From Methanobacteriota archaeon (GTDB taxonomy: Archaea > Thermoplasmatota > Poseidoniia > Poseidoniales > Thalassarchaeaceae), in NCBI GenBank assembly GCA_016845365.1, contig JAERST010000013.1, positions 124,001 through 188,000 of the forward strand: DNA of 64,000 nucleotides, written 5' to 3'. The translations under genes and the position numbers were made by a program. Positions within the stretch are counted from its first letter, which is position 1. Each line of letters opens with the position of its first letter. Under the pieces are notes generated by a model. The model saw only the letters and a program-made list of their open reading frames with translations, was not told where the DNA came from and searched no databases. Positions 1-64,000 of the stretch are shown piece by piece.

Positions 1-646
1 TAAGGGCGATTCCTGCCGAGGCTGCAAGAGCCGCCCCGAGGCCTGCTCCATTAGCTGCGCCCGACCAAATTCCTTGGTGGCCATCGGTCGCCAGAACGAC
101 TGCCTTGGCTTGGATTCCAATTACTTCGCCAGTCGATTGGTCGTATGCGGTCAGGCCTCGAATTTGATTGCCGTCCATAACCAAGGACATCGCTTGAAGG
201 TCAGCGCGGCGGATCACGCCGCGCTTCATCGCCTGCTCCTCGAGGAGTCTGGTGATGTTACGGCCAGTCGCATCGCCGCAGCCGGTGAGGCGAGGCATGC
301 TGTGTCCAGCGGCCTCGGCTGCATGTGGCAGACCGCCGCTGCGGCGGCGCAGGACGAGGCCCCAGCGCTCGAGTTGAGCGAGGACTGCAACGCCTTCGCC
401 GCAAACTCGTGCGGCGGCCACCTTGTTCGTTGAATCGCCGCCCGCAGCAATCGTATCGTCGCGGTGGGCTGCTGAACTGACTTCATCGATGGAAGCGGCG
501 AGGCCAGAAAGGTCTGAATTCGCGCTTCCTGCGCCGATTCCGCCGGATTCAAGGATAACGGGAGTGGTTCCGGAATCGGCGGCAGCGATAGCAGCGCGGA
601 GAGCGGCAGGGCCGGAGCCGATGATGACCAAGTCCCAGGATTCCAT
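1..646 (-). CDS. sdhA: Succinate dehydrogenase/fumarate reductase flavoprotein subunit (5' part, cut by window edge)
   Basis: Reading down from an ATG at 646 the frame stays open to the window edge, giving 215 residues of the N-terminal half. Near the start is a dinucleotide-binding loop (VIIGSGPAALRA, about residues 7-18) for FAD. Further on are a segment resembling the SdhA region around GRNITRLLEEQAMKRGV, then the STGEVIGIQAKAVVLATDGH stretch and a final GAGLGAALAASAGIA, matching the family's 'ETGEV...A.VLATGG...TGDG..MA..AGA' order. The family oxidises succinate (or reduces fumarate) with covalently bound FAD; the catalytic C-terminal half lies outside the window. L-aspartate oxidase is a related alternative that cannot be excluded from this half. 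Confidence 0.8.
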   Translation of the reverse strand, partial: MESWDLVIIGSGPAALRAAIAAADSGTTPVILESGGIGAGSANSDLSGLAASIDEVSSAAHRDDTIAAGGDSTNKVAAARVCGEGVAVLAQLERWGLVLRRRSGGLPHAAEAAGHSMPRLTGCGDATGRNITRLLEEQAMKRGVIRRADLQAMSLVMDGNQIRGLTAYDQSTGEVIGIQAKAVVLATDGHQGIWSGAANGAGLGAALAASAGIAL

Positions 647-691
647 GGTTCTCGGCCCGAGCGAGCCGCGCTGCCGACATGAAGATGACGC

Positions 692-708
692 TCGGGACTT
701 CGTCCCGA
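692..708. promoter_or_regulatory. Hairpin in the sdhA leader
   Basis: A perfect 7-bp inverted repeat (TCGGGAC, 3-nt loop, GTCCCGA) lies about 45 bp upstream of the SdhA-like ATG. It is visible directly. A role in the leader RNA or as a protein site is inference. Confidence 0.4.
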
Positions 709-714
709 TGAAAG

Positions 715-762
715 GAGTTCGAACGGTTGTTTCAGCGCGAGTTTGAACGGTTGTTTCAGCGC
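715..762. repeat. 24-bp tandem repeat, two copies
   Basis: Two adjacent 24-bp units (715-738 and 739-762) match at 23 of 24 positions; each ends in CGGTTGTTTCAGCGC. They sit in the 160-bp gap between the SdhA-like start and the convergent-side membrane protein, upstream of the SdhA-like gene. A duplicated regulator site is possible. Only two copies exist and there is no spacer, so this is not a CRISPR. Confidence 0.7.
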
Positions 763-807
763 CCGATTTTTCTTCGGCTGGCGCCCTATTTGTCTGCGGC
801 CAATGAC

Positions 808-2271
808 TCAATCTGCTAGAGCCAGTGCGATGCGTCGCACCTCATCAGCAGCCTCGGCCATGCGATGCCCCATGCTTTCTGCCTGAACTCCCGAGGACAG
901 GGTCGTGCGCACCACAATCGATTCCAGAGTCTCTCCAACCTCGTCGCGCAAAGTAACCTGAACCGGGTGCGGTCCAGACAAAGAATCGGGCCACGCAAGC
1001 CCTATCCAGAGCACGATTGAATCGGCGAGAAGGCGGCCAAATGATTCCGTCAGAGCCCCCCGTCCACCATCGACTGGGGTCGCCGAACGGGGTTGGGACG
1101 AGGCCTTTGCCATCACCCTCAGAGTTTGAACCTCGGGCTCCCCAGAAGCGGCGAGGATGTCCACCTCGATGGCTTGGTGCCTTCCCGAATGATTGTGAAT
1201 CATGACGAATAAATCGCCCTGCCCTTGTCCACATCTGGGCGGCAGGTCGAGGTCGAGCCGCCACGGCACCTCGGTCAAACTCGGATCGCCTCGAATGACC
1301 GAATCCTGCAGCCGGTCTGTCAAGCGGAATAGTCCCGGCTGCCAAGCCCGCGTATGGGCCAGCAATCTGCTGAGCGTTGTCATATTGAAGCGGGAGTGCT
1401 CAGCGATTAGCCCATCGATTGCCGAGACCTTGAACACCCTTCGAGTCTCGCTGAGCAGACCATTCTCATCGAGCAAACCAAGATGCTCAAGATGCAATGC
1501 CTGCAACAAATGCTCAACAGCAGACTCAGGGGTCTGGTCGCTGCGCACATCATTCTTCAGCGACTTAATCCAGATATCCCAGTGGCTTGCAGTCTCAGGG
1601 TCAAGATGAGCAACCAAGAGGTCGCTAAGAACGCGGTCGAGCGCACTATCGTGAAGCGTTGGCGCGTGTAAGGACAGCAAAGGGAACGAATTCGAGCGCA
1701 TCGGTATCGATTCCTCCAACCGCAAGGTGTTCAATGCTGCAATGACCCCCAAAACCAGACATACTCCAAGCACAATCGAACTCAGGGTAGAGCCGGCCTC
1801 CAAATTCCACAAGGAAGCCAATCCGGCCGTCGCCAGCGCCGCACAAGACAACCTGACGCGCTCGCGAATCCGCCGCTCATCCAAAGAATTCAGAATCCGC
1901 TCAACGCCCGGATAAGCATTCATTGAGCGGAAACCAACAGCGCGCAATCGCAGCCTATCCCTCGCAGACATGCGCGCAAAAGCGGCGGCAAAAAGCGCCG
2001 GAACAAAACTAGCGGTGAGGGCGACGTGAACGAATATCGCAACCTCGAAGGAGGCCTGTTTCCAGCCAATCAGCAAGAGCGCGGAAGTAACCGGAGCCAC
2101 GGCGGAAAGGAAGAGGCGAAGTTGAGGTTGTGGCCATCCCGAAGCCATGCGAACCCAGAACCTGCGCCCCGCATCTCGCGCCTTCACCCTCAGGCTCAGA
2201 GCTTGCTCCTGCTGCACCTGCCGCTCGCTCTCCTCGGCGTAAGGAGTGGGCAGGCTTCGCTCGCTCGCCAT
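808..2271 (-). CDS. Unknown protein with four N-terminal membrane segments
   Basis: 487 residues. After a charged N-terminus (about 1-48) there are two hydrophobic pairs: about 52-69 and 76-97, then 140-155 and 161-181, so four transmembrane helices are likely. The remaining 300 residues are soluble, first alpha-helical and charged, then alternating hydrophobic/polar as in a beta-rich domain (about 345-450), closing with an amphipathic helix. No catalytic motif is recognised. It stands alone between the SdhA-like gene and tRNA-Arg. The ATG at 2271 is the first possible start; later methionines would remove the N-terminal charged tail only. Confidence 0.75.
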   Translation of the reverse strand: MASERSLPTPYAEESERQVQQEQALSLRVKARDAGRRFWVRMASGWPQPQLRLFLSAVAPVTSALLLIGWKQASFEVAIFVHVALTASFVPALFAAAFARMSARDRLRLRAVGFRSMNAYPGVERILNSLDERRIRERVRLSCAALATAGLASLWNLEAGSTLSSIVLGVCLVLGVIAALNTLRLEESIPMRSNSFPLLSLHAPTLHDSALDRVLSDLLVAHLDPETASHWDIWIKSLKNDVRSDQTPESAVEHLLQALHLEHLGLLDENGLLSETRRVFKVSAIDGLIAEHSRFNMTTLSRLLAHTRAWQPGLFRLTDRLQDSVIRGDPSLTEVPWRLDLDLPPRCGQGQGDLFVMIHNHSGRHQAIEVDILAASGEPEVQTLRVMAKASSQPRSATPVDGGRGALTESFGRLLADSIVLWIGLAWPDSLSGPHPVQVTLRDEVGETLESIVVRTTLSSGVQAESMGHRMAEAADEVRRIALALAD

Positions 2272-2377
2272 GGCCCTCCGAACCCCATCAAGGCTTGATT
2301 CTCTCGGCTGTTTTACCCCCCGCAGAAAGCGGTTTCAGCACCCTCACATTTGATTGCGGGGGCGCGGTCGCCGGGCT

Positions 2378-2455
2378 GGGCGTGTAGCATAGCCTGGATA
2401 ATGCACCGGCCTCCTAAGCCGGGGACCGCGGGTTCGAATCCTGCCGCGCCCGCCA
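2378..2455 (+). tRNA. tRNA-Arg (anticodon CCT)
   Basis: Full cloverleaf: acceptor GGGCGTG pairs with CGCGCCC, D-stem GCAT/ATGC, anticodon stem CCGGC/GCCGG around loop CTCCTAA (anticodon CCT), T-stem GCGGG/CCTGC around TTCGAAT, discriminator G and encoded CCA (2453-2455). No intron. A TATA-like stretch lies near 2348-2355, about 28 bp upstream. Its 3' end is copied, once inverted and once direct, in the next 170 bp (see the element at 2476-2624). Confidence 0.95.
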
Positions 2456-2495
2456 CCTGATTTTCTTCGATTACTGGTGGCGAGCGCGTAGGATT
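2437..2495 (+). repeat. Near-perfect inverted repeat joining the tRNA-Arg 3' end to its downstream flank
   Basis: Bases 2437-2457 (T-arm 3' strand, acceptor 3' strand, CCA and two more) can pair with 2476-2495 through 19 base pairs, with one bulged C (2445), one C/A mismatch (2450/2483) and one G-U pair; the loop is 18 nt. A primary transcript running past the tRNA could form this hairpin instead of, or in competition with, the tRNA fold. Confidence 0.7.
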
Positions 2496-2624
2496 CTCAC
2501 CTCGGAACGAGATTATCTTCGCTAGATCGTTCCTTGGTCGCTTGTGAAATCAGAGATTTCACTGCGCCTTCGAACATGGGTATTTCTGGGTTGAGTTCGA
2601 AGGTCAAATCCTGCCGCGCCCGCC
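2479..2624 (+). ncRNA. Candidate structured element, four-way-junction fold, beside tRNA-Arg
   Basis: An outer stem pairs 2479-2495 with 2607-2624 (16 pairs, one bulge, one mismatch). It encloses three perfect inverted repeats in a row: 2504-2510/2527-2533 (GGAACGA, 16-nt loop), 2544-2551/2555-2562 (GTGAAATC, 3-nt loop) and 2568-2575/2595-2602 (CTTCGAAC, 19-nt loop). The 3' arm (2607-2624) is an exact 18-bp copy of the tRNA-Arg 3' end at 2437-2454. No open frame of note runs through it. It may be a small RNA, a remodelled tRNA or a miniature element with terminal inverted repeats; the sequence does not say which. Expression is unproven. Confidence 0.45.
2607..2624 (+). repeat. Direct repeat of the tRNA-Arg 3' end (possible att-site scar)
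   Basis: The 18 bases match 2437-2454 exactly, at a distance of 170 bp, and stop before the A of CCA. Integrases of archaeal and bacterial elements often leave such copies of a tRNA 3' end. No integrase gene is present nearby, so an old insertion is inference. Confidence 0.6.
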
Positions 2625-2661
2625 GATTGAATGACTGCGCTCGTTTCACGGAAAACGCGTT

Positions 2662-3801
2662 TCAGCCGAAGGCGAGTCCATGCTTTCGCCCTGAGGCTGC
2701 AGCCTTGTGGAGGAAATTCTCGAAAGGAATTCTCGCATGCATCGTGCTGCGAATCTGCGTATCGCAAACGGCGAGGTCGGCCAAAAGTTCCCGGCGCAAC
2801 TCGTCAGGAAGCGATAGGCGCCGGCCGACGAGAACATCGTGCAATTGGGCGATGAGATCGTCGGCATCGAGGCCGTGGTCATTCATCAATCGGTCGACCT
2901 CAGCCATGGCGCCTGCCAAGACCTTGGCTCGGCGCCCACGAACATTCTCCCATCTCCATTCGACGACGCGACCGCGAAGGGCGAGCTCGAGCAGATGCCG
3001 TCCAGCCTGTAGCGTCGTCGACTGCACCAGCCGGTGAACAGCCGACCTATCGGCTGCCAAACCTCTGGCACTCAACATCTCGAGGGTGAATAGCGCCTTG
3101 CGCAAATTCCCCTCGGCAACATAAGCGAGGTCGCCAAGAACTCCTTCATCGACCTCGACTTTCTCGGATTCTGCTACCGAGCGCATAGTCTCGATAACCA
3201 CCTGCTGCTCGGTCGAAGGAATCCGCACCATCCTAGTGCGTGAGCGAAGGGCATCGATGAGGCGCGAAGGCGCTCGCGCCACCAAAATGAATCGACTTGC
3301 AACGCCGACCGTCTCCATCATTCGGCGCAAGTATGCTTGCCGAATACCACCCAAATGGTCGGCGTCCTCAATCACCAATAATCGGCTAACTGGAATCCGG
3401 CCGGCTTCAATCTCAATCTCAGCCCCGGCCGGTGCCACATCACCCTCACCCGCGCGAATAATCCCACGATCGTAAGCATCCAGACTCATCCGGCCAGCAA
3501 GAGTGTCTGCCGAACCCGAACCGCCCGGCCGAAGAAATTCCTCAAATTTCGCCATCGCACCTCGGGTTCGAACTAGGTCGCGCGCCTGCAATACGTGCGT
3601 AGTCGCCTCCCACCCCGGACCCAACATCTGCCGCGCGACCAACTTCCAAGCGGCCGTTTTGCCAACCCCCGCAGGCCCCGTAATCAACAGATGCGGGGGT
3701 TCAGCCGCCAGGCTGGCTCCAACAAGCGCCTCCCGCACGCCAGCCGGCACGGCCAGAGCGTCGAAGGTACGCGGAGCGTGTGTGTTGAGCCAACTCGCCA
3801 C
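2662..3801 (-). CDS. AAA+ clamp-loader subunit, RFC small-subunit-like, divergent
   Basis: 379 residues. Walker A is GPAGVGKT (42-49), Walker B is LLVIEDADHL (141-150). Then comes AYLRRMMETVG (about 156-166), the counterpart of the 'LRRTME' segment of RFC subunits, and sensor-1 FILVARAPSRLIDALRSRTR (171-190). RFC loads the sliding clamp PCNA on primed DNA in replication. Two points differ from canonical RfcS: the conserved SRC box reads SRT here, and there is a roughly 40-residue insert between Walker A and B. The gene is last in a minus-strand run guaAA-rpoP-rfc. It may be an RFC paralogue rather than the main small subunit. Confidence 0.8.
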   Translation of the reverse strand: MASWLNTHAPRTFDALAVPAGVREALVGASLAAEPPHLLITGPAGVGKTAAWKLVARQMLGPGWEATTHVLQARDLVRTRGAMAKFEEFLRPGGSGSADTLAGRMSLDAYDRGIIRAGEGDVAPAGAEIEIEAGRIPVSRLLVIEDADHLGGIRQAYLRRMMETVGVASRFILVARAPSRLIDALRSRTRMVRIPSTEQQVVIETMRSVAESEKVEVDEGVLGDLAYVAEGNLRKALFTLEMLSARGLAADRSAVHRLVQSTTLQAGRHLLELALRGRVVEWRWENVRGRRAKVLAGAMAEVDRLMNDHGLDADDLIAQLHDVLVGRRLSLPDELRRELLADLAVCDTQIRSTMHARIPFENFLHKAAASGRKHGLAFG

Positions 3802-3876
3802 GGGCTAACCTGAGTTAGGCGGGTCTTGAACTCCGCGCCGCCACTTCCACTAGGAAGCGAGGGTCAGATGCAGGAA

Positions 3877-4203
3877 TCATCGAGCCTTGATGACCTTGTA
3901 GCCGCGGTCGGTTCCTTCCTTGCGAGGCTTGACGAAGATGCGGTATCCACACTTGTGGCAGGACTTGCCGACTGCGCCGACCTCGATCCACTCAATGTGT
4001 CCACAGCGAACACACTTGTAGCGTGTCTCGAGCGAGTCCATCGGAGAGCTGCAGTGGTTGCACGCGACGTTACCGTCAGTATCGTACGGCTTGCGGTCTG
4101 TGCGGTTGCAGGAGCGGCACTTGTAGAGAGTGAGCCTGTTCGCCATCGAGCCGGCGACCTGACCACCCTTCTTCAATCTGCTCATCGCGCAAATGGACTT
4201 CAT
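3877..4203 (-). CDS. rpoP: DNA-directed RNA polymerase subunit P (Rpb12-like) with an extra N-terminal zinc ribbon
   Basis: 108 residues with two Cys4 zinc ribbons: C29/C32/C48/C51 and C64/C67/C82/C85. The second, YKCVRCGHIEWIEVG to CHKCGYRIFVKPR, matches archaeal RpoP (Rpb12/Rpc10), a small zinc subunit at the Rpb2-Rpb3 interface, including the basic tail that follows. Family members are usually about 45-50 residues, so the first ribbon is an addition. The ATG at 4203 overlaps the guaAA stop as ATGA, which favours translational coupling; ATGs at 4185 and 4146 are alternatives. The first ribbon might be a relic of the L37Ae gene that often precedes rpoP in archaea, but this is weak. Confidence 0.75.
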   Translation of the reverse strand: MKSICAMSRLKKGGQVAGSMANRLTLYKCRSCNRTDRKPYDTDGNVACNHCSSPMDSLETRYKCVRCGHIEWIEVGAVGKSCHKCGYRIFVKPRKEGTDRGYKVIKAR

Positions 4204-4784
4204 CGAGCCTTTCTGCAGATTTCAACGAAATTTTCGAAGATCTGTGCTCCATACTCAGAATCGTTGACTTCAGGGTGAAATTGCAGGCCAAATCTGTCCT
4301 GAGTTTCGTTCTCCATCGCTTGGATTTCACAAGACTCACTGCTCGCTGTAATGCGGAAACCCTCCGGTACTTCGACCACCTCGTCGTTATGGCTCTCCCA
4401 CACTGTCTGGGTGTCCGGTGTTCCGGCGAAGAGAGGGCCTCCGCCGTCGACGAGATTGATTGTTGCTGCACCGAATTCGGGTGCAGGGGCCTCATCGGCG
4501 CGGCCACCGTAGAATCCTGCCATGAATTGGTGGCCGGCACAAATTCCTAAGATTGGGATTTCGAGTTTGAGATATGCTCCGCAATTGCCGAGTTCGCCTG
4601 TGAGGCCTACTCGGGCTGCGCCGCCGGAGAGGATTAGTCCGTCGAGAGTGCGGAGTTGCTCCAGCGGCGTGTTATTGTCGATGATTTGGGTGTCGACGCC
4701 CATGTAGCGAAGCATGCGCCATTCGCGGTGGGTCCATTGGCTGCCGTTATCGACGACATCGATGACGAGGCGGTCATCGCTCAT
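4200..4784 (-). CDS. guaAA: GMP synthase, glutamine amidotransferase subunit A
   Basis: 194 residues, the usual size of the separate archaeal amidotransferase subunit. It is a class I glutamine amidotransferase: the oxyanion strand is LILSGGA (about 50-56), the nucleophile is Cys82 in GICAGHQ, and the catalytic His170 and Glu172 lie in LQFHPEV. It releases ammonia from glutamine for the separate ATP-pyrophosphatase subunit, which converts XMP to GMP; that partner is not in the window. It heads the operon guaAA-rpoP-rfc. An 8-bp inverted repeat lies just before its ATG. Confidence 0.9.
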   Translation of the reverse strand: MSDDRLVIDVVDNGSQWTHREWRMLRYMGVDTQIIDNNTPLEQLRTLDGLILSGGAARVGLTGELGNCGAYLKLEIPILGICAGHQFMAGFYGGRADEAPAPEFGAATINLVDGGGPLFAGTPDTQTVWESHNDEVVEVPEGFRITASSESCEIQAMENETQDRFGLQFHPEVNDSEYGAQIFENFVEICRKAR

Positions 4785-4788
4785 GTCG

Positions 4789-4827
4789 AAGTGGGGCCGA
4801 AGAGGGATGATGAATGATGCCCCACTT
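4789..4827 (-). promoter_or_regulatory. Inverted repeat directly upstream of guaAA
   Basis: AAGTGGGG (4789-4796) and CCCCACTT (4820-4827) are perfect complements with a 23-nt loop, and end 4 bp before the guaAA start codon. The position suits an operator or a leader hairpin covering the ribosome site. Function is inference. Confidence 0.4.
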
Positions 4828-4931
4828 TAGTTTCCCAAATCGATTGAGATTGGGGGGTTGGCGGGGCTGGGTCGGCGCACTCTTGCCTCGCGAGCGATTG
4901 AAATAGAGAACGGCTGTCGTGCCGATGCCCA

Positions 4932-5007
4932 GCCCCGATGGTGTAGTGGCCTATCATGCAGCCCTGTCGAGGCTGCGACCCGGGTTCAAATCCCGGTCGG
5001 GGCGCCA
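4932..5007 (+). tRNA. tRNA-Asp (anticodon GTC)
   Basis: Acceptor GCCCCGA pairs with TCGGGGC; anticodon stem CAGCC/GGCTG encloses CTGTCGA (anticodon GTC); T-stem CCGGG/CCCGG encloses TTCAAAT; discriminator G and encoded CCA (5005-5007). A TATA-like GAAATAG lies about 32 bp upstream. No intron. Confidence 0.95.
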
Positions 5008-5024
5008 CAATTTGCCTACAGACG

Positions 5025-5039
5025 CGGCCGGGGCGCCAC
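5025..5039 (+). repeat. Partial copy of the tRNA-Asp 3' end (possible att-site scar)
   Basis: Bases 5025-5039 match 4994-5008 (the tRNA 3' end through CCA plus one base) at 14 of 15 positions, offset by 31 bp. The next base begins the stop codon of the AT-rich gene at 5040, so the copy marks the edge of the compositionally odd patch. Confidence 0.6.
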
Positions 5040-6599
5040 TCATTCGCTTGTCGCGTTGGAGAGTTTCTCCGCTAGTCCATATGCCGTAGGATGCAATCCG
5101 ATCCCACTAGCGGCTGCAATAAATACCGCGTAATTCCATTCATTAGGTAGGAAATCGCCCCACTGGTAGATACCGATAAGATACCAAACAGCAAAGAACA
5201 AAAGATGGAAATTGCTTGCCTTCCTTCCGAATTCCTCGTCTCCTTCTCGGAATTTGTACCACGTGGCCACGAAGGTCGCCACGAAAACCAGCGGCAGCAG
5301 AGTGCTCATCTGCCAATGGACGTAGTTGAGAAAGGGCAGGTCCCATAGACGGACTTCTGTGAGGACGAACCAGGCTTCTTGGAGCGACCATCGTAATGCT
5401 TGGAACCCTGATGCATACCCCCACCAAGGAGCAATTAATGCGATTACCAGAGCAACAGTGGAAATGCTCATTTTCTGGTGTATATCTCCTTGCTTGAGAT
5501 TGTATGTGTTTTCCCCCTCAGCAGAGTCAATCGTCGGCCTCTGGGCCCAATTCGATTGTAGATGTCTAACTATGGTGAATGCCAAAAAGAGGGGTAAAAT
5601 TATCCAGAAGGCTAACAAAAACGAATACTCCATCGTTTCCTCTTGAGTATCGAAAGTTTTGCAGTAATCTCCCTCATAAATCCATTCGGGGACATCCCAA
5701 CAGGCGGTGTATACGTAGTCCCGCCACTCATAGTATCCCTGCTGGACATTGCCCCAAGGTGTCTCGAGGACGCCTGTCGACACCCAAGGTCCGAGAAGTT
5801 CAACCTCGCCGAAGGCCGAGACCAGCCAGAAAGCTAGAAACGGCCACGCGACCAAGAACGGGACGATAGTGGGCATCTTCTCGGCTGATCCAGTGCTCAG
5901 ATCTACGATGTCGGGTTTCTCCAGATGCCAATCCTCGGGAGACCAATCAACTCGTGCGATGTCCCAGTCCCGTATCCTCGCGAAATGCTCCTCCAACCCG
6001 CCCTCAAGCGAGTTCCAGACCCATGGTTCTGTGCCTTCCCCTTCCGTTGGAGCCCCTGCTTTGGATAGGTTTTCCTTCAACACGGAGAGTATGTGCTCTT
6101 TGTCCGCGTAGCACAACTTCTGGATCGCCTCGGCCCTAGCCGCTCCATAGCCCAGTTGGGCTTCGAACATGATGTCGCGCTCGGCGAATTCCTCCCATAT
6201 ATCGGAAAGTCTCGATCTGTACTGTCCTCCCCACTTCTCACCCTCCACCAAATCCTTCTCGAAATTCAGAAACAGGTTGCGGTCATTGTGAATGAGATGG
6301 AGAAGGTGGAGGTCCGGATGAACCAGATTCTTGCAGTGCCAGCATATTCCGTCGTAGGTATCGAACTCACATACCCCATAGTGCAAGTTCGGGTTGTCAT
6401 CACAGCGTTGGGTCTCGTCTTCCTCGGTCCACCAGAGGTCATCTCCGGAAGGGAGAATGGTTTCCGTTTCTTGCTTCGTTTTTTTGGGCGGAGAGGGCGG
6501 AGATGGAGGCTTCTGGCCCTTGTGCTTGTAGCAAACCAGACTATTGTACATGTGTTGGCGTTTGCAACCTTCAACCGCACAAGGACCGCCTACACTCAC
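5040..6599 (-). CDS. Unknown polytopic membrane protein with N-terminal Cys/His finger
   Basis: 519 residues. The N-terminus carries C7-x4-C12-x10-C23-x2-H26, then a Pro/Lys linker (about 29-45), an acidic Trp-rich region with more Cys and His (about 50-110), a helical domain, and about six hydrophobic segments in the C-terminal half (for example IVPFLVAWPFLAFWLVSAF, FLLAFWIILPLFLAFTIV and WQMSTLLPLVFVATFVATW). The finger has the same spacing as the one in the neighbouring gene at 6636. A four-ligand metal site at the cytoplasmic end of a membrane protein is the simplest reading; the function is unknown. Codon use is more AT-rich than in flanking genes, and it begins at a tRNA-Asp 3'-end copy, so transfer is possible. 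Confidence 0.75.
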   Translation of the reverse strand: MSVGGPCAVEGCKRQHMYNSLVCYKHKGQKPPSPPSPPKKTKQETETILPSGDDLWWTEEDETQRCDDNPNLHYGVCEFDTYDGICWHCKNLVHPDLHLLHLIHNDRNLFLNFEKDLVEGEKWGGQYRSRLSDIWEEFAERDIMFEAQLGYGAARAEAIQKLCYADKEHILSVLKENLSKAGAPTEGEGTEPWVWNSLEGGLEEHFARIRDWDIARVDWSPEDWHLEKPDIVDLSTGSAEKMPTIVPFLVAWPFLAFWLVSAFGEVELLGPWVSTGVLETPWGNVQQGYYEWRDYVYTACWDVPEWIYEGDYCKTFDTQEETMEYSFLLAFWIILPLFLAFTIVRHLQSNWAQRPTIDSAEGENTYNLKQGDIHQKMSISTVALVIALIAPWWGYASGFQALRWSLQEAWFVLTEVRLWDLPFLNYVHWQMSTLLPLVFVATFVATWYKFREGDEEFGRKASNFHLLFFAVWYLIGIYQWGDFLPNEWNYAVFIAAASGIGLHPTAYGLAEKLSNATSE

Positions 6600-6635
6600 T
6601 GTTCCTCACTCCGCTTGTTCTTTCCACCAGTTTTC

Positions 6636-7061
6636 TTATTCCTCAGATTCTGGTTCCGAGTTTGATGACATGTGGTCTTGATGTTTATGACAATAATCTG
6701 TCATTCGAAAATTACCTGTGTTACATCCAGGTACTGAACAATTTCTTGACATTAGTTCTTGGCGTTCTGATGGAGAGAGAGTTCCTGGGCTTATTTCAGA
6801 ATCCGTTTGAAATTCGGCTTCCTCGCTTTGCGGAGATCTTTTTGCGTTTATCAGTGCGTAGAATGTCATACTGATTGCGGCAAAGACACCTAGGGTTGGG
6901 GCTGACTGAAAAAACAGAATAATCAAAATCAAACCGACCAGATAAAGAGTAATCTTGTTGTTTCTTTCCTTTCTTTTTTCGATTTTTTCCAAGATTTTTG
7001 CATATTCTTCTGGATCGTCTCTGGCGGCTTCGAGTTTCTTTTTTTCTTTGCTTTTTTGCAT
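6636..7061 (-). CDS. Unknown small membrane protein with C-terminal Cys/His finger
   Basis: 141 residues from the ATG at 7061 (an ATG at 7112 would add 17). It has a Lys/Glu-rich coiled N-terminus (about 1-36), two hydrophobic segments (about 37-54 and 57-72), an acidic stretch, and C108-x4-C113-x10-C124-x2-H127 near the end. The finger is the same in spacing and partly in sequence (C-V-G-C ... C-KH) as that of the gene just downstream, but at the opposite end of the protein. The two lie 36 bp apart on the same strand and probably form an operon. Strongly AT-rich compared with the window. Confidence 0.7.
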   Translation of the reverse strand: MQKSKEKKKLEAARDDPEEYAKILEKIEKRKERNNKITLYLVGLILIILFFQSAPTLGVFAAISMTFYALINAKRSPQSEEAEFQTDSEISPGTLSPSERQELMSRNCSVPGCNTGNFRMTDYCHKHQDHMSSNSEPESEE

Positions 7062-7105
7062 CGATTCTCCCGTAGCATCGAGCGCTAACGACCCCAGAAT
7101 ATCGA

Positions 7106-7128
7106 GAGGCATGGAGCCTCATAGCTCC
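7106..7128 (-). promoter_or_regulatory. Two overlapping, mutually exclusive hairpins upstream of the small membrane protein
   Basis: GAGGC (7106-7110) pairs with GCCTC (7116-7120), while GGAGC (7113-7117) pairs with GCTCC (7124-7128). Only one can form at a time. They lie 45-67 nt before the preferred start at 7061. An attenuator-like switch is speculative. Confidence 0.25.
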
Positions 7129-7181
7129 TACCGATGATAAAATCGATTCCGGCATCAAAAATCCTGAATGTGGCCGAAAAA

Positions 7182-8366
7182 TCAGTTAGATTCTATCCAG
7201 GCCTCGAAGGAGCAGAGTCTCAGCGATGCGCTATAATCGCGTTTGATGCGCAGCGCTGGTTCTGGTTTTCCGGGCATCGTCGGCGGCAAGCTTGCGCGAA
7301 TCGCTGCATTGGCTTCCTCGATTCGCGCCTCTTCGACGATTGCTCGACCGCGAATCATCGATGGTCCGCTGCGGTCGAGAAGAGGAATCAGTTCAGGTAG
7401 AAATTCGATAGTGCGATGTGGGAGATTGACCAAGACCAAATCCCACTTGCCGGCGATGTCCGAATCTTCTCCGAGTTTCGTTGCATCAGCCAGCCCGACA
7501 AAGCGGCCCTCGTGCGCGCGATGAAGTTCTCTTGACTCGTTAGGATAAGGTCGCTTATCCCACTTTGAGAGATTCGTGAACAGCAATTCAACCGCGTCTG
7601 GATTGAGGTCTGCTGCGAGTAAATCACCAACTAAGTCAGGCTCAGCGAGCAGCGTAGCCAGCGCTGGCCCGACTCCACAAAATGGGTCTGCAACCCTCAA
7701 TGGACGACCCAATTCAGCCCGCATTTCCTTGGCCAGCGCCAAAGTCTCAAGCCGCTCAGTCTGCAATTTCGTAGAGAAATATGCGCGAGTGGGGTCGCAG
7801 CGAATCACACGCCCACTCTCCTTCACCGCCACCTCAGTCGTGAGCAATTCTGGCGGTGCAAACTCGAGGGTTGGACCAGCCAAAACACGGTCTGCGAGCC
7901 TCGCACCAATGGGGCGCAGTTGCCTGATTCTGAACTCGCCTTCGACCCCATCATCGGCTAGCAGAAGGCGAATGTGCGGATGTGCCCCCAACTTTGCTCG
8001 GGCGATAGAATCGGTGTACTCAGCAACCGCATCTTCAATCCGCACGATCATCAAATCACCAACAAATTCGTGATTCGATGGCCAAGCCTCTCCCTTCTCA
8101 GCGATGGTAGCCTCATCAACCTCAGCAGCGAGCAGAGCAAGCCAATCGGTCTCGACGCGTTCGTCCTCAACCCCCTCGTGCATCTGAACCTCAAATTCAG
8201 CCAGCATCCCCGGCAATTCAGCAGGCGCACCTGCATCGAGCGGAATCAATCGCCCGCGCCCATCATCAGAAGAGAAAACGCGGAAGCCAACCGCACCCCA
8301 TCCGCGCGCGCGAATATGGCCGAGAACAGCCTCGACCTCGCGATTCGGCACGACCAAGTGGCGCAT
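7182..8366 (-). CDS. trm5: tRNA (guanine-37-N1) methyltransferase, Trm5/Taw22 family
   Basis: About 394 residues. It has an N-terminal region typical of Trm5, then the Rossmann AdoMet site DPFCGVGPALATLLA, the acidic AADLNPDAVELL loop that follows it, and the family signature VNLPHRTIEFLPE (NLP...EFL) for base recognition. Trm5 makes m1G37 in tRNA and keeps the reading frame; the related Taw22 works in wyosine synthesis, and the two cannot be split here. The ATG at 8366 (or 8369) is chosen because upstream codons would run through the divergent dphB start at 8404. The short shared gap must hold both promoters. Confidence 0.85.
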   Translation of the reverse strand: MRHLVVPNREVEAVLGHIRARGWGAVGFRVFSSDDGRGRLIPLDAGAPAELPGMLAEFEVQMHEGVEDERVETDWLALLAAEVDEATIAEKGEAWPSNHEFVGDLMIVRIEDAVAEYTDSIARAKLGAHPHIRLLLADDGVEGEFRIRQLRPIGARLADRVLAGPTLEFAPPELLTTEVAVKESGRVIRCDPTRAYFSTKLQTERLETLALAKEMRAELGRPLRVADPFCGVGPALATLLAEPDLVGDLLAADLNPDAVELLFTNLSKWDKRPYPNESRELHRAHEGRFVGLADATKLGEDSDIAGKWDLVLVNLPHRTIEFLPELIPLLDRSGPSMIRGRAIVEEARIEEANAAIRASLPPTMPGKPEPALRIKRDYSASLRLCSFEAWIESN

Positions 8367-8403
8367 CATGTTGATGACGGGCAGGCACGCCCCCCGCTTC
8401 ACC

Positions 8404-9231
8404 ATGACGGACGGCGCGCTGCCCGCAGGACTCTGGCTAATCGGCCTCGGACCGGGCGATTTGGGCTTGATGACCGCCGATGCCATCGAGCACGCCCGCG
8501 CCTGCGAACACAGGTTTCTCGAAGGCTACACGGCAACCTTGCCCGCCGATCAAGAAAACCGCCTCGAATCCATCATCGGACCCTGGCAACGAGCGATGAG
8601 GCCTCAGGTCGAAGACCCCTCAGAAATCCTCGAATTAGCACGCAAATCAGCAGTAGCGCTCCTCGTCGTCGGCGATCCAATGCAAGCCACCACCCACATC
8701 GACCTCGAAGCGCATTGTGCCGAGCAGTCCATCGATTTCTCAGTCATTCCCGGCCTCAGCGCGACCTCGTTAGCAATCTCCCTTTCCGGCCTGCAATCAT
8801 ACCGCTTCGGCCGCCAAGTAACACTCCCCTACGCCTACGGAGATTACCTCCCAACCTCCCCTCTCGAACTCATCGACGCAAATTACTGCGCAAACCTCCA
8901 CACCCTCGTGCTACTCGACCTCGACCCGACAGGAATGGGGGTCGACCAGCCTCAACCGATGCAACCGGCGAAGGCGGCAGAAATCCTCGCAGCAATGCAG
9001 CACCGGCTGGTCGAACGCGAGGGCAAAACCCGCGAGAGCATGTCAACGCCCCTCGCGCAATGGAATACGATTCTTCTCAGCGACCTTGGAACGTCCGACC
9101 AAAGTGTAGTTTCAGGCCATCTTGGGGACATCGCAAAGGTGGAGGGAGGGCGCATTCACTGTCTAATTCTACCAGCGGAATTCAGCGGAATGGAGCGCGA
9201 AGCCTACGAACGCCGCAAAGGCCAACGATGA
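8404..9231 (+). CDS. dphB: Diphthine synthase
   Basis: 275 residues of the SAM-dependent tetrapyrrole/diphthine methylase fold. It starts LWLIGLGPGDLGLMTADAIE, where GLGPG is the N-terminal signature, then VVGDPMQATTH (the GDP loop) and VIPGLSATSLAISLSGLQSY. The enzyme methylates the modified histidine of elongation factor aEF-2 on the way to diphthamide, an archaeal/eukaryotic trait. The ATG at 8404 is preferred since the family begins a few residues before the GLGPG strand. It is divergent from trm5 and followed 24 bp later by an unknown gene on the same strand. Confidence 0.9.
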   Translation: MTDGALPAGLWLIGLGPGDLGLMTADAIEHARACEHRFLEGYTATLPADQENRLESIIGPWQRAMRPQVEDPSEILELARKSAVALLVVGDPMQATTHIDLEAHCAEQSIDFSVIPGLSATSLAISLSGLQSYRFGRQVTLPYAYGDYLPTSPLELIDANYCANLHTLVLLDLDPTGMGVDQPQPMQPAKAAEILAAMQHRLVEREGKTRESMSTPLAQWNTILLSDLGTSDQSVVSGHLGDIAKVEGGRIHCLILPAEFSGMEREAYERRKGQR

Positions 9232-9255
9232 AGCGAGGAATCCGGAGGCGACAAC

Positions 9256-10956
9256 ATGGCAAAGCCCCCCGCAGAGGTCAGCTTTCCCGGCGATAAGAAT
9301 CGTCGAAAGAAGGTTCGAGTACGCGGAATCAAGAAGGCTTCCAAGCAGATTCAAGCGCGCCTCGATCGCAATCTTGAGGCTTTGTTAGAGAATCCTGAAG
9401 TCTTCCTTCCCGACCTCAATTTCGAGCTTGGAAAACCTCGACGTGACCCTTTGGCGGCGACTATCAAGGAGATTGATGCGGTCTCGAAAAAGCGGCACGA
9501 CCGGCGCTGGTTGACCAAGAGGATGACCAAGCGGCGAGGCGATATTGTCTGTCGCTCATTGGCTGGAAGTCTGCTTGCGGCTGGCGAGGCAGATACGTCG
9601 ACTGTTTCGATTTACAATAGCCCGATTTACGGGGCTTCGAGTTTTGTTCGTCGAGGAAATGGCAAGCAATCTCACATGGTGGGAATTCAGAATTACACCC
9701 ATCCAAAGTTGCGACTTTTGGTTTGGGACGACCACGCAAAGGCAGGTTGGTGGTTCTTCTCTTGGGACGGTGGCTTCGTCTGCTCTGGGCAGGAAGCGAA
9801 GGCTCCCGCTGAATGGGTCGAAGATACGCTGGATGGATCGAGTATCGATTTGGCGGGCGACGATGTCCGTTGCTCAAAGGGGCTTGAAATGGACATCGTC
9901 GAGAACGATGAGTTCACCGAATCTGGTTGGTTGAAATTGCAATTTGACGAGGTCACGGTGGGATTGTCTGGGGCGGCTCTGGCGAAGACTGGAGACGAGC
10001 CTTTCGTGCCCTCGCTGGCTCTTGGGATGATGCCGCCGAAGATATCGGCTATTGCTGAGGCGGAATGGATGTGGCGGCCGGCCGGATGGCCGGCCGAGCG
10101 CGAGCTGCCCGAAGCAGGTCGAGAGGCGCTGGATGAGGTGCTGCTCGCCTGGATGAATCTGGCGGTGCCCGACGATAAAATCGCTCGTTCGTGTCGGGAT
10201 GCGATACTCGGCTCGATTGAGGAGGGCTACATCGCTGGCAATCATTGGTTTGCCGAGGATGCCCGCGATGACTTCCTCGCGCATCTTGCAGGTAGTGCTG
10301 ATGAGCGCGAGGCATTGGATATCGTTCTCGACTCGATGGAAGGCGGGGCGCTGGTGCGCTCCGATGGAGTCGTCTTGGAATCTGAGAACGATGTCATTCG
10401 ATTCGAGGATAATTCCTGCCATCCGATTCTTGTTGCTCTTTGGGAGGAATATGGAATGGAGATTCTCGAATCGATGTTTGGCCTCGTCGGAGACGAGGCC
10501 GCTGAAATTTACACAAAACAATCGCGCAGGAAGCAGGGCTTCGGTGCTTTCCTGCGCGAACTCAAGGGCTCGATCTCGTCGGCTCGACGGCTCGAGCGCT
10601 TGCCTTGGGATGAGGGGGCAGTTCCTGCCCCGCTCGGATTTGCTGAATCTCTAATCCGCAAGGCGGCCGAAGACGGAATTGCCTCGACGGTCGCTATGTG
10701 CCGTAAGGCCAAGGGGCTTGAGGCAGCGATGGGTTGGGCTTGGTTAGTCGTGCACGATAGAACCGAGTCCGATGCTTGGCGCTTCGATGAGGCAAGCCGC
10801 GACAAGGGCGGCGATTGGGTGCCGGCGATGACGGCTCTGTGGGATGCCGCCGATGCATTGCTTCTGAAGGATGATTTAGAGGCGAAACAGGATTACGTCG
10901 CGGCGATGAAGTGGTTGGCAGAATCCTCAGGGACCAGTGGATTGCCAGCAGCATGA
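9256..10956 (+). CDS. Unknown protein, soluble, 566 residues
   Basis: The ATG at 9256 has a good ribosome site (GGAGGCGA, 7 nt upstream). The first about 45 residues are strongly basic (Lys/Arg), then there are Trp-rich beta-like stretches (about 150-180, with GWWFFSWDGGFVCSG) and a largely helical acidic C-terminal half. No signal peptide, membrane helix or catalytic motif is recognised. It follows dphB closely and may be co-transcribed. The basic tail suggests nucleic-acid or ribosome contact, but nothing proves this. Confidence 0.75.
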   Translation: MAKPPAEVSFPGDKNRRKKVRVRGIKKASKQIQARLDRNLEALLENPEVFLPDLNFELGKPRRDPLAATIKEIDAVSKKRHDRRWLTKRMTKRRGDIVCRSLAGSLLAAGEADTSTVSIYNSPIYGASSFVRRGNGKQSHMVGIQNYTHPKLRLLVWDDHAKAGWWFFSWDGGFVCSGQEAKAPAEWVEDTLDGSSIDLAGDDVRCSKGLEMDIVENDEFTESGWLKLQFDEVTVGLSGAALAKTGDEPFVPSLALGMMPPKISAIAEAEWMWRPAGWPAERELPEAGREALDEVLLAWMNLAVPDDKIARSCRDAILGSIEEGYIAGNHWFAEDARDDFLAHLAGSADEREALDIVLDSMEGGALVRSDGVVLESENDVIRFEDNSCHPILVALWEEYGMEILESMFGLVGDEAAEIYTKQSRRKQGFGAFLRELKGSISSARRLERLPWDEGAVPAPLGFAESLIRKAAEDGIASTVAMCRKAKGLEAAMGWAWLVVHDRTESDAWRFDEASRDKGGDWVPAMTALWDAADALLLKDDLEAKQDYVAAMKWLAESSGTSGLPAA

Positions 10957-10997
10957 GCGGCTGGCGGCCACATAAGCGAATGTCCGCAATCTGATTC

Positions 10998-11600
10998 TCA
11001 GTGAGGCATCGCGACCCAGATTGCGACTGCGATGAGCGATGCACCTAGCGCGCCATTGAGAATGCGGGCTTTTTCGGGGCTGGAGAAGAGGCGGCGAAGC
11101 GCAACGCCGAAGGCCGCCCAAGTCAGAACCGCTGGATAGCCAGCGATCGCATTGATTGCGACGAGGAGAAATTTTCCTGTAAATCCCGTGCCGAATAAAG
11201 CGCCCCAGGTAGTCATCATGACGAGGAAATGAATCCACGCCTTGCCATTCACGACTTGCAAAGTCAGGCCTGTAAGGAAGCCAAGTCGTTCTGTATCCTG
11301 CGCGGCTTCTTCAGCCGGCTTGGAAGTAGCAACCTTCCATCCAAGATAGGCGATATAGGCCGCGCCGATGTAGGTCAAGCCGAGAAAAAGCGACTCATTT
11401 TCTTCGATGAATACGGTGCCAACTCCAACCGCGAGGCCGAGGCTGGACCAGCCGGTGAGCATGCCGAGCGAAAGGGGAATTGTTGCGCGGAAGCCGTGCT
11501 GAGAACCGTGCGCAGCGCAAAGAAGGTTGTTTGGGCCAGGGGTAAAACACATTGGAACGATGAAGACCAGTAATGCGATTAGGTCGGCTTCGTTAACCAT
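10998..11600 (-). CDS. LysE/RhtB family amino-acid exporter (second of tandem pair)
   Basis: 200 residues from the ATG at 11600. The LysE signature sits after the first helix (VPMCFTPGPNNLLCAAHGSQHG) and about six hydrophobic segments follow. The family exports amino acids such as lysine, homoserine, threonine or methionine derivatives. It starts 4 bp after the stop of its paralogue, so the two are probably translated from one message with the upstream metB-type gene. Two related subunits might work together or differ in substrate; the sequence does not decide. Confidence 0.85.
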   Translation of the reverse strand: MVNEADLIALLVFIVPMCFTPGPNNLLCAAHGSQHGFRATIPLSLGMLTGWSSLGLAVGVGTVFIEENESLFLGLTYIGAAYIAYLGWKVATSKPAEEAAQDTERLGFLTGLTLQVVNGKAWIHFLVMMTTWGALFGTGFTGKFLLVAINAIAGYPAVLTWAAFGVALRRLFSSPEKARILNGALGASLIAVAIWVAMPH

Positions 11601-11604
11601 TAAT

Positions 11605-12237
11605 TCACCCCAACAAGCCGACAATTTGCTCATGGAAAGCGATGTCGAGGGCGACAATCGCGACCAAGCTGCCGAGCGCTAAATTCACTCGCGCCGCGCT
11701 GGTCGGATCAGCGAAAACGCGGCGCAACATTGCACCGGCTCCCGACCAAAATAGAACTGAAATGATTCCAACGATTGTCGTGGTCCCGGCGAGTAGAATC
11801 ACAATCTCGAAACCCTCGCCGACACGGTTTGCGTATTCGGTCATCAATAGCACAAAGTAAACCCAGGATTTCGGATTGACAAATTGCAAGAGAAATCCTG
11901 TAACCGGCCCCAGCGGCTTATCCTCAACCCGCTCATCCCCATCACTCTCACCGATGGGCGGCGCCTTGGCGATGTGGTAAGCGAGATACAGCATGAAAGC
12001 GGCGCCGAGATACTTCACAGCATCCAGCGTCGCCTGATTATTCACAACGAATTCGACCGCAGCCCCGATCAGCACGGCGACGGTGAAGAATCCAACCGCC
12101 ATCCCAGCCTCAAGCGGCATTGTGCGAAACCAACCATGGCGGTTTCCGTGGGCTGCGCAAAGCATCGTATTGGGCCCTGGCGACCAGCACATCAGGAACA
12201 TGAATCCGACTGTTATGGCGAATTCTGTCCAGTCCAC
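11605..12237 (-). CDS. LysE/RhtB family amino-acid exporter (first of tandem pair)
   Basis: 210 residues with six predicted helices and the motif LMCWSPGPNTMLCAAHGNRHG after helix 1. It is clearly related to the next gene downstream. It begins 9 bp after the PLP enzyme at 12247, so an operon metB-lysE-lysE is likely. The export of a sulfur amino acid or of the PLP enzyme's product is an inference from this context and from the divergent Lrp-type regulator. Confidence 0.85.
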   Translation of the reverse strand: MDWTEFAITVGFMFLMCWSPGPNTMLCAAHGNRHGWFRTMPLEAGMAVGFFTVAVLIGAAVEFVVNNQATLDAVKYLGAAFMLYLAYHIAKAPPIGESDGDERVEDKPLGPVTGFLLQFVNPKSWVYFVLLMTEYANRVGEGFEIVILLAGTTTIVGIISVLFWSGAGAMLRRVFADPTSAARVNLALGSLVAIVALDIAFHEQIVGLLG

Positions 12238-12246
12238 CCGCTCACC

Positions 12247-13449
12247 TCAAGCGAGGGTTGCTAGGTGTTGCTCGGTTTGTGAGAGTGCCGTGGCAATATC
12301 GTTCCAAAGGTCTTCCACGTCCTCGATTCCAACGCTCATACGAACGAATCCGGGAACTACTCCCGCCTCGTTACGCACGTCCTCTGGAACGAACATATGG
12401 CTGGAATTGAATGGGCATTCGACGAGGCTTTCGACGCCACCGAGACTGGTTGCTTCGAAGATGATGTCGAGGTTGCGCATGAAGTTGAGAGCAGCCTCGT
12501 CGCCTCCCTTGACGATGAATGACATCATGCCCGTTCCGCGTGGAACGATTCGCTGTGCCACTTCGTAGTCCGGGCTTGATGGAAGGCTTGGGTGGTTGAC
12601 GTATTCGACCATGTCGTGGGCTTCTAGACGGCGAGCGATTTCTGCTGCATTCGCCGTGTGGATTGGCATGCGCGCGTGGAGGGTTCGCATTCCGCGCTCG
12701 AGTAAGTAGCACATGTGAGGGTCGGCGGCTCCGCCGAAGTGGACCTTGCGTGGGAAGATTTCAGCGACTAGGTCGGCGCGTCCGACGACTAGTCCGGCGA
12801 TTAGGTCGGAGTGACCGCCGAGGTACTTGGTGCCCGAGTGGATGACGAGGTCGAAGCCGAGGTCGATTGGGTTGCATGCCCATGGTGAGGCGAATGTATT
12901 GTCGACGATGGCGATGAGGTTGTGCTTCTTGGCGACCTTGACCATCGCTTCGAGGTCGCAGACCTTGATGACCGGATTGGTGATTGTCTCGACGTAGAGA
13001 ATCTTCGTGTTCGGCTGGATTGCGGCCTCGTAGGAGGCTGGGTCGCGCATATCTGCCATGGTGATCTCGATGCCGAACCGAGGTAATTCCTCGGTCATCA
13101 GACCGTAGGTACCACCGTAGCAATCGGCGCTGGCGACCATGTGGTCGCCGCTCGAGAGTAGTGAGACAAGGGTTGTCGAGATGGCGTTCATTCCGCTTGC
13201 AAAAGTCTCGCCATCCTCGGCGCCTTCAAGCTCTGCCACCTTCTTTGCGACTCCTTCGGAATTGATGCTTGAAAGGCGCGAGTAAAGCGCTGTGTGTTGA
13301 GCGCCGGCAGCCCATCCGGCGTAGCGTTCGTCGGTTAGGTTGTAGGTTGCTGTGGTGAAAATCGGAGTAACCGCTGCTCCCTCGATATTCTGTGTGCCTG
13401 ACCAAACCGCGCGCGTTGCAAATTCCTTGTCGGAATGCTTCTCGTTCAT
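12247..13449 (-). CDS. metB: Trans-sulfuration PLP enzyme (cystathionine gamma-synthase / gamma-lyase family)
   Basis: 400 residues, typical for the Cys/Met metabolism PLP family. Visible are YSRLSSINSEGVAKKVAELEG near the N-terminus, FASGMNAI, VDNTFASPW (the PLP-ring Asp) and the Schiff-base lysine in HSGTKYLGGHSD, then the C-terminal SLGGVESLVECP. Members make or cleave cystathionine, or cleave methionine or homocysteine; the gene symbol is the best guess and the exact reaction cannot be fixed. GGAGGG lies just before the ATG. It heads an operon with two exporters, under a promoter region shared with the divergent Lrp-type gene. Confidence 0.85.
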   Translation of the reverse strand: MNEKHSDKEFATRAVWSGTQNIEGAAVTPIFTTATYNLTDERYAGWAAGAQHTALYSRLSSINSEGVAKKVAELEGAEDGETFASGMNAISTTLVSLLSSGDHMVASADCYGGTYGLMTEELPRFGIEITMADMRDPASYEAAIQPNTKILYVETITNPVIKVCDLEAMVKVAKKHNLIAIVDNTFASPWACNPIDLGFDLVIHSGTKYLGGHSDLIAGLVVGRADLVAEIFPRKVHFGGAADPHMCYLLERGMRTLHARMPIHTANAAEIARRLEAHDMVEYVNHPSLPSSPDYEVAQRIVPRGTGMMSFIVKGGDEAALNFMRNLDIIFEATSLGGVESLVECPFNSSHMFVPEDVRNEAGVVPGFVRMSVGIEDVEDLWNDIATALSQTEQHLATLA

Positions 13450-13499
13450 GACCCTCCGAAGGAGGGGGTGGAAATCAACTGAACGCCGACCTTCGGGAA

Positions 13500-13545
13500 A
13501 AATCGTCGGTAAAATGACGGTGTTTCATTGAAATGCCGACGATTT
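13500..13545. promoter_or_regulatory. Perfect 10-bp inverted repeat, candidate Lrp operator
   Basis: AAATCGTCGG (13500-13509) and CCGACGATTT (13536-13545) are exact complements, 26 bp apart, with a smaller palindrome TTTCATTGAAA between them. The pair lies between the divergent metB-type and Lrp-type genes. Lrp/AsnC regulators commonly bind such palindromes in their own promoter; binding here is inference. Confidence 0.6.
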
Positions 13546-13571
13546 GACGGAATGGCTTATTTTGTTCCGTC
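13546..13571 (+). promoter_or_regulatory. Lrp-type gene promoter: TATA box flanked by an inverted repeat
   Basis: GACGGAA (13546-13552) and TTCCGTC (13565-13571) flank CTTATTTT (13556-13563). That TATA-like box centres about 25 bp before the ATG at 13585, the spacing expected for a leaderless archaeal transcript; no ribosome site precedes that ATG. A regulator bound to the repeat would cover the TATA box, which suggests autorepression. Confidence 0.55.
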
Positions 13572-13584
13572 GAATCGCCAATTC

Positions 13585-14055
13585 ATGCCTCTGGACAATT
13601 TGGATGCGAAGGACCAGCGAATTGTCGCCCTCCTTCGTGGCGATTCGAGAATGACGACTCAATCGATTGCTGATGAGTTGAAGATGCCGCGCGTCACCGT
13701 TCACGACCGCATTCGTCGCTTGCAAGAGCGCGGCATCATCCGCCGTTTCACAGTACAGTTGGACGGCGGGGCGATCGGCTGGCCACTCAATGGCTTCATC
13801 CTGGCCAATTGGCAGGGCGAGAGAGGCTTGACTGACCGGCGTGAAATCGCTGAGGAAATCTGTGCCCTGCCCTTCGTCAAGAGTTGTCATATCGTCACTG
13901 GACAATGGGATTTCATCATCCAAGTCATCGCCCATGACATGGAAGATTTGGGCGATGCTATCCTCGACAGGCTCTCTTCAATCGAAGGCATGGGACACAC
14001 CCGCACCATGGTCTCATTCTACGATTTCGCCGGCCCGGCAGAGAATATCGCCTGA
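13585..14055 (+). CDS. Lrp/AsnC family transcriptional regulator
   Basis: 156 residues from the ATG at 13585; upstream codons would cross the operator repeats. The N-terminal winged helix-turn-helix reads LDAKDQRIVALL ... SIADELKMPRVTVHDRIRRL ... GIIRRFTVQLD (about 5-60), and the C-terminal ligand-binding (RAM) domain has VKSCHIVTGQWDFIIQVIA and HTRTMVSFYDF. Such proteins sense amino acids and often control transport and metabolism genes. The divergent neighbours (PLP trans-sulfuration enzyme and two exporters) are the likely targets, along with its own gene. Confidence 0.9.
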   Translation: MPLDNLDAKDQRIVALLRGDSRMTTQSIADELKMPRVTVHDRIRRLQERGIIRRFTVQLDGGAIGWPLNGFILANWQGERGLTDRREIAEEICALPFVKSCHIVTGQWDFIIQVIAHDMEDLGDAILDRLSSIEGMGHTRTMVSFYDFAGPAENIA

Positions 14056-14074
14056 GGTTGAAAGTACTCAACCT
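14055..14074. terminator. Shared hairpin between convergent genes
   Basis: AGGTTGA (14055-14061), loop AAGTAC, TCAACCT (14068-14074) forms a perfect 7-bp stem that contains the stop codons of both convergent genes (Lrp-type and CutA). It could serve as a two-way transcript end. No T-run follows, so this is weak. Confidence 0.35.
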
Positions 14075-14385
14075 TCGCTGACCCAAGCCGCGAAATCGGC
14101 AGATGTCTCGGCTGTGAAGGCAAGAATCATCGGGATGTCATACGGGTGGTCGGCGCGCATCGCTTCGATGAGTGCCGCCTTGCGCGCCGCATCGGTCTTA
14201 CACTGAATCCTCCATTCCGGCGCACTCTCAACCTGGCCTTCCCAGCGGTAAACCGAATCTATCCGCGAACGCTGAGCACAGGCCGCCAATCCTGCCTCGA
14301 CCAATTCGTAGCACCAAGCGCCAACGCGCGCCTCATTCCACTCGCCAGGCAGCGTCGTTTGCACCACTACCACGCCTTCATCCAT
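14068..14385 (-). CDS. cutA: CutA-like divalent cation tolerance protein
   Basis: 105 residues from the ATG at 14385, the usual CutA length. The core VVVVQTTLP at the start, LVEAGLAACAQRS, then VYRWEGQVE followed by EWRIQCKT, and the C-terminal HPYDIPMILAF all match the family order. CutA forms a ferredoxin-like trimer; a link to copper tolerance is reported in bacteria but its molecular job is unclear. It is convergent with the Lrp-type gene and divergent from the geranylgeranyl reductase, so it is probably a single-gene unit. Confidence 0.88.
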   Translation of the reverse strand: MDEGVVVVQTTLPGEWNEARVGAWCYELVEAGLAACAQRSRIDSVYRWEGQVESAPEWRIQCKTDAARKAALIEAMRADHPYDIPMILAFTAETSADFAAWVSEG

Positions 14386-14433
14386 GGCTAAGCCGCACAT
14401 GTGCGCGGCAATCAATACGATGGTGAAGTTTGA

Positions 14434-15846
14434 ATGCCCGACGACACTCGACGGTCCTGCGGTGCTGCTGTGTTAGACTACACTCAACCCATTGATACGG
14501 GCGATATTCCCGATGATGGCAGCGCCTTCGACGTCATCGTCGTCGGCGGTGGACCGGCTGGTTCTGCCGCCGCCGCGTACAATGCGATGAACGGAAGTAA
14601 GGTCCTGCTCATCGAGAAAGACCTCTGGCCGCGAGACAAGCCCTGCGGGGACGCAGTAGGTGGAAAATCGCTCTCGCACGCCAAGGAACTTGGCGTGCTC
14701 GACCTCGTCGACGAATCTCCTCATTATGTCGTCGACTCGATCGTCTTCGGCAGCGCGAACGGCTCCGAAGTTCGCGTAATGCTGCCCAAAGAAGCCTACG
14801 AAGCGCAGGGCTTGCAATCCGGATACGCACTGCCGCGCCAACAATTCGACTGGCTCATGTTCTACCGAGGCCAAGAAATCGTCCGCGAACACGGCGGCGC
14901 GGTAATCCAAGGATACAGTGTCCTCGAAGTCACACACGAGGGCGAAGGCGCTTCCGCCCAAATCACAGGCGTACGAGTCAAAGAGGGCGGCAAGCGCGGA
15001 GACGGTCCAGAACTCACCTTCACCGCGCCCCTAACCATCGGTGCGGGCGGCTACAATTGCCCAGTCGCGCGAAAAATCACCGAGGAATTGCACGGAGAGC
15101 CGCTGCGCGATGATGACCACTTCTGCGGCGGCTACCGTGAATACTGGGAGGGTGTTGAGGGCCTTGATGGAGACATCGGCCCTATCGAGATTCACTTCAT
15201 CGACGAAGTCCTCCCAGGCTACTTCTGGCTCTTCCCGGTTCGCGACGGCCTAGTCAACGTCGGAATCGGTATGCTAATCTCAGAACAACGCAAGCAAACC
15301 GGGATGAAGAAATCCCTCAAGAAAATCCAGCAATGGGTTATCGAGGAACATCCTCGATTCAAGGAACGCTTCGCCAATGCAAGCATGATTAGCGGTTCGG
15401 CGAAGGGTTGGCAGCTACCATTCGGCTCGCCGCGCAAGAAAGCGCCATCCTTCCAGCCTCGACGCAATGCAATGGCTGGCGCAATGACCGTTGGTGACGC
15501 GGCAAGTTTGGTCGACCCCTTCAGCGGTGAAGGGGTCGGAAACGCGCTCGTCTCAGCCAAGATGACAAGCGCGCATTTCGACCGCGTCGCGCACGCAGAC
15601 GGATTCCCAGAAAGCGCCGCGGTCGCCTACATGACTGATCTTTGGGATACCTTGGGCAAGGAGTTGAGCAATTCGACCAAGTTGCAGAGGATGATGAAGT
15701 GGAAGCGTTTGTGCAATTATTTCGTTAAGCGAGCATCGAAAAAGCCAGAAATCGGCGAGATGATGTCTGAGATGATCGCCAGCAAAGAGACTCAGAAAGT
15801 GCTGTGGAATCCGTGGTTCCTGTTCAAGACAATCGTCCTTCCATAG
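14434..15846 (+). CDS. Geranylgeranyl reductase family flavoprotein (archaeal lipid saturation)
   Basis: 470 residues. The FAD loop VIVVGGGPAGSAAAAYNA lies about residues 34-51, followed by LLIEKDLWPRDKPCGDAVGG (the conserved PCG of the family), and later GDAASLVDPFSGEGVGNALV, the second FAD-contact motif. The family reduces the double bonds of geranylgeranyl chains in archaeal membrane lipids (or chlorophyll precursors elsewhere). A 30-residue N-terminal extension before the FAD strand is unusual but in frame with the ATG. The HAD-type gene starts 9 bp after it. A ferredoxin able to feed electrons to such enzymes is encoded at 34968. Confidence 0.85.
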   Translation: MPDDTRRSCGAAVLDYTQPIDTGDIPDDGSAFDVIVVGGGPAGSAAAAYNAMNGSKVLLIEKDLWPRDKPCGDAVGGKSLSHAKELGVLDLVDESPHYVVDSIVFGSANGSEVRVMLPKEAYEAQGLQSGYALPRQQFDWLMFYRGQEIVREHGGAVIQGYSVLEVTHEGEGASAQITGVRVKEGGKRGDGPELTFTAPLTIGAGGYNCPVARKITEELHGEPLRDDDHFCGGYREYWEGVEGLDGDIGPIEIHFIDEVLPGYFWLFPVRDGLVNVGIGMLISEQRKQTGMKKSLKKIQQWVIEEHPRFKERFANASMISGSAKGWQLPFGSPRKKAPSFQPRRNAMAGAMTVGDAASLVDPFSGEGVGNALVSAKMTSAHFDRVAHADGFPESAAVAYMTDLWDTLGKELSNSTKLQRMMKWKRLCNYFVKRASKKPEIGEMMSEMIASKETQKVLWNPWFLFKTIVLP

Positions 15847-15854
15847 GTGGTTCA

Positions 15855-16646
15855 ATGACGCTCGAAAAGACCCTGGCTGGAATCAAGGCAGTCTTCCTCG
15901 ACCTCGACGGAACCATCTACCTTGGCGACACCCTGATCGAGGGTTCGTTGGACTTCCTTTCGCGGCTCGAGGAGGCTGGGATTCGGCGGTTTTTCTTGTC
16001 GAATAATTCGAGCCGCTCGGTCAAGCAATATGTTGCGAAATTGCACGGCATGGGGATTCCTGCTGAGGCGGATGACGTGCTACTTTCGACTCATGATTTG
16101 TTGGCTTGGTTGGCCGACGAGGGTGTGAGTGAGACTTGCCTCGTCGGCACTGACGGGATGCGTGAAATGCTTGAGGAAGCGGGCGTTTCGACTGCTTCTG
16201 CAGAGCCGCAGTACGTCGTTTTGGGGTATGATACTGAGATTACTTACGAGAAGTTGACGCGCGCGAGCGTGTTGATGCATCGCGGGGTTCCGCTCGTTGT
16301 GAGCCATCCGGACATGGTCTGTCCTTCGCCGGATGGCGGACTTCCTGATACAGGAGCTTACATGGCATTGTTCGAGGCTACGACAGGTGTGAAGCCGACA
16401 CATATCACTGGCAAACCGAATGCTGGAATGATTCTGCACAAGGTGGAGGAATTGGGTTTGGCGCCTGAAGAATGTGCGATGGTTGGTGACCGGCTCTATA
16501 CCGATATGGAGATGGCTGATAGAGCCGGTGTTCACGGTATTCTCGTGCTTTCTGGTGAGGCGACTCGCGAGGACTTTGAGGCGGCTCCTCAGAGTCCGAG
16601 TCTCGTCGTCGGTTCGGTCGCCGAACTCTGTTGCCGCGGTTGCTGA
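15855..16646 (+). CDS. HAD-superfamily sugar/nucleotide phosphatase, NagD-like
   Basis: 263 residues from the ATG at 15855. HAD motif I is FLDLDGT with Asp16 (nucleophile) and Asp18; motif II is RRFFLSNNSSRS; the C2-type cap lies in the middle; motif III/IV is GKPNAGM ... CAMVGDRLYTDMEMADRAG. This arrangement is that of the NagD/4-nitrophenylphosphatase/phosphoglycolate phosphatase subfamily. The substrate is not predictable. It begins 9 bp after the geranylgeranyl reductase stop, so the two are probably one transcript, although a metabolic link is not evident. Confidence 0.85.
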   Translation: MTLEKTLAGIKAVFLDLDGTIYLGDTLIEGSLDFLSRLEEAGIRRFFLSNNSSRSVKQYVAKLHGMGIPAEADDVLLSTHDLLAWLADEGVSETCLVGTDGMREMLEEAGVSTASAEPQYVVLGYDTEITYEKLTRASVLMHRGVPLVVSHPDMVCPSPDGGLPDTGAYMALFEATTGVKPTHITGKPNAGMILHKVEELGLAPEECAMVGDRLYTDMEMADRAGVHGILVLSGEATREDFEAAPQSPSLVVGSVAELCCRGC

Positions 16647-16702
16647 GATCGCGGTCGAGTCGCGTAGCGAACCTTCATCCCAAAGCCTCGGCATCGGTAT
16701 GC

Positions 16703-18220
16703 ATGCGCTCGGCTGGACTGCTCGCCCTGCTCGTGCTCACCGCAGGGCTCGCGGGGTGTGCCGGGAACGGGGACTCTTCGCCCGTTGAGGGCGAACGAGA
16801 TGCGAAGATTGTCGAATTGGAGCAGCGGCTGAACGAATCGGCTGAGACAATCGATGGTTTGCACTCGCAATTGGCTGAATTGCAGGCGCAGGCGGATGAG
16901 GTTCCCGGACTAGAATCGCGAGTTGCTGAACTGACTGCTGACGTACTCTGGTTGGAGAGTAATATTACTCATCTGAATGCCGAGATTATCGTGCTTGAGC
17001 GGCTTTACTCCGAGGCGCAGAACGAGTCACAAACGTTGGCTGAACAATTGTCAGACGTGCAGAGCCAAGTTCTCGCTCTCGAAGTGGAAATCGCAACACT
17101 CGAAGCCGATTCTGAGGCCTCACAAGAGCGCATCGAAGAACTTCAAGCACAATCCGATGCGCTCAATTCAACCATCGATAATCTCCTCTCTCAAATCGAA
17201 GCCTACGATGTGATCATCTCCAATCTGGAGGCCACACGCGATCAATTACGCGACCGAGTTGCCGACCTCGAGGAGGACATCGAAGAACTCGAAGCCGAAG
17301 TCGAAAGTCTCGAGGCGGCCCAACTCGAATGCGATTCGAGCACTTACGAGGATAATGGCGTGTGCCGCTCACGAGGGATCATCTGGGTCAGCATGCCCTT
17401 CGAAGACGGGCATCAAGTGAATATCACCCAAAGTCACCACGGATATTACAGCCACAATGATGCCATGCTCTACGCGGTTGATTTCCCCACGCCAGAGAAC
17501 ACCACAATTACAGCCGCCCTACCAGGAATCGTCATCCAAGTAATCGAACACAATACCGGCGGCTGCCCATCCTCAGAATGCGCAAACCAATCAAATCTCA
17601 TCATCATCGACCACGGCGACTCAACCTACGGAATGTACGCCCACCTAACCCACAACGGAGCACTCGTCGACGTGGGTGATAGCATCCATCAAGGACAAGA
17701 AATTGCCCTCTCAGGGAATACAGGTTGGAGCACAGGCCCCCACCTACACTTCGAGGTCAAGGACATCTATGGACAATCGATACCAATTCGCTTCCACGAG
17801 CTCGCAAATATCAGCAATGGAGTAGCCTATTGGGGAGCGAGTGTGGCATCTGCAAATACACCCTCAGGCCAAGGCCTGAACCACACGCACTCGATGTGCG
17901 ATGCGGAGCTCTTCCTCGCCTTCGGCATCCTCCTCGATTCGAATATTCCATGCTCCGTCGCACAACTCGACACAACTTACACTCTGCAAGGGTGGACGTA
18001 CGGCCCGGCGGGGAATGTGGGGGTTGCACAGTACGATATCGATGCGGGGTATTGGCTCTACTCTTGCTATTCCTCCAACGCAAATGGCTGGTTCAACATC
18101 AATCTCGAATTCGACTCGGCAACCCACGACGATGCGGTCTACTTCATGGTCTACTCAGCCGATTCAGACTGCATTTCCTACCAAGCTTGGGACCAATCGA
18201 TTGGGCTCTGGCTCGAGTGA
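16703..18220 (+). CDS. Lipoprotein with long coiled coil and M23 metallopeptidase domain
   Basis: 505 residues from the ATG at 16703. A signal peptide ends in the lipobox LAGC (Cys19). About residues 30-210 form a continuous heptad coiled coil. The M23 (LytM-type) domain then shows the zinc ligands in SHNDAMLYAVDFPTP, MYAHL, and GPHLHFEV near its end, so the active site looks complete. A Cys-rich beta domain of about 135 residues closes the protein. M23 enzymes cut glycyl bonds in peptidoglycan crosslinks in bacteria; an archaeon has no such wall, so the target may be prey, bacterial debris or a surface protein. A start at 16631 would overlap the HAD gene and break the signal peptide. Confidence 0.85.
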   Translation: MRSAGLLALLVLTAGLAGCAGNGDSSPVEGERDAKIVELEQRLNESAETIDGLHSQLAELQAQADEVPGLESRVAELTADVLWLESNITHLNAEIIVLERLYSEAQNESQTLAEQLSDVQSQVLALEVEIATLEADSEASQERIEELQAQSDALNSTIDNLLSQIEAYDVIISNLEATRDQLRDRVADLEEDIEELEAEVESLEAAQLECDSSTYEDNGVCRSRGIIWVSMPFEDGHQVNITQSHHGYYSHNDAMLYAVDFPTPENTTITAALPGIVIQVIEHNTGGCPSSECANQSNLIIIDHGDSTYGMYAHLTHNGALVDVGDSIHQGQEIALSGNTGWSTGPHLHFEVKDIYGQSIPIRFHELANISNGVAYWGASVASANTPSGQGLNHTHSMCDAELFLAFGILLDSNIPCSVAQLDTTYTLQGWTYGPAGNVGVAQYDIDAGYWLYSCYSSNANGWFNINLEFDSATHDDAVYFMVYSADSDCISYQAWDQSIGLWLE

Positions 18221-18337
18221 TGGGTCGCGTTGTGCTCGATTTGCGGGCGACCCGTCGCGCGCGAGGGTTGCGAAATGATGCGCGCGGCTATCCGAGAGGG
18301 GTGGGTTTCAATAGTGGATGCGTGAGAACTACGCTAC

Positions 18338-19765
18338 GTGGAGAGGGATTGGAACGTTCAGGACGGTTCGGACTGCGATTTGAATGCGCTCCCGCTTGTC
18401 AGGACCTGGCCAGGGTTGTCCTCACATGCTGAGGCGGTCGAACGGCTGGTTCTCATGGGGGCGATAGAAGAGGATGAATTGCGTGATGTGCTCATGCGCA
18501 CGCCGCGCGGGGTTCACGCCTTGCCTTTGCCGATTGGTGAAGAGGGCGTGAATATCGAGAGTAGCGCGCTGCGCATGCCTTGGTGGTCTGAAGTCGATGC
18601 TCCTAACTCGCTTCTTCCTGGGATTTACGAGACTGCTCAAGTGATTCAGATGTTGGAGATTGAGCGCGGCGATTCTGTGATGCTGGTTGCGCCGCGCGGT
18701 AATTGGTGGACTGAGGTTTTGATGCAATTGGGCGTTGGTCGCCTTCGCATCATCGAGGTTGACGATGGTCGGCGTGCTGAATTGGAGAGGCGATGGAATG
18801 AGATGCGCTTGGACATCGTCGCTGATGCCTGTGGCTGTCAGATCGAATGGGGTGGAATTTCTGATGTTTACAAGGGCACCCCCGAAGAGGGGTGGGATAG
18901 AATTCTGGTTACCGGCGGATTACCGCGAGTGCCGATTGGATTGTTGATGCGCCTTTCCTTTGAGGGGATTGCCGTCGCTGCAATTGGCGAGGAGACTGGT
19001 ACGGTTCTACAGACGATGACGAGGCAGGCTGAGGGCGAGTTCCAAGCTCAGTGGTTGGCGATTTGGAACGTCGATATGATTCAGGATGAGGCGGCGCAGA
19101 CGCTTTGCGATTTGGCGCCGCTGGTTGAGATTCCTCAACTCGAGTCGGTGGGTGCGATGTCGAATAAGGCGGCGTGGATGCACGCGAATGATGACCCGAC
19201 TCGAGACCGCCTCGGACCGGCTAGCCTACTCGATATGATTGAGGAGGTTTGGTGTGATGTCGAGGCGACTACCGAGGGCGAAGGCATCGAGGTTGGTCTG
19301 CGCGAGGTTCTGGCTCAAGATTTGTTCAAGATGGGGAATGTGCTTCAACGGTTGGGGATTTTGCGAGTTGCTGCCGAACACCACGGAACCTCGTTTCAGT
19401 TGAGCCCTTCTCCGGAGGCGGCGTGTTATCTCGGGATGACTTTCTCCGAGGATGAGGAAGACGGCTTGGCTTGGCAGAGGCGCGCCATTGAGACGAATCC
19501 CGATTATGGCGGCTCGTGGAATGAGATTGGTGAGGCTCTGCTGCAGCGGGGCGAGGCTGAGCGAGCCATCGAGTGGTTCCGCGGAGCGATCAATTCAGTG
19601 AATTATTGTGAGCGCGGGGCGGCTTGGGCGAATCTTGCTCGGGCTCATCTTGAGATGGGGCGGACAACTTCCGCACTATTTGCCGCTCAAGAGGCGGCGA
19701 CTCTGATGCCGAATGAAGAAGAATTGGACGAATTACTCGACCAATTAACCGATGGTTTGGCTTGA
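18338..19765 (+). CDS. Protein-L-isoaspartate methyltransferase-like domain fused to TPR repeats
   Basis: 475 residues from a GTG. The first about 220 residues follow the PIMT (Pcm) plan: HAEAVERLVLMGAIEEDELR then VLMRTPR, LPGIYETAQVIQMLEI, and DRILVTGGLPRVPIGLLMRL with a following GIAVAAIG. The AdoMet glycine loop, normally VLEIGTGSG, reads SVMLVAPRGNWW, so catalysis is doubtful. The C-terminal third (about 345-470) has helical pairs such as GGSWNEIGEALLQRGEAERA and AAWANLARAHLEMGRTTSAL, typical TPR units. It may be a scaffold derived from the repair enzyme. Start choice is uncertain. Confidence 0.7.
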   Translation: MERDWNVQDGSDCDLNALPLVRTWPGLSSHAEAVERLVLMGAIEEDELRDVLMRTPRGVHALPLPIGEEGVNIESSALRMPWWSEVDAPNSLLPGIYETAQVIQMLEIERGDSVMLVAPRGNWWTEVLMQLGVGRLRIIEVDDGRRAELERRWNEMRLDIVADACGCQIEWGGISDVYKGTPEEGWDRILVTGGLPRVPIGLLMRLSFEGIAVAAIGEETGTVLQTMTRQAEGEFQAQWLAIWNVDMIQDEAAQTLCDLAPLVEIPQLESVGAMSNKAAWMHANDDPTRDRLGPASLLDMIEEVWCDVEATTEGEGIEVGLREVLAQDLFKMGNVLQRLGILRVAAEHHGTSFQLSPSPEAACYLGMTFSEDEEDGLAWQRRAIETNPDYGGSWNEIGEALLQRGEAERAIEWFRGAINSVNYCERGAAWANLARAHLEMGRTTSALFAAQEAATLMPNEEELDELLDQLTDGLA

Positions 19766-19800
19766 GTCAGGATTGAAGCGGTGGGGCTCATCGCGGTGTG

Positions 19801-20823
19801 ATGGCCGTAGTCGTCACCGGAGCCTCCGGATACATCGGCTCGCATATCGTTGCCAATTTACTTGCTCGCGGCGAAGCGGTTCGTGCCACGGTGCGAGATG
19901 TTACTGACCCCGAGAGGGTGGCTCATCTCGAGGCCTTGCCAATCGCCGATGGTGGTTCTCTCGATATTGTCGAGATGGACCTATTCGATGCGGCCTCGGT
20001 TGATGCCGCAATCGCTGGTGCGAGTGACCTAATTCACACCGCGGCCAGCGTCATTGTTCGCTCAAAGGACCCGCAGCGAAAAATCGTCGACCCGAGTGTG
20101 ATCGGTACTGAGAATGTGGTTGCTGCGGTCGAGAAGGCTGGCACTGTCGAGCGCTTTGTTCACACTTCTTCGACCGCTGCCATCCGCCCGATGAATTACC
20201 GAGATGGTATGACTTTGACTACCGATACTTGGGCGGATGATGCGACCTTGGAAGACAATCCGTACGGTCTTGCGAAGGTTAGTTCGGAGCGAATTGTTCG
20301 GGGCTGGCATGCGGCTCAACCGGCCGAATCGCGTCCGCGGTTGGTGACGATCCACCCCTGCATGGTCTTCGGGCCGCCGATGTCGCCGCGTCACCTACGC
20401 GGCTCGCTAGCGCTCTTGATGGCGATGGTTAGGCGCGAGACTCCTCTGAATCTACCAATGCAAGTCTCGATTGTCGATGTGCGCGATGTGGCCGAAGCAC
20501 ACGTTCGGGCACTAACCGGCGGCGAGGAAGAAGGACGCTACCTAGTCGTCGCCGGTGATATGATGATGGGCGATATGGCCAAGGCGCTGAAGAAGGCTCA
20601 TCCCAAACGAAGGTGGGCTACTTGGGTAGCGCCGTATTGGTTCGCTCTTTTCGTCGCGTTATTCCACCCAAAAATCAGTGTTTCATGGGCTCGCAACCAT
20701 CTGCGCAAGAAGCTCTACTGGGATGCGAGCCCAGCCGAGAGAGACCTCGAGATGATTTGGAAAGACCCAATCGAGTCTCTCCTCGATACAACACCAGCCA
20801 TATTCGAGAATGGTTGGGATTGA
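19801..20823 (+). CDS. NAD(P)-dependent epimerase/dehydratase (extended SDR)
   Basis: 340 residues from the ATG at 19801. The N-terminal VVTGASGYIGSHIVANLLARG is the TGxxGxxG dinucleotide loop of extended short-chain dehydrogenases; VHTSSTAAI holds the Ser/Thr and YGLAKVSSERIV the catalytic Tyr-x3-Lys; HPCMVFGP follows as in the family. It resembles dihydroflavonol reductase/3-beta-HSD-type members, which act on varied alcohols or sugar nucleotides. The substrate is unknown. Neighbours give no pathway hint. Confidence 0.8.
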   Translation: MAVVVTGASGYIGSHIVANLLARGEAVRATVRDVTDPERVAHLEALPIADGGSLDIVEMDLFDAASVDAAIAGASDLIHTAASVIVRSKDPQRKIVDPSVIGTENVVAAVEKAGTVERFVHTSSTAAIRPMNYRDGMTLTTDTWADDATLEDNPYGLAKVSSERIVRGWHAAQPAESRPRLVTIHPCMVFGPPMSPRHLRGSLALLMAMVRRETPLNLPMQVSIVDVRDVAEAHVRALTGGEEEGRYLVVAGDMMMGDMAKALKKAHPKRRWATWVAPYWFALFVALFHPKISVSWARNHLRKKLYWDASPAERDLEMIWKDPIESLLDTTPAIFENGWD

Positions 20824-20895
20824 GCGATTAGTGCCACCAAACAAAGTGCCCGCGAAGCGCATCAAGTTTAGACCAGCGGGCCCGACCCGAAGCCG

Positions 20896-22434
20896 ATGCG
20901 AAGCGTCGCCTGGCTGTTCACCCTCTTGCTGATCGCTCCAGCAATTAGCGGTTGCTTCGGCGGCGACGATGCCGCTCCGTCAGAGCCAGAAGGCCCATTC
21001 GTCTTCGAACAAGGCGCAATCCCAACAACCACTTGGTATCATTATCCAGGTTCGGTCGCTTCTCCCTTCGCGATTGATGCGACCGACGCCGCAGCCGTAG
21101 CTGCGGCCAATATCACGCAGAACCTAACCGGCGCAAGCACCCCGTTCTTCGCCCAGGGAACGTATTACGGAACGGGATATGACACCTTTGAGCCGACCAT
21201 CGGAGTAACAAGTTCGGGAGCGATTTTCTTCACAAATTACAATGGTTTAGGAGATGGTACTCACATCATTCGCTCGCGTGACCAAGGACAAACTTGGGAG
21301 GATGTCGGGCCATTCGGACAAATCGATGATGACTCGGGTCAGACTCCGAATTCAAACGACCCGTATCTCTACGTCGACAAATTCACCGATAGGCTCGTCA
21401 AATTCGATATGCACGTTCTGGCGGCGATGTTCGTCGAGTATTCTGACAACGATGGAGATTCGTGGAGTGTACCGTTCACCGTGGAGGGATATTACCAGCC
21501 TCAAGACCATCAGTCGATCGCTTCGATGCCCGCTCCGGCAGGTGTAACCGCCTTCCACGAGGTCATCTACGTCTACTGCATCAACACCGGTTCCTCCGCA
21601 AATGGCGCCCAATGCTCGCGCTCGCTTGATGGAGGTCATACTTGGGATGTTCAGCAGCCCGGATATCCGGTCGAAAGTTATCCGCAGTGCAGCGGTTTGC
21701 ACGGGCATGTTGCGGGTGGCTCGGATGGCTCGATCTACCGTGGGAATCCGAGCTGTGAGGGGCCGGCCGTCTACCGTTCACTCGATGGTGGCTACGATTG
21801 GACCGAGCACACGATTACCACCGAAGTGCCGATGCAACAGGGTTGGCACTCGCACGAGGTGGCGGTTGCTGTCGATGAGGCAGGGGCTGTTCACGCGACA
21901 TGGATTTCACTCGACCAGATGCCGTGGTATGCTTACTCGCGCGACCAGGGTGAGACTTGGTCCGAGCCGATGATGGTGGCTGCGCCCGGGGTTACCGAGA
22001 CTGGGTTCCCGACGATTTTTGCTGGTGACGAGGGGCGCGTTGTCGTCGGCTACATCGGTGAGGTGAATGATTGTGAGGCATCGGGAAACAATACGACTGG
22101 AGACAATTCATCGAACTGCGGATGGGGTGGATACATGGCTGTGATGACCGATGCTTTTGCTGAACATCCGTTGATCACCAGTGTTGTTGTCAATCTGCCT
22201 GAGGACCCGCTTGATATCACGGGCGATTGTGGAAATGTTCGCTGTGGTGGCTTCGGCGATTTCATCGATGTTGAACTCGACGATGAGGGCCGGCCTTGGA
22301 TCGCCCTTGCGCACAATGCAGCCGGCACCGAAGAAGCGGTCATCGGGACTCTGATGACTGGTCCGGCACTCTACGGAGAAATCGTTCAATTACCAGAATT
22401 ACCGGCCGGCGGCGCGACGACTCTGAAGATGTGA
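20896..22434 (+). CDS. Sialidase-like beta-propeller lipoprotein 1
   Basis: 512 residues. Signal peptide with lipobox ISGC (Cys20), so it is probably anchored outside the cell membrane. Asp-box (BNR) motifs recur: SRDQGQTW, SDNDGDSW, SLDGGHTW, SLDGGYDW and SRDQGETW, the marks of a six-bladed sialidase-type propeller. The arginine triad of true sialidases cannot be confirmed by eye, so a binding or other glycosidase role is possible. Several Cys occur in pairs, fitting an exported protein. A paralogue of similar size follows directly. Confidence 0.82.
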   Translation: MRSVAWLFTLLLIAPAISGCFGGDDAAPSEPEGPFVFEQGAIPTTTWYHYPGSVASPFAIDATDAAAVAAANITQNLTGASTPFFAQGTYYGTGYDTFEPTIGVTSSGAIFFTNYNGLGDGTHIIRSRDQGQTWEDVGPFGQIDDDSGQTPNSNDPYLYVDKFTDRLVKFDMHVLAAMFVEYSDNDGDSWSVPFTVEGYYQPQDHQSIASMPAPAGVTAFHEVIYVYCINTGSSANGAQCSRSLDGGHTWDVQQPGYPVESYPQCSGLHGHVAGGSDGSIYRGNPSCEGPAVYRSLDGGYDWTEHTITTEVPMQQGWHSHEVAVAVDEAGAVHATWISLDQMPWYAYSRDQGETWSEPMMVAAPGVTETGFPTIFAGDEGRVVVGYIGEVNDCEASGNNTTGDNSSNCGWGGYMAVMTDAFAEHPLITSVVVNLPEDPLDITGDCGNVRCGGFGDFIDVELDDEGRPWIALAHNAAGTEEAVIGTLMTGPALYGEIVQLPELPAGGATTLKM

Positions 22435-22475
22435 GTAGCCGCGCATCTGATGTATCAAGTCGAAGCCGACGGCTC

Positions 22476-23969
22476 ATGCGAACTGCAGCCGCAGCCGTCG
22501 TCCTACTGATGATGGCGCCGATGCTATCGGGCTGTTTTGGCGGCGATGAGAAAGCACCCGAGGCGCCTGACAGCGTCTTCGATTCGCTATGTCCTGACGG
22601 TATCGCAAACAATGTCTGGTACCACTACGCCAATGCAACCGATGCCGTGAACACCTCCAGTACGTTCAATGGAACCGATGTACTGGTCGGCGATAACACC
22701 CCATTCTGCGCAGTTGGAACCTACTACGGAATAGGAATGTCAACCTTTGAGCCGACCATCGGCATCACCAGCGCGGACAATCTCTACATCACCAGTTGGG
22801 GCAATGGACAGAGCGGTTCAACAGCGATTGTCCGCTGCTCGAATATGATCGGAATGACCGGTACAATCGATTACGATTGCACCGATGTCTACGACCCACC
22901 AACTATCCCGGTCGCCAACTCAAACGACCCTTACGTTTACGTCGACCCTTGGACAGACCGTATCATGAAATTCGACATGCATGCACTTCTGGGAATGACC
23001 GTCGAGTGGTCAGACGATGAGGGCAATTCATGGAGCCCGCCGACGGTCGCTACAGGTTGGTCGGTTCAGGATCATCAAACGATTGCCTCTTCACCGTACT
23101 CAGCGCTTGCACACCCGACAACCTGGGTATTCTGCGTCAACGGGAATTACCCATACCCAGTTTGTGCAGCCAGCCAAGACGGCGGAGCAACGTGGGGCCC
23201 AGAGGTTCCCGGAGCACCTGCCAGTTGCAATAGCGGAGGCTTGACCGGCCACATGATCGGGGCGAATGATGGCAATTTCTACCGCGGAAACCACGGCTGT
23301 GACGGGGGCGAGGGCTACTCGATTTACCGCAGCACAAATGGCGGACTGACCTGGACTGAACACCCACTTCCAACGGCTACCACAGGCAAGGCCGATACCT
23401 GGAATGCTGAGGAGGCACAGGTGCATCCAGATGAGGAGAATAATCTGCACGCGATGTGGAATGGGCTCGACAATATGCCGTACTATTCCTACTCGCGTGA
23501 TGAGGGAGATACGTGGTCAGAGCCTCTGATGATTGCGCCGCCGGCGGGCTTGGTAGGGACTGGATTCCCTGCTGTCGCCGCCGGCGCCGAGGGACGAGTC
23601 GCCTTCGCGTATCTTGGAGATTCGGGCAACGATACATGGAATGGATACATCTCGATTATCACCGATGCTTTCTCGGAAAATCCTCTGATTACCACCGTCC
23701 AGCTCAATGCCTTCGGCGATCCGTTGGACACCACCGCTGACTGTGGATACAATCGCTGCGGTGGATTCGGCGATTTCATCGACATCTTGGTTGACCAACA
23801 TGGCCGCCCTTGGTTCGGACTCTCACACAACCTCGTCGATGAAGGAATCTTTGGGACGATTTCGATTGGGCCGAGCCTTCGCGGACCTCTAGCACCTCTT
23901 CCTGAGATGCCTGTCGGTGGGCCGGCGACTCTCGCGAGTTCGCCCTCAGGCGGCAATATGACCGTTTGA
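22476..23969 (+). CDS. Sialidase-like beta-propeller lipoprotein 2
   Basis: 497 residues from the ATG at 22476, 41 bp after the first copy's stop. The lipobox is LSGC (Cys20) followed by FGGDE, much as in copy 1 (FGGDD). Asp-boxes are SDDEGNSW, SQDGGATW, STNGGLTW and SRDEGDTW. Long stretches run parallel to copy 1, for example TYYGIGMSTFEPTIGITS and RCGGFGDFID, so the pair arose by tandem duplication and has since diverged. Substrate unknown. A longer frame from 22296 overlaps copy 1 and has no signal peptide at its start, so it is not used. Confidence 0.82.
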   Translation: MRTAAAAVVLLMMAPMLSGCFGGDEKAPEAPDSVFDSLCPDGIANNVWYHYANATDAVNTSSTFNGTDVLVGDNTPFCAVGTYYGIGMSTFEPTIGITSADNLYITSWGNGQSGSTAIVRCSNMIGMTGTIDYDCTDVYDPPTIPVANSNDPYVYVDPWTDRIMKFDMHALLGMTVEWSDDEGNSWSPPTVATGWSVQDHQTIASSPYSALAHPTTWVFCVNGNYPYPVCAASQDGGATWGPEVPGAPASCNSGGLTGHMIGANDGNFYRGNHGCDGGEGYSIYRSTNGGLTWTEHPLPTATTGKADTWNAEEAQVHPDEENNLHAMWNGLDNMPYYSYSRDEGDTWSEPLMIAPPAGLVGTGFPAVAAGAEGRVAFAYLGDSGNDTWNGYISIITDAFSENPLITTVQLNAFGDPLDTTADCGYNRCGGFGDFIDILVDQHGRPWFGLSHNLVDEGIFGTISIGPSLRGPLAPLPEMPVGGPATLASSPSGGNMTV

Positions 23970-23972
23970 GGA

Positions 23973-24617
23973 TTAGACCTGTCCGAGCAAGGTGTATGCT
24001 TGGTAGGCGTAGCCTGCGGCGAATCCAATCATCAGGACGCCGCAGACGCCCAGTGCTGCTTTGTATCCGCGCTCGGAGAATTGCCCACGCGCGCGGTCGA
24101 AAGCATAGGCGATTGCAGCCTTGACGAGCATAATTGTCACGAGGAAAGTTATCGCATAAGCGACTGGTGCAATCGGCTCTTTATCGGCAGCTGCCGCCAT
24201 CAACGGTCCGCCGATGAGGAACCAGAAAACGTAGACATTGGGGTTTAGCAGATTGGTAATCACACCACGCTTGAACGAACCTGTCGGCACTGGGGCATTC
24301 TCGTCGTACGTCGGCGGGTCGATGCCGAAGCATTCGAGTCCCATTTTGAACAGAAACGCTGCACCGAGGGCTGAAATCACTAGCAGCGCGGTCGGATTTG
24401 TTGCAATCCAAGCGGCGGCGAAGAGGCTGACTATCACCAACGGCCCATCGGTGAAAATCGGCGCGGCCGCAGTCCATAATCCAGCCCGTAGTCCGCCCGA
24501 AAGCGTCTCACGAATCACCATTGTAAGCAGCGGCCCTGGCTTGATCCCCTCGACAATGCCAAGGGTCGCCCCGGCTATCGCCAATCCCAGAATCACGTCG
24601 GTCTCCAAAGTGCGCAC
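23973..24617 (-). CDS. LysE family translocator
   Basis: 214 residues with about six membrane segments and the helix-1 motif GIVEGIKPGPLLTMVIRETL, a variant of the LysE P-G-P loop. FKRGVITNLLNPNVYVFWFL matches the family's N-P-K segment. It is distinct from the tandem pair at 10998-12237. Its GTG start lies 1 bp beyond the stop of the Bax-inhibitor-like gene, so the two are transcribed together. Substrate unknown. Confidence 0.8.
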   Translation of the reverse strand: MRTLETDVILGLAIAGATLGIVEGIKPGPLLTMVIRETLSGGLRAGLWTAAAPIFTDGPLVIVSLFAAAWIATNPTALLVISALGAAFLFKMGLECFGIDPPTYDENAPVPTGSFKRGVITNLLNPNVYVFWFLIGGPLMAAAADKEPIAPVAYAITFLVTIMLVKAAIAYAFDRARGQFSERGYKAALGVCGVLMIGFAAGYAYQAYTLLGQV

Positions 24618-24618
24618 C

Positions 24619-25371
24619 TCAACGAGAGCTTACCTTAGCGAGGAGTCTCAGTATCTCAATGTAGAGCCAAATGAGAGTGATCATCAGCCCGAATGCGGCC
24701 CTCCATTCCAATTGCTTCGGAGCGCCGCGCTCGACGCCTTTCTCGATGAAATCAAAATCGGCAACCAAGCACAATGATGCAATGCCGATTACAAAGACCG
24801 AGAAGGCGATTCCGTATGGGCCATTGCCATGAATGTAGGGGATTTCAAAGCCGACGAATTGTCCAATGAATGAAATGACATAAATCAGGAAAATCGCCGA
24901 CACCGAAGAATAAGTCGCGATTGCCAAATTCCGATCCCAAGAAATTAGATTTGCACGATAAATCGCGATCATCGAACCCAGAATCAACAAAGTCAGAAGA
25001 AGTGCCTGCAAGCCAATTCCGGGGAAAATCATCTCAAATTGCCAAGTCAAACCTCCAAGAGCTAATCCCTCAAGACCGGCATAGAGAGTGATTAGAATTG
25101 GGCTTGTCGAACCAGAAAATATGATGATTAACGCGACGATAAACCCGCCGGTGGCTCCTAGAATCATCAGCCCGCTAGTCTCCGGCATCCCCAGAGCGGT
25201 CATGATTCCCGTAGCGGCAATTATGAGCATCAGGAAGGCGGTCTTCTCCGTCGTTCCACGCATGGTCATCATGTCGGCTTCATCGGTCCACCAAGCAGCG
25301 CCATCGCCCTTGTCGTAGGACGATTTCTCAAAGGTCGAGTCGGACAGAGCCGGATTTCCTGAGCGGTACAT
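24619..25371 (-). CDS. Bax inhibitor-1 / YccA family membrane protein
   Basis: 250 residues with a short polar N-terminus (YRSGNPALSD is typical of the YccA-like branch) and seven hydrophobic segments. The C-terminal DFDFIEKGVERGAPKQLEWR followed by AAFGLMITLIWLYIEILRLL matches the family end, including the acidic residues of the proposed pH-sensing pair. Members are calcium-leak or regulator proteins; in prokaryotes the role is largely unknown. Operon partner of the LysE-type gene. Confidence 0.85.
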   Translation of the reverse strand: MYRSGNPALSDSTFEKSSYDKGDGAAWWTDEADMMTMRGTTEKTAFLMLIIAATGIMTALGMPETSGLMILGATGGFIVALIIIFSGSTSPILITLYAGLEGLALGGLTWQFEMIFPGIGLQALLLTLLILGSMIAIYRANLISWDRNLAIATYSSVSAIFLIYVISFIGQFVGFEIPYIHGNGPYGIAFSVFVIGIASLCLVADFDFIEKGVERGAPKQLEWRAAFGLMITLIWLYIEILRLLAKVSSR

Positions 25372-25421
25372 CGGCTCCTTGTCAGCGTCGGTCCCTCAAA
25401 AGGTTCAGCACGGCGCGGCCA

Positions 25422-28400
25422 TCACAAAAGCGGCTTCAGATGCTTTCCAGTGTAACTTCGCTTGTTGTGAGCCACCTCTTTCGGCGTTCCTTCGGCAACG
25501 ATATCTCCGCCGTGCTCGCCGCCCTCCGGGCCAAGGTCGAGTACCCAATCGGCGCACTTTACCACGTCGAGGTGGTGTTCGATGATTATCACCGTGTGCC
25601 CATTGCGCCGCAATCTCAGCAGGACTTCGATGAGCTGATGCACGTCTGACATCGCCAATCCCGTCGTCGGCTCATCGAGAATATACACTGTGTGTTTGCG
25701 GGCGGGTCGGTGCAATTCAGTCGCCAATTTCACTCGTTGCGCCTCCCCGCCCGAGAGAGTCGTCGCTGGCTGACCAAGGCGGATGTAACCCAGCCCAACA
25801 TCTTGCAGCGTCGATAGAATTCGATGGATACTGCGCTGATTTTGGAAGAATTCGCAGGCCTCTTCCACAGGCATTTCGAGTATGTCGTGGATGGTTTTTC
25901 CGCGCCATTTGACCTCGAGGGTTTCGCGGGTGTAGCGTTTGCCTTTGCAGATGTCGCAGGTGACCCAGACGTCGGGTAGGAAGTTCATTTCGAGCTTCAT
26001 CGAGCCGGCCCCTTTGCAGGCTTCACATCGCCCTCCCTTGACGTTGAAAGAGAAGTGCCCGGGCTGGTAACCGCGTTCGCGGGCGAGCTTGGTTTCTGAG
26101 AGTAAGGTGCGGATTGGAGTGAATGCTCCCGTGTAGGTGGCTGCATTGGAGCGTGGGGTTCGACCGATTGGAGATTGGTCGATTACGATGGTTTTGTCGA
26201 TGTGTTCGATACCTTCGATTCGGTCGTGGCTTCCTGGAGTCGTGTCGGCTCCGTGTAATTCGCGCAACAGGGCTGGTGCGAGGGTTTCTGTGATTAGAGA
26301 GGATTTGCCGGAGCCGGAGACGCCTGTTACTGCGATCATGCATCCGAGTGGGATTTCTACGTCGAGGTCGCGCAGATTGTTTTGGCGGGCGCCGCGGATT
26401 GTCAGCCAGCGCTCCTCGTTGGGGCTTGCTGGGTCTTCTGGTAGTGGGATTTCGCTGCGCCCTGATAGGTATGCGGCGGTGACGCTGTCTTTGCTTGAGA
26501 GTAGGGTCTTGAGGTCGCCATTTGCTACTACTTCACCGCCGTCTCTTCCTGCTCCTATGCCCATATCGACGAGCCAATCTGCTTGGCGCAGGGTGGCCTC
26601 GTCATGCTCGACAACGAGCAGAGTGTTTCCGAGTTCTGTGAGTTCGCGGAGGGTTTCGAGGAGTCTGTCGTTGTCTCGCGGGTGGAGTCCTATTGACGGT
26701 TCGTCGAGGACATACATCACGCCTGTGAGGCGTGTGCCGATTTGGGTCGCGAGGCGTATTCGTTGCGACTCGCCGCCCGAGAGTGTGTTTGCGCGGCGGT
26801 CGAGGGTTAGGTAATCGAGGCCGACGAGCGCGAGAAATCGCAGTCTGGCCTCGATCTCTTTGATTACTTCGCGGCCGATGAAGAGGCTGCGCTCATCGAG
26901 ATGTTCGGCCGCTTCGACGATTGTTGTTGTCGGCGCCTCTCGCTCGAGGCGCGACCAAGTTTCATCGATTGTTCCGAGGCGCCAATTCTGCACCACTGCC
27001 AGCGCCTCGATGACGCTGCAAGCCGAGAAGGCTGGCAGCGTCACCCCACCAACCGTAACTCCGCTGACCGCCCGGTTGAGCTTGCGCCCATCGCATTCGG
27101 GGCAGTGCTCGTCGGTCATGTAGGAGGCAAGGCGTGAGCGTGTGCGGTCCGACGATGTCTCTGTGTAGGTTCGTCGTATGCGGGCGAATACACCCTCCCA
27201 CGGGCGAGTCATATGGTAGGCTGAGCCCTTATCGGAAGTGAATTCGAAATTGATTGCCGTGCTTCCGGTGCCGTAGAGTAGGATGTCTTTGGCGTCTTCA
27301 TCGAGGTCGCCGAATGGCGCATCCGAGGGGATGCCATAATGCTGGCAAACCTGCGTCATTTGAGTTCTGTACCAGCCCGACATCATCGATGTTCGGAACG
27401 GCCGGATGCAGCCTTCTTCGACGGTGGCGAGTCGGTCGATTACGAGGTCGGATGAGAACTCCCTCTGGACTCCGAGGCCTTGGCAGGCAGGGCAGGCGCC
27501 GAGGGGGTTGTTGAAGGAGAAAACTCGGGGGCTCACCTCGGGTAGGAATGAGCCGTGTTCTGCACAAGCGAACTCCTCGGTGTAGGCAATTGTTTCACCG
27601 ATTTGAGTCTGGAATCTCTGCTCGGTAGCCTCTTCTTTTGAATCGGCCACAGGTGCTTTGAGGCTCTCGACTGCGACGGCCCCGCCGCCCAATCGCATAC
27701 CTTCGGCGACGGCTTCGGTGAGGCGTTGTTTTGCTGTGCGGGCGAGGCGCAGTCTATCGATTCTGATGTCGATATCGTGCCTGAGGTTCTTCTCGAGGGT
27801 CGGTGGGTCTTCGAATTCTGCATCTCGCCCATTGACCTTGCCATGCAGATATCCCTGCTCGACAAGGGCGGTGAATAGATCGGCGTGAGTTCCTTTTCGA
27901 TTTCGCACCGCCGGAGACCAGATTGTTATCGCATGGCCCTCGAACCGCCAGAGGATATCATCGACGATTTCCTGGACGGTTCGCCGCGCGACTTCTTTGC
28001 CGCACTCAGGGCAGTGCGGCAGGCCCACTCGCGCCCACAATAGCCGCAGATAATCCATGATCTCAGTGACCGTCGCGACCGTAGAGCGTGGGTTGTGGCT
28101 GCCTTGTTTCTGGTCGATGCTAATCGCAGGAGAGAGGCCTTCGATGCTATCGCAATCTGGCTTCTTCATCTGTCCTAGGAACTGCCGCGCGTACGAGGAG
28201 AGCGATTCGACATAGCGGCGCTGACCTTCTGCGTATAGCGTATCGAAGGCAAGGCTGGATTTTCCGCTGCCTGAGACGCCTGAGATGACGACGAATTTTC
28301 CGCGCGGAATCTCCACATCGATATCGCGCAGATTGTGGGTGCGTGCGCCTTTGACGACTATCCAACCATCGTCGGCGGCGCCGTTCTTCTTCCACCCAGC

Positions 28401-28457
28401 CAGATGCTTCCCCCCTGTGCGCAGGCTGGGCGTGAGTGAGGGTGTCCTTGAACTCAT
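25422..28457 (-). CDS. uvrA: Excinuclease ABC subunit A
   Basis: 1011 residues, slightly longer than the usual 940. Two ABC modules: first Walker A SGVSGSGKSSLAFDTLYAEG, DNA/UvrB-interaction region, zinc modules around CPACQGLG and CEACKGAG ... CDICKGKRY, first signature TLSGGESQRIRLATQIG, second Walker A TGVSGSGKSSLI, second signature LSGGEAQRVKLATEL with VYILDEPTTGL. UvrA finds bulky DNA damage and loads UvrB. In archaea it is a gene of bacterial origin present only in some lineages. uvrB and uvrC are not in the window. Confidence 0.97.
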   Translation of the reverse strand: MSSRTPSLTPSLRTGGKHLAGWKKNGAADDGWIVVKGARTHNLRDIDVEIPRGKFVVISGVSGSGKSSLAFDTLYAEGQRRYVESLSSYARQFLGQMKKPDCDSIEGLSPAISIDQKQGSHNPRSTVATVTEIMDYLRLLWARVGLPHCPECGKEVARRTVQEIVDDILWRFEGHAITIWSPAVRNRKGTHADLFTALVEQGYLHGKVNGRDAEFEDPPTLEKNLRHDIDIRIDRLRLARTAKQRLTEAVAEGMRLGGGAVAVESLKAPVADSKEEATEQRFQTQIGETIAYTEEFACAEHGSFLPEVSPRVFSFNNPLGACPACQGLGVQREFSSDLVIDRLATVEEGCIRPFRTSMMSGWYRTQMTQVCQHYGIPSDAPFGDLDEDAKDILLYGTGSTAINFEFTSDKGSAYHMTRPWEGVFARIRRTYTETSSDRTRSRLASYMTDEHCPECDGRKLNRAVSGVTVGGVTLPAFSACSVIEALAVVQNWRLGTIDETWSRLEREAPTTTIVEAAEHLDERSLFIGREVIKEIEARLRFLALVGLDYLTLDRRANTLSGGESQRIRLATQIGTRLTGVMYVLDEPSIGLHPRDNDRLLETLRELTELGNTLLVVEHDEATLRQADWLVDMGIGAGRDGGEVVANGDLKTLLSSKDSVTAAYLSGRSEIPLPEDPASPNEERWLTIRGARQNNLRDLDVEIPLGCMIAVTGVSGSGKSSLITETLAPALLRELHGADTTPGSHDRIEGIEHIDKTIVIDQSPIGRTPRSNAATYTGAFTPIRTLLSETKLARERGYQPGHFSFNVKGGRCEACKGAGSMKLEMNFLPDVWVTCDICKGKRYTRETLEVKWRGKTIHDILEMPVEEACEFFQNQRSIHRILSTLQDVGLGYIRLGQPATTLSGGEAQRVKLATELHRPARKHTVYILDEPTTGLAMSDVHQLIEVLLRLRRNGHTVIIIEHHLDVVKCADWVLDLGPEGGEHGGDIVAEGTPKEVAHNKRSYTGKHLKPLL

Positions 28458-28477
28458 CCGCTTGAGATGCCGTTTGC

Positions 28478-29683
28478 TCAGGAAAGCCAGAGGGCATCGA
28501 TGGTTTGTCCTACCTCTGCATTTGTGTCGGGCGGCAAGAGGGTGAGTGCGTCGTGGGCGACCAAGCTGTGGAGATTGCCGCTACCTTGGTGGGTGTGGGT
28601 CGAGGCTGTGAGTTGGTCGCCCTCGCTATTGATTCTGATGCGGCGCAGGCAGAGTTTGCCGGGTGCGCCGCGAACCGAGTCTTGGAGGCGTACTCTGATT
28701 CGGCGGGCGAGCCTTGGCCCCAATTCATTGTGATAATTGAGGCAATGAGAAATCCAGGGTGCGACGAGGATTGTGAATACGACTTGACTGCTGACTGGAT
28801 TTCCAGGGAGGCCGAATAGTGGAGTGCCGTTCCAAGTGCCGAATAATGGTGGGCCGCCGGGGCGTACTTGCATACGCCAGAAGTGGATGTCGCCCTCTTC
28901 TTCCATGATTTTTCGAACCAGGTCAAACTCGCCCATACTGACACCTCCGCTGGTGATGATAGCGTCGCAATCGGCTAGTGAATCGAGAGTCGATCGTAGG
29001 TTATCGAGCGAATCTTGTACCGCTTCGAGGCGGATGGCTTCGCAACCCATTCGCTCGACAAGGCTTGCGAGTGCATGAGAATTTGATTCGTGGATTTGGC
29101 CCTCGTTGAGTTCGCTTCCCGCAGGGACGAGTTCGTCTCCTGTGGACAAAATTGCAATTCTTGGGCGGGCGACGACTTTGACTTCACCGTGGCCCATCGT
29201 CGCCGCCAGAGCAAGGCTGGCTGGGGTTAGGCTTGCTCCGGATGGTAAGGCCTCGTGGCCTTTGGCTAGGTTTTCAGCGCGGCGGCGGATAAAGCCCGGT
29301 CGCGCTGGACCGAGGATAGTGACGGAATCTCCCTCGACTGAAGTATCCTCGACCATGACTATCGCATCCGCGCCCGAAGGGAGCGGCGCTCCGGTCATGA
29401 TACGGCAGGCTTGGCCTGCCGAGACTGCCGGTGGCATCTCGCCACCGGCTTGTGAAATCCCGATGATTCGCAATACTGCGCCGTTCTCACTACAATCTTC
29501 TGCACGCACGGCGAAGCCATCCATCGCAGAATTATCGAAGCGAGGATCATCGACTTTCGAGGCGAGAGATTCAGCAAGAACTCGGCCTCTCGCCTCGTCT
29601 AAACTCAGAATTTCGCTGCGCCGAGCCATCGGTGTAGCACAAGCCAATTCGATGGCTCGCTCCAGACTCACCCCGACTTCCAC
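28478..29683 (-). CDS. moeA: Molybdopterin molybdenumtransferase
   Basis: 401 residues, family-typical. Visible are RFDNSAMDGFAVRAED, CRIMTGAPLPSGADAIVMVE, ILSTGDELV, TSGGVSMGEFDLV and LFGLPGNPVSSQVVF in the MoeA order (domains I-IV). It inserts molybdate (or tungstate) into adenylated molybdopterin in cofactor synthesis. It lies 20 bp downstream (minus-strand 5' side) of uvrA, possibly the same transcript but without a functional tie. No molybdoenzyme is in the window. Confidence 0.93.
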   Translation of the reverse strand: MEVGVSLERAIELACATPMARRSEILSLDEARGRVLAESLASKVDDPRFDNSAMDGFAVRAEDCSENGAVLRIIGISQAGGEMPPAVSAGQACRIMTGAPLPSGADAIVMVEDTSVEGDSVTILGPARPGFIRRRAENLAKGHEALPSGASLTPASLALAATMGHGEVKVVARPRIAILSTGDELVPAGSELNEGQIHESNSHALASLVERMGCEAIRLEAVQDSLDNLRSTLDSLADCDAIITSGGVSMGEFDLVRKIMEEEGDIHFWRMQVRPGGPPLFGTWNGTPLFGLPGNPVSSQVVFTILVAPWISHCLNYHNELGPRLARRIRVRLQDSVRGAPGKLCLRRIRINSEGDQLTASTHTHQGSGNLHSLVAHDALTLLPPDTNAEVGQTIDALWLS

Positions 29684-29709
29684 GCTCTCTCAGACACCGC
29701 CTCGTTGAA

Positions 29710-30501
29710 GTGTTCTTCCCGCCTCCTGAGTGCGTGCTCGGAAGCGAGGAAGTGCTGATTTCGCTCGCGCTTCTATTGGTCGCCGCCCTGTATTCATCAG
29801 TTGGCCACGGCGGCGCTTCTGGATACCTCGCTGTGCTCTCATTGACTGGATTTGCGACGATGGAGGATGCTTGGTTGAAGCAACATGCCTGGTGTCTGAA
29901 TCTCATCGTCGCTGCAATCGCTTTCCACCACTATCATCGGGCTGGCCACCACCTGCCGCGGCTGACGTTGATTTTCGTTGTAGCAAGCGTCCCATTCGCT
30001 GTACTGGGAGGATATTTGCGGGTTGACGGGGCTTTGTACGATACCCTGCTTTCACTGACTTTGGTGTGGGCGGCGGTTCGTTTGCTGGGCTTGGGTTCTG
30101 AACTCGACGAGGGGGTTGCTTCTCACCCCACTCTTGGGCAGGCTGCGCCGGTTGGTGCTGGAATTGGTTTGGTCAGCGGCATCGTCGGTGTTGGCGGAGG
30201 GATTTTCCTCTCGCCCCTGATGCTTCTCAAGCGTTGGGCGGCACCGAAGACTGCCGCTGCGACGGCGGCCCTGTTCATTTGGGTAAATTCTGTTGCGGGC
30301 CTCGTCGGCTCTTCTCTTTCTGGTCAATGGATGGTTGAGCCTGTGACCTTGGCTCCTTTTGCGGGCGCGGTATTGGTTGGCGGGTTTGTGGGTTCGAGGT
30401 ATGGGGCTGATGTCGCGCCTCAGAAGACTGTGCGAATGGTGCTCATTGTGGTGTTGCTGCTGGCTGCTGCTCGCCGGTTGCTCGTCGTTGTGGGGCTCTG
30501 A
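29710..30501 (+). CDS. TauE/SafE family membrane transporter
   Basis: 263 residues, seven or eight hydrophobic segments in two halves. The family motif HGGASGYLAVLSLTGF occurs in the first half and GLVSGIVGVGGGIFLSPLM in the second. Members export sulfite, sulfoacetate or other organic anions. Whether it serves the sulfur genes at 37.6-43.8 kb is unknown, since it lies 7 kb away. GTG start at 29710; a second GTG at 29734 would also fit. Confidence 0.85.
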   Translation: MFFPPPECVLGSEEVLISLALLLVAALYSSVGHGGASGYLAVLSLTGFATMEDAWLKQHAWCLNLIVAAIAFHHYHRAGHHLPRLTLIFVVASVPFAVLGGYLRVDGALYDTLLSLTLVWAAVRLLGLGSELDEGVASHPTLGQAAPVGAGIGLVSGIVGVGGGIFLSPLMLLKRWAAPKTAAATAALFIWVNSVAGLVGSSLSGQWMVEPVTLAPFAGAVLVGGFVGSRYGADVAPQKTVRMVLIVVLLLAAARRLLVVVGL

Positions 30502-30548
30502 CGCCCGAGGGTTTGACCGATTCTGAGGGCCGGTGGGAGTCCGTGCGT

Positions 30549-31172
30549 TCAAAGGCCGATCATGTCTGAGTGGCCGCACTCTTCGTAAGCGCACTCGACC
30601 TTGTATCGGTCGCGCTTCGGCTTTGGAATCTGCATCATCGAACCGCACATCGAACATTGGTGTGTGACGACTTCTGGCTCCTTCGGGCCAGTGTCTTCGA
30701 GGTCTTCAAGCACGTCTCCATGGACGGTCCAGCCGACCTCGTCTTGGTAGCGATCTTCATCTTCAGAAATCTCTGATTCCCTTAGGCCGAGCTTGATTCG
30801 AAGGCGGCGCTTGCGCTTCTTTTTGCCGCCTGGCGCGCCCTTTGGTGCACCCTTCGGCTTACCCTTTGGCTTGCCCTTCGGTGGTCCTTTTGGAGCGCCC
30901 TTTGGCGGTGGGCCGCGGCGCTTTGCTCCGTTGCTGGGCAGGCCTGCTGGGCGCTTGCCGGCCGGTGGGGCTGGTCTCTTTCCTGCTGGAGGTGCTGGCC
31001 TCTTGCCCTTCGGAGCTGGTCGCTTACCAGGAGGAGGGGCCGGTCGCTTGCCTGGAGGTGGTGGTGCTCCGCCCTTTCGAGGTGGTGGCGGAGCCTTGCG
31101 CTTGGCCGGTGGAGGAGGTGCTGCGCCGCCTTTCCGGGGCGGAGGAGGAGGTGCTGCGGACTTCTCGGCCAT
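30549..31172 (-). CDS. Proline/lysine-rich low-complexity protein with C-terminal zinc ribbon
   Basis: 207 residues. AGGAGG stands 7 nt before the ATG. Residues 1-125 are almost only Pro, Gly, Ala, Lys and Arg, with runs of 4-5 prolines and repeated GKRPAPP units, then K/G/P repeats and a basic block. A short acidic part follows (about 132-165), and the end carries C173-x2-C176 ... C194-x4-C199, a zinc-ribbon layout. The charge suggests a nucleic-acid or ribosome partner. It follows apt on the same strand. No known family is recognised; the low-complexity part may be disordered. Confidence 0.75.
   Translation of the reverse strand: MAEKSAAPPPPPRKGGAAPPPPAKRKAPPPPRKGGAPPPPGKRPAPPPGKRPAPKGKRPAPPAGKRPAPPAGKRPAGLPSNGAKRRGPPPKGAPKGPPKGKPKGKPKGAPKGAPGGKKKRKRRLRIKLGLRESEISEDEDRYQDEVGWTVHGDVLEDLEDTGPKEPEVVTHQCSMCGSMMQIPKPKRDRYKVECAYEECGHSDMIGL
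30813..31172 (-). repeat. Low-complexity Pro/Lys/Gly repeat tract inside a coding region
   Basis: The DNA for residues 1-120 of the zinc-ribbon protein is built from imperfect short repeats encoding PPPP, RKGG and GKRPAPP. Slippage could change its length between strains. Confidence 0.7.
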
Positions 31173-31232
31173 GCTAATCCTCCTATGGCAAAGCCGGTGA
31201 TGCTATGAAAGAATCGGGGCGTTGATACCGTG

Positions 31233-31775
31233 CTAAGCGGGGAATTCCAAGAGAGAGATTGCTGGTATTGGAGAAATCGCTTCTCTGCCATTTAGGCCGT
31301 CCAATTCAATCATGAATAACGCCCCGATGGTCTCTGCGCCTGCTTGGTTACACAAATCGATGCAGGCATTGACTGTCCCCCCTGTGGCAAGAAGGTCGTC
31401 GACGATGACCGCCTTATCTCCGGGAGCGAGGGCATCGTCGTGCATTTCGAGAGAATTTGTTCCATATTCGAGTGTATATTCTACTCTCATCTTCGAAGAT
31501 GGAAGTTTGCCTGGTTTTCGTACAGGAACAAATGAGATTCCTAATTCGGCGGCGAGCAATGCTCCGAAAATGAAGCCGCGTGCCTCAGGCCCGACGATCG
31601 CGTCTGGTTTCCAGCCTGCTTCATTCATCTTCTCGATGAAGAGTTGTGTGGTAAGAGAGAGGAGAGTGCCGTCGGACAGGACAGGTGTGATGTCGCGGAA
31701 CATGATCCCTTCAATGGGGAAGTCCGGTACTGTCCGAACAGCATCTCTCAACTTTTGCGTCACGTCTTCTGACAT
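31233..31775 (-). CDS. apt: Adenine phosphoribosyltransferase
   Basis: 180 residues from the ATG at 31775, preceded by AGGAG. The PRPP-binding motif is VIVDDLLATGGT, with GPEARGFIFGALLAAELG and FVPVRKPGKLP as in bacterial-type Apt. It converts adenine plus PRPP to AMP. It lies 80 bp downstream of a purine permease gene on the same strand: uptake and capture of a free base in one unit. Confidence 0.93.
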   Translation of the reverse strand: MSEDVTQKLRDAVRTVPDFPIEGIMFRDITPVLSDGTLLSLTTQLFIEKMNEAGWKPDAIVGPEARGFIFGALLAAELGISFVPVRKPGKLPSSKMRVEYTLEYGTNSLEMHDDALAPGDKAVIVDDLLATGGTVNACIDLCNQAGAETIGALFMIELDGLNGREAISPIPAISLLEFPA

Positions 31776-31855
31776 GCTAATCGCTCCTTGCGGTGCGGGC
31801 TCGGGCCTTTGGGCTATCCCCTCAGGCCCGAGCACCAATCACTGCGAAATCAGTT

Positions 31856-33298
31856 TCAGATTCCGATTGTCTCGACAACCCAATCGAAGGTCGAGCCGTC
31901 TCCTGGACCCATGTAGAACATAGCCATGAGAGCAGCGACAGCCATTACGACTGGGTTGAGGTCGTTGGTCTTGCCTTGCATCAACTTGATTCCCACGTAT
32001 GCAATGATACCCCACGCGATTCCATCTGCAATCGAGTAAGTGAATGGCATCATCACCATAGTCAGGAATGCGGGAATTGCGATGTCGCCATTGCCCCAAT
32101 CTATGTCAGCAGCTTGGCGCATCATCATTGCACCAACGATAACCAGCGCAGGTGCGACCGCGAAGGTTGGGATCTGCTTGAAGAGTCCTGCAAAGAGGAT
32201 TCCAGATAGCATCAGTACACCAACAGTTACTGCTGTCAATCCAGTCTTTCCGCCATCTTCGATACCGGCTGCCGATTCGATGTAGGTGGTCACTGTGCTG
32301 GTTCCCAATGCGGCACCGACCATGGTTCCGATTGCGTCGGCCATGAATGCCTCATCCGAGTTCTTCAACTCGTCATTCTCGTCGACGTAGCCTGCTTGGC
32401 GGCCGACGGAATAGAGGGTTCCTGATGTGTCGAAGATGTCGACGAATAGGAAGGCGATCATCACGAGGACGAATTGTCCAATCGTAGTGCCTCCATCAGT
32501 TCCGACGTCGCCCAGCGCGCTGAATGCTGCACCGATTGCAGAAGTGTCATCCGCGATGTCGAAGAGTGCTCCGGAATCGAATGAGACCGACTCAACTCCA
32601 TTGAATGGGTCTGAGGCTCCGATAACCCATCCGCCGACTATAGTCGTGCCAAGGATACCCCAAATCATGGCGCCCTTGATGCCTTGTGACATCATGACCG
32701 CGATGGCGAGTAGGCAAATCAATGCCCACAATTCACCAGATTCGTACGACCATGCGCCAGCATTAGTCATATCCACTAGAGTGGTTGGGTGGTCTACGAC
32801 CCATCCCATCTCACTCAAGCCGATGATAGCGAGGAACATTCCAATTCCCGCACCAGTAGCGATCTTCAAGTCGGTCGGGATTGAATTGAGCATTTCTGTT
32901 CTCCAGCCGAGTTGAGGTAGTGATATTACCAAGAATAGCGCACCTTCAATGAAGACTGCTGCAAGAGCTACTTCCCACGCAATTCCCATACCCATGACCA
33001 CGGCGAAAGTGAAGTACGCGTTCAGACCCATGCCAGGGGCCAGAGCGAAGGGTAAGTTCGCCCATAATCCCATGATTATACACGCGACGAATGCCGCGAT
33101 GGCTGTCGCGAATAGTGCTGCTTCGAAGGGGACTCCTTCGACCGCTCCATCTGTCAATATAGGAGGTAATGAGAGGAGGTTCGGGTTAACGAAGAGAATG
33201 TACGCCATTGTCAAGAATGTCGTAACTCCTGCCCGAATTTCTCCCTCAACGGTACTTCCCGCTTCGGTTATTCCAAATTGTTTGTCTAATGCTTCCAT
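31856..33298 (-). CDS. AzgA-type NCS2 purine permease
   Basis: 480 residues from the ATG at 33298. The N-terminal EIRAGVTTFLTMAYILFVNP is the signature of the AzgA (adenine/guanine/hypoxanthine) branch; ALAPGMGLNAYFTF is the second conserved loop, and later FVDIFDTSGTLYSVG is another. About 12-14 membrane segments. It imports purines with protons. Together with apt it forms a purine-salvage unit. Confidence 0.92.
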   Translation of the reverse strand: MEALDKQFGITEAGSTVEGEIRAGVTTFLTMAYILFVNPNLLSLPPILTDGAVEGVPFEAALFATAIAAFVACIIMGLWANLPFALAPGMGLNAYFTFAVVMGMGIAWEVALAAVFIEGALFLVISLPQLGWRTEMLNSIPTDLKIATGAGIGMFLAIIGLSEMGWVVDHPTTLVDMTNAGAWSYESGELWALICLLAIAVMMSQGIKGAMIWGILGTTIVGGWVIGASDPFNGVESVSFDSGALFDIADDTSAIGAAFSALGDVGTDGGTTIGQFVLVMIAFLFVDIFDTSGTLYSVGRQAGYVDENDELKNSDEAFMADAIGTMVGAALGTSTVTTYIESAAGIEDGGKTGLTAVTVGVLMLSGILFAGLFKQIPTFAVAPALVIVGAMMMRQAADIDWGNGDIAIPAFLTMVMMPFTYSIADGIAWGIIAYVGIKLMQGKTNDLNPVVMAVAALMAMFYMGPGDGSTFDWVVETIGI

Positions 33299-33390
33299 TT
33301 TTTCACCTGTCTTTCCATTGACGCAGCGCATGGGCTACGTGCCCTCCGAACCACTCAGCCGGCTTATGAAAAATACCGTCGAAAACGGGA

Positions 33391-34698
33391 TTATTTGAGT
33401 TCCAGAGGGGTTCCGTTCACTGGAAGTGAAGGTGTTGGAGATTGTTGGAATTCGGCGGCGATGGCGGCTCTTGCTTCCGCATCGCCGTGAAAGAACACGA
33501 CATGACGAGGTTCGCACGCGCGTACGAAATTGAATAATTCTGAATGTCCGGCGTGGTTCGAGAGTTGGAATTGGTCGATTTCGAGGTCGATGGGTGTTAA
33601 ATTTCCGAAGATGGGGAGTGAGCCCTTCTCGAGTAAGCTTCGGCCGCCTGAGCCTTCAGCTTGGTAACCGGTCAACAATACCGCATTTGCAGAGTCGTGG
33701 CGAAGGCGGTTGAGATACCAAATCGCAGGTCCGCCATCGAGCATTCCGCTGGTGGTCACGATCACATCAGCGTCGAGGGCTTTCTTCCGGTCGGATTTAC
33801 TTCTGACCCTTCGCGCCCAGCGCCAGACCTGCTCCAAACCCTCGGGCTCACGAATGTGTTCGGGATTATCCATCCAATGCTGGGTGATGCGCGTCCCCAT
33901 CCCATCAAAGTGGACTTCGAGGTGTGGGGCTGCTTTGTGGAGAATTCGAAGAATGTCTTGGCAGCGTCCGGAAGCAAATGCTGGGATCAGTGCTAAGCCG
34001 CCTCGGCTAACCACCTCTTTCACGCGCGCGACAAGTCTTGCTTCTTCCTCGGCGCGATTAGGATGTTCACGGCCGCCGTAGGTAGATTCGATGCATAGAA
34101 TATCGCAATTGACTGGTTCTGCGCCGAGGACGTTTGGGCTATCGCGCGTGTCCATATCTCCACCCCAGAGCAACCGTAATTCTGGAGTTTCAATCTCCAC
34201 CATCACCGCTCCAGGAATGTGTCCGGCGCGATGGAAGCGAAACTTCCACGCGCCGATTTCAAACCATTCGCCTATCTCATGAATTTGCCAGGCATCTAAT
34301 GCACCATCCAAATCTCTGTGGTCCCAAGGTAGAGGATATCCTTCAATGCTCGAGACTTTGTAGGTGTCCCGCCACATCATTTCTGAGACAGCTGACGTAA
34401 GTGTGCTGCCGTGGAGAGTTACTCCGTGATGGCCGACTAGCCACGGGGCCATACCGATGTGGTCGATGTGAGAATGTGTGATTATCGCGTGGTCGACGGG
34501 CGGGCATTCCGAGGGATATCGCGGTGGCCTCGTTGGAGCTAATCCGTAATCAATGAGAATTCGAGTGCCTGTTCGATCTTCGAGCACGCACCCCACATTC
34601 CCAACTTCGTCTCCCCCGCCGAGGAAGTGGAGGCGAATTCCAGATTCCACTGGGGCTTCTGGATGAGTGCTGGTTCTGCCCGGAGTGTAGAGAACCAT
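33391..34698 (-). CDS. Metallo-beta-lactamase / beta-CASP ribonuclease (aCPSF/RNase J-like)
   Basis: 435 residues from the ATG at 34698. Motif 2 is HSHIDHIG; motif 3 lies in HRAGHIPGAVMVE; motif 4 is LLWGGDMDT; beta-CASP motifs are CIESTYGGREH, IPAFASGRCQDIL, VTTSGMLDGGPAIWYL and SNHAGHSELFNFV with the final His in VVFFHGD. Archaeal members are RNA endo- or 5'-3' exonucleases in RNA decay and 3'-end formation. No KH domains precede it, unlike aCPSF1, so it is nearer aCPSF2 or RNase J types. The start is uncertain (longer frame to 34812). Confidence 0.88.
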   Translation of the reverse strand: MVLYTPGRTSTHPEAPVESGIRLHFLGGGDEVGNVGCVLEDRTGTRILIDYGLAPTRPPRYPSECPPVDHAIITHSHIDHIGMAPWLVGHHGVTLHGSTLTSAVSEMMWRDTYKVSSIEGYPLPWDHRDLDGALDAWQIHEIGEWFEIGAWKFRFHRAGHIPGAVMVEIETPELRLLWGGDMDTRDSPNVLGAEPVNCDILCIESTYGGREHPNRAEEEARLVARVKEVVSRGGLALIPAFASGRCQDILRILHKAAPHLEVHFDGMGTRITQHWMDNPEHIREPEGLEQVWRWARRVRSKSDRKKALDADVIVTTSGMLDGGPAIWYLNRLRHDSANAVLLTGYQAEGSGGRSLLEKGSLPIFGNLTPIDLEIDQFQLSNHAGHSELFNFVRACEPRHVVFFHGDAEARAAIAAEFQQSPTPSLPVNGTPLELK

Positions 34699-34967
34699 GC
34701 TTCGTGCGATGACGTAGGTCACATGAATCCCCCTGCAAAATGAGCGGGGGATCCCCTCTGTTTCCACTCGAACTCCACACAACCGAATCGGCTTCGACCG
34801 GAACTTACCCAATGGCTATTGGCTGGCAGTGACATAGGCTCAATGACTATTGCAGATTGACTCAAAAAACTCGATTTCAATCGCATCTTACCCCGTCCAG
34901 ACTAATTCCAATGGAAATTAGGGGGTCGGGGTGGCATTTGAGAACCCCAATCCACCCCGCAACACCG

Positions 34968-35192
34968 ATGGCACGCCGTCCAGAGGAAATCCTCTCACTC
35001 AACGAGGAGAGGTGTTTTGGTTGTGCAGCATGTGTGGCGATATGCCCGGTCGACGCATTGGATTTGTCGGATTTACTAGTGATAATCGAAGAGCCAAGAT
35101 GTACTCATTGTGAGCTTTGTCTACCGATCTGCCCCGTCCACGCACTTTTCTTTGAACCAATTTCACAACAAGATGCAACCATGGTGGTGTGA
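34968..35192 (+). CDS. 2[4Fe-4S] ferredoxin
   Basis: 74 residues from the ATG at 34968 (34911 would add 19). Two cluster motifs, CFGCAACVAICP and CTHCELCLPICP, each with the CxxCxxC...CP spacing of bacterial-type ferredoxins. It carries electrons between redox enzymes. Its stop overlaps the start of the next gene (GTGA), so the two are translated together. The GGGP synthase follows 50 bp after that pair. In some archaea a ferredoxin next to geranylgeranyl reductase is its electron donor; such a job here is inference. Confidence 0.88.
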   Translation: MARRPEEILSLNEERCFGCAACVAICPVDALDLSDLLVIIEEPRCTHCELCLPICPVHALFFEPISQQDATMVV

Positions 35193-35833
35193 TTCTGAGG
35201 ATAGTAATCACCAGCACATCACTCCCTGCTCTTATCTGTGGTCACGATATTCTCGATAACAACCCCCATTTCGAATTGCATCTGATTACCGAAGGAGCCG
35301 AGGTAGGGTTACTCAACGAAGGACCAGGAATCCTTTCCTCACCCTTCGACCAATTGATACCACAAGAATGGATACACAATCTAAGAAATCAACACCCCAG
35401 CGAACACAGTTCTGCGGTTCGCCGCTCTTGGTTAGAACGGGCTATGGCAAGCAAGCTAGCCGAGCGCGGCGCGACCCTACATCTTCGTACGAATTATTCA
35501 GTCATTGAAGACTCAACTCGAAGAACTCTACAATTGAGCGGCGCGGGTGTTGGAACGGGAACGAGGTTAGAGGCCGACCACATCTTAGATTTCCCAGAAG
35601 TAAAAACCAGACTAATCTGGATGGGGGGTGTTCACATGGGTGAGCCGAATAATAGAGAATTCGAGGGTTGTAGGCCTGATGGTAGTGTGGAGGTTTGGTG
35701 GAGAAAAGGAGAGGACGAACCACTCTGCTACGGTAGTTGGGTGCAATCTATGGAGTGGATCGGCGAAGACCCTCGAGAAGCGATTGTGATGGAAATCGAA
35801 GAGGGGCGCTCCCTGGCCGCATCCATACTCTGA
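35189..35833 (+). CDS. Unknown protein resembling a shortened FAD-dependent reductase
   Basis: 214 residues. The start IVITSTSLPALICGHDIL then LHLITEGAEVGLLNEGPGIL keeps the strand-helix-strand outline of the N-terminal FAD fold and of the E-x-x-E-V-G loop in geranylgeranyl reductases. The glycine-rich GxGxxG is missing. SWLERAMASKLAERGATLHL resembles the segment that follows in such enzymes. The C-terminal half of those flavoproteins is absent. It overlaps the ferredoxin stop by 4 bp. It could be a partner protein for the ferredoxin or a decayed flavoprotein; similarity is by eye only. Confidence 0.6.
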   Translation: MILRIVITSTSLPALICGHDILDNNPHFELHLITEGAEVGLLNEGPGILSSPFDQLIPQEWIHNLRNQHPSEHSSAVRRSWLERAMASKLAERGATLHLRTNYSVIEDSTRRTLQLSGAGVGTGTRLEADHILDFPEVKTRLIWMGGVHMGEPNNREFEGCRPDGSVEVWWRKGEDEPLCYGSWVQSMEWIGEDPREAIVMEIEEGRSLAASIL

Positions 35834-35882
35834 CAACCATCGCCGTCTGAAACACTTAGACACCCAATCCCTACGCACTCAC

Positions 35883-36695
35883 ATGGCAAGAGCCGTTGGC
35901 CCGACATCCCAACACGTCTCCAACACCTCTGGTGGAGCACGCCATGCGATCCTCATCGACCCTGCAGACCAGACTCCAGAGATGGCCGCGAAGCGTTGCA
36001 TGGCGGCGGTATCAGCAGGCTCACGCATGGTATTGGTCGGTGGCTCAACCGGGACGGATATGGCGAATGTCCACCAAACAGTGGTCGCCATTCGCGAAGC
36101 TCTCGAACTTGTCACTTGGGCATCGAGTCAAGATTCGGATTTGGATGAAGAATCTTGGTCGGTACCAATTGTTCTGTTTCCGGCCGGTGCAGCTGCGCTG
36201 TCTCCGGCCGCTGATGGAATCACTTTCATGATGCTGATGAATAGCACAACGCCGCGATTCTTGATCGAAGAACAAGTCGCTGGTGCACCATTCATTCGCA
36301 AAGCCGGCGTTGAAACCCTCCCGATGGGTTACGTGGTCTGCGCACCTGGAGGGCGCGTTGGCGAGGTGGGTGAAGCAGACCTCCTCGAGTCCGGACAGAC
36401 AGATCGTGCAGCCGCGTATGCGATGACGGCACAATCCTATGGATTCGAATTACTCTACCTCGAAGCCGGCAGCGGAGCCCACACTCCCGTCGACCCTGAC
36501 TTGATTCGTTCTGCAAGAGCGGCTTGCGATCTAACTTTGATTGTCGGCGGCGGAATCCGAGACGGAACTACCGCCCGCCGAGCAGTGCAAGCGGGCGCGG
36601 ATTGGATTATCACTGGCAATTTGACAGAATCTTACGACGATGCAGATGAATTGCAAAGAGTTCTGACAGAATTCATCAGTGAGATGAACTCCTGA
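35883..36695 (+). CDS. Geranylgeranylglyceryl phosphate synthase
   Basis: 270 residues of the TIM-barrel PcrB/GGGPS family. Present are HAILIDPADQ (glycerol-1-phosphate strand), MVLVGGSTGT, PIVLFPAGAAALSPAADG, LLYLEAGSGAHTPV (the YLEAGSG signature) and LIVGGGIRDGTTARRAVQAG (phosphate-binding loop). The enzyme makes the first ether bond of archaeal lipids from sn-glycerol-1-phosphate and GGPP. It ends exactly where the convergent coiled-coil gene ends. Confidence 0.93.
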   Translation: MARAVGPTSQHVSNTSGGARHAILIDPADQTPEMAAKRCMAAVSAGSRMVLVGGSTGTDMANVHQTVVAIREALELVTWASSQDSDLDEESWSVPIVLFPAGAAALSPAADGITFMMLMNSTTPRFLIEEQVAGAPFIRKAGVETLPMGYVVCAPGGRVGEVGEADLLESGQTDRAAAYAMTAQSYGFELLYLEAGSGAHTPVDPDLIRSARAACDLTLIVGGGIRDGTTARRAVQAGADWIITGNLTESYDDADELQRVLTEFISEMNS

Positions 36696-37220
36696 TTATT
36701 CTGCTTGGCCGAGCTCGCTGAGCAAACCCATCAACTCATCAATTTTGGTTTCCATATCCAAAATCAATAGCAAGTGTTCTTCCTCACGGCGAATCAAAGC
36801 AGCGTTCTCTCGCCGCAACTCATCGATTCGCCCCTCTCCAACAGCTTCCTCAAGTTCACGCCGACGCTCACGCTCGTTGACTAACATGGATTCTAATTGG
36901 GCGCGCCGTGCTTCAGCAACGTGAAAGCGCTCTTCGATTTCAGCCAAATCGGCGCGCCCGCCCGCCCTCGTTCGAGTCTGGCCGAGTTCGTTATCGAGGG
37001 CGCGAGCGCGCTGTCGAGCCATCGCGAGCTCGCGCTCGACCTCTCCTAATTCCTGCCAAACAGAAATCACTTCATCGACGAGGCGCTCCTTCGAGAAAGC
37101 CCCCAAGTGGGCGACTAACTCATCGCGTCCCATCGGAGTCGCCTCGGCGACTTCTCCGGCACCACTCACCTCACTCTCACCAGCGCTCACGCTAATCAGA
37201 GAGCATCGCTGACGGTCCAT
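36696..37220 (-). CDS. Unknown coiled-coil protein
   Basis: 174 residues. About residues 45-170 are one long, highly charged helix (Glu/Arg/Leu heptads, such as LAEIEERFHVAEARRAQLES), likely a dimeric coiled coil; no membrane segment. The first 30 residues are low in structure, and an ATG at 37133 would remove them. Convergent with GGGP synthase without a gap and divergent from the LX gene. Function unknown. Confidence 0.7.
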   Translation of the reverse strand: MDRQRCSLISVSAGESEVSGAGEVAEATPMGRDELVAHLGAFSKERLVDEVISVWQELGEVERELAMARQRARALDNELGQTRTRAGGRADLAEIEERFHVAEARRAQLESMLVNERERRRELEEAVGEGRIDELRRENAALIRREEEHLLLILDMETKIDELMGLLSELGQAE

Positions 37221-37334
37221 TCTTGAACCTTGAGTCGCTCATCCAGAGCATCCGTCGATATTCGCGCGCTGGGCCAATTTCCAAGCCAAGTATCTCTAGT
37301 GGCGTTTATATCGAGACCTCGGGTCGGCCGCGCC

Positions 37335-37562
37335 ATGAAGGCCTACCGAGCAACCGGAACTTTCCGCAACGGCCGAACCGACCAGGATTTCACTCTCGAC
37401 GTCGTGGCAGCCGATGAGGACGCAGCGCAACACCTCGTTTTCTCAAACTTCGGCAGCCGACACGGCACACCTCGCCGCTTCGTCAATATCGCCTCGATGG
37501 AAGAGATCGATCCAGCGACTTCATCCGAGCCGCGCGTAATCGCTCACTTCCGCGATCAGTGA
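37335..37562 (+). CDS. rplX: Archaeal large ribosomal subunit protein LX (L18Ae/L20A)
   Basis: 75 residues from the ATG at 37335. It begins MKAYRATGTFRNGRT and ends FVNIASMEEIDP before the tail, with AAQHLVFSNFGSRHG in the middle; this order (F.v.G.f ... e..A.E..yS.fGS.H ... r..i.I..i.ei) is that of LX. In many archaea LX is directly followed by prefoldin alpha and ftsY; here they lie 6.3 kb further on. A longer frame from 37230 would overlap the divergent gene's promoter region. Confidence 0.85.
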   Translation: MKAYRATGTFRNGRTDQDFTLDVVAADEDAAQHLVFSNFGSRHGTPRRFVNIASMEEIDPATSSEPRVIAHFRDQ

Positions 37563-37648
37563 AGCAGTACGACTTGCGCGCCCAACCATGAGGGCAAAGC
37601 GCGGCGTTCAAGGCCAGCAACCCGACGCGAAGCATAGGAGGAATCGGT

Positions 37649-38587
37649 TTGCATAGGTACAATCAGATACCAAATCTCCTCCTCATCGGCGGGCCGAAGA
37701 CAGGCACGACCTCGCTAATGCACTGGCTTCGTGACCACGAAGCAATATTCCATCCGTGGCCAAATGAGAGCCATTTTTTGATGGCGGGCGCGGCCGAATT
37801 CCCGACAGCACCTATCCATCCCAAAGGGCATGCAATAATCGCGCCCGAACCGGCCTTCCACAAGTTCGCAGACGAGGCTTGGGTGATGGACAAATCAGTC
37901 CTACACCTCTACTCTGAGCGCGCGCTGGCTGCAGTCCGCGAGCAATTGCCAGACGCGCGCGTAATAATCACCCTTCGAGACCCAGTTGAGTTGATGCTCA
38001 GCATGCACCAAGAACACTCGAAGCGACTAGTCGATTACAACGCGTCGCAAGCAGAAATGATCGCCGCAGCCGCCGCAGGCGGCTACCAAGCCAACTCCGA
38101 TGACCCACAAACCTGGAGCTTCCTCGCCTTCCCCCGCCTCAAACATCCAACTCTGCGATGGGTCGAAGCCCTCGGAGGAGCGGAAGGCGACCGAATCAGA
38201 GTAATCCCAATCTCATCGATTCGCAACGATTCCCTCGCCACCCTGAACAGCATCCTCGAGTGGCTCGGCGAGCAACCATTCCCGGCCGATACAAAACTCC
38301 CTCGACACAACGAGGGCGGCGACATGAATCCAGCAGGCTGGGCTACATTCCTCCGCCAACCACCAGCCTTCCTCGTAAAACTCGCGAAATTATTCCTTCC
38401 ATCTCACAACCTACGAAAGGCGATTTTCGACCCACTGCGCCGCCCCGGTTTCAAAGCAAAGAAGGCGCCAAGGCCAGAATTGAGCGAGGAGCAGAGAGCC
38501 GAATTAGAAGCCGCATTCGCGGAGGAGATCGAGTTCCTTGCGGACCTCGAAGCGCACATCGACCCCTCACTAATCATCTCTCATTGA
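37649..38587 (+). CDS. PAPS-dependent sulfotransferase 1
   Basis: 312 residues, TTG start with GGAGG 9 nt upstream. The 5'-phosphosulfate loop is LLIGGPKTGTTSLMHWLRDH, the 3'-phosphate region is VIITLRDPVELMLSMHQEHS (RxP...S), as in bacterial and eukaryotic sulfotransferases of the Sulfotransfer families. It moves sulfate from PAPS to a hydroxyl or amine of a glycan, lipid or small molecule; the acceptor is unknown. It opens the sulfation gene group. Confidence 0.88.
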   Translation: MHRYNQIPNLLLIGGPKTGTTSLMHWLRDHEAIFHPWPNESHFLMAGAAEFPTAPIHPKGHAIIAPEPAFHKFADEAWVMDKSVLHLYSERALAAVREQLPDARVIITLRDPVELMLSMHQEHSKRLVDYNASQAEMIAAAAAGGYQANSDDPQTWSFLAFPRLKHPTLRWVEALGGAEGDRIRVIPISSIRNDSLATLNSILEWLGEQPFPADTKLPRHNEGGDMNPAGWATFLRQPPAFLVKLAKLFLPSHNLRKAIFDPLRRPGFKAKKAPRPELSEEQRAELEAAFAEEIEFLADLEAHIDPSLIISH

Positions 38588-38692
38588 CCTTGAGCGGCGT
38601 ACCCCGGCCGTACCGCAACCAGCCCCACCGAACGCCGACCGAGCACGACGAGGGGGCGCAATCGTGAAAGGAGAGGGTTTGGAGCAGCGGGC

Positions 38693-39247
38693 GTGCTGAA
38701 GAAGGCAGTCATGCGTCAATATTGGCGCATTCAACAGAGCCAGACGCTAATCTCGATGGGCTTCTGGTGTACCACTCTGACACTCCTCGTATGGCCACTA
38801 GTCAGCTGGAGATTCGAAGAAATGGACGCCGTCATGGGCATCCCTCCAACCTACCTTGGCCTTCTCGGGATCGGGGGAACGGTCCTAGCAATCGTGCTTG
38901 CAATCGGTTGGGTTTACGACGTTTCTTTCGGATTGTGGCGGGAGCATTTGACGGTTGTTCAGGAGCGCAATCCGTTCACTACCTACAAGCTGAATGCACC
39001 GATTGGGATGATGCTTTCACAGACTAATACGATTCTGCGCAAGGTCGCTGAGGATGATGAGGATGTTCAGCGACATTGCGATTTTGTCGACCGCTGGTTG
39101 GAGTGGAATTCTGAGCAGGAAATCTGGATGCGGTCGATGTCCTCGTGGAAGTCGATTGTCGGCGACGAGGACCCGTTCTTGCAGCACCTTTCCGATGAGG
39201 CGCGCGCGAAGCTTGAGGCGGGCGCTGACGAATTGCAGGATTTCTGA
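38693..39247 (+). CDS. Unknown membrane protein, two helices
   Basis: 184 residues from a GTG. Two hydrophobic segments (about 21-41 and 53-77) are followed by a soluble charged C-terminal region rich in Trp, Glu and Asp. No known motif. It lies between the first sulfotransferase and cysQ on the same strand, 15 bp before cysQ, so it probably belongs to the same transcript. A role in placing a sulfotransferase at the membrane would be a guess. Confidence 0.75.
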   Translation: MLKKAVMRQYWRIQQSQTLISMGFWCTTLTLLVWPLVSWRFEEMDAVMGIPPTYLGLLGIGGTVLAIVLAIGWVYDVSFGLWREHLTVVQERNPFTTYKLNAPIGMMLSQTNTILRKVAEDDEDVQRHCDFVDRWLEWNSEQEIWMRSMSSWKSIVGDEDPFLQHLSDEARAKLEAGADELQDF

Positions 39248-39262
39248 ATTGGAGGGAGCCGA

Positions 39263-40051
39263 TTGGACCCCGAATCAATCGTAGATATCGCCGTGCGCGC
39301 GGGCGAGGCAATAATGGAAATTTATGAGGCGGCCGAGGGCATTGAAGTTACTCGTAAGGGCGATGATTCACCGCTTACAAAAGCGGATTTGGCTGCGCAC
39401 GAAATCATCGTTGCAGGCTTGCAGGCTATCGATTCCACGCCGATAGTTTCGGAAGAGGGCCGCGTAGGCGACCCTTTGTCGAGCGGAACTTGTTGGTTGG
39501 TTGACCCGCTCGATGGGACGAAGGAATTCATCAAGCGAAATGGGATGTTTACCGTCAACATCGCGCTGATGCGTCGAGATGGTGCGCGATGGTCGCCGTT
39601 GTTTGGTGTGGTTCACGCGCCGGCCACGGATACGACTTGGTTCGGCGGCGCGATTCACGCATCTGAGCGAAGGGGAGCCGATGGCTCCGGACCGATGATG
39701 GTTCACGCGAGTGAAGGCAAGGTTCGATTGGTCGCCAGTGGTTCACACCGAGGCGAGAAGGACGAATCATTCGCTTCTGCTGTTGGCGAACACGAATTGA
39801 TTCGAATGGGCTCCTCCCTCAAGGCCTGCGTAGTTGCGGAGGGGGGAGCGGACCTCTATCCGAGATTCGGCCCGACCTCGTGTTGGGATATCGCCGCCGC
39901 CCACGCGGTTGTCTCAGGTGCGGGCGGCATCGTAGTCGGGCCGGACGGGGCGACTCTGGATTACGACCTCGTCGAAGACGTACTCAACCCGTACTTCCTC
40001 GTCGCCGCCGATGGGCGATGGACCGAGCAATGGGTCGCCCATCAGGATTGA
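39263..40051 (+). CDS. cysQ: 3'(2'),5'-bisphosphate nucleotidase, CysQ-like
   Basis: 262 residues with a TTG start behind GGAGGGA. The lithium-sensitive phosphatase motifs are KADLAAHEIIVAGL, SEEG, WLVDPLDGTKEFIKRNGMFTVNI (metal ligands in DPLDGT) and CWDIAAAHAVVSGAGG. It hydrolyses PAP, the product of sulfotransferases that otherwise inhibits them. Its place between two sulfotransferases and upstream of PAPS synthesis genes fits this job. Its end overlaps the convergent sulfotransferase by 10 bp. Confidence 0.92.
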   Translation: MDPESIVDIAVRAGEAIMEIYEAAEGIEVTRKGDDSPLTKADLAAHEIIVAGLQAIDSTPIVSEEGRVGDPLSSGTCWLVDPLDGTKEFIKRNGMFTVNIALMRRDGARWSPLFGVVHAPATDTTWFGGAIHASERRGADGSGPMMVHASEGKVRLVASGSHRGEKDESFASAVGEHELIRMGSSLKACVVAEGGADLYPRFGPTSCWDIAAAHAVVSGAGGIVVGPDGATLDYDLVEDVLNPYFLVAADGRWTEQWVAHQD

Positions 40052-40935
40052 ATCATCCATTGTTCGACCGCGAAGCCGGTCGAATCTTCGAGCAAGGCGA
40101 GATCTGCATTGACCTGCTCGGCCAGAAGCGCTCTCTGAGCATCACTGATTTCGCGCTTTTCTGGCGCAGCACTTGAGAGCACCGGTAGCTTGTACACATT
40201 GGTTCCACGGGCCTGTAGGCGGCGCACAATAGGTCCCTTGATGAAGCCGGGTAATAGGCTTGCAGCGAAGCGAAAGAGCCGACCGAAAGGCGTCATTGGA
40301 CGCCGGTCGGCAGCAGTATTTGCATTGTGCACGGCATCCAAATCAAAATCGAAGGAATCGATGCCGAGATGAGCACAAACTTCGGCAAGAACAACCCCTG
40401 GTTCATGCCGCATACGATTAGCTTCGATCAAGAGAAATGAGCCCCTCTCAAAATGATCCAACCAGCGAACCATTGCCGCCCCGTAAAGCGTGTCACAATT
40501 GAGGCGCGAATCATCCCAAGCAGTAGCAAAGTCAGACCAGTCAGCGCCGAAAGCAGCGTCCTCTTTGGTATCGAGAACCATATTCCAATGCGATACAGTT
40601 CGACTCGCCGGCTCGCGCAAACAGACGATGAATCGCGCACCCGGCCAATGCTTTGCCACCCGTGCCGGTGAGACAGGGCAAGCCAGCGCGTGAACCGAAC
40701 AATCGATGCGAACCCCCGTGCCTTCGAAACAAGCCGAGTAAGCACCCCAATCAGGCTCAGAATCATCGCGAGGAAAAGTGCCTTTGTGGCTGGCCACCAT
40801 ATTCGGCTCTTTGGGGTTCGAAACGCAAATCCCAGGGTGCTGAGTCAGCGCCTCAGCAAGCCAAGTAGTGCCACATTTCGGCGCCCCGAGCAGAAATGCA
40901 TCGACGCGTGGCGCCGCACTTCCCAACTCGGCCAT
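40042..40935 (-). CDS. PAPS-dependent sulfotransferase 2
   Basis: 297 residues. FLLGAPKCGTTWLAEALTQH is the phosphosulfate loop and FIVCLREPASRTVSHWNMVL the 3'-phosphate site. It is only distantly related to the first sulfotransferase, so the two likely act on different acceptors. It is the only minus-strand gene in the sulfation group; its promoter faces that of cysD, with about 100 bp between them. Acceptor unknown. Confidence 0.88.
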   Translation of the reverse strand: MAELGSAAPRVDAFLLGAPKCGTTWLAEALTQHPGICVSNPKEPNMVASHKGTFPRDDSEPDWGAYSACFEGTGVRIDCSVHALACPVSPARVAKHWPGARFIVCLREPASRTVSHWNMVLDTKEDAAFGADWSDFATAWDDSRLNCDTLYGAAMVRWLDHFERGSFLLIEANRMRHEPGVVLAEVCAHLGIDSFDFDLDAVHNANTAADRRPMTPFGRLFRFAASLLPGFIKGPIVRRLQARGTNVYKLPVLSSAAPEKREISDAQRALLAEQVNADLALLEDSTGFAVEQWMIQS

Positions 40936-41036
40936 GAATCGGCTCGGACGGGCTCGGATATAGGATTGCGCGCCCGCCGAAGCCCCACTAACCCCATCCC
41001 GTCGATGTTAAACAGAACACGAATCACGCCGAAGGC

Positions 41037-41897
41037 GTGTCCCATCTTGACGCGCTGGAGGCTGAAGCCATCCACATCATGCGAGAGGTAGCGGCGCAAT
41101 TTGAGAATCCTGTGATGCTCTATTCGGTCGGAAAAGACTCGAGCGTGATGGTCAGAATCGCGCAAAAGGCCTTCTTCCCCGGCAAGATTCCATTCCCGCT
41201 GATGCACATCGATACCGGCTACAAATTCCAAGAAATGATCGAATTTCGTGACAAATTCTGCGAAGAACAAGGCCTCGACCTCATCGTTGAACAAAATACC
41301 GAATGGGTTGGCAAGGCTCACCCAGACGAACTGGGTACCGACCGCTGTTGCCATCTTCTGAAGACGACAGGATTGCTCGACGCGCTGGCCAAACATGGCT
41401 TCGATGCAGCATTTGGCGGGGCGCGTCGCGACGAAGAAAAATCGCGTGCGAAGGAGCGTGTGTTGAGCTTCCGAGATGCGGAAGGTCAGTGGGATCCAAA
41501 GGCTCAGCGGCCAGAGATCTGGACGCTGTACAATACTCACAAGAAATCAGGAGAGACGGTCCGCGTTTTCCCAATTTCAAATTGGACCGAAGCGGACGTC
41601 TGGGAATATATCGAGCGCGAAAATATCCCAGTCGTCCCGCTATATTTTGCCCGCAGTCTACCGGTTGTGGAGCAGAACGGAGTGCTTGTCCCAAGTCCCG
41701 ATGGCGAAGAGCGAATGTGCCGTTTCCGTTCACTTGGTTGCTCGCCGTGTACGGGGGCCGTTGAGTCAGACGTAGTCGATTTGGCAGGCATCCGCGAAGA
41801 GCTGGCCGAGGCGAAATTTTCCGAACGGCAGAACCGCGTAATCGACCACAATGCCGAGGCTTCGATGGAGCAGAAAAAGCGGGAGGGATACTTCTGA
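41037..41897 (+). CDS. cysD: Sulfate adenylyltransferase subunit 2
   Basis: 286 residues from a GTG; the start aligns with family members that begin just before the [12 protein letters not shown] helix. The PP-loop is [11 protein letters not shown], followed by [12 protein letters not shown] and [15 protein letters not shown], with [12 protein letters not shown] near the end. With CysN it forms ATP sulfurylase, making APS from sulfate and ATP. The cysN frame overlaps its stop codon. Confidence 0.95.
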
Positions 41898-43771
41898 GCG
41901 AGGGCGAAAGCGCAGTCAAGCGCGACCTGCTGAGATTCGCGACCTGCGGGTCTGTGGACGATGGAAAATCGACCCTAATTGGGCGCATGTTATGGGAGAC
42001 GCGCAGCGTTTTCGAGGACCAAGTTGCTGCGGTGGAAGAGGCTTCAAAGCGCCGTGGCAAGGAACACATTGACCTGTCACTTTTGCTCGATGGATTGAGC
42101 AGTGAACGCGAGCAGGGAATCACCATCGACGTCGCTTATCGCTACATGTCGACCGAACGCCGCTCGTTCATCATCGCCGATACCCCCGGGCACGAACAAT
42201 ACACTCGAAACATGGTTACGGGAATGTCGACCTCAGACCTTGCTGTCTTGCTTGTCGATGCTCGCAAGGGTCTGCTAACCCAGACCAAGAGGCACGCGAC
42301 CCTTGCGGCACTTTTGGGAGTGCGTCATATCGTTCTCGCGGTCAATAAAATGGACTTGGTTGAATGGGACCGCGCGACCTATGATTCGATAGTTTCTGAT
42401 TTTGTTGAGTTCGCCGGTAAGTTGCGACTTTCCGAAGTCATGCCAATCCCTGTTTCGGCACTTACCGGCGGCAATGTGACCGAGCGTGAAGAGTCAACTC
42501 CATGGTACCAAGGCCCAACCTTACTCGGTCACCTAAATACTGTTCACTTGGGTTCGACACAGAACCACGTCGACTTACGCTTCCCCGTGCAGACCGTGAT
42601 CCGCCCGGACTTGGACTTCCGAGGTTATGCTGGTTCGGTGGCTTCTGGGACTGTTCGGGTTGGTGATGCTGTGGCTGTATTGCCGAGCGGACAGCAGTCG
42701 ACGGTTAGCCGAATCGTGACCTACGATGGCGATTTGTCTGAGGCTGGCCCCGATTCGGCCGTGACTCTTTGTTTGGCTGATGAAATCGATGTATCGCGGG
42801 GCGATGTGCTGGTTCGGGTGAACAATCGCCCAGAACTCCGTCGCCGCTTCGACGCTATGCTTTGTTGGATGGACGAGGAGGCTCTAGAGGTCGGCAAGCG
42901 CTACCGTTTGCGCCACGGGACTCGCGAAGTTTGGGCGACGGTTGAGAGTCTGAATTACGAGCTCGATGTGAATACGTTGAGCCGGGCCGATTCCACCACT
43001 TTGGAGATCAATGGAATCGGGCGGGCGACACTTCGTGCGAGCGGCGATTTACCTTTGGATACCTACCAGCGCAATCGCCGCATGGGCGCATTCATTCTAA
43101 TCGACCCAGTATCGAATATGACTGCATGTGCAGGAATGGTCAGGCGCACGGTTTCTCAGAGCGAGGAATCCGCCCGCCAAAAGTCGCCTGGCGTCGTGAT
43201 GGAATCTACCGGCGTGGCCTTAGATAGCCGTATCGAAGCCTTCGGCCACGGGCCCGCAGTGGTCTGGTTGACCGGCCTTTCTGGAAGCGGCAAATCGACC
43301 GTGGCCCGCCACCTTGAGAGACGATTACTCGAGGAGGGCGTGCGTGCAGTCAGACTCGATGGCGATATCTTACGACACGGCCTAAATGGCGACCTCGGAT
43401 TCAGCGCCGAAGACCGCCGAGAAAATATCCGAAGAGTTGGCGAGATGGCCAAGGTCTTGCACGACCAAGGAATCGTCGCCATTTGCTCCTTCATCTCGCC
43501 TTACCGAGTCGACCGCAACCGAGTGCGCAGCCTCGTGCCAGAAGGCGCATTCATCGAAGTCCACATCGATTGCCCAGTCGAAGTCTGTGCCGAGCGCGAT
43601 ACCAAGGGACTCTGGGCTAAGGCGATGGCTGGTGAGATCGAGAATTTCACAGGGGTCAGCGCACCTTACGAAGCGCCGAGCGAGCCAGAAATACGAATCG
43701 ATACGACCAGCACACCAGCCGACACAGGAGCAGGAATCTTGCTCGAAGCGATCCTTGCAAGAATCCGCTAA
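41894..43771 (+). CDS. cysNC: Bifunctional sulfate adenylyltransferase subunit 1 / APS kinase
   Basis: About 625 residues. The GTPase domain has [14 protein letters not shown] (19-27 region), [11 protein letters not shown] and NKMDL, then EF-Tu-like barrels; from about residue 450 there is APS kinase with GLSGSGKST (461-469) and [11 protein letters not shown]. It drives APS synthesis with CysD and then phosphorylates APS to PAPS. The first in-frame GTG (41954) falls inside the P-loop, so the true start is upstream; no ATG, GTG or TTG exists there. CTG at 41894, five bases after GGGAGGGA and overlapping the cysD stop as CTGA, is the best candidate. Confidence 0.88.
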
Positions 43772-43791
43772 ACCTGCTCGATGCCGCTCCG

Positions 43792-43808
43792 CCGCACCAA
43801 AGGTGCGG
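43792..43808. terminator. Hairpin after cysNC
   Basis: CCGCACC, loop AAA, GGTGCGG: a perfect 7-bp stem 21 bp after the cysNC stop and 52 bp before prefoldin alpha. It could end or process the sulfation transcript, or simply lie in the pfdA leader. No T-run follows. Confidence 0.35.
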
Positions 43809-43859
43809 GCTAATCTCGCATCGACGGCTTCATCACACCCGCGCGATTCGCAAAGCCCG

Positions 43860-44426
43860 ATGAGCACCCCTGACAGGGCAGAACTGCAGCGAATCGCCCA
43901 ACTCGTCGAGTTGAATCGCGAGCGCTTGCAAAATATCGAGGCCCAAGTGGTTCGCCTCGAAGAAGCTCGTCAAGAACAGGCGCGCTCAATCATGGCCCTC
44001 GAAGCGATCCCCGACGATGGGGCTGACAATGTCATGATTCCACTTGGCGGCGGCGTCCAAATCATTGCCGATATCTCCGCAGATTCAGGTGCAGTAGTCG
44101 ACATCGGCAGCGGAATCCAAGCCGAGCGCACCCGCGAGGAAGCACTCGAAATCCTGCGTGCCCGCAACGGCGAACTCCTCAGTCTGATGGACAGCCTGAA
44201 AACCGAGTTCGACGAAACCGAACAACTCGTCATCGAACTCGCCACCCAATTCAACGAGGGCGTCGGCGGACTCCAAGGCGATGCAGAATCAAGCCCCGCC
44301 ACCACCAATCAACCCACGCCGACCAAGCCAAAGGCACCCGCCGAAGCAAGCACAGAAGGCGAATCAGAAGCCAAGCCTACGCGCCACCACCGAAAGCGCG
44401 GAACCGAGTTAACACTCGACGATTGA
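43860..44426 (+). CDS. pfdA: Prefoldin alpha subunit
   Basis: 188 residues from the ATG at 43860. Two long helices (about 5-45 and 100-140) flank a beta-hairpin region IPLGGGVQIIADI ... AVVDIGSGIQAERT, the prefoldin alpha plan. The remaining about 45 residues form a Thr/Pro/Lys-rich tail not usual in the family. Prefoldin holds unfolded protein for the thermosome. It lies 30 bp before ftsY, as in many archaea. A longer open frame from 43386 overlaps cysNC and is not coding. Confidence 0.88.
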   Translation: MSTPDRAELQRIAQLVELNRERLQNIEAQVVRLEEARQEQARSIMALEAIPDDGADNVMIPLGGGVQIIADISADSGAVVDIGSGIQAERTREEALEILRARNGELLSLMDSLKTEFDETEQLVIELATQFNEGVGGLQGDAESSPATTNQPTPTKPKAPAEASTEGESEAKPTRHHRKRGTELTLDD

Positions 44427-44456
44427 AGATGATTGAAGACGAGCGGAGGCGCTGAA

Positions 44457-45755
44457 ATGGGATTATTCGACCGCTTCAAGAAACAGGCCGAGGAAGCGGC
44501 CGAAGAGGAAGACTTCACCGTCGAAGAAGATTCGATTGAAGCCGAAGAAGCCCTCCTACAACGCCGTCAATTGATGGAAGCAATTGAGCGCGCCAAGGAC
44601 GCTCCACCACCACCTCCGCCACCAGGATTTGAGCAATTCAAAGAAGAGGTAGAGGAGCAGTGGGACGAATTCATCGAGGAACTTCCAGAAGACCCCTTCA
44701 GCGCCCCTGTCGACAAGAAGGCGCGCAAGAAAGCCGAGCGGGCGGCTGCAGTAGCACAAGCCGAAGCAGCCGAAGAACCCGCAGAAACCCCTCCACACGA
44801 CCCCATGCGAAGCACCACCGGGCGAGAACTCGTAGCAAGCGAAACAGCCACTTTCGAAGTCGACCTAGGTGAGGCAGCAGTCAAGCGAGGAGGGCGAATA
44901 ATCGCAGCCAGCCAAACCCTCGAAAACATCCTCGAAGACCTCGAAATGGACCTCTTGATGGCCGACATGGGCCACGACGCAGTCAGCGACGTAATGACCA
45001 CACTGCGAGGCTCTCTAATCGGTGCACGCATCGACCGCAAGGCCGACCTCAGCGAAGTAATCGAACAGGCCTTGCGCAATTCTCTCCGCTCACTTTTACA
45101 AGCAGGATACTGGGATTTCGACAAGACGGTCAAGTCATTCGCAAGCCAGGGAACTCCAGTCTCAATCATGATGGTTGGAGTCAACGGAACCGGAAAGACC
45201 ACCACCACTGCGAAGATCGCAAACCGCCTAAGCAACCAAGGTTACTCGGTAGTTCTGGCAGCTGCTGATACCTTCCGAGCCGGGGCAATCGACCAACTCG
45301 CAAACCATGCCGATAGGCTCGGAGTACGCTGCATCCGCAGTCAAAGAGGCGGCGATGCAGCAGCGGTCTCAAGGGATGCTTTGGAGAGTGCGACCGCCCG
45401 CGGTGAGGACATCGTCATCATCGATACCGCGGGTAGAATGCAGAACAAAACCAACCTCATGGAAGAGCTTCGAAAGGTGCACAGAGTTACTCGGCCGCAC
45501 CTCGTGCTATTCGTTGCAGATGCACTGGCAGGGAATGATGCGGTGGTTCAGGCAAGAGAATTCCAGCGCATGCTCAGTTTTGACGGAGCAGTGCTGTGCA
45601 AACTCGACACAGATGCGAAGGGCGGCGCAGCCCTCTCAATCGCTCACACGACTGGCCGACCGATTGTGTTAGCAGGCGTCGGCCAAGGGTATGATGACCT
45701 GAGGGACTTCGACCCCGATTGGCTCATCGACTCGATTATGACGGCGGATGAGTGA
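44457..45755 (+). CDS. ftsY: Signal recognition particle receptor FtsY
   Basis: 432 residues from the ATG at 44457, preceded by GGAGG. The first about 130 residues are an acidic, Pro-containing A region (with PPPPPPPG about 50-57), then the four-helix N domain and the GTPase G domain: GVNGTGKTTTTAKIA (about 241-255), DTFRAGAIDQL, VIIDTAGRMQ, CKLDTDAKGG. It docks SRP-bound ribosomes at the membrane. A TTG at 44433 would add eight residues before MGLFDRF. Confidence 0.97.
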   Translation: MGLFDRFKKQAEEAAEEEDFTVEEDSIEAEEALLQRRQLMEAIERAKDAPPPPPPPGFEQFKEEVEEQWDEFIEELPEDPFSAPVDKKARKKAERAAAVAQAEAAEEPAETPPHDPMRSTTGRELVASETATFEVDLGEAAVKRGGRIIAASQTLENILEDLEMDLLMADMGHDAVSDVMTTLRGSLIGARIDRKADLSEVIEQALRNSLRSLLQAGYWDFDKTVKSFASQGTPVSIMMVGVNGTGKTTTTAKIANRLSNQGYSVVLAAADTFRAGAIDQLANHADRLGVRCIRSQRGGDAAAVSRDALESATARGEDIVIIDTAGRMQNKTNLMEELRKVHRVTRPHLVLFVADALAGNDAVVQAREFQRMLSFDGAVLCKLDTDAKGGAALSIAHTTGRPIVLAGVGQGYDDLRDFDPDWLIDSIMTADE

Positions 45756-45796
45756 CCGCGTCTTTCATCAACATGGCCGCGTGTGTAGTGGTGAGC

Positions 45797-46507
45797 ATGA
45801 CCGCCGATGAGCTGAAGACCGCCCTTCTCGTGGTCGACAATCCGATCACTGAGAGCCAATTGCAAATGCTCTTGCGCAAGCGCGGATGGAAGGCCGAAGC
45901 GAGCAAAGACGGAGATAAAGCAGTCGACCAATTCGTCGCACTGCGCCCTGATTTGGTATTCCTCGCCGTAGACATACCCACCCTTGACGGGCACGTGGCT
46001 GCTTTGGAGATGAGAGAATCGGACTCAAAGGCGAGAATCGTCTTTGTCTCGAGTCGCGGCGGTATGGAATTGGCTGAGGATGCCGCCTACTCGGCCGGCG
46101 CTGTCGGAGTTCTGATGACTCCATTCACAGACTCCTCAGTGGCTGAAGTTTGGGACGATTGGATGGGAAGAATCCCAGAAGCGCCGGGCCTTTCCGACCT
46201 CGACGCGCTGTATCCAACCCTCGAAGAGCCAGAACCCGAACTGGCCCCACTCCCTCCACTTCCCGGGATGCCGCCACTTCCAGGTGTGCCCATGGCTGCG
46301 CCGGACTCGCCAGAAGGAGTCGAGATGCCGTCGCCGATTGGTGCGCCGATTCCACCACCAACCACTTCCAAACCAAAACGCCGAGGTCGCTGGCTGATTC
46401 GATTCATTCTCCTGCTCATCATCGCCGGAGGGGCAGTCGGCGGAGCGCATTATGCCGGACTCATCGACATCAATGCGCTCGTTGAACAAGCGACGAGTGC
46501 AATTTGA
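45797..46507 (+). CDS. Membrane-tailed pseudo-receiver protein
   Basis: 236 residues from the ATG at 45797. Residues 7-120 follow the response-regulator receiver fold: LLVVDNP, then RPDLVFLAVDIPTLDG and IVFVSSRG. The phospho-acceptor aspartate position is Ala57, and the conserved lysine is Thr108, so phosphorylation in the usual way is unlikely. A linker of about 65 residues is rich in Pro, Glu and Gly; the end is a basic patch and one hydrophobic segment (LIRFILLLIIAGGAVGGAHY), so the receiver faces the cytoplasm from a C-terminal anchor. It follows ftsY within 42 bp. A GTG at 45752 is an alternative start. Confidence 0.75.
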   Translation: MTADELKTALLVVDNPITESQLQMLLRKRGWKAEASKDGDKAVDQFVALRPDLVFLAVDIPTLDGHVAALEMRESDSKARIVFVSSRGGMELAEDAAYSAGAVGVLMTPFTDSSVAEVWDDWMGRIPEAPGLSDLDALYPTLEEPEPELAPLPPLPGMPPLPGVPMAAPDSPEGVEMPSPIGAPIPPPTTSKPKRRGRWLIRFILLLIIAGGAVGGAHYAGLIDINALVEQATSAI

Positions 46508-46519
46508 TTCGGCGACCCA

Positions 46520-46762
46520 TCAATCATCGAGTGGAATCGCCGGAACGTGGGAGACGATGACGCTCCCCTCGGGAGCGTCGGTGATGGTTTTCATCGAGAT
46601 TGAATTATCGCTCAGAAGACTCTCATCACCAGCCGTAACTCGCAATCCTAAGCGCCAACGCTTGAGGATTTCACGAGCTACGATGAATCCTATTGCGAGG
46701 AGAGTCCCGATGATGATGAGCCAATTCAAAATGGTCCCACCAAATCCAAAAGCCATATTCAA
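46520..46762 (-). CDS. Unknown small membrane protein
   Basis: 80 residues. One hydrophobic segment near the N-terminus (about 8-28, NWLIIIGTLLAIGFIVA) and a mixed tail that ends in APEGSVIVSHVPAIPLDD. Its ATG overlaps the pyrF stop (ATGA), which supports that it is real and co-translated. Function unknown. Confidence 0.6.
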   Translation of the reverse strand: MNMAFGFGGTILNWLIIIGTLLAIGFIVAREILKRWRLGLRVTAGDESLLSDNSISMKTITDAPEGSVIVSHVPAIPLDD

Positions 46763-47559
46763 CCCCCGCGCTCAACCAATGCTGCAAACGAGGCTTCGGC
46801 GTACTGCGCCGCTGCCTCTGCTCGATTTTCGACACCATGAATCCCCGAGCCGACGATGATCGCATCCGAGCCGGCGAGCACCGCATCGCGCGGGTGCCCG
46901 TAGCGCTGACCCATCGCACCCGCACCCACAGCGAGGTTGACACCGGGCGTCCAAATCATCTGTCCTGCACCGACTTGTTGGCGAAGTGCGGCAACTTCCG
47001 TCGCTGAACTGCCGTTGCCGATGTAGCCGATGACGTGAGGAGAACCCCGTCCGGTGGCGATGGTCTCAGCAGTATAATCCGCATCGAGGAGATTCCCACT
47101 GCTCGACATCTGAGCCAACAAGAGTACACCGCCGATCCGCTCAACATCAGCCCATCCGGCGGCAATCCCATCGACGATATCCGGCCCAGATATTCGGTGA
47201 GCGGTGACGATATCAGCCCACGAGCGAACATCGTGTACACCAGCCATTTGATGCTGAGAGACCTTGCCAATATCAGCAAATTTACGGTCTTCAAACAATA
47301 GTAAATCGTGCCGCTGCGCGGCATCGACAAGGCCCGACCAGGCCTCGAGAGAGAAATCGTCGACCATGTCGACATGAGTCTTCAGCGCAGCGATATGAGG
47401 TCCAACTTCTTCGACCAAATCAACCAATTCAGCCACGCTGCGCATATCGGCGGCAAGACACACGAGCGAGCCCTTTCGAGCCGCCGTCTCCATGTAGCGA
47501 TGAGCCAAAGGATTCGCACACGAAGTCCAGCGCTCGCCCCAGACGTCTTCGGCTCGCAT
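46759..47559 (-). CDS. pyrF: Orotidine 5'-phosphate decarboxylase, eukaryotic (URA3) type
   Basis: 266 residues from the ATG at 47559. The catalytic array is K60-T-H-x-D64 and LLLFEDRKFADIG (Asp91, Lys93, Asp96), and MIWTPGVNL lies near the phosphate site. These, with SWADIVTAHRISGPDIV, follow fungal/animal UMP synthase and URA3 closely rather than the short form of most archaea. It makes UMP from OMP. Divergent from purL across a gap that holds a small hairpin (47658-47672). Confidence 0.9.
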   Translation of the reverse strand: MRAEDVWGERWTSCANPLAHRYMETAARKGSLVCLAADMRSVAELVDLVEEVGPHIAALKTHVDMVDDFSLEAWSGLVDAAQRHDLLLFEDRKFADIGKVSQHQMAGVHDVRSWADIVTAHRISGPDIVDGIAAGWADVERIGGVLLLAQMSSSGNLLDADYTAETIATGRGSPHVIGYIGNGSSATEVAALRQQVGAGQMIWTPGVNLAVGAGAMGQRYGHPRDAVLAGSDAIIVGSGIHGVENRAEAAAQYAEASFAALVERGG

Positions 47560-47726
47560 CAGGTGAATCCGCCGGCGCGACCATCTCAAGTCTTTCCCCC
47601 GAAAGCCACGCTCAGCCCTTCCGAAATCCACGACTCTCGACTCTCAACGACTCCTCTCAGGCCTACGGCCTGCACCGGTTGGTTCATTGACGGCACGCTA
47701 CGGCAGAGGCTCACCGAGGTTCACTC

Positions 47727-50700
47727 ATGGGCACGGACACCCCGGTCTTCACCTACGAAGTCACAACACGAGACCTTGCCGGGTTGCCCGACGCGCGAGG
47801 AGATTCAGTCAAGGGGATGCTCGCCTCGAATTATGGGGTAGAAGTTGGTTCTGTAAGGGTCATTCTTGGTTATCAGGTCAAGGCTGACCTGACGGCGGAA
47901 GAGGCGCAGCGGGCTGTTTACGACCTCTTCGCCGACCCTGTTATCGAGCAGGGCAGCGTGAGCGGGCGCCTGCTCGATGATGCTGAAATTTTCTCTAGCC
48001 GGCCGCAGATTGTTGTGCAGGCCGGCTTCAAGCCCGGCGTGACAGATAATGCTGGACAGGCGGGCTTGGATGGCTTGCTCACGATATTCCCTCACATCGC
48101 AGGCCAAGCTGCGGTTGCTACGAGCAAGACATACGCCTTCTGGGATGTGCCAGGAGGAGTCACATCGGATTGGCTGGCAAGCAAATTGCACAATCCGATG
48201 ATCGAGCGTGCGGCCATCGCCAAGCGAGCCGATTGCCAAGCAGGAAACTGGCCCACGCTCGACTTCCCAAGCCAGCCGGCGCTCGACCAGCAAACCCCGG
48301 CTGTTATCGACCTAGAAGTCTCGGACGAGCGCCTGCTCGAAATCAGCGAAACCGGCCTACTGGCCCTCAATCTAAACGAGATGCGCGCAATCCAGGCGCA
48401 CTACCGAGACCCCGTTGTGCGCGAGCAGAGGAAGGCATTGGGACTTCCCGAAGGGGCGCCGACCGATGCTGAGTTGGAGTGTTTGGCCCAGACTTGGTCC
48501 GAGCATTGCTGCCACAAGATTTTCGCCTCAAAAATCCATCACGTCGACACTGTTACCGGCGAGGATTCGACCATCGATTCGCTATTCAAAACTCACATCA
48601 TGAAGCCGACTTTGGACATCCAAAACGAGGTCGATTGGCTGCTTTCAATCTTCCACGACAACTCCGGAGTAATCGCTTGGAACGACGAGTGGAGCCTGTG
48701 CATGAAGGCTGAAACCCACAATTCTCCGAGCGCTCTTGACCCGTTCGGCGGGGCGATGACGGGGATCGTCGGTGTCAATCGCGACATCCTCGGGACGGGC
48801 CTCGGAGCGCGACCGATCGCGAATACGGATGTGTTCTGCTTCGGCCCGCCCGACTACTCCGGGAAGATACCCGAGGGACTGTTCCACCCTTCGCGGGTCT
48901 TCCGCGGTGTGCATGCCGGTGTGCGTGCGGGTGGTAACGAGTCCGGAATACCGACTGTGAATGGTGCGATCATCTTCGATGATCGGTATCTGGGCAAGCC
49001 ACTGGTCTACTGCGGGACTGTTGGACTGATGCCGAGGCGCTTGCCCGATGGAAGGGAGTCTCACGAGAAGACGCCGACCCCGGGCGATGTCGTCTACATG
49101 GTCGGCGGCCGAGTCGGTTCTGACGGGATTCACGGAGCGACCTTTTCGAGCCTTGAATTGACTGAGGAGAGCCCGAGTTCGGCTGTGCAAATTGGCGATC
49201 CGATTACTCAGAAGAAGATGCTCGACATGATTCTCGAGGCGAGGGATGCTGGACTCATTCAGGTGATTACTGACAATGGTGCTGGCGGGCTGTCGAGTTC
49301 GGTTGGCGAGATGGCTGAATTGACTGGTGGCGCAGACCTTGACTTGGCGGTGGTGCCGTTGAAGCAAGCCGGTCTGAGCCCTTGGGAGATTTTGGTTTCC
49401 GAGTCGCAAGAAAGGATGACTGTGGGCGTTCGACCGGCCGACTGCGCGGCATTTGAGGCGCTGGCTGCGCTGCACGAGGTCGAGGCAACTGCGGTTGGAA
49501 CGTTCACTGACTCGGGGGCCTTTGTGGTGCGAATGTCCGAGAATGTCGTCGCTCACTTGCCGATAGAATTCCTTCACGATGGTTGCCCACAATTGCAGTT
49601 AGAATCCGAGTGGACGCCTCCTGAACACGAGCCGATAGAGTTCCCTGAGTCCGGCGCTGAGGACATGGGCGCTCTACTTGAGCGATTGATGGCGCGACCA
49701 AATGTTGCGAGCAAGGAATGGTGGGTACGTTCCTATGATCACGAAGTCATCGCTCAATCTGTAATCAAGCCATTTTGTGGGGTCAATCACGACGCTCCGG
49801 GCGATGCGGCCGTTATCGCGCCGATTCAAGGGCAGACTCAAGGCGCGGTGATATCGAACGGAATCGTCCCGCGCTACTCAGATATCGATGCTTACGCAAT
49901 GACTGCTGCTAGCATCGATGAGGCGCTGCGCAACGCGGTTTGTGTCGGCGTTGATTTGGATTTGATTGCCGGACTCGACAATTTCTGTTGGCCGGACCCG
50001 GTGGAGTCAGCAAAGACTCCTGACGGGCGTTACAAGCTCGCTCAATTGGTACGAGCTAACCGAGCCTTAGATGAGGTTTGTCGGGCCTACAATTTGCCGT
50101 GCATTAGCGGTAAGGATTCGATGAAGAATGACGCCACGCTGCACGGCGAGAAGATTAGCATCCCTCCAACAATTTTGTTCAGTTTGATTGGCAATCACTC
50201 GGATGTTCGCAAGGCGGTCTCAAGCGATTTCAAAACCGTCGGCGACCGGATTTACTTGTGTGGTGAGACGCACCAAGAATTGGGTGCTAGCGAACTCGCC
50301 TATCTTCTGCGCGATGAATCGGGCGGCGAGTCAGGAATCGGCGGTCAAGTGCCCGAAATAGAGCCTGAACGCAACCTCGCAATGTATCGCGCATTGACCG
50401 CTGCGATGGGCGAAGGGCTCGTTGCCAGCGCTCACGATTGTTCCGATGGAGGGTTGGCCGCTGCGGTTGCAGAGTGCTGCTTCGGTGCGGATTCAGGAGC
50501 GAGCATCGACTTGTCTGGAGTTATGACAGATTGCGGCGATATCGACTCGTGGGGAGCGCTCTTTGGAGAGTCTCTCGGACGCATCTTGGTCAGCGTCGAA
50601 CCGCAGCACTGCGAGGCATTCGAGGCTGCTATGAGCGGCCACGCTTGCCATGCTCTTGGAAGCGTTGAGGCAGGCGATCAAATCTCAATTTCAAACGGAG

Positions 50701-50780
50701 ACGAAGCGGTTCTGACCGCTTCGATGGCCCAACTTCGAGCCGCATGGAAAGGCACCCTTGACGGAGGCGGCCCACAATGA
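47727..50780 (+). CDS. purL: Phosphoribosylformylglycinamidine synthase with N-terminal PurS-like domains
   Basis: 1017 residues, larger than the about 720 of typical small PurL. The first about 210 residues contain two PurS-like alpha/beta units (one with VKGMLASNYGVEVGSVRVIL, the next with PQIVVQAGFKPGVTDNAGQA). Then comes the PurL core: CLAQTWSEHCCHKIF, KAETHNSPSALDPFGGAMTG, VGGRVGSDGIHGATFSSLEL, VITDNGAGGLSSSVGEMAE and the second AIRS half with SGKDSMKND. With PurQ it makes FGAM. purQ follows with an ATGA overlap; a separate purS is not needed. Confidence 0.93.
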   Translation: MGTDTPVFTYEVTTRDLAGLPDARGDSVKGMLASNYGVEVGSVRVILGYQVKADLTAEEAQRAVYDLFADPVIEQGSVSGRLLDDAEIFSSRPQIVVQAGFKPGVTDNAGQAGLDGLLTIFPHIAGQAAVATSKTYAFWDVPGGVTSDWLASKLHNPMIERAAIAKRADCQAGNWPTLDFPSQPALDQQTPAVIDLEVSDERLLEISETGLLALNLNEMRAIQAHYRDPVVREQRKALGLPEGAPTDAELECLAQTWSEHCCHKIFASKIHHVDTVTGEDSTIDSLFKTHIMKPTLDIQNEVDWLLSIFHDNSGVIAWNDEWSLCMKAETHNSPSALDPFGGAMTGIVGVNRDILGTGLGARPIANTDVFCFGPPDYSGKIPEGLFHPSRVFRGVHAGVRAGGNESGIPTVNGAIIFDDRYLGKPLVYCGTVGLMPRRLPDGRESHEKTPTPGDVVYMVGGRVGSDGIHGATFSSLELTEESPSSAVQIGDPITQKKMLDMILEARDAGLIQVITDNGAGGLSSSVGEMAELTGGADLDLAVVPLKQAGLSPWEILVSESQERMTVGVRPADCAAFEALAALHEVEATAVGTFTDSGAFVVRMSENVVAHLPIEFLHDGCPQLQLESEWTPPEHEPIEFPESGAEDMGALLERLMARPNVASKEWWVRSYDHEVIAQSVIKPFCGVNHDAPGDAAVIAPIQGQTQGAVISNGIVPRYSDIDAYAMTAASIDEALRNAVCVGVDLDLIAGLDNFCWPDPVESAKTPDGRYKLAQLVRANRALDEVCRAYNLPCISGKDSMKNDATLHGEKISIPPTILFSLIGNHSDVRKAVSSDFKTVGDRIYLCGETHQELGASELAYLLRDESGGESGIGGQVPEIEPERNLAMYRALTAAMGEGLVASAHDCSDGGLAAAVAECCFGADSGASIDLSGVMTDCGDIDSWGALFGESLGRILVSVEPQHCEAFEAAMSGHACHALGSVEAGDQISISNGDEAVLTASMAQLRAAWKGTLDGGGPQ

Positions 50781-51598
50781 GCGACCAAGTCAGAGTGGCG
50801 GTGCTTTCCGGCTTCGGAATCAATTGCGAGAGCGAGACGATGGCTGTATTCGAGATGGCGGGCGCGAGCGCGGACCGCGTCCATGTCAACCGCCTCGTCA
50901 ACGGCGAAATGAGCCTCGATGATTACCACATCATGGCGGTTCCCGGCGGCTTCTCCTTCGGCGATCACCTCGGAAGCGGCCGACTAATGGGTAACCGTCT
51001 CCGCTTCGGCTTGCGCGAACAAGTCCGCCGATTTGTGCAAGCCAGCAAGCCGGTAATCGGAATCTGCAATGGCTTCCAAGTCCTCGTCAAGATGGGACTA
51101 CTACCCGGCGATAACGAGGTCAGCCTAACCCAGACGGCATCCCTCGCACTCAACGATAGCGGGCACTACGAAAACCGCTGGGCGACCCTCGAATTCGACC
51201 AACGCAGCCCCTGTATCTGGACAAAGGGGCTAACCCGCATGCGAGTCCCAGTACGACACGGAGAAGGCAAATTCGTCACCGCAGACCGCGCACTCCTCGA
51301 CGATTGGGCAGAATCTGGCCAACTCGTCGTCCGCTACGTTGACCCCACAACCGATTACCCAAGCGCCAGCGATGAAGTCCTCCCCTACCCGATTTCACCG
51401 AACCAAAGCTGGCGCAATATCGCAGGAGTCTGCGACCCCTCTGGCCTCGTCTTTGGGCTGATGCCGCACCCCGAGGCAAACCACTCGACTTGGCTTGGCG
51501 CGACTTGGACGAGGGACGTAGAACAGGGTGAGCATGGCGAGGGCGAGGGCATGGTCATCTTCCGCAACGCAGTCGAATACGCACGAGCAAACCTCTGA
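50777..51598 (+). CDS. purQ: Phosphoribosylformylglycinamidine synthase, glutaminase subunit
   Basis: 273 residues. Class I amidotransferase with GGFSFGDHLGSGRLMG (oxyanion region), nucleophile Cys in VIGICNGFQVLVKMGLLPG, and the His/Glu pair in GLMPHPEAN. It feeds ammonia to PurL. Start ATG overlaps the purL stop by 4 bp, so the two are coupled. Confidence 0.95.
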   Translation: MSDQVRVAVLSGFGINCESETMAVFEMAGASADRVHVNRLVNGEMSLDDYHIMAVPGGFSFGDHLGSGRLMGNRLRFGLREQVRRFVQASKPVIGICNGFQVLVKMGLLPGDNEVSLTQTASLALNDSGHYENRWATLEFDQRSPCIWTKGLTRMRVPVRHGEGKFVTADRALLDDWAESGQLVVRYVDPTTDYPSASDEVLPYPISPNQSWRNIAGVCDPSGLVFGLMPHPEANHSTWLGATWTRDVEQGEHGEGEGMVIFRNAVEYARANL

Positions 51599-51630
51599 TT
51601 CAGTGCCGGACCAGCGCCGACCTCAACTGA

Positions 51631-52263
51631 TTATTGCCTGTGACCATCGAGTTTCGACATCGGCAGCAGATGCTCGCTCTCGCCGATGTCGTCCTGAAAT
51701 GGGCTATGCCTCTCGAAGTGTATCATCGAATGCAGAATGGTGCCGGTCAGAATCCGATGTCGAGCATTTTCTGTATCGATGCGCTTCCTCGTAGTCTTCT
51801 CAATCGTGGCGATTTCCGTAGTCAGTGCATCCAGATCATCCACGTTCTCCCACACTATCAGCGAGTAGATGGTCTCGAGCGCGTGAAACTCCTCCATCAC
51901 GATGTCAGTGTAGACTGCGCTCGTTCTCGCAACCCTCAACACCACCAGCGTGACCACCAAAGCGCACACGCCGGCGACGCCCAGAGAGAAACCACTCCAC
52001 CCGAGAAGGGACTCGACACCACCTGTGCCGATGACGAAAGCGACCAGCAGGAAGGCCCCCATCTGCACAACCTGCGTCCGCGTGGATGACAACTCGTTAT
52101 TCGCGGCCAGAGCCACATCCATCTTCATCCGGACGTATCCGAGGATTCGGTCGACACGCCGCGCGTGAAGAATCTCCTCAGCGGTGCCCAGAGTCTTCTC
52201 CCGAACCTCGGCAGCGCTTCCCTCAGGCATGCTCTCAACCACCTTCAGCAAGGCCTCTCCCAT
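51631..52263 (-). CDS. Unknown membrane protein, two helices
   Basis: 210 residues from the ATG at 52263, chosen so as not to overlap the divergent RluA gene (ATG at 52314 is the alternative). An amphipathic first 60 residues, two hydrophobic segments (about 67-84 and 88-108: TQVVQMGAFLLVAFVIG and GVAGVCALVVTLVVLRVA), then a helical cytoplasmic tail. No motif is recognised. Convergent with purQ. Confidence 0.7.
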   Translation of the reverse strand: MGEALLKVVESMPEGSAAEVREKTLGTAEEILHARRVDRILGYVRMKMDVALAANNELSSTRTQVVQMGAFLLVAFVIGTGGVESLLGWSGFSLGVAGVCALVVTLVVLRVARTSAVYTDIVMEEFHALETIYSLIVWENVDDLDALTTEIATIEKTTRKRIDTENARHRILTGTILHSMIHFERHSPFQDDIGESEHLLPMSKLDGHRQ

Positions 52264-52312
52264 TCTATGTTCTGTCGAGAAAGGCTGAATGATGCCGACC
52301 GGTGGCCTCTGC

Positions 52313-53209
52313 ATGGCCGACCCGCGTCACAGAGTCGAGAAGGCGGCTAAGCTGCTCGACGTGCTGCAGACTATGCATCCGTCGGCCAAGCGTAATTCAC
52401 TCAGGCGTATGGTCGATCATGGCCGAGTCAGGGTCGATGGTGAGAAGGCGACGCGAGCCAATATCGAAGTCACGGCAGGGTCGCTGGTCGAAGTACTCTC
52501 ACGCGCCGATGGCGACAAACCGCTAACGACTCCAAAGGGCGAAATTCCCGAGCCAGAGGTACTGTATTCCGACGAGGAAGTCATCCTCGTCGACAAACCC
52601 GCTGGGCTTCTTTCTATAGCCACTGACCGCGGTGAAGCTGACACGATGTTTGACCGAACTGCGAAGTGGGCTTGGGAGAACGGTCGAACCCGCGCATTAT
52701 TGGTTCACAGGCTCGACCGAGAGACATCTGGATGCATGATTTTCGCGCGCTCGCCAGAGACGCGCGACTACTTACAATCTCAATTCAAAGACCGCTCGGT
52801 TGAGCGCATCTACCACGCGGTCGTCCACCGCGAACCAGAGGAGAATCAAGGCACTGTGAGCCTACGCATCAACGAGACGAAGGATAAGCGCGTCCGACTC
52901 GTCGAACCAGGTCGCCGCGGAGGACGCGAAGCCATCACTCACTGGTGGAAGGAGAAAGTCGGTCCGGTGCACAGCCTAATCCGTATCAAAATCGACACAG
53001 GCCGACGCGCCCAAATCCGCCTGCACATGACCCATCTCGGCTGCCCTGTCGCTGGCGATACTCGCCACGGATTTGGCAAAGCCAGCGTCAACCGACTCTG
53101 CCTGCATGCGACCTCACTCAGTTTCGACCACCTTGACGGCGAGCGAATGACTATCGGCACCGAGATTCCTAGCCAATTGCTCGCCGAACTAAACCGCCGC
53201 CTCGGATGA
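52313..53209 (+). CDS. RluA-family RNA pseudouridine synthase
   Basis: 298 residues from the ATG at 52313. N-terminal S4 RNA-binding domain (about 10-66, SLRRMVDHGRVRVDG), then VILVDKPAGLL, catalytic Asp135 in LVHRLDRETSGCMIFAR, and TGRRAQIRLHMTHLGCPVAGD near the C-terminus. It isomerises uridines in rRNA or tRNA. The RluA family is mainly bacterial and eukaryotic and is patchy in archaea. The stop overlaps the next gene's ATG (ATGA). Confidence 0.92.
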   Translation: MADPRHRVEKAAKLLDVLQTMHPSAKRNSLRRMVDHGRVRVDGEKATRANIEVTAGSLVEVLSRADGDKPLTTPKGEIPEPEVLYSDEEVILVDKPAGLLSIATDRGEADTMFDRTAKWAWENGRTRALLVHRLDRETSGCMIFARSPETRDYLQSQFKDRSVERIYHAVVHREPEENQGTVSLRINETKDKRVRLVEPGRRGGREAITHWWKEKVGPVHSLIRIKIDTGRRAQIRLHMTHLGCPVAGDTRHGFGKASVNRLCLHATSLSFDHLDGERMTIGTEIPSQLLAELNRRLG

Positions 53210-53949
53210 GGCGGCAACCTAATGCCAACCACCATAATGGCAAAATCGTGGAAGAATCGAACCATCCTCCTGCACCTTCGCCCCTCAACAAGTCGTGGGG
53301 GAAGATGACGCATCAGGAGAGGCAGGCGTATCCCGTACCCGATGACCGTGAGGACCTGAGCCAAAAGGCGGGCTTATTCGGATTGGTCGGAATCGCTTGG
53401 TTAGGCATGGCGTTTGGAACTTGGAAACTCATTTTCCTCAACACGATTTGGATCGGAAAATGCGCTTACTGCATGGATGCCGACGGCTCGATTTGGTGGG
53501 GATTATTGACTCCAGTAGCGAATTTTGGAGCTTTTTTCCCGGCGATGTTGGCAATTCTATATTGGTGGTGGAGTGAGAATCCAACTCCTCAATGGCGTAG
53601 GAGTGAGATGTTTGGATGGTTATTCGCAGCCACGCTATTCGCTCCATTTTGGTTCATGCTTTCTTGGATAGCATTCGACCTCCACACGTGGGTGGAGGGA
53701 GTTCTGCACATCTCAAACAATTACCAATTCGAGGACCCGAATATCTACTGGACCTTTGCTTGGATAGCCATTCCAGCGGTCGGTGGTCTCGCGATTCTCC
53801 CGCTATATTTCTCTTGGAAAGCCCTCCTTTACGGCCTGCAACCCGCCCCTCCATTGGCCGATATCCAAGCCCCCGAAGAAGGCGCAAAAGGCGGGGAAGA
53901 AGAGAGCGGTCAAACCACAGAGGAAGAGCCAGAGAAATGGTGGGAATGA
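53206..53949 (+). CDS. Unknown Trp-rich membrane protein, four helices
   Basis: 247 residues. A Pro-containing hydrophilic N-terminus (1-55), four hydrophobic segments (near LFGLVGIAWLGMAFGTWKLI, LTPVANFGAFFPAMLAILYWWW, MFGWLFAATLFAPFWFMLSWIAF, and TFAWIAIPAVGGLAILPLYFSW) and an acidic tail. Rather AT-rich and Trp-rich, like the genes at 5040 and 56254. Overlaps the RluA stop by 4 bp. Function unknown. Confidence 0.75.
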   Translation: MRRQPNANHHNGKIVEESNHPPAPSPLNKSWGKMTHQERQAYPVPDDREDLSQKAGLFGLVGIAWLGMAFGTWKLIFLNTIWIGKCAYCMDADGSIWWGLLTPVANFGAFFPAMLAILYWWWSENPTPQWRRSEMFGWLFAATLFAPFWFMLSWIAFDLHTWVEGVLHISNNYQFEDPNIYWTFAWIAIPAVGGLAILPLYFSWKALLYGLQPAPPLADIQAPEEGAKGGEEESGQTTEEEPEKWWE

Positions 53950-53962
53950 TTTCCCGCCAGCC

Positions 53963-55486
53963 TCATTCCTCTTCCGTGTCAAGATCTCTCGATGGCATAT
54001 AGCGGAAGACTAGGATTGCATTGGTCAGCGCAATTACAGCAGCAACCCACGCGCTGGCAACCATACCATCGACGAAGGCAAGTCGAGCCGAATCGATGAG
54101 CTGCGCTCCAAGCATATTGCCCTCCGAAAGCAGATCACCTCCAATCCGCATGGCTGCAGGAAACGACTCAACAACCACACTCTCGAATTGTTCCAGCCCC
54201 TCTGGGACCGTCATACTGCGCTGGTAATATTCGTTGAGAACTGAGCCTCCAATGGCTATTCCGAGAGCGCCACCAACCTCGCGACTAGCATCATTTGTGG
54301 CGCTTCCCACACCTGCCTTATCAGTCGGAATCGAGTCCATGACGAGCGTGGTCGAAGGAGCCATCGTCAATCCCATTCCGAACCCGAGCAGGGCGAAGAT
54401 CAGAGCCAAGCGAGGGTACGAAGTGTCGATGGTGACCGTAGTGAAAACCAACATCCCAAGAGTGACCAATGTCAAGCCGGTGGCAACCACACGATTGCTA
54501 CCAAAGCGCGCGGCAAGTCTGTCAGAATTAGCCGCCGCCGGCATCAATCCAAGTGGTAGAGGCAAAAATCTCACAGCCGCCTCAAGCGCCGAATGCCCAC
54601 GCACGAGTTGGAAATGAAGCATCTGAGTGAACATGAATGAGAACATCACGAAGAAGGCGAGCATAATCGCGATTAGCCCCATCGAAAAGCCCGCGGAACG
54701 GAAGAATTCGATGGGCAACATTGGATGCTCAACACGACGTTCCCAACGAACGAAAACAACGGTTAGCAAGGCCCCCAAAACCCCAACGCCGACGATTTCA
54801 CTAGAAGTCCAACCAAGGCTCGGCCCCTCTATAATCGCATAGAGAATCGACCCCAATGCACCGATAGAAAGCACAGCCCCGATAGGGTCGAGCGGACGCT
54901 CTTGCTCATCCTTTGAGCGCGGCACCAAAAATAACCCAAGCAAGAGAGCAAGAGCGATGATTGGGACATTGATCCAGAAGACCATCTGCCAATCATAATT
55001 CTCCACTGCCCAGCCACCGACCAGAAGTCCGAGAGGGGCACCAATTCCAGCCATCGCAGCCCAGATTCCAACCGCCTTCCCACGCTCCTCTAGCGGGAAA
55101 ACCACAACCACAACCGAGAGAGTGGCTGGCATTACCAGCGCTGCGCCAATCCCCATTACCGCGCGCGCGGCAATAACTTCGCCAGAGGTTGAGGCATACA
55201 TCGCAGTCAAAGCAGAGGCGGTCGCAACCAAAATCAGGCCAATTTGCAAGGCCCCTTTGCGACCGAACCTATCGCCAAGAGCCCCCATGGTGAGTAATAA
55301 TCCCCCAAAGACGAGCGCGTAGGCATCGAGTATCCACTGTAGTTCGGAGTTGTCTGCTGAGAGATCTTTCGAGAGTTCGGGGAGTGCGACGTTCAGCGTA
55401 ACATTGTTCAACATCACGATTACGAGACTCATACTCATGACGCCGAGAATCGCCCAGCGGCGGCGGTGAACGGTCTCAGCATCCAT
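53963..55486 (-). CDS. MFS transporter, DHA2 (EmrB/QacA-like) drug:proton antiporter family
   Basis: 507 residues with 14 predicted helices. LDAYALVFGGLLLTMGALGDRFGRKGAL holds motif A and the motif D1 region, then GIGAALVMPATLSVV (motif B) and GIGAPLGLLVGGWAVENYDWQMVFWIN, a motif C pattern. Such proteins export hydrophobic drugs or lipids. It begins 5 bp after the stop of the DUF899-like gene and is probably co-transcribed. Substrate unknown. Confidence 0.9.
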   Translation of the reverse strand: MDAETVHRRRWAILGVMSMSLVIVMLNNVTLNVALPELSKDLSADNSELQWILDAYALVFGGLLLTMGALGDRFGRKGALQIGLILVATASALTAMYASTSGEVIAARAVMGIGAALVMPATLSVVVVVFPLEERGKAVGIWAAMAGIGAPLGLLVGGWAVENYDWQMVFWINVPIIALALLLGLFLVPRSKDEQERPLDPIGAVLSIGALGSILYAIIEGPSLGWTSSEIVGVGVLGALLTVVFVRWERRVEHPMLPIEFFRSAGFSMGLIAIMLAFFVMFSFMFTQMLHFQLVRGHSALEAAVRFLPLPLGLMPAAANSDRLAARFGSNRVVATGLTLVTLGMLVFTTVTIDTSYPRLALIFALLGFGMGLTMAPSTTLVMDSIPTDKAGVGSATNDASREVGGALGIAIGGSVLNEYYQRSMTVPEGLEQFESVVVESFPAAMRIGGDLLSEGNMLGAQLIDSARLAFVDGMVASAWVAAVIALTNAILVFRYMPSRDLDTEEE

Positions 55487-55491
55487 CGAAA

Positions 55492-56091
55492 TCAGTCGAC
55501 GACGTTCTTCCCACCATCATCTAATTTCTGCGGGCGCGACCAGTAATTGTACTGCGGAAACCAGTCTTGATCGGTGCGCCCGGCAAGCGATAGGAAGTGC
55601 CAGATTGAGCAGAAAGCGTCTCCCGGCCCGAAGACGGCGTTATTCTTCTTTCGAATCGAGTCGCCATCCTTGACGTAATACGAAACCCCCGGATAATTTC
55701 CTTCTCCTCCAACCACACTTTGCTCTTGGGCATAGGCTCCTCCGGCGTGCGAGGCTAGGCGGAATCGCCAGCCTCGCTCGTTTGCGAAACGGCGTTGGGT
55801 TTCGGGGTCATCTTTGGAGACGAGCACCACTGAAAATTCGTTTTCGAGGTGCGGCAAGAAGGCGTTGACTCCGTCCGCCCATAGGGTGCAATATCGGCAA
55901 CCTTGACCCATATTGTGGATGAGGTAGAGTCCTTCCTTTTCGCCGAACATTTCTGAGAGGCGAACAGTTCCTTCGATAGTTTGGAATTCGTAATCTGGAA
56001 CTACTTCTCCCTCGTGAGCGATTCGCAACGCCTCGAGCTCTTTCACGAGGTCGTACAATTCCTTCTCTTTGGCACGAATGGCGGCGTCCAT
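55492..56091 (-). CDS. DUF899-like thioredoxin-fold protein
   Basis: 199 residues. A helical start, then LSEMFGEKEGLYLIHNMGQG followed by CRYCTLWADGVN, in which the CxxC lies where the thioredoxin-fold active site is expected, then SVVLVSKDDPETQRRFANERGWRF. The family is DUF899 (AhpC/thioredoxin-like), whose reaction is unknown. Heads a two-gene unit with an MFS exporter. Confidence 0.8.
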   Translation of the reverse strand: MDAAIRAKEKELYDLVKELEALRIAHEGEVVPDYEFQTIEGTVRLSEMFGEKEGLYLIHNMGQGCRYCTLWADGVNAFLPHLENEFSVVLVSKDDPETQRRFANERGWRFRLASHAGGAYAQEQSVVGGEGNYPGVSYYVKDGDSIRKKNNAVFGPGDAFCSIWHFLSLAGRTDQDWFPQYNYWSRPQKLDDGGKNVVD

Positions 56092-56253
56092 AAACTCTGG
56101 AAACTAGACGGACTTTTCATTCAATCTTCAGCGAAGTCTGCGAATAAATCGGCTTTTTGATTAAACAACCGAGGTTTTTTTTTCATCCTCCCGAATCTCC
56201 ATTTTTTGCCATCAACCATACTATTGATATGCCCTCCCGCCCCGTCCCGAAAT

Positions 56254-56796
56254 ATGGCATGGACAGCAAATCAGATTTGGCGATGGACTCACATATCCTT
56301 CGCAACGTTATGGTTGTCCGAACTTCTGTTCGGGGCAGTAGGGAGTTTACTTGAGGCCCTCTTTGGTTCTTCGTTGCTCGAAAGAGAGGTCTTGGGACTC
56401 CCCTTTGACGACGGATTGTTCCTTCTGCTCTTGCTTCCCGTGACAATAACGGGTTTTGCCAAGTGGCCACTCTATCCTTGGTACAAGAAAAGGCAGAGCA
56501 AATCGGGTGGCAAATTCAAATTCATTGGACCATGGAATGGCAACCAAATTTGGCGATGGATCCACATTGGTACTGGTTCATTGTGGATTCTGCTTTTAGG
56601 AGACGGTTTATTCCTCGATGGCCTGATTTTTGGCGATGAAGAAGAAGAATCACTTTTGCTGACGATCACGTTCTTGATTGCCTTCTTCGGCACAATAATC
56701 TCTGGTTTGGCCAAATGGCCAATTTACCCTTGGTACAAGAAGCGGAAGAACCGCAAGGCACGGGCTGCTAAAGCGGCAGCTGGCGAAGAAGAATGA
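56254..56796 (+). CDS. Unknown membrane protein with an internal duplication
   Basis: 180 residues from the ATG at 56254. Two similar halves: NQIWRWTHI to TGFAKWPLYPWYKKRQ, then NQIWRWIHI to SGLAKWPIYPWYKKRK, each with two hydrophobic stretches and an acidic bend, so about four helices. No ribosome site; a TATA-like TATTGATATG about 30 bp upstream fits a leaderless transcript. AT-rich, Trp-rich. Family not recognised; possibly a fused pair of small membrane units. Confidence 0.75.
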   Translation: MAWTANQIWRWTHISFATLWLSELLFGAVGSLLEALFGSSLLEREVLGLPFDDGLFLLLLLPVTITGFAKWPLYPWYKKRQSKSGGKFKFIGPWNGNQIWRWIHIGTGSLWILLLGDGLFLDGLIFGDEEEESLLLTITFLIAFFGTIISGLAKWPIYPWYKKRKNRKARAAKAAAGEEE

Positions 56797-56830
56797 GACT
56801 CCTGATCCACATCGGTGACGGGGTCTAGAA

Positions 56831-56894
56831 CTCGCAAATCATGCGAGCATTCACCATTCTGTAGAATCCGCAGGTTTGAGAGCAGTATACTCTC
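56831..56894. promoter_or_regulatory. Two small hairpins before the S15 peptidase-like gene
   Basis: CTCGCA (56831-56836) pairs with TGCGAG (56842-56847), and GAGAG (56878-56882) with CTCTC (56890-56894). They fill the gap between the duplicated membrane protein and the lipoprotein gene; transcript end or leader structure is possible. Confidence 0.3.
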
Positions 56895-56905
56895 ACGCCG
56901 CCTCA

Positions 56906-58762
56906 ATGAGGCGGCGCGCACACGGGGGGGTGGCGGCGAGTGCTCCGGGCTCAGCGAGTACCCTGCGCCGCCCAACAAGTGCCATCGGCGCAGTTGCGAT
57001 GCTGCTCGCGATGAGCCTCTCAGGATGCATTTTCTGGGCTGATGAAGCCCCGATAGAGCCCGAGCCAGAGAGCCCATACCCTTCGATTTGGGACCGCCAC
57101 ACCCTCGATTGGCAAACCAATGACACGATGTCGTACTTGCTCGAACCCGGCCCACTGCACGCCCTCGAAGTGCAAGAGGCATTCATCGAGGTGGACACCA
57201 GTGACGTCTGGGAAACAGGACCCTCCCAATCCACAGTCCACCTCTCCTATTGGCTACCCAACAATACTCTCGATGGCGAACAAGTTCCGGTAATCGCCAT
57301 CATCAGTCCGTACTACGACTACGGGCCACAAGGCGCTGAATCAACCCCGACCAACGTAGTCAGCGCCGGCCGTGGCGAATTCATCTTCCGAAATTTCGTT
57401 CCCCACGGCTACGCCCTCGCCCAAGTCGCAGTCTTCGGCACAGAACATTCCAGCGGCTGCTTCGATTACCGAGGTGCCGGTGAGGGCTGGGGCATCCATC
57501 ACGCAGTCGAGTGGCTCGGCAGCCAAGACTGGTCAAACGGCAATGTCGGACTCTACGGCAAGTCCTACGAAGGCGCGACTCAGTGGGAGGCAGCCGCGCA
57601 AGCCAGTGAATATCTGAAAACAATCGTGCCGATTTCCGGCACGACGGCGCTGCACCCATTACTCTACAAAAATGGCAGCGCAGAGGCGAGAAGTCAAGTC
57701 ATGCACATGAATTATTTCTCGAGCACAGTCGATTATAACGAGGACGATTTAGACAATGTTTGCCCGGATATCGCAGAGGGTTTGTTTGCGGGGCCGGTGA
57801 CGTATATCGGGGGTGAGATGGACCCGTATATGCAGAATTATTACGATGAGCGGAGCCACATTGACAAGGCCTTCGGCAAGTGGAACGGCAGCATCTACTG
57901 GGTGCAAGGAATGCAGGACTGGAACGTCGACCCACACCAGGTCTTCGGCGGACCGGCAGGCGTAAATTGGTACCAAGATTACATCGATGCTGGATATGAT
58001 GTGAGGGGAATTCTTGGTCAGTGGGGGCACCACTATCCTGACCAAGTTTCGAGCCACGATGGCATTGGTAGTGGTAATGGCCTCGAGGCTCGCCACAATA
58101 TGACGCGCTGGGATTGGGCGCAGGATCTGTTCGAGTGGTTCGAATATTATCTCAAGGGCGTTGGCCCGAAGCCGGATTTGACTGCGCAGATTCAACGCTC
58201 TGATGGTGAGTGGAGAATCGAGGAGACTTGGCCTCCATTCGACTTGAATTGGACTGATATTTCTCTTGGTGTTTGTACCAATCAAGGCAATTCATGGGTT
58301 GGCGGCGCGCCTGTTGTCGGCGGGGTTAGCGAGGTTATTGTCGAGTGCCCCGCCTTCGAGATGGACGTGCATATCGCTGGTCTTGTGAGGTTGCACATGG
58401 CGGCTACCGCGGTGTATGATGGCGGGCAGGTTTTCGTCGAGATGCAGGATTCTGTTACTGGCGTTCGAATTGGTCATGCGACGATGGATATTCGCTATCA
58501 TTCGGGTGGCAATGAGCCGACGGGCGTCATTCCGGGGCAGACTGTGACGATGATGATGGAATTCCAGGGGATTGACCATCTTATTCCGGCAGGTAATGGA
58601 ATCAAGCTGGTGATGACGACTTCCGGCAAGGATTACCTCGCGCCTGCGTGCGGGGCTGCATGCCCTGTTCACGTGCATATTACCGATGATAGCACGCTGT
58701 CTTTGCCGCTGATTGAGCGGGATGGCTCGAACGTTTTGATTACTCATCAGCGCGAGGGTTGA
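56906..58762 (+). CDS. S15/CocE-type serine hydrolase lipoprotein
   Basis: About 618 residues from the ATG at 56906. A long basic N-terminus leads to a signal helix with lipobox LSGC (Cys41). The alpha/beta-hydrolase domain has YALAQVAVFGTEHSSGCFDY, the nucleophile Ser in NVGLYGKSYEGATQW, Asp in MQDWNVDP and His in QWGHHYPD, the order of X-Pro dipeptidyl-peptidase (S15) and CocE esterase. A jelly-roll C-terminal domain follows. It probably acts outside the cell on peptides or esters. The start could also be TTG 56876 or GTG 56930. Confidence 0.85.
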   Translation: MRRRAHGGVAASAPGSASTLRRPTSAIGAVAMLLAMSLSGCIFWADEAPIEPEPESPYPSIWDRHTLDWQTNDTMSYLLEPGPLHALEVQEAFIEVDTSDVWETGPSQSTVHLSYWLPNNTLDGEQVPVIAIISPYYDYGPQGAESTPTNVVSAGRGEFIFRNFVPHGYALAQVAVFGTEHSSGCFDYRGAGEGWGIHHAVEWLGSQDWSNGNVGLYGKSYEGATQWEAAAQASEYLKTIVPISGTTALHPLLYKNGSAEARSQVMHMNYFSSTVDYNEDDLDNVCPDIAEGLFAGPVTYIGGEMDPYMQNYYDERSHIDKAFGKWNGSIYWVQGMQDWNVDPHQVFGGPAGVNWYQDYIDAGYDVRGILGQWGHHYPDQVSSHDGIGSGNGLEARHNMTRWDWAQDLFEWFEYYLKGVGPKPDLTAQIQRSDGEWRIEETWPPFDLNWTDISLGVCTNQGNSWVGGAPVVGGVSEVIVECPAFEMDVHIAGLVRLHMAATAVYDGGQVFVEMQDSVTGVRIGHATMDIRYHSGGNEPTGVIPGQTVTMMMEFQGIDHLIPAGNGIKLVMTTSGKDYLAPACGAACPVHVHITDDSTLSLPLIERDGSNVLITHQREG

Positions 58763-58847
58763 GGAGCAGATATTCGCGTATCTCTGCTGATTTTGGTCAG
58801 ATTCCAACATCGGTGCGTTGATGCGCGAGGCCCCGCCTCGCGAGTTG

Positions 58848-59279
58848 ATGATTGAGTTAGATTGGATTGCGATTCTTGCCGGCGCATTCGTATTATTCGT
58901 CGTGCCGGCGATATGGTATGCGCCGCCCGTGATGGGTAATCGATGGATGGATTTGCTAGCAAAGCCCGAAGGCTACTGGGAAAGCCGACAGACGCCCGAG
59001 ATTATGCGTACAGCCTTCCTCTCTTACGCTGTCGGTAGTCTAGTCACAGCCTTCGTTTTCTTTCACATCACAGCCGCCTCAACCACCTACTTCGAGGCGG
59101 CTGGATTCGCCGGCGGTGTCAGCGCCGGCTTCTGGCTCTGGCTCGGCTCGATGGCCACAGACGTCGGCATGTACGGCTTCGAGGGAAGGCCGTGGAAATT
59201 GTGGCCAATCGACAAACTCGATCGCCTCGTAGCATGGACTCTATGCTGCGGTTTGATGGCCCATTTGGGCGGCATGTAA
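58848..59279 (+). CDS. DUF1761-like membrane protein
   Basis: 143 residues, four hydrophobic segments. WIAILAGAFVLFVVPAIWYA followed by MGNRWMDLLAK matches the start of DUF1761 proteins (helix, then a Trp-rich short loop), and EIMRTAFLSYAVGSLVTAFV continues in the same order. Function of the family unknown. An ATG at 58821 would add nine polar residues. Confidence 0.7.
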   Translation: MIELDWIAILAGAFVLFVVPAIWYAPPVMGNRWMDLLAKPEGYWESRQTPEIMRTAFLSYAVGSLVTAFVFFHITAASTTYFEAAGFAGGVSAGFWLWLGSMATDVGMYGFEGRPWKLWPIDKLDRLVAWTLCCGLMAHLGGM

Positions 59280-59320
59280 ACGGGATTCACGAGGCGAGCG
59301 AGCAACCGGCGGTTTCAATA

Positions 59321-61753
59321 ATGCACCGCCGACGCAACGCGTTTATGAACGCCCCTCGCTCGGCGCTACTGCTGGTTTCAATCCTGCTTTTATCGAGCGC
59401 GGGCAATGCCGCGCTCGCCGCATCCAGCAAGGATGTGGACCTTGAGATTTCAATCGATATCAATGATCGAATCCTCATGTCCGACGAGTCCCTTCAAGCG
59501 GTATTCAGCTTAGCGGGCTTGTCGACGACAGACACCTACATCCTGTCGTGGAATCTTCGAGAAGGCAATACCAGTCAAGGCGCGTCATTGGCTTCGGATT
59601 CGTTCTACTTCCAGCCCTCTGGCTCCAGCCATTACGAAGCCATCGAGGTCTGGCATTTCTCGACCGATTCGCACCTTTACTTGCTCTCTGCCAGCCTCGA
59701 AAAGGCGGGCGACCCATCGTCCTCGGTTAGCTCGTCGGAGAAATTCACCGTGATGCGAAATTCGCTGGCGCCCGATTGGGATGATATAATCGTGTTTGGG
59801 GATAGCCTATCCGACACCGGTAGTGCCTATCGTGACTGGGGAACTCCCGAAAGTCCCCCGTACTTCGGCGGACGCTTCACCAACGGCAAAGTCTGGCTAG
59901 AGAGGGTGCATGATTGGCTCGGGGTCCAGACGACATTTGCTCAAGGCTCGGACCCCGGGAATAACCGCGCCTACGGCGGGGCGACCTCTGAGAACGGCTA
60001 CTATCTCTGGGTGATTACCAATGTCGGTCGGCAAGTGGATGATTACACCGACACATTCGATATCGAGTCTGGCGAGGTCGTTGCACTGTGGGCGGGTGGC
60101 AACGATTTGCGCAATGGCGTCGATGATGGGCAGGACGTGGTGGACAATATCGAGGAACACGCTGACCAATTGATTGCGGATGGGGCGGAGACGCTGATTC
60201 TGTTCGAGTTGCCTCCAATCGATAGGATACCAGAATTCCGTGATGATTCCGCCGAGGAGAAGGCTGAGAGGGCTGACCGAGTCGACGAATTCAACGTGGG
60301 AATCAATACTCTTGCTGGGAATCTAGAGTCTGAGCACGGGGTGACCGTTCACCTGATTCCTGTTTGGTCAGCCTTTGAGGAGGCCTATTGGAATCCAGAT
60401 GCATTTGGCTTCGATAATGTGACTCATTCCGCGTGTGAACACACTGGAATGACTTGCGATTCGGATGACCCGATTGACCCGGTACCGAATCGCTTCATTT
60501 TCTTCGACAATAAACACCCAACGATGCCAGTTCACCGATTCATTGGCTTGCTGGTCGCAGAGGTGGTTGGCGAGTCGGATTACGACGGCGATGGACTCGC
60601 CGATGATGAGGACCAGTGTGATGATACTCGGCCGGGAGAGGAGATCGATAGCGTCGGTTGTCCGCTCCCTGCCGATACCGATGGCGATGGCGTACTCGAT
60701 GAGGATGATGCTTGCCCCAACACGCCGAGCGGTGAATCTGTGGATGCTTTGGGTTGTTCTGCTAGCCAGCGCGACTCTGATGGAGATGGGGTGAATGATG
60801 CGGATGACCAATGCCCGGGAACGGCTGCTGGCGCGAGCGTAGATTCGCAGGGCTGCGGCCCGATGCAACTCGATTACGACCTCGATGGAGTGGTCAATGG
60901 TCTGGACGAATGCGAGGGAACTGTGCCGGGTGCGGAGGTCGACGAGAATGGTTGTTCGGCATACCAACGCGACAGCGATTCGGATGGCGTGTACGATGCT
61001 TGGGACCTGTGCCCGGGCACTGCAGCCGGAGAGGAAGTTGATTCAGACGGCTGCGCTGCTTACCAGCGCGATACTGACGGGGACGGAGTCTTCGATGCCT
61101 TCGATGAATGCGCAGGAACCGACTCGGATGAGGAAGCCGACGAGTCCGGATGTGGTCCTAGCCAGAGGGATTCCGACGGCGATGGACTCGTCGACTCAGA
61201 GGATGAATGCCCAGACACGCCGTCGAACGAAGAGGCGGACCGTGACGGCTGCGGACCGAGTCAGCGAGATACTGATGGGGACGGGCTCAACGATTCTGCC
61301 GACCCCTGTCCAGAGACGACTGGTTCGGAAGGTGGCTGCCCCTCGGTAAGCGTCGAGTTGGAATTGCTCAACGAGATGACTGAGGCAGGCATGGCGCGTA
61401 TCGCCATGACTCTCACTTGCGAGGGTGGCTGCAAAGCCCAAGTTACCGTCGATGGGGCCGAGTATGGCCGATTGGCTGAAGGAACTCATCTGCTGATGGT
61501 CAATGTTGACGACGGACAGACGATCGTGGTGAATGCCTCGTTCGGCACCTCGTTCCAAATCGGAGAACTGACCATCGAATTTGCACAGCCGACCCCTGAG
61601 CCAGAACCTGAACCTGAACCCGAGCCTACGCCCGAACCTCAGCCAAAGGATGAGGGCGAAATATCGCCAATTCTGGTCGCGGCGGCTGGTATAGCGGCTC
61701 TCGCCATTCTCGCTGCGTTCGTCGTGATTGGTAAGCGCCCCCGGAAGAAGTGA
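59321..61753 (+). CDS. Secreted GDSL esterase with thrombospondin type-3 repeats and C-terminal anchor
   Basis: 810 residues from the ATG at 59321. Signal peptide, a beta domain (about 40-150), then a GDSL hydrolase: VFGDSLSDTGS (Ser162), LWAGGNDLRNG (block III) and FFDNKHPTMPVHR (Asp/His). Eight calcium-binding type-3 repeats follow, a beta domain, a PEPEPEPEP stalk and one hydrophobic anchor (about 780-800) with a basic end. Thus an esterase held off the surface by a stiff calcium-dependent stalk. The substrate may be a lipid or an acylated polysaccharide. Confidence 0.9.
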   Translation: MHRRRNAFMNAPRSALLLVSILLLSSAGNAALAASSKDVDLEISIDINDRILMSDESLQAVFSLAGLSTTDTYILSWNLREGNTSQGASLASDSFYFQPSGSSHYEAIEVWHFSTDSHLYLLSASLEKAGDPSSSVSSSEKFTVMRNSLAPDWDDIIVFGDSLSDTGSAYRDWGTPESPPYFGGRFTNGKVWLERVHDWLGVQTTFAQGSDPGNNRAYGGATSENGYYLWVITNVGRQVDDYTDTFDIESGEVVALWAGGNDLRNGVDDGQDVVDNIEEHADQLIADGAETLILFELPPIDRIPEFRDDSAEEKAERADRVDEFNVGINTLAGNLESEHGVTVHLIPVWSAFEEAYWNPDAFGFDNVTHSACEHTGMTCDSDDPIDPVPNRFIFFDNKHPTMPVHRFIGLLVAEVVGESDYDGDGLADDEDQCDDTRPGEEIDSVGCPLPADTDGDGVLDEDDACPNTPSGESVDALGCSASQRDSDGDGVNDADDQCPGTAAGASVDSQGCGPMQLDYDLDGVVNGLDECEGTVPGAEVDENGCSAYQRDSDSDGVYDAWDLCPGTAAGEEVDSDGCAAYQRDTDGDGVFDAFDECAGTDSDEEADESGCGPSQRDSDGDGLVDSEDECPDTPSNEEADRDGCGPSQRDTDGDGLNDSADPCPETTGSEGGCPSVSVELELLNEMTEAGMARIAMTLTCEGGCKAQVTVDGAEYGRLAEGTHLLMVNVDDGQTIVVNASFGTSFQIGELTIEFAQPTPEPEPEPEPEPTPEPQPKDEGEISPILVAAAGIAALAILAAFVVIGKRPRKK
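60578..61339 (+). repeat. Eight thrombospondin type-3 repeats (99-bp period) in the GDSL esterase gene
   Basis: Units of about 33 residues, each with a D-x-D-x-D-G loop and ending in a Gly-Cys (for example DTDGDGVLDEDDACP). The loops bind calcium in known proteins; the two Cys per unit can form disulfides. Confidence 0.85.
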
Positions 61754-61757
61754 CAGC

Positions 61758-61776
61758 CCTCGGACAGAAACCGAGG
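61758..61776. terminator. Hairpin between convergent genes
   Basis: CCTCGG (61758-61763) and CCGAGG (61771-61776), loop of 7, lie 5 bp after the GDSL esterase stop and before the convergent gene's end at 61812. A transcript end is plausible; no T-run follows. Confidence 0.35.
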
Positions 61777-61811
61777 CAGCAGGCCGAACCCACTCGAGGT
61801 GTGTTCAAAAC

Positions 61812-62240
61812 TCACTCTTGCAATAATCGGTGGCCGCGTTGGTAACCCTTCTTGCCCACCTTCATGTTGACAGTTCCCAACTCAATCTCATTGTTGATCG
61901 CAGCCTCACGAATCCTGCCCTTTACTCGAACTCGCAGCTCAGAATCCTCGATCAAATGTCGTGGCTCAAGCGTGAATTTGTGGGTTTGCGCTCCACCTGG
62001 AAGGACGTGTCCCATGCGAATACAATCCCCTCCGCGGGCTGAGAAATCTGAGGAATCATAGCGCACGCACATCTTGATTCCCTCAATCGGCTCGTCAGAA
62101 TTATTCTCTATACGAGCTTCAACCAGTAGTTTCCCTCGGTCTTTTGTAACGTCTGCAGCGATTTCGATGTCTTCGTCGATGTCATGGCCTCCTTTCGGTG
62201 TGCCAGAGAAGGGGTGGCGAATAGAGGTTTGCCGAACATG
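61812..62240 (-). CDS. Unknown beta-rich protein, start unresolved (possible frameshift)
   Basis: The frame is open from 62240 (just after a TGA at 62241-62243) to the stop at 61812, about 142 residues. The part from EIAADVTKDRGKLLVEARIE through IKMCVRYDSSDFS has clear alternating beta character. The first standard start in frame is the ATG at 62072, which would discard half of this sequence. AAAGGAGG lies near 62190 but the ATG behind it is in another frame and soon stops. So the gene may carry a frameshift, an unusual start or be decayed. No family recognised. Confidence 0.5.
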   Translation of the reverse strand, partial: HVRQTSIRHPFSGTPKGGHDIDEDIEIAADVTKDRGKLLVEARIENNSDEPIEGIKMCVRYDSSDFSARGGDCIRMGHVLPGGAQTHKFTLEPRHLIEDSELRVRVKGRIREAAINNEIELGTVNMKVGKKGYQRGHRLLQE

Positions 62241-62310
62241 TCAGGAATCTGATTCCCGGATTCAGTAAGCGGGAGCATTCATCTCACATCACTACAACCG
62301 GCCACTAACC

Positions 62311-62823
62311 ATGTCACTGCCCCGCCGCGCCATGGAACAGATGGGCTTCGCAGTCTGTTGCTTGGCTTGTGATGCTCCGGACATTCCCGGAACCGACCGT
62401 TGTCGCGGTTGTATCGATTCGCATGCGCGGGCCCGGGACAAACTAACCAGTGGGCCCGCGAGCAGCAAAGCCGAGCGGCTCGCGCGTGAACACGTAACCA
62501 TGCTCGCCGAGCCAGGCAAGCATATCGACGATAACGAGCATGGCGAGTTTATGCTCGCATATCAGCGATTGATCGATGCCCACCAAGGCGTCGAAGAAGT
62601 GGTCACCATGGAACAGGTTGAGGCGAGGTTTGCGAAACAGCGGGAGAAGAAGGACCGCTCTCTTATTCGCGAGGTCGCTAATCAGAATCCCTGGGCAAAT
62701 CGCGCCCCAGATTCAGAGGAACGAGCCCAGATGTTGGAGATGTTCGGTGGCGAAGCGCCGCCGGAAGTGCCGAGTTGGGACGATTTGATGGAAGAGGTTG
62801 GCGAACTTCTCGATGAGGATTGA
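62311..62823 (+). CDS. Unknown protein with N-terminal zinc-ribbon-like Cys pairs
   Basis: 170 residues. CLACDAPDIPGTDRCRGC near the N-terminus gives C-x2-C-x8-10-C-x2-C, a probable small zinc site. The rest is helical and acidic, ending in MEEVGELLDED, with no membrane segment. It lies 44 bp before the M50 protease gene on the same strand and is probably in its operon. Function unknown. Confidence 0.72.
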   Translation: MSLPRRAMEQMGFAVCCLACDAPDIPGTDRCRGCIDSHARARDKLTSGPASSKAERLAREHVTMLAEPGKHIDDNEHGEFMLAYQRLIDAHQGVEEVVTMEQVEARFAKQREKKDRSLIREVANQNPWANRAPDSEERAQMLEMFGGEAPPEVPSWDDLMEEVGELLDED

Positions 62824-62867
62824 CGACTACGAGCCTTCAAACGAGGCGCGAGTGAGGGGTGATTCAG

Positions 62868-63707
62868 ATGTCAGGGGAGAGAGACCCACGCGCCTCGCGC
62901 TTGGAAGACGACCCGTTCGAGCGAACTCGTGGCCCCAGCAGTCATTCTCGCGCACGTGACGATGGCAATTGGCGCCAACCTCACGTGCGAGTTGTATTTG
63001 CCAATCAGGGAGGTGCCGGACAACCATTTTTCCGAGTCTTCGGTGAAGAACCTCAACCACGCCAAGTCTACATCCACAAAGGCTCGATTTGGCATTTCTC
63101 AAAGACAGAAATTGAGCACCTAACCCAAGCGACGCTCGCCTTCACACTCGCACTCGCTTTCATGTCAACTGGTGGGATAATCGGGGCACTGAGCGCCCCC
63201 TCTGTCTTTGTTGTTGGCGGTTTGATCTATTTCCTTTCACTTGCCCCGGCATTCTTACTTCACGAAATCGCCCACAAAGTGGTGGCTAGACATTATGGTT
63301 GTTGGGCGGAATTTCGAGCCTCGCCGGGCGGCCTGAGATTTGGTGTGATTCTTGCCGCCCTGCTCGGAATCGTCTTCATGGCCCCCGGAGCGGTGATGGT
63401 GATGGGAAACACCTCAAAATCACAATTCGGAAAAATCGCCCTCGCCGGCCCTGTGACTAATGTCACACTTTGGCTTCTGGGCTTGGCTGCTATTCTTGCA
63501 GGGATATCTTCGGTGCCGTATCTCCACCTCATCGCCACGCCTTGGATGTGGGGCAATGCCGTTCTTGGCACCTTCAATATGCTACCATTCGGCCCACTTG
63601 ACGGCAGGAAAATCAAGACCTGGTCAAATCCGATCTTCTACATCTGGATGACGATTTGTGCCAGTTTAATCTGGTTCAATTTAGAGCACCTACCGTCATT
63701 GATGTAA
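62868..63707 (+). CDS. Site-2-type (M50) membrane metalloprotease
   Basis: 279 residues from the ATG at 62868 (GTG at 62859 is an alternative). A charged 85-residue N-terminal region, then about six hydrophobic segments. HEIAHKVVARHYG (His132, Glu133, His136) is the zinc-binding HExxH within a helix, and NMLPFGPLDGRKI holds the third ligand Asp, as in S2P proteases. Such enzymes cut regulators inside the membrane. The substrate is unknown. Confidence 0.88.
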   Translation: MSGERDPRASRLEDDPFERTRGPSSHSRARDDGNWRQPHVRVVFANQGGAGQPFFRVFGEEPQPRQVYIHKGSIWHFSKTEIEHLTQATLAFTLALAFMSTGGIIGALSAPSVFVVGGLIYFLSLAPAFLLHEIAHKVVARHYGCWAEFRASPGGLRFGVILAALLGIVFMAPGAVMVMGNTSKSQFGKIALAGPVTNVTLWLLGLAAILAGISSVPYLHLIATPWMWGNAVLGTFNMLPFGPLDGRKIKTWSNPIFYIWMTICASLIWFNLEHLPSLM

Positions 63708-63860
63708 GGTGCACCGCGCGTTGATGAATTGACAGTTTGAAAACCAACGACTGATGAAGGCAGGAGGCCGCGCGATGCGGCACTACATATGCCTCGTATG
63801 CCTTGAAGGTTGACCCGGCACGAGGTCAAATTCTCCGGTCGCCCCATCCGGTCGCCGCAC

Positions 63861-64000
63861 TCACAAATACGCGTTGAGAACGGGCTTCTCATCACAGTGG
63901 AAGAAGGTAAGCAGAGCCCACCAAGTGATCATATCGAGGCTATTGACGAGATTGGCGACACCGGTGTTTTCTTCGCCGTAATCCTTGCCGGTGGTATCCA
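63861..64000 (-). CDS. C-terminal end of an unknown protein (cut by window edge)
   Basis: A frame open from the window edge to a TGA at 63861-63863 gives 45 residues, including NTGVANLVNSLDMITWWALL then TFFHCDEKPVLNAYL. The composition looks coding. Too little is visible to name it. It is convergent with the M50 protease; the 150 bp between them hold a short direct repeat (CCGGTCGCC twice, near 63827-63855) and no gene. Confidence 0.5.
   Translation of the reverse strand, partial: DTTGKDYGEENTGVANLVNSLDMITWWALLTFFHCDEKPVLNAYL

Follow-up and report, generated by a model that had tools for sequence, protein, structure and literature searches.

Background

Transfer RNA genes are a main docking site for mobile DNA, and inverted or direct tRNA fragments lying behind them matter for archaeal tRNA annotation and for the reading of integration sites. 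Several described systems come close to the locus studied here. SSV1 has a direct repeat of 44 bp at tRNA-Arg, as quoted in PMC3293823. Casposons are reported to leave their target tRNA 3' ends unaltered, to duplicate the target and to occur in tandem copies, and the targets of five euryarchaeal casposons overlap only 4-7 nt of the tRNA (PMC4046053). Charybdis elements, a comparable but different case, integrate beside Poseidoniales tRNAs (PMC12324425). About half of the tRNA genes of Methanopyrus have a palindrome a short way behind them (PMC5217627). Finally, template switching has been reported to create and perfect hairpins, with compensatory double changes (PMC8794818). The known families do not explain how short, gene-less elements settle at tRNA genes and stay matched to their hosts. 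A search of the openly accessible literature found no earlier description of such units.

The window, that is, the whole stretch of 64,000 nt analysed here, comes from a Ca. Poseidoniales MAG (G000). The genomes compared are MAGs, one per species; G016 and G009 belong to the same genus as G000. Behind the tRNA-Arg(CCT) gene of the window lies one member of what we regard, with moderate confidence, as a family of selfish, non-autonomous insertion elements, protein-less and about 110-180 bp long, that sit exactly at the 3' ends of Thermoplasmatota tRNA genes. A unit consists, in order, of a linker (L), an inverted copy of the tRNA end (S'), the core hairpins and a second tRNA end in direct orientation (S2).

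Results

The unit behind tRNA-Arg(CCT)

The locus spans positions 2378-2690 of the window, and all its features are given on the + strand. The tRNA-Arg(CCT) gene occupies 2378..2455 with its CCA encoded (ARAGORN; Rfam RF00005, 63.8 bits). Its last ~22 nt, from the T-loop to CCA (2434-2455), are the stretch copied by the unit and are called S1. The linker L follows with 20 nt (2456..2475); it forms the loop of a fold-back hairpin S1-L-S', and linkers of similar length are found in other copies. S' (2476..2501) repeats the 3' end and T-arm of the tRNA in inverted orientation. From 2476 on, GGTGGCGAGCGCG is paired to CGCGCCCGCCACC at 12/13 positions, and after a gap of 1 nt AGGATTCTCACC stands against GGTTCGAATCCT at 10/12. 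S2 (2604..2624) repeats, in direct orientation, the tRNA 3' end beginning at the T-loop; it reads TCAAATCCTGCCGCGCCCGCC and is identical to tRNA positions 2434-2454 at 20 of 21 sites. The tRNA-Arg 3' end is therefore present three times, in the tRNA, inverted and direct, as the preliminary description had it. The direct repeats are 170 bp apart with the hairpin core between them. Behind S2 comes the original trailer of the tRNA (2625..2690), and comparable sequence stands directly behind the tRNA in relatives, where the site is empty. Note that S2 has CAAATCCTG where the tRNA has CGAATCCTG (CAAATCC versus CGAATCC). The core's own right end thus extends into the T-loop, and the junction lies within AATCCTG.

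Between S' and S2 there are three hairpins. Hairpin B (2499..2538) has the stem GGAACGA/TCGTTCC (2504-2510/2527-2533), extended outward by ACC/GGT, and hairpin C (2539..2566) has the stem GTGAAATC/GATTTCAC (2544-2551/2555-2562), extended outward by CGC/GCG; both are predicted by folding and covary between copies. Hairpin D (2567..2603), with the stem CCTTCGAAC/GTTCGAAGG (2567-2575/2595-2603), is likewise predicted by folding, and a comparison of the copies shows that no other segment of the core is as well conserved (TTCGAACAT...AGTTCGAAGG). Three perfect hairpins of 7, 8 and 8 bp had been described at first; all three are real, but the third has 9 bp. With the ACC/GGT and CGC/GCG extensions the arms join nearly without unpaired bases, which makes a four-way junction. 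The predicted fold of 2470-2632 has an energy of -63.6 kcal/mol (z -4.24 versus dinucleotide shuffles), and 0 of 200 shuffles folded as well. When the tRNA and the unit are folded jointly (2370-2680), S' is paired to the tRNA in the minimum-energy structure, not to S2. The models thus allow both of the alternative pairings proposed for S', with S2 in the fold of the unit and with the tRNA in the joint fold.

Two further tRNA calls of the window may be mentioned here. The gene of tRNA-Asp(GTC) at 4932-5007 is followed, 17 nt on, by CGGCCGGGGCGCCA (5025-5038), a near copy of its own 3' end with one mismatch, which may be what is left of such a unit; the Asp tRNA of G016 carries a unit like those of class C (see below). 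The tRNA-Ser(GGA) called by ARAGORN at 26141-26225 stays below the Rfam tRNA threshold and is probably a false call.

Related copies and empty sites

Homologues of the core, called class A, were searched with a covariance model built from four class A copies. Six cores were found in G000, each directly behind a tRNA gene: Arg-CCT (the window), Arg-TCT, Pro-GGG, Pro-TGG, Ile-GAT and Arg-TCG. In 6/6 copies S2 repeats the 3' end of the tRNA behind which the copy lies, and S' repeats the same end in inverted form. A truncated second unit lies behind Arg-TCG and Arg-TCT. The regularity of the locus, which had been judged unlikely by chance, is borne out by these five homologues in the same genome and their covarying helices, and the copies away from tRNA-Arg that had been proposed as a check exist behind two Pro tRNAs and one Ile tRNA. 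Which tRNAs are occupied? G000 has 8 tRNAs with the T-stem AATCCTG, and 6 of them carry a class A core (hypergeometric about 5e-6).

Outside G000 the class A core was not seen. A DNA search gave further copies of the window unit only in G000, and both this search and that with the core covariance model returned short copies only. Compensatory changes, for which a covariance search had been suggested at the outset, are present between the G000 copies. The core itself was found by the covariance model in 0 of 318 other Poseidoniales genomes, with filters that are stricter above 40 genomes. Among 97 genomes searched with the motif TTCGRAC..ATGTYYGAA, five matches fall at tRNA-linked units of G000 and one in G016 (Arg-GCG); the remaining matches, one or two per other genome, are read as background.

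Relatives have an ordinary trailer directly behind tRNA-Arg(CCT) and no unit (loci L002-L020). The sequence CAGCCGAAGGC, located ~40 nt behind S2 in the window, is comparably close behind the tRNA itself in G016 (L009), and the unit is absent from Arg-TCT, Pro-GGG and Pro-TGG of G016. These empty sites indicate that the unit is an insertion between tRNA end and trailer that doubles the tRNA end. Of the early guesses, a tRNA-derived miniature element with terminal inverted repeats comes closest: the copies behind six tRNAs, the empty sites and the duplicated tRNA end agree with it, but the terminal arms are not fixed repeats and are matched to each host tRNA instead.

Own-tRNA copies across genomes

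How general are such copies in the genome? The tRNA-specific acceptor end was used as probe and the downstream regions of other tRNAs as control, for all tRNAs of G000 and parts of those of G016 and G009. An own inverted acceptor copy lies within 70 nt of 14 of the 43 G000 tRNAs (0.3 expected), and an own direct copy within 220 nt of 18 of the 43 (1.0 expected). The corresponding numbers are 4/38 inverted and 4/38 direct in G016, and 0/26 and 1/26 in G009. Two other classes of core could be distinguished, class B at Leu, Ser, Pro and Gln tRNAs of several genera and class C at Gly and Arg-GCG tRNAs. Some loci are fold-back hairpins S1-L-S' without S2, or are decayed, and decayed copies are common. 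Related units also occur in the named records Candidatus Poseidoniales archaeon UWMA-0357 and Euryarchaeota archaeon UBA58.

Another repeat is also dispersed among the tRNA trailers. It is a G+C-rich hairpin, GAGCTGTCGCGCTC..GAGCGCGAC, behind many G000 tRNAs or their S2 copies (L051, L055, L064, L083 and L087, at Thr, Val, Ser and Gln tRNAs), which is also present in G016 and forms a cluster of eight. At tRNA-Gly CCC of G000 (L067), tandem repeats with CCCACGTTCAATCGATGTGG..GTCGAGGTTCACGAGCGCGAGCGAGTGAAT stand behind the tRNA and behind its second 3' end copy.

The same layout with unrelated core sequences was found in other Poseidoniales and in other Thermoplasmatota families, by searching for an inverted T-arm pattern and then reading the units. 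Because convergent tRNA pairs and stretches of coding sequence match this pattern too, the matches per genome give upper limits, and units were counted only after each had been read. S2 usually begins in or beside the T-loop and ends at the tRNA 3' end. Units also occur in tandem, two or three in a row, for example at Glu-CTC of G366 and Arg-CCG of G345. In G366 and G388 one core family stands behind Arg, Ser, Ala, Leu, Glu, Lys and Val tRNAs, with an S' that spans the T-arm and is fitted to each T-stem. The distribution is bursty, with many units in few genomes and none in most relatives, and it is patchy even within a genus. In Thermoplasmatota family f16 a conserved GGAGAAACTTGCCATGGGACTAAAAAATGATTTGAAC lies behind tRNA-Leu in several genomes (L339-L342); these loci have the inverted T-arm only, and no second tRNA end was seen in them.

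Pairing at the DNA or the RNA level

Among the pair cells of class A, 169/180 are Watson-Crick, 2 are GU and 3 are AC. By helix, a copy's own arms are 86-100% Watson-Crick, while arms swapped between copies reach 56-89%. In a core family independent of class A, 14 of 35 pairs show double changes that preserve pairing, and single-side changes are rare. Over 52 units the sense and antisense folds are equally stable (27 versus 25, Wilcoxon p 0.39), and GU pairs make up 4.9% on the sense and 5.4% on the antisense strand. A sense RNA under selection would be expected to pass through GU intermediates on its own strand; since few are found, the pairing looks as if it were kept at the DNA level and not as a sense RNA, which the lack of strand bias also suggests. 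An Rfam search gave tRNA matches only, with no other family reaching the gathering threshold. Two proposals of the preliminary description, a new small RNA and a switch competing with tRNA folding, find no support here. Both are disfavoured by the missing strand bias in fold energy and GU content, by the near absence of GU intermediates, by a distribution that is patchy even within a genus and by the lack of an Rfam match.

Enzymes and carriers

Is there an enzyme that could mobilise the units? Reverse transcriptase (RVT_1) was found in 0 of 15 genomes, with the positive controls detected; on this ground a retroelement with a tRNA primer, whose primer-binding site S' resembles, was rejected. 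Proteins with the tyrosine recombinase domain PF00589 are present in 15/15 genomes tested. Extra tyrosine recombinases were found in the unit-rich G000, G063, G224 and G225, and none extra in G016, G087, G227, G228 and G048, which are likewise rich in units. Two accessory genes of this type in G000 (L329 and L331, contigs C10 and C4) end, close to the ends of their contigs, beside the tRNA-Ala(TGC) and tRNA-Tyr(GTA) 3' ends and are probably integrated mobile elements; similar genes lie at tRNA-Ala or tRNA-Glu in G063, G224 and G225. No unit stands beside the tRNA-adjacent PF00589 genes in these four genomes, and they were not regarded as the mobilising enzyme. As for viral carriers, 82 viral contigs have the inverted T-arm pattern, and in none of them does a tRNA stand in front of an inverted copy of its own end; no viral contig contains the exact class A motif.

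Discussion

The units lie at a precise location, duplicate the tRNA end and carry host-specific arms. One core is dispersed over several tRNAs, tandem arrays are formed, the helices covary and the distribution is patchy. How might such units arise? On the reading as insertion elements, a unit would enter at the T-arm or 3' end, leaving the tRNA intact (S1) and giving it a second 3' end (S2). Entry at this place is suggested by the empty sites, the duplication and the tandem units. S' would arise as, or be held to, the reverse complement of the host tRNA end; in the simplest case S1 might be copied by fold-back (template switching) when the unit inserts or later. With S' and S2 complementary, the unit could fold as a rod or a multi-way junction on either DNA strand, and the lack of strand bias points to DNA rather than RNA as the substrate. 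Units would spread between tRNAs with a common T-stem sequence, arrays may grow by recombination between S copies, and units would then decay. The mover may be an enzyme acting on the T-arm in trans, such as a tyrosine recombinase or a transposase-like integrase.

Some observations speak against this scheme. It is hard to see how a fixed enzyme would give each copy different, tRNA-matched arms unless by template switching, and the S1-L-S' hairpins without S2 could arise from template switching alone. Moreover, the accessory recombinases do not track the units across the unit-rich genomes, and none has a unit beside it.

Could there then be no dedicated element at all? Template switching would make S', slippage and gene conversion between T-arms would spread the cores, quasi-palindrome correction would perfect the arms, and the units would be mutational by-products. 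Watson-Crick double changes with hardly any GU intermediates are the outcome reported for template switching (PMC8794818), and the hairpins that lack S2, the cores that follow the T-stem sequence and the absence of strand bias all fit. However, the layout, with S2 running from the T-loop to the exact 3' end and with two or three hairpins, recurs in families with unrelated cores, and plain mutation would be expected to give a more even distribution than the bursty one observed. We consider this explanation unlikely, though it is the best of the rivals.

Another possibility, clearly less probable than the former, is that the units are integron-like, gene-less cassettes. Here S'-core-S2 would fold as a single strand into an attC-like site and recombine with the tRNA T-arm, which would play the part of attI. 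The folded S':S2 would restore a double-stranded T-arm, structure is kept over variable sequence, tandem arrays have S2 as the unit boundary, and S2 starts in or beside the T-loop. Against this, the units have no genes, their arms are tRNA-specific far beyond a recombinase core, and no integron integrase was identified by the PF00589 count, which at 15/15 genomes does not discriminate. Least probable is a functional RNA, in which the tRNA transcript would run through the unit and S' would pair with the tRNA 3' end or with S2 as a maturation switch or a separate structured RNA: both pairings are strong in the models and the helices covary, but neither energy nor GU content prefers the sense strand, no sampled relative that has the same tRNA carries the class A core, decayed copies are common and no Rfam family fits.

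A wider suggestion can be put forward tentatively, with less confidence than the reading as insertion elements: that the units are a phylum-wide class of DNA elements, mobile or forming arrays, whose chemistry of recombination or insertion copies the target. Each new unit would take the reverse complement of the tRNA 3' end in front of it as its outer arm; the element would then fold into a rod matched to its target, and the tRNA end would be duplicated. To our knowledge, no transposon, integron or retroelement renews its arms by copying the target. Re-templating of the arms from the target would represent a new mode of adaptation of an element to its site; were the arms instead products of template switching, these loci would offer a natural set of cases of quasi-palindrome correction in which the tRNA serves as the fixed reference.

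How do the units compare with known systems? Quasi-palindrome or template-switch mutations share with them the perfected inverted repeats and the double changes, but do not alone disperse a conserved core of ~100 nt among tRNA genes. The Methanopyrus palindrome differs in being a common motif of ~18 bp instead of a copy of the own tRNA, with no direct second copy described. Integron attC sites and cassette arrays are similar in that structure is kept over variable sequence, as in the hairpin folds of the units, in that arrays are anchored at one site, and in that a folded single strand could form the recombination site; unlike integrons, the units have tRNA-specific arms and no gene cassettes, the integrase being compared by PF00589 count only. 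Casposons likewise are archaeal, use tRNA 3' ends and show a duplicated target and tandem copies, but the units lack fixed terminal inverted repeats, their duplicated stretch is the part of the tRNA from T-loop to 3' end, and an element of <200 bp does not hold the cas1 and polB that a casposon carries inside. MITEs are also short, non-coding and dispersed with inverted outer arms, and dispersed related copies and empty sites are found for the units as well. In place of the fixed terminal inverted repeats common to all copies of a MITE, however, the outer arms of the units copy the target and match the host tRNA, and all copies found are at tRNA 3' ends. The archaeal integrative elements of SSV-type or pNOB8-type tyrosine recombinases agree with the units in the tRNA 3' end as site, the tRNA left whole and the direct repeat at the far border; a distal direct repeat of the tRNA 3' end is present in 6/6 class A copies and in many further units. 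They differ in that the units are <200 bp and gene-less, with a hairpin core instead of integrase and cargo between the repeats (the PF00589 genes of G000 lie elsewhere), in that the units contain an inverted copy of the tRNA end, and in that related units occupy tRNAs of different sequence with arms matching each. As a small insertion element at tRNA genes, the unit varies a known kind, while its target-copied arms, if confirmed, would be a new one.
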